Assembly (NCBI GenBank): GCA_009835515.1
Contig: VXXH01000293.1
Location: 1-13,115 of the forward strand
Direction of reading: 5' to 3'
DNA length: 13,115 bases
Source: Candidatus Poribacteria bacterium
Lineage (GTDB): Bacteria; Poribacteria; WGA-4E; WGA-3G
The number at the start of each line of letters is the position of its first letter. Position 1 is the stretch's first letter. Shown piece after piece: positions 1 to 13,115 of the stretch. The notes under the pieces were generated by a model that ran no database searches, was not told where the DNA came from, and was given only the letters and a program-made list of their open reading frames with translations. A program made the translations under genes and the position numbers.

Positions 1-1
1 G

Positions 2-982
2 TTTGAACGGCGTGAAGGGATCCCGCTACCGATAGATAACATCTCAATTACCTCCGGCTCTATGCAGGCACTGGAATTGGTGCTTGGCACATTTATCAAC
101 CCCGGTGATACCGTGCTAACAGAGGAATATACTTACAGCGGCACTTTGGGGATCATGCGACATTTCGAGGCGAATATCGAAGGTGTGTCAATGGACTATA
201 CCGACGGTATGGATATGGACGCGCTGGCATCAAAGTTGAAGGCACTCAAGCAGAAAAACATCCGCCCCTCGTTAATTTATACGACATCCAACCATCAAAA
301 TCCGACGGGTGCGATCCTCTCGCTTGAACGCCGAAAGCGGATGCTGGCACTCGCAGAAGAATATGATACACTGGTTGTTGAAGACGATTGTTATGGCGAC
401 ATCGACTTTACATCAACGCCGACCCCGGACTCGCTTTTTAAGTTAGACACTTCAAATCGGGTGATCTTCATTGCGACTTTCTCGAAGATTTTAGGGGCAG
501 GCGTGCGGCAGGGTTACTTTGTAGCGAGACAACCCTATTATGGGCAAATCCATCAGAACCGATGGGACGGTGGAACGAGCGCGTTGGCGAGTGCGATTGT
601 TGCTGAATTCTTCACGGAGCATCTTGAAGCACATCTTGTAAAGACGAACGCTGCTGTCGGCGCGAAATGTCGGGCGGTGGTAGATACGCTTGACGCACAT
701 GTGAGTGACCTCTGTACGTGGACGCGACCGCGCGGTGGATTGTTCCTCTGGATAGATTTGCCGGAAACCACGGATATGCAGAAGTTGCAACAGTTGGCAT
801 CTGAAAAAGGGGTCGGTTACAGCAACGGGAGTGCTTTCCACTATGCGAACGCCCCAGTGAAGTCGATCCGGCTGGCGTATGCATACTGCCATGTCGATGA
901 TATTCCTGAAGGGATTACGTACCTATGTGAGGCGATCCGTGCCGCGCAGAGTTCAGCGGCGGATGTCGCGGCGGGAGATTAG
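2..982 (+). CDS. PLP-dependent class I/II aminotransferase (5' truncated)
   Basis: The reading frame is open from base 2, so the gene starts outside the window and about 327 residues are visible. The protein is a fold-type I aminotransferase. Visible motifs are ITSGSMQALELV near the left edge (cofactor phosphate-binding region), HQNPTG (substrate/PLP-binding loop), VVEDDCYGDI (the Asp that pairs with the PLP pyridine nitrogen) and FSKILGAGVRQGY, whose Lys would form the Schiff base. RPRGGLFLWIDLP and SIRLAYAYC are the C-terminal small-domain motifs, with the carboxylate-binding Arg in SIRLAY. The set resembles the 2-aminoadipate/LysN/Aro8-like subgroup and the aminotransferase half of MocR regulators. 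Because the N-terminus is missing, a GntR DNA-binding domain cannot be excluded. The amino-acid substrate is unknown. The nearest downstream gene lies about 420 bp away, behind repeats, so no operon link to the right is evident. Confidence 0.9.
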   Translation, partial: FERREGIPLPIDNISITSGSMQALELVLGTFINPGDTVLTEEYTYSGTLGIMRHFEANIEGVSMDYTDGMDMDALASKLKALKQKNIRPSLIYTTSNHQNPTGAILSLERRKRMLALAEEYDTLVVEDDCYGDIDFTSTPTPDSLFKLDTSNRVIFIATFSKILGAGVRQGYFVARQPYYGQIHQNRWDGGTSALASAIVAEFFTEHLEAHLVKTNAAVGAKCRAVVDTLDAHVSDLCTWTRPRGGLFLWIDLPETTDMQKLQQLASEKGVGYSNGSAFHYANAPVKSIRLAYAYCHVDDIPEGITYLCEAIRAAQSSAADVAAGD

Positions 983-988
983 TAATTC

Positions 989-1003
989 GGGGTTACAAAC
1001 CCC
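989..1003 (+). terminator. Short hairpin after aminotransferase gene
   Basis: GGGGTT-aca-AACCCC forms a perfect 6-bp stem starting 7 nt after the TAG stop, followed by CTTCTACATT, which is only modestly T-rich. It may be a weak terminator for the aminotransferase gene or part of a dispersed repeat. The lack of a real T-tract keeps confidence low. Confidence 0.35.
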
Positions 1004-1038
1004 TTCTACATTACCGATTTATAGTAAAGTCGGGTGCC

Positions 1039-1280
1039 CGTAGGTTGGGTAGAGCGGAAAAAAAAGAAAGATGTCGGTGTTTCAAATACCCTAAAATCCG
1101 ATCTGTCGTCATATTCGCTCAAGAACGCAGCGAAACCCAACTTCACACCGGCATAATCACGGATACTTCAAAATGAAGCGTTGGGTTTCACTCGGTTTCT
1201 GTTTGAGATAGCAGGCATGGAGAGGCACTATTTTTCATGATTTTTAGGGGTTTGATGGAGCCCGTTCTACCCAACCTACG
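1039..1280. mobile_element. MITE-like long imperfect palindrome
   Basis: The outer arms are CGTAGGTTGGGTAGA (1039-1053) and its exact reverse complement (1266-1280), with CGG matching one base further in. Nested pairs lie inside: 1082-1098 with 1239-1255 (one mismatch plus indel-like differences), and GAAACCCAAC (1132-1141) with GTTGGGTTTC (1180-1189). The whole ~242 bp can therefore fold back on itself. No open reading frame of note lies inside. This fits a non-autonomous miniature inverted-repeat element, and a further copy of its right end occurs at 13058-13080. I saw no clear target-site duplication. Confidence 0.6.
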
Positions 1281-1329
1281 ATACTATGGCAGCTCCGAGA
1301 AAAGCCCTGCCACAAATCATCTCTTAACC

Positions 1330-1376
1330 GATAACTGAAAGATTTTTCGGAGAAAAATCGTACTGACGACTGACTG
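1330..1376 (+). repeat. Partial copy of the ~196-bp gene-proximal repeat
   Basis: This carries the hairpin module GATTTTTC..GAAAAATC, followed by GTACTGACGACTGAC. The module also occurs in the fuller copies at 4430-4625 and 10828-11027. It ends just before the sulfatase-like gene and has the same orientation relative to its downstream gene as the other copies. One base in the loop (GGAG instead of GCAG) distinguishes it. Confidence 0.65.
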
Positions 1377-1391
1377 CTAATGGTTAATAAA

Positions 1392-1395
1392 GGAG
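1392..1395 (+). promoter_or_regulatory. Shine-Dalgarno selecting a TTG start
   Basis: AAAGGAG ends 8 nt before a TTG codon at 1404. The upstream in-frame ATG at 1380 has only repeat-derived sequence (CGACTGACTGCTA) before it and no Shine-Dalgarno. The site therefore favours the TTG, giving the N-terminus M-RNIILISLDTLR that is usual for this family. Confidence 0.6.
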
Positions 1396-1403
1396 CAGAA
1401 AGT

Positions 1404-2771
1404 TTGCGCAATATCATCCTTATATCTTTGGATACACTCCGAGCATCAAGTATGAGTTGTTACGGACATTATAATTTAACAACACCACACCTTGATGCGC
1501 TGGTAGAAAAATCGACGCTTTTTGAGAAGTGTATCAGTCCACATATCCCGACGCACCCTGCACATACCACGATGTTCACCGGTAAAGATGTTTTGTCTCA
1601 CCAAATCATCACACAAGGCGGGACACTAAACTTAGCGGAAGATGTTAAAACCACGCCGGAGTTATTAAGCGAATCGGGTTACTTCACCGTCGCTGCGGAT
1701 AATTTGGGGCGCTGGTTTCAGCGCGGTTTTCCTGAAGGTCAGTACCGAGGCTATCAATGGGAGAGCGGTTACCGGAAAGCGCGAAAAGCGGAAGCGGTTA
1801 ATCAGACAGCCATTGAACTTTTAGACCTTGCACAGTCTCAAGATAAGCCGTGGTTCGCTTTTCTCCACTACTGGGATCCGCATACACCATATCACCCGCC
1901 GCTTCCCTTTGAACGGATGTTTTATAGTGGGGACGAATGCGATCCGAAGAATCGGAGTATGGATGCCGTTTATGCCTGTGAACCCTTCACAGACTATTTC
2001 CGACAGTGGATGTGCACACCGGATCCTACTGATCCGGAAAACATTGCGAAGAAACGACTCTGGCGAGATAGACGCTATGTGAATTCACAATACGATGCCT
2101 CGATCGCCTATATGGACGCATGCCTGGCGCAGCTTTTTCGGTACCTACAAGATTCTGGGCAGCTTGAGGAGACACTGCTGATTATTACGGCGGATCACGG
2201 TGAAGAACTTGATGAACACGAACTCTGGTATGATCACCACGGGCTTTATGAAACAAACTGCCATGTGCCGTTGATCGTTCACTGCCCGGCACTTATCCCA
2301 GCAGAGCAGCGCCTTGGCGGGCTTGTGCGTCTCACTGATATCGCACCGACAATTCTCGATTATGCGGGATTGACAGCGGTGGCGGAACGCGAAAAGATGG
2401 AAGGCGTAAGTCTACGTGCGTTGATGGAAAGTGGGGCGCAGGATGGCACGACACGGGCGGTCTATCTTACGGAGTGTGGCTGGATGAAAAAGCGCGGATG
2501 GCAGACGCAGAAATGGAAGTTGATCGTTGAAACCGGTGGCACGCCTGCTGTTTACAACACGCCAGATTTGGAACTTTACGATCTTGAAGAGGATCCGGAT
2601 GAGGTCTACAACCTCGCTGAGGAAGCAGACGATGTCGTTGCACGTTTGAAAGCGGAGATGTCGGATTTTTTGGAACGCAGGCTCGCTGAGACAGGGCTGC
2701 CCGACCCGACGGTTGCGCAAGATATTACCATGCGCCGCATCGGGGATAAATCGAGGGCGGTGCCGCTCTAA
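1404..2771 (+). CDS. Sulfatase-superfamily hydrolase with Thr in place of the formylglycine residue
   Basis: The protein has 455 residues from the TTG start; an alternative in-frame ATG at 1380 adds 8. It belongs to the alkaline-phosphatase/sulfatase fold. Metal ligands are visible in ISLDTLR (Asp10), ITADHGEE (Asp264, His265) and the YDHHG segment (His278, His279). FLHYWDPHTPYHPP (about 153-166) is the usual DPHxPY block, and LYDLEEDPDEVYNL near the C-terminus is the typical closing motif. The canonical C/S-x-P-x-R is replaced by T-H-P-A-H (Thr50-His54) followed by TTMFTG, so Cys/Ser-dependent formylglycine cannot form. The enzyme may act as a phosphodiesterase, phosphatase or other esterase using Thr as nucleophile; the substrate is unknown. 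No signal peptide is visible, which suggests a cytoplasmic enzyme. It heads a three-gene operon, and the next start codon lies 13 nt after its stop. Confidence 0.85.
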   Translation: MRNIILISLDTLRASSMSCYGHYNLTTPHLDALVEKSTLFEKCISPHIPTHPAHTTMFTGKDVLSHQIITQGGTLNLAEDVKTTPELLSESGYFTVAADNLGRWFQRGFPEGQYRGYQWESGYRKARKAEAVNQTAIELLDLAQSQDKPWFAFLHYWDPHTPYHPPLPFERMFYSGDECDPKNRSMDAVYACEPFTDYFRQWMCTPDPTDPENIAKKRLWRDRRYVNSQYDASIAYMDACLAQLFRYLQDSGQLEETLLIITADHGEELDEHELWYDHHGLYETNCHVPLIVHCPALIPAEQRLGGLVRLTDIAPTILDYAGLTAVAEREKMEGVSLRALMESGAQDGTTRAVYLTECGWMKKRGWQTQKWKLIVETGGTPAVYNTPDLELYDLEEDPDEVYNLAEEADDVVARLKAEMSDFLERRLAETGLPDPTVAQDITMRRIGDKSRAVPL

Positions 2772-2784
2772 AGAGAGGTGTATC

Positions 2785-3816
2785 ATGATATATAGAAGCC
2801 CATTACGCCCCGTTGCTACGTTTCTGTGCGTGATACCGACATTACTTGTGGCAGCACTGGTTTTCAACAGTTGTACTGCACTGAAAGAGGCACAGCAGCG
2901 CCGTGAGAAACGGCTACTTGAGAAGCGGAACGCGACTTCCCTGATGCTTAAACCCTCAAAGGCAACCATAAAAAAAATCACAGAAGATGCCTTGTTCGGC
3001 GAGAGCGATCACTATACCCTCAAATTCGCTGAGGATCTGCACGGACTTCCAGCATTCGACGAGGTCCCGGAGCGGAAAGAATTCATCCGCAGTGCACTCG
3101 GCTATATGGAGAGCCTTTACGATGCGATGAGCGAACACTTCGGGTTTCATCCAGAGCATCAGATCCATGTGACGCTGCATGACGCCTATAGAGGCAGTAG
3201 ACTCGCAGCGTTTACGAGTACCCAGTATCGCTCCGGCATTTCAAACGGACGGTATGTGAAGTTTATTGCCGGTATTCAGATGGACTTTCCGATGCAGATG
3301 TATGAAAAACACGGGGTGCGGGTGCATGAATTGACACACGCGTTCACGAATATCTATTATATCCCGGTCTGGTTTTCGGAAGGCATCGCCGTGCTGATTC
3401 AGTCGGAGTATGCCAAAGGCGGATTGCACGCTAAACTTGATAGCCTCAAGGCGGATATCCGCATTGATCTCAACGGTGAGAATGAACTCGAGAATTGGGT
3501 CGGGCATACGGAAAGCAGCCCCTTGACACAGTGGAGATATCGCTACGCGTACACGCTGGTGGCAGAATTATGGGAACGATACGGCAACGATTTTTACATT
3601 AAGGTCTTTGAATTGATGGAGGCGGATGGGCTTCACCAACAATTAGAGTCCTTGATGCCGACGAGTGTGCTGGTCTACTATTTCAGCAAAGCAGCCGGTG
3701 AAGACCTCGTGCCGTTCTTTAGACAATTGCATTTCAATGTGCGTCCGTTGACGAAAGAGGATATTGTTAAGCAGATTGAGACAATGAATAGTCAAATCCG
3801 AAGGAGAAGGGAATAA
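2785..3816 (+). CDS. Gluzincin-type metallopeptidase lipoprotein (peptidase MA-like)
   Basis: The protein has 343 residues. The start at 2785 is chosen because AGAGAGG lies 6 nt upstream and because the product then begins with a signal sequence: basic MIYRSPLR, a hydrophobic stretch (about 11-27), and Cys30 in VFNSC. That would be a slightly atypical lipobox, so a lipid-anchored envelope protein is inferred. The zinc motif is HELTH (181-185), with the third ligand Glu199 in WFSEG. This H-E-x-x-H plus E arrangement 14 residues later is that of gluzincin peptidases with the peptidase-MA-like fold. A basic, coiled-coil-like linker (34-50) follows the anchor. The gene lies between the sulfatase-like gene and a second lipoprotein gene, overlapping the latter by one base (TAATG). 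The substrate is unknown; a role in envelope protein processing or degradation is only inference. Confidence 0.8.
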   Translation: MIYRSPLRPVATFLCVIPTLLVAALVFNSCTALKEAQQRREKRLLEKRNATSLMLKPSKATIKKITEDALFGESDHYTLKFAEDLHGLPAFDEVPERKEFIRSALGYMESLYDAMSEHFGFHPEHQIHVTLHDAYRGSRLAAFTSTQYRSGISNGRYVKFIAGIQMDFPMQMYEKHGVRVHELTHAFTNIYYIPVWFSEGIAVLIQSEYAKGGLHAKLDSLKADIRIDLNGENELENWVGHTESSPLTQWRYRYAYTLVAELWERYGNDFYIKVFELMEADGLHQQLESLMPTSVLVYYFSKAAGEDLVPFFRQLHFNVRPLTKEDIVKQIETMNSQIRRRRE

Positions 3817-4418
3817 TGCGTACGCAATTCAAGGTCGGTTATATTTACATGTTGCCGCTGTTGGGTCTGATGGGTTTATGTGTCGGTTGTAGTCTCGGAC
3901 AGAGCTGGAGTGAGAATTACGCACTTCAATCGGGTGTAACAGCCAGTGACCCAGCACTTATTGACGATAATCCTGAGACGATTGGGCAGTCTCAACGCAA
4001 GAAAAGTTCCGGCAGTGCCTTAACGGACCTCAATATCCCGTCAGAGGCGATTATCCATCTCCCGGAGAAGCGGTCAATTTATCGTATCGTTATCCACTCC
4101 ACGAATCTGGAGGATTTTGAGGTACAAGCGTTTGACTCGCTCGGAGAATGGAAAAAAATCTATGACCGACGGACAAATAAGGATCGGGTGATTGACATCC
4201 GTCTGAACAAGGTTGTCACGACGACGGGTATTAAGTTATTGGTGCGACGGACGACAGATGATGCAGCACAACGGCGTGAGAACCTGAAACTCAAGCGTGA
4301 GAATGTAGAGACGCCTGACGGCAATAGACGGCGCGGGCGGTATCTGTACCATCTCACAGGGCCGACGACGGCGTTAGCGAAAATCGCGGAGATCGAGTTG
4401 TACGGGTATGCGAATTAG
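3816..4418 (+). CDS. Small lipoprotein with discoidin-like (F5/8 type C) domain
   Basis: The protein has 200 residues. A hydrophobic N-terminal segment (about 8-24) ends in LCVGC, a good lipobox with Cys25 as the lipidated residue. The remainder looks like a galactose-binding/discoidin beta-sandwich: YALQSGVTASDPALIDDNPET (about 35-55) resembles the 'DGN' opening of such domains, then come SIYRIVIHSTNLEDFEVQAF, a central GIKLLVRRTT strand and a closing KIAEIELYGY. A very basic insert (about 145-175: RRENLKLKRE, NRRRGRY) interrupts the fold. The ATG overlaps the TAA of the upstream gene and AAGGAGAAGG precedes it, so translation is probably coupled to the metallopeptidase gene. It may help that enzyme bind a surface glycan or protein; this is inference. 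Confidence 0.7.
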   Translation: MRTQFKVGYIYMLPLLGLMGLCVGCSLGQSWSENYALQSGVTASDPALIDDNPETIGQSQRKKSSGSALTDLNIPSEAIIHLPEKRSIYRIVIHSTNLEDFEVQAFDSLGEWKKIYDRRTNKDRVIDIRLNKVVTTTGIKLLVRRTTDDAAQRRENLKLKRENVETPDGNRRRGRYLYHLTGPTTALAKIAEIELYGYAN

Positions 4419-4429
4419 TTATCAGAGGA

Positions 4430-4625
4430 AATAGTTTTCAGTTTTTATGGTTGTCAGTTATCGGTTATCAGTTATCAGTTAAAAGAGGATTGGGACAATG
4501 CAAAAGGTCTCTTTACTGAAAACTGAAAGATTTTTCGCAGAAAAATCGTACTAACGACTGACAACTGTTAAAACTGAAAGATTTTTCGCAGAAAAAATCG
4601 TACTGAAAACTGACAACTGACAACT
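4430..4625 (+). repeat. ~196-bp dispersed repeat, copy 1
   Basis: This fills the spacer between the lipoprotein gene and the GT9 gene and ends one base before the GT9 ATG. It matches the reverse complement of 10828-11027 almost throughout. Modules in order: degenerate TCAGTTA heptamers (4454-4480); a possible stem AAAGAG (4482-4487)/CTCTTT (4509-4514) enclosing ATTG-gga-CAAT (4489-4499); then two GATTTTTC-GC-AGAAAAATC hairpins (around 4529-4547 and 4580-4598), each followed by GTACT and CTGACAAC units. There is no coding potential. It may act as a transcribed structural element or be a mobile STRR-like repeat. Confidence 0.8.
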
Positions 4626-5780
4626 ATGATACAATCCAACCGTTTTCAACAGTACTTAGACCGTTATGTGGGCATACCGCTTTGTGGTATGCTCAGTTTA
4701 TTTCGTAGGCGTGATTCGGTGTCTTATACACCGAAAAAAATCCTCTTCATCCAACTCTCCGCATTGGGTGATACCATTCTGGCTGTTCCGACGATCCGCG
4801 CGATACGGCAGGCCTTCCCGGATGCGGAGCTCACAATGTTGGCATCCCCGACGAATCTTAACTATTTGGCAAATTGTCCCTACATTGATAAACAGCTCTC
4901 TTTTCGGATGCCGATGTATCGGTTGTTTGCGGTGCTGCGGCGCGAACAGTTCGATTGGGCAATCGATCTGGAGCATTGGCCCCGGTTGAGCGCGCTCCTT
5001 GCCTACATGAGCGGGGCACCCGTGCGTATTGGGTTTCAGACAAAAGGGCAGTATCGCCACTTTCTCTTTACAGAGACAGTGCAACACGTCCAAGGTCGGC
5101 ACGAAGTGCGAAATTTCTTGGATCTCGCGACGCGGTTGGGATGCTCAACACAGGAACTTACACTTGAAACTTGGTGCGGTGCGGCGGCGCGGACGTGGGT
5201 GCGCGAAGTCTTGGTTCAAGAACAGGTTGCGCCGGACGTACCCTTTGTGGTACTACATCCAGAAGCGGGGAGACGGGGTGAACCGCGCAGAAGGTGGCTC
5301 CAAGAGTCCTATGTCGCATTAGCGGATGCACTGATTGCACGCTACGGCGTACAGCTTGTTTTGACAGGCGCGCCGAATGAGGTCCACCTCTCTGAAGCGA
5401 TTGCGGCGCGGACGCAGCAGCGGGCAGTCGTCCTTGCGGGACAGACGGACGTTAATCAACTTGCCGCGCTTTTTTCGGATGCGGTGTTAGTGGTGAGCGG
5501 TAACTGTGGGCCGATGCATCTCGCGGCTGCGACGGGTACACCGGTTATCGGGCTGCACGGCCCGACAAACGCTGCACAATGGGGACCTTGGAGCCGTGAT
5601 GCGAGTATTGTCCGTGCGGCACTGCCGTGTAGCCCGTGTCTGAATTTAGGATTTGAATATGGGTGTCAGGCGTTACCTGATGGAACGTCGCCGTGTATGC
5701 ATACCATCAAGGTTGCGACTGTACTTCAGGAATGTGATCGGTTTTTGGCAAGCGATCGGTTATCGATTATCAGCAGTTAG
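4626..5780 (+). CDS. Glycosyltransferase family 9 (heptosyltransferase-like)
   Basis: The protein has 384 residues with a GT-B fold typical of LPS heptosyltransferases. The N-terminal domain begins KKILFIQLSALGDTILAVP (about 37-55), with the conserved Gly48-Asp49 loop. The C-terminal nucleotide-sugar site is SGNCGPMHLAAATGTPVIGL (291-310), followed by HGPTNAAQWGPW. A cysteine set, CSPC...C...C (335, 338, 347, 357), closes the domain as in many heptosyltransferase-like proteins. The likely role is transfer of a heptose or other sugar to an outer-membrane or surface glycan on the cytoplasmic side. The first 36 residues are a family-like extension (LDRYVGIPLCGML). The ATG has no Shine-Dalgarno because the repeat ends right at it. 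The last residues (DRLSIISS) are encoded by a sequence resembling the TCAGTTA repeat, so the C-terminal tail may be repeat-derived. Confidence 0.88.
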   Translation: MIQSNRFQQYLDRYVGIPLCGMLSLFRRRDSVSYTPKKILFIQLSALGDTILAVPTIRAIRQAFPDAELTMLASPTNLNYLANCPYIDKQLSFRMPMYRLFAVLRREQFDWAIDLEHWPRLSALLAYMSGAPVRIGFQTKGQYRHFLFTETVQHVQGRHEVRNFLDLATRLGCSTQELTLETWCGAAARTWVREVLVQEQVAPDVPFVVLHPEAGRRGEPRRRWLQESYVALADALIARYGVQLVLTGAPNEVHLSEAIAARTQQRAVVLAGQTDVNQLAALFSDAVLVVSGNCGPMHLAAATGTPVIGLHGPTNAAQWGPWSRDASIVRAALPCSPCLNLGFEYGCQALPDGTSPCMHTIKVATVLQECDRFLASDRLSIISS

Positions 5781-5828
5781 TAAGTGCAAGGGCAAACGTA
5801 CCTACAAGGCCAGGGAGGCACGCCTATC

Positions 5829-5858
5829 GGACCCGGGATTATCGGGTGTCCCCGTTTT
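5829..5858 (+). terminator. Possible weak terminator in the convergent gene junction
   Basis: GGACCCG (5829-5835) pairs with CGGGTGTCC (5843-5851) with a bulge, followed by CC-G-TTTT. It could end transcription of the GT9 gene, but it overlaps the last codons of the convergent nuclease gene and its T-tract is short. Confidence 0.3.
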
Positions 5859-6891
5859 GCAAATGAATATCGTCTATCGTCTCCGCATCAAGCACCGCAT
5901 CAAACAGCGTATCCAGTTCCGCAGGATTTTGCATAGCATTGATCTGGGTGATGAGACTCTCGGGAATATCGCCAAATTGGGACTGCAGTAGTTTGAGAAC
6001 ATCAGCGCGCCTTGCGCGTGCTTCACCTTGTTCTACGCCTTGTTCAAAGAGCGTTCCTGCTATGGCATCTGCCATGGTACCCACCTCCATTTCATCTGTA
6101 TAGTCGTTCACGATTGTTAGCAAGTCATCGCGTTCTTCAACCGGACGGCGATGCAAAATCAGCAGAATCAGATACGCTACCGATCGTCTCAGTTGTTCGG
6201 ACCGTTCTCGCCCCAGTTCGCTCAGATGCGTCATCGCTTGCTGCAACGCGCTGCTTATTAGATCCTTGTCCGCATGCTCTTGTTGAAGCACCGTTAGCAA
6301 CCATCCGAACGGATGATCAATGCGCGTCAGATCCGATGCCGCTGTCTCCTTTACACTGAGAAACAGCGTGTCAAATGCTGGGACAAACCGAGCGAGTGCG
6401 TCCGGTATGTCCATTATTCCAGTGAGGGACAACGCACTATTCCAACGTTGCGCCCCTGTGTAAAATACGATCGGGAGAATCGGACGTAAACGCCATTCAC
6501 CTTTCGGAACATCCTCTGATTCCCACTCGCGCCGCTGGGAGTCCCAAATTTGCGTCATATAAAATAACACTCGAAATCCCATTGTCACATCAACCGTGGA
6601 TTGGTGTTCAATGAGGATATAAATGAGCAGTTCCTCAGTTTCAGACCCCGCACGAAATGGGACACTAAAGATGATGTCGGATTCCTGCTCACGAAGCGTG
6701 TCGGAAACAAAACTTCTGTTCAGTTGAGCCAGTTGAGTAAAATCAATGTGCGATGCAAGTTGAGCTGCGATGATTTCTATTAACCCCCGAACGTTCTCTT
6801 TATCTTGGAGTAACCATCTGGCACTTCTATCAGGGAAGTGCTGGATTGGAAAATCGAAGATATCAAATATGTCTGTTTCTGTGGTTTCCAT
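5839..6891 (-). CDS. Rpn-family PD-(D/E)XK nuclease (PDDEXK transposase-like)
   Basis: The protein has 350 residues. The start at 6891 is chosen because GTAGGAGCG lies 5 nt upstream and because the alternative ATG at 6951 sits inside the -35 box. The N-terminal domain matches the Rpn/YhgA-like recombination-promoting nuclease family: a helical leader, then ESDIIFSVPF (Asp72) and LIYILIEHQSTVD (Glu95-His-Gln97), which are the D...ExQ elements of a PD-(D/E)XK site, and RPILPIVFYTG. The C-terminal part carries GTLFEQGVEQGEARARR and a DUF4351-like tail (LLQSQFGDIPESL...LDAVLDAETIDDI). Homologues are Mg-dependent endonucleases that stimulate RecA-independent recombination. The gene is convergent with the GT9 gene and surrounded by repeats. 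Horizontal mobility is plausible for this family but not shown here. Confidence 0.88.
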   Translation of the reverse strand: METTETDIFDIFDFPIQHFPDRSARWLLQDKENVRGLIEIIAAQLASHIDFTQLAQLNRSFVSDTLREQESDIIFSVPFRAGSETEELLIYILIEHQSTVDVTMGFRVLFYMTQIWDSQRREWESEDVPKGEWRLRPILPIVFYTGAQRWNSALSLTGIMDIPDALARFVPAFDTLFLSVKETAASDLTRIDHPFGWLLTVLQQEHADKDLISSALQQAMTHLSELGRERSEQLRRSVAYLILLILHRRPVEERDDLLTIVNDYTDEMEVGTMADAIAGTLFEQGVEQGEARARRADVLKLLQSQFGDIPESLITQINAMQNPAELDTLFDAVLDAETIDDIHLQNGDTR

Positions 6892-6922
6892 AACCGCTCC
6901 TACGCTACGACCTATATTATAT

Positions 6923-6951
6923 AGCATAACAGATTTTGGTGGAGTCGTCAA
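6923..6951 (-). promoter_or_regulatory. Sigma-70-type promoter of the Rpn-family gene
   Basis: Read on the - strand, TTGACG (6951-6946) and TATGCT (6928-6923) are separated by exactly 17 nt. Transcription would start near 6916, leaving a ~25-nt leader with the GGAG Shine-Dalgarno. The position excludes the longer upstream start codon. A second TATAAT (6921-6916) follows immediately but at poor spacing. Confidence 0.65.
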
Positions 6952-7087
6952 GGAGTTTTGGTGGTTGACTATCAGCTGTCAGCCATCAGCGGATGAGACC
7001 TAACAGAAATATCAATAATCCGAGTCAACCTTGCCGAGCAGATTTAGGCGTGCGCTTACCAAGACTAAGTGCCGGTGACAACCTGTT

Positions 7088-7118
7088 AAAAAGGAAAGGC
7101 GGGGTTCGGAACCCCGCC
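7088..7118 (-). terminator. Rho-independent terminator of groESL
   Basis: GGCGGGGTT-CGG-AACCCCGCC (7098-7118) is a perfect 9-bp GC-rich stem. On the - strand it is followed by TTTCCTTTTTAA. It lies about 190 nt beyond the groEL stop. The intervening DNA is the palindromic element at 7140-7283, suggesting that the insertion pushed the terminator away from the gene. Confidence 0.75.
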
Positions 7119-7139
7119 AATCAGAACTTGAGCGTTCAG

Positions 7140-7283
7140 TGTGGTTACATGAAGATTAATTTATTAATTCGGTAATGTCAGAACGTCCGATGAATCGCAC
7201 TACTACGAACCCGCTCGTTTGTAGTAGGGCAATTTATTGCACGTCAATTACCGAAATATTTTCTTAAACTTCATCAAACCACA
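7140..7283. mobile_element. MITE-like palindrome between groEL and its terminator
   Basis: TGTGGTTACATGAAG..TTCGGTAAT (7140-7176) is an imperfect inverted copy of ATTACCGAAA..TTCATCAAACCACA (7247-7283), so 37-bp terminal arms frame a ~70-bp centre. The centre contains a second hairpin, CTACTACGAAC/GTTTGTAGTAG (about 7199-7227). A sequence closely matching the left arm recurs at 12937-12967, and a weaker relative near 9520-9535. No gene is inside. Transcription of groESL would run through it. Confidence 0.6.
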
Positions 7284-7306
7284 CCTACTGATTCAAATGT
7301 AGTGCT

Positions 7307-9239
<1,933 letters not shown>

Positions 9240-9357
9240 GTCGTTGAATTCCTCCTTGAGTTTGGCGTAAAAAATTATAGAGAGAGGCGCGAATGCCTCC
9301 GCTTCGTACCTGTTTATCATGAAACGGTAAAATAGAGACCGTCTTCACGTATATCTT

Positions 9358-9375
9358 TAGCAATTTTCGTGCCAA
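9358..9375 (-). promoter_or_regulatory. Sigma-54 (RpoN) promoter of groES-groEL
   Basis: The - strand reads TTGGCACGAAAATTGCTA, an exact match to the -24/-12 consensus TGGCACG-N4-TTGC(A/T) with correct spacing. The GG lies at 9372-9373 and the GC at 9360-9361. Initiation would fall near 9348, leaving a ~109-nt leader before the groES ATG. I found no competing sigma-70 promoter of comparable quality and no TTAGCACTC-N9-GAGTGCTAA inverted repeat. Confidence 0.75.
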
Positions 9376-9416
9376 ACGCCAAACCTGCCAGCGCGTCAGC
9401 GTTACCGCGGAATCCG

Positions 9417-9494
9417 TGACATTTTGGCAGGTTTTTAACCGTGACAAATTGACGCTATCAAAATTAAGGTTGGCGATATTGTGCCATTTTGACA
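9417..9494 (-). promoter_or_regulatory. Three palindromic boxes upstream of the sigma-54 promoter
   Basis: Three 13-mers fit the dyad TGNCANNNTGNCA. On the - strand they are TGTCAAAATGGCA (9482-9494), CGTCAATTTGTCA (9442-9454, one deviation) and TGCCAAAATGTCA (9417-9429). Their centres lie about 140, 100 and 75 nt upstream of the predicted start, the usual range for enhancer-binding-protein sites. A longer inverted repeat, AAACCTGCCA (9381-9390)/TGGCAGGTTT (9425-9434), overlaps the proximal box. They do not fit the NifA TGT-N10-ACA site exactly. Confidence 0.5.
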
Positions 9495-9555
9495 CGAATG
9501 GATGAATAAGGTAGGGCGCGGTTAATGAAGATTAAGAATACGGAAGATTAAGAAT

Positions 9556-9745
9556 AGGACTTACGCATTTCGTTTTAAAGTCCCCCTGATAAGGGGCGGG
9601 GAATGCCCATAAGGCATTCATACCCGGGGAAGCCCACACGGGCTTCATACCGTTGATTCTGATTCTTTAGGGGGTTGAAAGGGAAACCAAATTACCGCTT
9701 TTTGCGCCCTAAATACCTGATATTTGCTCAATTTGCGTAAGTCCT
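9556..9745. mobile_element. MITE with AGGACTTACGCA terminal inverted repeats
   Basis: A perfect 12-bp terminal repeat, AGGACTTACGCA (9556-9567), is matched by TGCGTAAGTCCT (9734-9745), giving a 190-bp element with no gene. Three hairpins follow one another inside: CCCC-tgataa-GGGG (9583-9596), GAATGCC-cataa-GGCATTC (9601-9619) and GAAGCCC-acac-GGGCTTC (9629-9646). The latter two are each followed by ATACC. Terminal repeats with this core occur in MITEs of several bacterial groups, including cyanobacteria. A transposase would have to act from elsewhere. Confidence 0.7.
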
Positions 9746-9764
9746 GAAGAATTTATATTCTCAA

Positions 9765-10754
9765 CTATCTCGTAGCAGGACACGGCTCCACTTGACCGGT
9801 TTCGCCTGAACGGTAGGCGGCGGCGAGAATCTCGTTTGCCCGCAACCCATCAAATCCTGTAGTGATTGGCGATGCCCCCTGTTGCACACAGGCTGCAAAA
9901 TGTTCAAACTGGCACTGATATAGGTCCTCGTATTGCGACGGGATCAACTGCCGTTCACCACCGAAGTAGGTTTTCATTTTCCAACCGTCGTCGTTGTAAA
10001 CCCAGACAGTGCCTTCTGTCCCATAGAGTTCCAAAACGATGTCGCACTGCGGGACAGAGAAACTGAGGTCTGTAAACGCCTGCGCGCCGTTATCAAAACG
10101 CATGAAGATACCTCCGGTTTCTTCAACACGGATGCCTTGGGTTGCGCTGTTATAGAATGCACTGACAGCATTCACCTCGCCGATAAGATAGCGGAGCAGG
10201 TCTATACTGTGGGGTCCGAGATCCATGAAGCATCCGCCGCCCCCCTCTTCGGGTTGCGCACGCCATTCGTCGGGCGCGAGTTGATACTGTTTCAGGAACG
10301 GCATACGTCCATGCACGAGCTGCCCGAAACGTCCTTCGCCTATCCATGTTCGGATCTGCTGAAAACAGGAATGGAATCGGAATAGGAAACAGACTTGCAG
10401 ATGCACACCGTTGGCATCACAAGCGGCGATCATTTCTGTGCATTCCTGTGGCGTGAGTGCCATCGGTTTATCACAAAGCACGTGCAAGCCGCGTTCGGCT
10501 GCAGCGATGACCTGTTGGGCGTGTAGGTGGACGGGGGTTGAGACGTAAATTGCATTGAGTGCGTCGTCTGAGAGAAGTGCATCAACGGTGGTATAAGCGT
10601 TGGTTGCGCCGTGTTCATGTGCGAGTCGTTCTGCGCGTGCGGTATCGCGTGAGAGCAGCGCGTGAAGTTCCGCACCATCCGCTTTTTGGATGGCTGGCAT
10701 CGCCCGCCGTTGTGCAACGCTCCCAGCACCCAGCACGCCCCATTTTAAGCTCAT
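9765..10754 (-). CDS. Gfo/Idh/MocA-family NAD(P)-dependent oxidoreductase
   Basis: The protein has 329 residues. The N-terminal Rossmann domain opens with WGVLGAGSVAQ (Gly9, Gly11, Ala14, the GxGxxA nucleotide loop). CDKPMA (94-99) carries the catalytic Lys96 of the EKP-type motif, and STPVHLHAQQ precedes it. The C-terminal domain has GGGGCFMDLGPHSIDLLRYL (171-190), with the conserved Asp178, His182 and Asp185. Such enzymes oxidise or reduce sugars, inositols or related cyclic polyols with NAD(P); the substrate cannot be read from the sequence. GAGG lies 10 nt before the ATG. A MITE lies downstream, and the ~196-bp repeat lies between this gene and the transporter gene upstream on the same strand. 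Confidence 0.92.
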   Translation of the reverse strand: MSLKWGVLGAGSVAQRRAMPAIQKADGAELHALLSRDTARAERLAHEHGATNAYTTVDALLSDDALNAIYVSTPVHLHAQQVIAAAERGLHVLCDKPMALTPQECTEMIAACDANGVHLQVCFLFRFHSCFQQIRTWIGEGRFGQLVHGRMPFLKQYQLAPDEWRAQPEEGGGGCFMDLGPHSIDLLRYLIGEVNAVSAFYNSATQGIRVEETGGIFMRFDNGAQAFTDLSFSVPQCDIVLELYGTEGTVWVYNDDGWKMKTYFGGERQLIPSQYEDLYQCQFEHFAACVQQGASPITTGFDGLRANEILAAAYRSGETGQVEPCPATR

Positions 10755-10791
10755 TATTTTTTGACCTCATCTGTATTTTGTTATGGATCGT

Positions 10792-10820
10792 ATTATACAC
10801 GATTTTTGGAAATACCGCAA
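10792..10820 (-). promoter_or_regulatory. Possible promoter of the Gfo/Idh/MocA gene
   Basis: On the - strand TATAAT (10797-10792) lies 17 nt after TTGCGG (10820-10815), about 38 nt before the ATG. The -10 is perfect but the -35 is weak. The promoter sits just downstream of the dispersed repeat. Confidence 0.4.
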
Positions 10821-10827
10821 CGGTTTT

Positions 10828-11027
10828 CAGTTTTAACAGTTATCAGTTGTCAGAGCGATTTTTTCTGCGAAAAAATCTGTCAGTTTTAACAGTTGTCAGT
10901 CGTCAGTACGATTTTTCTGCGAAAAATCTTTCAGTTTTCAGTAAAGAGACCTTTTGCATTGTCCCAATCCTCTTTTAACTGATAACTGATAACCGATAAC
11001 TGACAACCATAAAAACTGATAACTATT
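10828..11027 (-). repeat. ~196-bp dispersed repeat, copy 2 (inverted)
   Basis: Read on the - strand, this is nearly identical to 4430-4625, including AAAAGAGGATTGGGACAATG, both GATTTTT..AAAAATC hairpins and the TCAGTTA heptamers. It lies between the stop of the transporter gene and the Gfo/Idh/MocA gene, both on the - strand. Relative to its downstream gene it therefore has the same orientation as copy 1. Confidence 0.8.
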
Positions 11028-11042
11028 CCCCCTGACAACTAA

Positions 11043-11798
11043 TCAACCCAAAAGTAGATGTATCCCTGTGGCGAATAGGAAGAACAAGACGATCTTTGAA
11101 AAAAGGCGTTCTGACACACGGTTGTTCAGTGAGATACCTGTTAGCACGACGAGTCCGATGAAGGGTAGGAGCGCGATGGCTTCAACTAAAATCTCGAAAG
11201 AGAAAAGATCGAGTTGGTAATAGAACGGGATTTTGATAAGATTGAGTGAGAAATAGGTGGCGGTTGTTGTCGCGACGAAGGCGGTGTTACTCAAACGTTG
11301 CGGAAGGAGATACATAACGACGACGAGTCCACCCATGTGTGCAAGCGTTGAAAACGCCCCGGCAAACATCCCTGCGAGCAGCCCTTGCCACCTTTTAAAT
11401 TGGAGTGCTGTGTCGGTCGATTCCCCCGAGTTGCCGAGCAACGGTTGCCAGTAGGGACGCAGGAACTCCAGCACTGCAAAGAGACACGCGGTGCCGCCGA
11501 TCACCTTCTTGAGATGAACATCGGAGATGTCCTTTAAAATCAGGCTTGCGAGGACGATACCGAGGACAGAACCGAGGATAAGACGTGTGACGCTTTGGCG
11601 GTGCCATCGTTTCCAATAGTGCCGGAGTGAGAAGACATCGGTCGAAAAGAGCAGCAGGAGCATGAGTCCAATGACGTTCCGTGCGCTGCGGAAGTGCGCG
11701 AACATCGGGACAACGATCATACCGATGCCGCCGCCGAAGCCAGCTTTGCTGACACCGGTGAGCCATGCGCCGAAGCAGAGGATAACGATTTCTGTGAT
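11043..11798 (-). CDS. TSUP (TauE/SafE) family membrane transporter with AUC start
   Basis: The protein has 251 residues if translation starts at the ATC at 11798. It is a hydrophobic protein with about eight membrane segments and two related halves. The first half opens with LTGVSKAGFGGGIGMIVVP (13-31). The second has GAFSTLAHMGGLVVVMYLLP (147-166). This duplicated pattern marks the TauE/SafE family, exporters or importers of sulfite, sulfoacetate and other small organic or sulfur anions; the substrate here is unknown. The first ATG, at 11720, would delete the first membrane segment and the family motif. The in-frame region between there and a stop at about 11855 has no ATG, GTG or TTG, but the ATC sits 7 nt after AGGAGG and ~20 nt after a strong promoter. 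A sequencing error or ATG-to-ATC mutation is the alternative. Confidence 0.85.
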   Translation of the reverse strand: MTEIVILCFGAWLTGVSKAGFGGGIGMIVVPMFAHFRSARNVIGLMLLLLFSTDVFSLRHYWKRWHRQSVTRLILGSVLGIVLASLILKDISDVHLKKVIGGTACLFAVLEFLRPYWQPLLGNSGESTDTALQFKRWQGLLAGMFAGAFSTLAHMGGLVVVMYLLPQRLSNTAFVATTTATYFSLNLIKIPFYYQLDLFSFEILVEAIALLPFIGLVVLTGISLNNRVSERLFSKIVLFFLFATGIHLLLG

Positions 11799-11805
11799 GG
11801 TGATG

Positions 11806-11811
11806 CCTCCT
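11806..11811 (-). promoter_or_regulatory. Shine-Dalgarno pointing to an ATC start
   Basis: AGGAGG on the - strand ends 7 nt before ATC (11798-11796) in the transporter frame. No standard start codon lies in that frame within reach, so this site decides the unusual start. Confidence 0.6.
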
Positions 11812-11824
11812 TTTGGGTGGCGTA

Positions 11825-11853
11825 AGTATAACGGGTTATTGATAAATTGTCAA
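11825..11853 (-). promoter_or_regulatory. Sigma-70-type promoter of the TSUP transporter gene
   Basis: On the - strand TTGACA (11853-11848) and TATACT (11830-11825) are spaced by exactly 17 nt. The transcript would start near 11818, giving a leader of about 20 nt that contains the AGGAGG site. Confidence 0.8.
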
Positions 11854-11872
11854 GCACACACCTGAGAATTAT

Positions 11873-11901
11873 TTGACATCCCCACTGAAATGTGATACAA
11901 T
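11873..11901 (+). promoter_or_regulatory. Sigma-70-type promoter of the rpsU operon
   Basis: TTGACA (11873-11878) and TACAAT (11896-11901) with 17-nt spacing lie 47 nt before the rpsU ATG. It is divergent from the transporter promoter, with only 19 nt between the two -35 boxes. Confidence 0.8.
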
Positions 11902-11948
11902 TTATACAATGTTTTCGAGATTTCAAATTCCAATGGAGGTTCAAAGCA

Positions 11949-12194
11949 ATGGTTCAAGTAGAAGTGAGTGTAGACTCAGGTGAAGCGTTTGATCGCGCTT
12001 TGGCACGTTTTAAAAAGATGTGTGGTAAAGCCGGTATCGTTACAGAGATTAAAAAGCGGAGTTTCTATGAGAAACCGAGCGAAAAACGGCGTAGGATTGA
12101 GATGAAACGGCAGCGGAAAGTCAAACCCCGTAGAGTGGGTGAGCGTCCGCAGTATTATAACGGCGGTAGTGGCGGCGGTGGCAGTTCCCGCTAA
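11949..12194 (+). CDS. rpsU: 30S ribosomal protein bS21
   Basis: The protein has 81 residues. The start MVQVEVSVDSGEAFDRAL at 11949 is chosen because TGGAGG lies just upstream; longer in-frame ORFs begin inside the promoter. bS21 sits near the anti-Shine-Dalgarno region of 16S rRNA and aids initiation. RFKKMCGKAGIVTEIKKRSFYEKPSEKRRR (about 20-49) is the conserved core, continued by the very basic MKRQRKVKPRR. The protein is longer than the usual ~58-71 residues because of a tail, RPQYYNGGSGGGGSSR, rich in glycine and serine and probably disordered. It is the first gene of a two-gene operon with a dsRNA-binding protein gene. Confidence 0.95.
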   Translation: MVQVEVSVDSGEAFDRALARFKKMCGKAGIVTEIKKRSFYEKPSEKRRRIEMKRQRKVKPRRVGERPQYYNGGSGGGGSSR

Positions 12195-12214
12195 AACGGC
12201 CCGAGGAGGAATGC

Positions 12215-12736
12215 ATGGCAGATTTGGCACCTGACGAGGCTTCGGAAAATTACAAAGGACTTTTGATTCAATATTGCCAAGAACGGGGCATGCAGCAACC
12301 GACGTACACGGAGACACAACACGGTCCGGCGGATGCGCCTTGTTGGCAGGTGACCGTATCTTACGGTGACCATGTCCATGAGACCCCAGAACCCGTCCCC
12401 GGTTCAAAAAAGTTTGCACACCAAATCGCGTCGCAGCAAGTATTAGCCGAAATCAATTCACGGCGCGAAAGCTTTTTGGCAGGTGATACGACCGGGAAAA
12501 TACCTATGCCTGTGCCAGAAGAAAATGGTGCGCCTGCGTCTGTGCCGATCGAAGTGCCTATGCCGCTCGTGTCGAGTGCGTTGACGATTGCGAATGAACG
12601 GCTTACGACATCGCAACCCTCGCGATATCGAACGCTTACAGATGCCGAATTCTCGGAAAAGCTCTCTAAATTGACATTACAGATTGTTCAAAGCCTGCTT
12701 GAGAGAGCAGAGAAGGATAAGGTCACATTTCGGTAG
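12215..12736 (+). CDS. Stand-alone double-stranded RNA-binding domain protein
   Basis: The protein has 173 residues. Residues 11-80 fit a dsRNA-binding domain of the type at the end of RNase III: ENYKGLLIQYCQER (helix 1), QPTYTETQHGPADAPCWQVTVSY with Gly37-Pro38 (strands), and GSKKFAHQIASQQVLAEI (63-80), where Gly-Ser-Lys-Lys starts the RNA-contacting second helix. No RNase III catalytic domain or other enzyme domain is present. A proline-rich linker (about 95-120) leads to a C-terminal amphipathic helix (FSEKLSKLTLQIVQSLLERAEKD, about 146-168) that could dimerise or bind a partner. GAGGAGG lies 5 nt before the ATG, and the gap to rpsU is 20 nt, so the genes share the rpsU promoter and the terminator at 12778. 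A role in ribosome or RNA metabolism is inferred only from the context. Confidence 0.75.
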   Translation: MADLAPDEASENYKGLLIQYCQERGMQQPTYTETQHGPADAPCWQVTVSYGDHVHETPEPVPGSKKFAHQIASQQVLAEINSRRESFLAGDTTGKIPMPVPEENGAPASVPIEVPMPLVSSALTIANERLTTSQPSRYRTLTDAEFSEKLSKLTLQIVQSLLERAEKDKVTFR

Positions 12737-12777
12737 TAGCGTTGTCAGTCTTTTCATAGGTAGTCTACTTTTTCGCT

Positions 12778-12808
12778 GGCGAGGTTTATAGCCTCGCCGT
12801 TTTTTTTT
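12778..12808 (+). terminator. Rho-independent terminator of the rpsU operon
   Basis: GGCGAGG-tttatag-CCTCGCC forms a perfect 7-bp stem followed by G and nine T residues, 41 nt after the stop of the dsRNA-binding protein gene. Confidence 0.9.
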
Positions 12809-12847
12809 CTCAATTTGCAGTTATCCGTATTTTCTCCAGGCCCGGTA

Positions 12848-12974
12848 GGTTCGGTTTTGCGGTGTACACACCTGCCCCCCTGATAAGGGGGGTTTCTTGC
12901 GATCTGCATTCCTAACCGAACCGGACTTCCCTAAAAATTACCGAATTAAAAAATTAATCTTCATCAACCGAACC
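12848..12974. repeat. Palindromic repeat cluster with GGTTCGGTT arms
   Basis: GGTTCGGTT (12848-12856) is answered by AACCGAACC at 12914-12922 and again at 12966-12974. Between the first two lies CCCCCC-tgataa-GGGGGG (12875-12892), the same CCCCTGATAAGGGG motif seen inside the MITE at 9583-9596. Between the last two lies 12937-12967, which closely matches (one mismatch over the first 28 bases) the reverse complement of the left arm of the element at 7140-7176. This looks like nested remnants of small elements, with no gene. Confidence 0.5.
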
Positions 12975-13057
12975 GGATCCTCCGCGGAAACCTTGAAAAC
13001 TTCAAACCGCTCTTGAATCCCGTAGGGTTTATTTGCTTGACATCTGCTTTCTCAACA

Positions 13058-13080
13058 CCGTTCTACCCAACCTACAATAC
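13058..13080. repeat. Solo copy of the palindromic element's end
   Basis: CCGTTCTACCCAACCTAC followed by AATACT matches 1262-1285 in all but one base. The partner arm is not visible nearby, so this is either a solo end or a degraded copy. The remaining bases from 12975 to the window end show no gene. Confidence 0.55.
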
Positions 13081-13115
13081 TGGGTTTTCAGTCCCTTGTG
13101 ATGGGTTCTCTTATC

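Follow-up and report, generated by a model that had tools for sequence, protein, structure and literature searches.

The stretch of DNA analyzed here (the window, 13,115 bases) is contig C330 of G000, a draft genome (4.85 Mb in 881 contigs, 78.6% complete) of the Poribacteria, most of which are uncultured; the genome belongs to f1, the families of the phylum being labeled f1 to f10. Its minus strand carries the chaperonin genes groES and groEL (Table 1). The encoded GroEL shares 93% identity with the one encoded by OX639973.1, the chromosome of an "uncultured Poribacteria bacterium" that provides a complete relative (G081); locus L017 of this record is the same as L103 of G081 and was left out of the counts. 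Further upstream, between groES and a Gfo/Idh-like gene, repeated GCATTC and GGGCTTC inverted elements can be seen by eye at 9578–9660, and Rfam gave no match anywhere in the window, these repeats included.

Bacterial heat-shock control is usually described in terms of sigma-32 or of repressors such as HrcA, and groESL is commonly placed under sigma-32 or HrcA/CIRCE; one Bradyrhizobium copy is under NifA/sigma-54. For the window, a preliminary description had proposed that groESL is driven by sigma-54 and an enhancer-binding protein (EBP), on the basis of an exact TGGCACG-N4-TTGC promoter upstream of groES, three dyads centered at about −75, −100 and −140, and the lack of CIRCE. These observations hold. 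The promoter element is the sole exact match within the window, and the sigma-54 consensus is a −24 GG and a −12 GC at the correct spacing (TGGCAC/TTGC). The dyad positions stand as well, given a start near 9348. Two of the three dyads, both upstream of groES, are exact copies of the pattern TGNCANNNTGNCA, the only ones in the window; the middle one is a near match, with one mismatch to the pattern. At its place some relatives have TGTCAATTTGTCA or TGACAAATTGTCA, and several have TGACGATATGGCA or TGATAATATGGCA at the place of the possible fourth site. A scan allowing up to three mismatches confirmed that there is no CIRCE in the window, and no sigma-70-like promoter was found in the region upstream of groES (9236–9764). 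The sigma-54 groESL of Bradyrhizobium is one paralogue only, with the NifA site TGT-N10-ACA. Sigma-54 is common to both cases, but there are no TGT-N10-ACA sites in the window, and NifA was rejected as the activator, in line with the earlier suspicion that the regulator may be a different one.

Table 1. Features of the groESL locus in the window, and positions of related loci in other contigs and genomes.
Feature	Position	Strand	Remarks
groEL (Cpn60, 541 aa)	7307..8932	minus	Pfam PF00118
groES (Cpn10, 96 aa)	8949..9239	minus	Pfam PF00166
groES ribosome-binding sequence AAGGAGG	9251..9257	minus	read from sequence
Predicted sigma-54 promoter TGGCACG-N4-TTGC	9360..9374	minus	−24 GG 9373-9372, −12 GC 9361-9360, predicted start ~9348
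Near match TGACGCGCTGGCA, possible fourth site	9386..9398	minus	7/8, just upstream of −24 element, weak
Proximal dyad TGCCAAAATGTCA	9417..9429	minus	exact, center about −75
Middle dyad CGTCAATTTGTCA	9442..9454	minus	7/8, one mismatch to pattern, center about −100
Distal dyad TGTCAAAATGGCA	9482..9494	minus	exact, center about −140
Group E protein of G000 (L012), AAA domain	G000:C535:5634-6131		
dnaK loci outside f1 with intervening receiver gene	L322, L324, L325, L327, L329, L330, L331, L332		

Judged by the single window, the pair of exact dyads is only mildly unusual (0.23 exact copies expected; 5 of 200 shuffles reach two), so that conservation across the phylum becomes the deciding evidence. 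groES was located in 80 of 84 phylum genomes, and 87 upstream regions, none longer than 500 bases, were read, namely 79 primary ones (L097–L175, one per genome) and eight divergent ones (L176–L183); a third groES of G004 (C96, 40% identical) and a fragment in G060 (C117) were not fetched and lie outside the counts. An upstream region was taken to qualify with a −24/−12 score of at least 10/13 and a dyad of at least 7/8 within 200 bases upstream. Promoter and dyad were found together in 72 of the 78 readable primary regions, against 3 of 1580 dinucleotide shuffles, none of these with an exact dyad; the conservation in relatives that the preliminary description had asked about is thus evident. 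By group, the pair is present in 36/37 regions of the genus, 17/17 of the family's other genera and 19/25 of f2–f10. The single miss of the genus, L123, is unreadable because an N gap interrupts its promoter region, and all 53 readable regions of f1 qualify. The six readable misses comprise all three f4 genomes (L160, L167, L169), which are discussed below, together with L166 (G010), which carries CIRCE, L171 (G009), which has the promoter and dyads that by eye are altered in sequence, and L175 (G001), which has an exact dyad and a weak promoter in only 212 bases of upstream DNA. The conserved dyads start 43–120 bp (once 180) upstream of the promoter. Among the 108 exact dyads of the phylum, the commonest spacing is a start 54 bp upstream (36/108), with a second common one at 117–120 bp (40/108). 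The base after them is C in 96 cases, and the base before is G in 43, A in 36, C in 28 and T in 1. The full dyad form would be GTGNCANNNTGNCAC, a G-N13-C arrangement that we take to resemble Fis-type sites.

With regard to the HrcA/CIRCE repressor system, CIRCE (up to two mismatches) is present at all eight divergent groES copies, which are 48–56% identical and have no sigma-54 site; one of them is the sole groES found in its genome (G003). The primary copies of G010 and G011 also bear a CIRCE-like site. HrcA (PF01628) was detected in 19 of the 84 genomes (f2 2/2, f3 9/9, f7 6/6, f8 1/1, f5 1/2), whereas the search found it in none of the 58 f1 genomes and none in f4, f6, f9 or f10. In the 11 HrcA-bearing genomes of f2 and f3, groES is still preceded by a sigma-54 site, and no CIRCE was seen there even when three mismatches were allowed. 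Sigma-54 control of groES thus coexists with HrcA in several families and did not merely step in where HrcA had been lost. The sigma factor itself, which the preliminary description had left to be looked up, is encoded in G000 (PF04552 in two pieces on two contigs, one piece at a contig end), and RpoN was detected in 79 of the 84 genomes. Among the five in which it was not found is G038, which is 96% complete and has a sigma-54 groES promoter. A second, weaker RpoN-like match was observed in G013–G015, G017, G018, G020–G023, G012, G005 and G001; the open frames have 358–472 aa (174 aa in G001), and in G012 this is the sole RpoN match.

The dyad recurs at other sigma-54 promoters, and these are the promoters of chaperone genes. 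The strong sigma-54 pattern TGGCAYRNNNNTTGCW gives 35 matches in G000 and 58 in G081, vs 6 and 5 for the reversed control. An exact dyad within 300 bases upstream of such a site is found in G081 only at groES, dnaK, clpB and hsp20, and in G000, where some strong sites lie near contig ends and have less readable upstream DNA, only at groES, clpB and dnaK. Taking 0.0044 dyads as expected per sigma-54 site and leaving the chaperone identity of the targets out of the calculation, the binomial chance is 1e-4 for four of about 56 promoters (G081) and 5e-4 for three of 35 (G000). Pfam confirms Hsp20 in G081, and Clp_N/AAA and HSP70 in G000. The dyad alone had to be rejected as a genome-wide marker, as it shows no excess over the reversed pattern (36 vs 37 matches in eight genomes), and it is informative only beside sigma-54 sites. 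At hsp20, promoter and dyad were seen in one genome (G081); a cluster of three sigma-54 matches lies within about 100 bases upstream of this gene (L227).

In family f1, clpB has a promoter and an exact dyad in G000, G081, G046 and G028, the dyad of the last being only about 25 bases upstream; elsewhere, they were found in G014 of f2 (promoter 10/13), G023 of f3, G004 of f5 and G008 of f7, and at the clpB of G025 (f4), an exact dyad accompanies a sigma-54-like site that is weaker (10/13). Outside the Pfam-checked loci, clpB was identified by eye from its N-terminus. No promoter and dyad pair was found upstream of the ClpC-like paralogues L450, L452 and L454, while L453, which is truncated, was left out of the comparison. 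For dnaK, promoter and exact dyad lie directly upstream, 74–210 bases before the gene, in the same four f1 genomes. The sigma-54 promoter is also present at eight loci of seven other families (f2, f3 with two loci, f5, f7, f8, f9 and f10), there 557–762 bases before dnaK, and in all eight a stand-alone receiver-domain gene lies in between (Table 1; by Pfam for three); only the dnaK promoter of G008 (f7) is without an exact dyad among them. Within 1.5 kb, no such promoter was found at the hrcA-linked dnaK copies of G023, G016, G012 and G004, at the other dnaK-like copies read, or at the dnaK of G025 (f4) and G005 (f6); the second dnaK of G002 (L335), which has no start, was outside the comparison. 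A possible further member of the regulon lies in G046: a 239-aa frame without Pfam match (L456:766–1812), preceded by a strong sigma-54 site and by two dyads, one exact and one near.

We think that groESL, dnaK and clpB, with hsp20 where seen, very probably constitute a core heat-shock regulon run by sigma-54; its induction by heat we infer from the target genes only. The presence of rpoN, the conserved promoter and dyads, and the promoters shared with other chaperone genes all argue for the original proposal that sigma-54 and an EBP drive groESL. If true, the activator-gated, ATP-driven sigma-54 system for groESL, dnaK, clpB and hsp20 would be another basic layout of the core stress response, and one whole family (f1) would combine it with no HrcA found. 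It also yields a testable activator and a defined site.

Sigma-54 requires an activator, and the genomes offer several. There are 11 strong EBP domains in G000 and 13 in G081, weaker matches including ClpB. In G081, seven of the 13 EBPs have a strong sigma-54 site no more than about 1.1 kb away, and the six that have none so near are those of groups A–E and L244. Groups A–E were traced in G000, G046, G014, G023 and G025 and, with only some of the EBPs covered, in G008, G004 and G002; the tree contains 94 proteins. L244 and L246, about 15 kb apart in G081, are nearly identical short EBP genes; a strong sigma-54 site lies just downstream of L246 and of other short G081 EBPs, and L244 is without it. 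An exact dyad at EBP genes was considered as a sign of self-control and rejected: in the 24 EBP loci of G000 and G081, it occurs near L244 only, and near neither E locus (L012, L255).

Group E combines, according to Pfam, a Sigma54_activat AAA+ domain (PF00158), the Fis-type helix-turn-helix HTH_8 and a Response_reg domain. Its receiver piece matched at 1e-6 in 18 of 19 further genomes, G009 being the exception. Among those 18, the best hit is E in 14 (one partial), L467 (f5) ties between E and another EBP, and G001, G002 and G010 are nearer another EBP. L473 (f10) and L475 (f9), having another EBP as best hit, are called E-like, and L474 (G010) was not counted as E; the partial L471 has no receiver loop in the alignment. 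The phosphoacceptor Asp of the receiver is replaced (by P, A, Q, S, L or E) in 23 of the 24 rows with an aligned loop, the sole Asp row being L474, whose best hit is another EBP. Lacking this residue, E probably has its activity set by something other than a kinase, and its abundance or the binding of DnaK/GroEL are likely means. The GAFTGA-type loop of the AAA+ domain, which contacts sigma-54, reads GAFSGA in f1 (GSFSGA in G028), GAFTGA in f2, f3, f5, f6 and f8, and GAFTGA or GSFTGA in f7; the E-like f9 and f10 rows have GAFTSA/GAFTNA. Against the NCBIfam models for NifA, NtrC, AtoC, NtrX, ZraR, PspF, NorR and TyrR, L012 and L389 stay below every cut-off listed (for L012 and NifA, 358 bits against 529). 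The closest solved relatives of E by sequence include NtrC-family proteins, ZraR, NifA, FlrA and FleQ. In its architecture, group E resembles FleQ, FlrA and VpsR, which are EBPs with a degenerate receiver; the targets differ.

The groES upstreams of the three f4 genomes (G024, G025 and G026) have no sigma-54 site. Those of G025 and G026 have a sigma-70 promoter, TTGACA-N17-TAGAAT, and are the only two of the 79 primary upstreams whose last 250 bases contain one at up to one mismatch; G024 carries TTGAAA-N17-TAAAAT and, downstream of the −10, a single dyad (9/10). Upstream of the −35, at matching places, G026 has two dyads that fit the 15-bp form at 10/10 (A for G and T for C allowed once each) and G025 has two partial ones (9 and 8 of 10). 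This pattern was relaxed after the f4 sequences had been inspected, and as chance readily gives a score of 8, only the 9s and 10s count as evidence. The sigma-54 promoter of dnaK is also gone in G025. As for E, its loop is gone in 3/3 f4 genomes and in no other row, the open reading frames being kept. Walker B reads LKH, LEH or LRE instead of LDE, and in G024 the Walker A Lys is replaced by Arg too. Substitutions of the Walker B Asp are, however, not confined to f4 (LGE in the f6 row of E, from G005; LNE and LND in the E-like f9/f10 rows), and thus only the loss of the loop is peculiar to f4. In G025, both loop and Walker B are preserved in the paralogues B, C and D. The simplest reading would be that f4 kept the dyad binder while binder and groES promoter both left sigma-54, and this joint departure points to E. 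Family f4 would then be a natural case in which an EBP and its target promoter seemingly left sigma-54 together. The E of f4 perhaps resembles TyrR and the NtrC of R. capsulatus, which are EBP relatives working with sigma-70, although the targets differ.

The activator that would recognize the dyad, unidentified in the preliminary description, has in this way acquired a specific candidate, whose identity we infer; we lean slightly towards group E as the activator of the chaperone regulon. The link of E to the regulon rests on one evolutionary loss, that of f4, and there is evidence against it: the clpB of G025 has its dyad and sigma-54-like site, the E of G005 (f6) has Gly for the Walker B Asp, yet the groES of this genome keeps the sigma-54 site, G009 has a sigma-54-like groES site and no E match at 1e-6, the Walker B Asp is changed (to Asn) in the E-like f9 and f10 rows, and the E of f1 itself reads GAFSGA or GSFSGA instead of GAFTGA.

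The reading that we prefer, with a probability of about 0.6, is that groESL is transcribed by sigma-54 from 9374–9360 through a Fis-type EBP acting at three or four dyads, that dnaK and clpB (and hsp20 where seen) are controlled alike, and that E is the likeliest activator. Besides the points on E just given, the dyad's lack of genome-wide excess and the five genomes without an RpoN match, G038 among them, count against it. A closed sigma-54 polymerase would sit waiting at the promoter. Dimers of E on the dyads at −75, −100 and −140 would assemble a hexamer and reach the promoter by looping, and ATP hydrolysis by E would open it. The activity of E might be set by its abundance or by the binding of DnaK or GroEL, for example through release from the chaperone. 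As a guess, feedback on E may come from the receiver gene that precedes dnaK in families other than f1. Only tentatively would we extend this to the whole phylum, with core heat shock passing via sigma-54 and a dedicated non-phosphorylatable activator that senses protein damage, through a chaperone or directly; f4 would have made it a sigma-70 regulator and swapped the groES promoter, keeping related dyads.

It is possible, if rather doubtful, that the regulon and dyads are real and that the activator is another EBP: group C, which in f1 is a response regulator without adjoining kinase (L008 in G000), the kinase-paired B or D, or A, which is NtrX-like by its C-terminus. B, C and D were found in the compared f1–f4 genomes, except for D in G000, which is incomplete; in G081 no strong sigma-54 site adjoins them, and their loops are of the GAFTGA type or differ from it by a single residue. 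The clpB of G025 would also fit such an activator, as it has dyad and sigma-54-like site although the E of this genome is without loop. However, B, C and D are intact in G025 although its sigma-54 promoters of groES and dnaK are gone. Group A went unmatched in 6 of 24 genomes (G009, G011, G016 and all three of f4). Its absence from f4 had at first made it the favorite, but it was rejected because G016, without A, keeps the dyads, as does the clpB of the f4 genome G025. Much less probable is that a repressor or an ordinary sigma-70 regulator uses the dyads as operators, with sigma-54 contributing little to chaperonin synthesis. The f4 dyads of related layout do adjoin a sigma-70 promoter, that of G024 even lying downstream of the −10, and hence the binder may work without sigma-54; but the groES upstream of the window has no sigma-70-like promoter, the only two in the primary upstreams (at up to one mismatch in the last 250 bases) are those of f4, and the −24/−12 element is very constant. 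Chance resemblance or conserved non-regulatory DNA would suit the mildly unusual dyad pair of the single window, but is hardly credible in view of 72 of 78 upstreams against 3 of 1580 shuffles and of the recurrence at dnaK, clpB and hsp20.

Control of a heat-shock gene by an NtrC-like regulator has a precedent in Myxococcus xanthus, where Ueki and Inouye are said to have described in 2002 the control of lonD by HsfA/HsfB. PMC9109919 describes HsfA as an NtrC-like regulator that receives its phosphate from the hybrid kinase HsfB and acts on lonD, pilY1 and secondary-metabolite genes. The Poribacteria would share with it an NtrC-like regulator on a heat-shock gene, here predicted; unlike with HsfA as described there, the targets are groESL, dnaK, clpB and hsp20, and the candidate has a receiver without phosphorylation site. 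According to PMC8762339, the hrcA-grpE operon of Chlamydia has tandem promoters, one of them of sigma-54, and is thus alike in being a heat-shock operon with such a promoter; it differs in that HrcA still controls the sigma-66 promoter and that rpoN falls on heat shock. The accessible part of PMC4641369 contained nothing that we found on chaperonin control. No literature joining Poribacteria and sigma54 was found, which is weak evidence since subscription papers were mostly outside the search, and the search for Poribacteria, heat shock and sigma gave no title on sigma-54 chaperone control. A study of 2025 (PMC12316311) predicts sigma-54 sites before GroEL, GroES, DnaK, DnaJ, GrpE and small Hsp genes in Bacteroidota and Planctomycetota. 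It has predicted sigma-54 chaperone promoters in common with the Poribacteria, but its available portion gives no shared dyad, activator or HrcA link, and "Poribacter" does not appear in the main text. For GroES in B. thetaiotaomicron it cites a Blattabacterium paper [80].

In our own sample of other phyla (79 loci), a sigma-54 site scoring at least 10 is present in 6 of the 72 readable groES upstreams, and two of these six have near dyad matches, but merely 24–34 bp upstream; the extension of the dyad and sigma-54 groES layout to other phyla was therefore rejected. Two upstreams deserve a separate mention: in L057, from the Planctomycetota, a weak sigma-54-like site (9/13) is preceded at about 110 bases by exact dyads that overlap each other, and L091 has, by eye, a different palindrome upstream.
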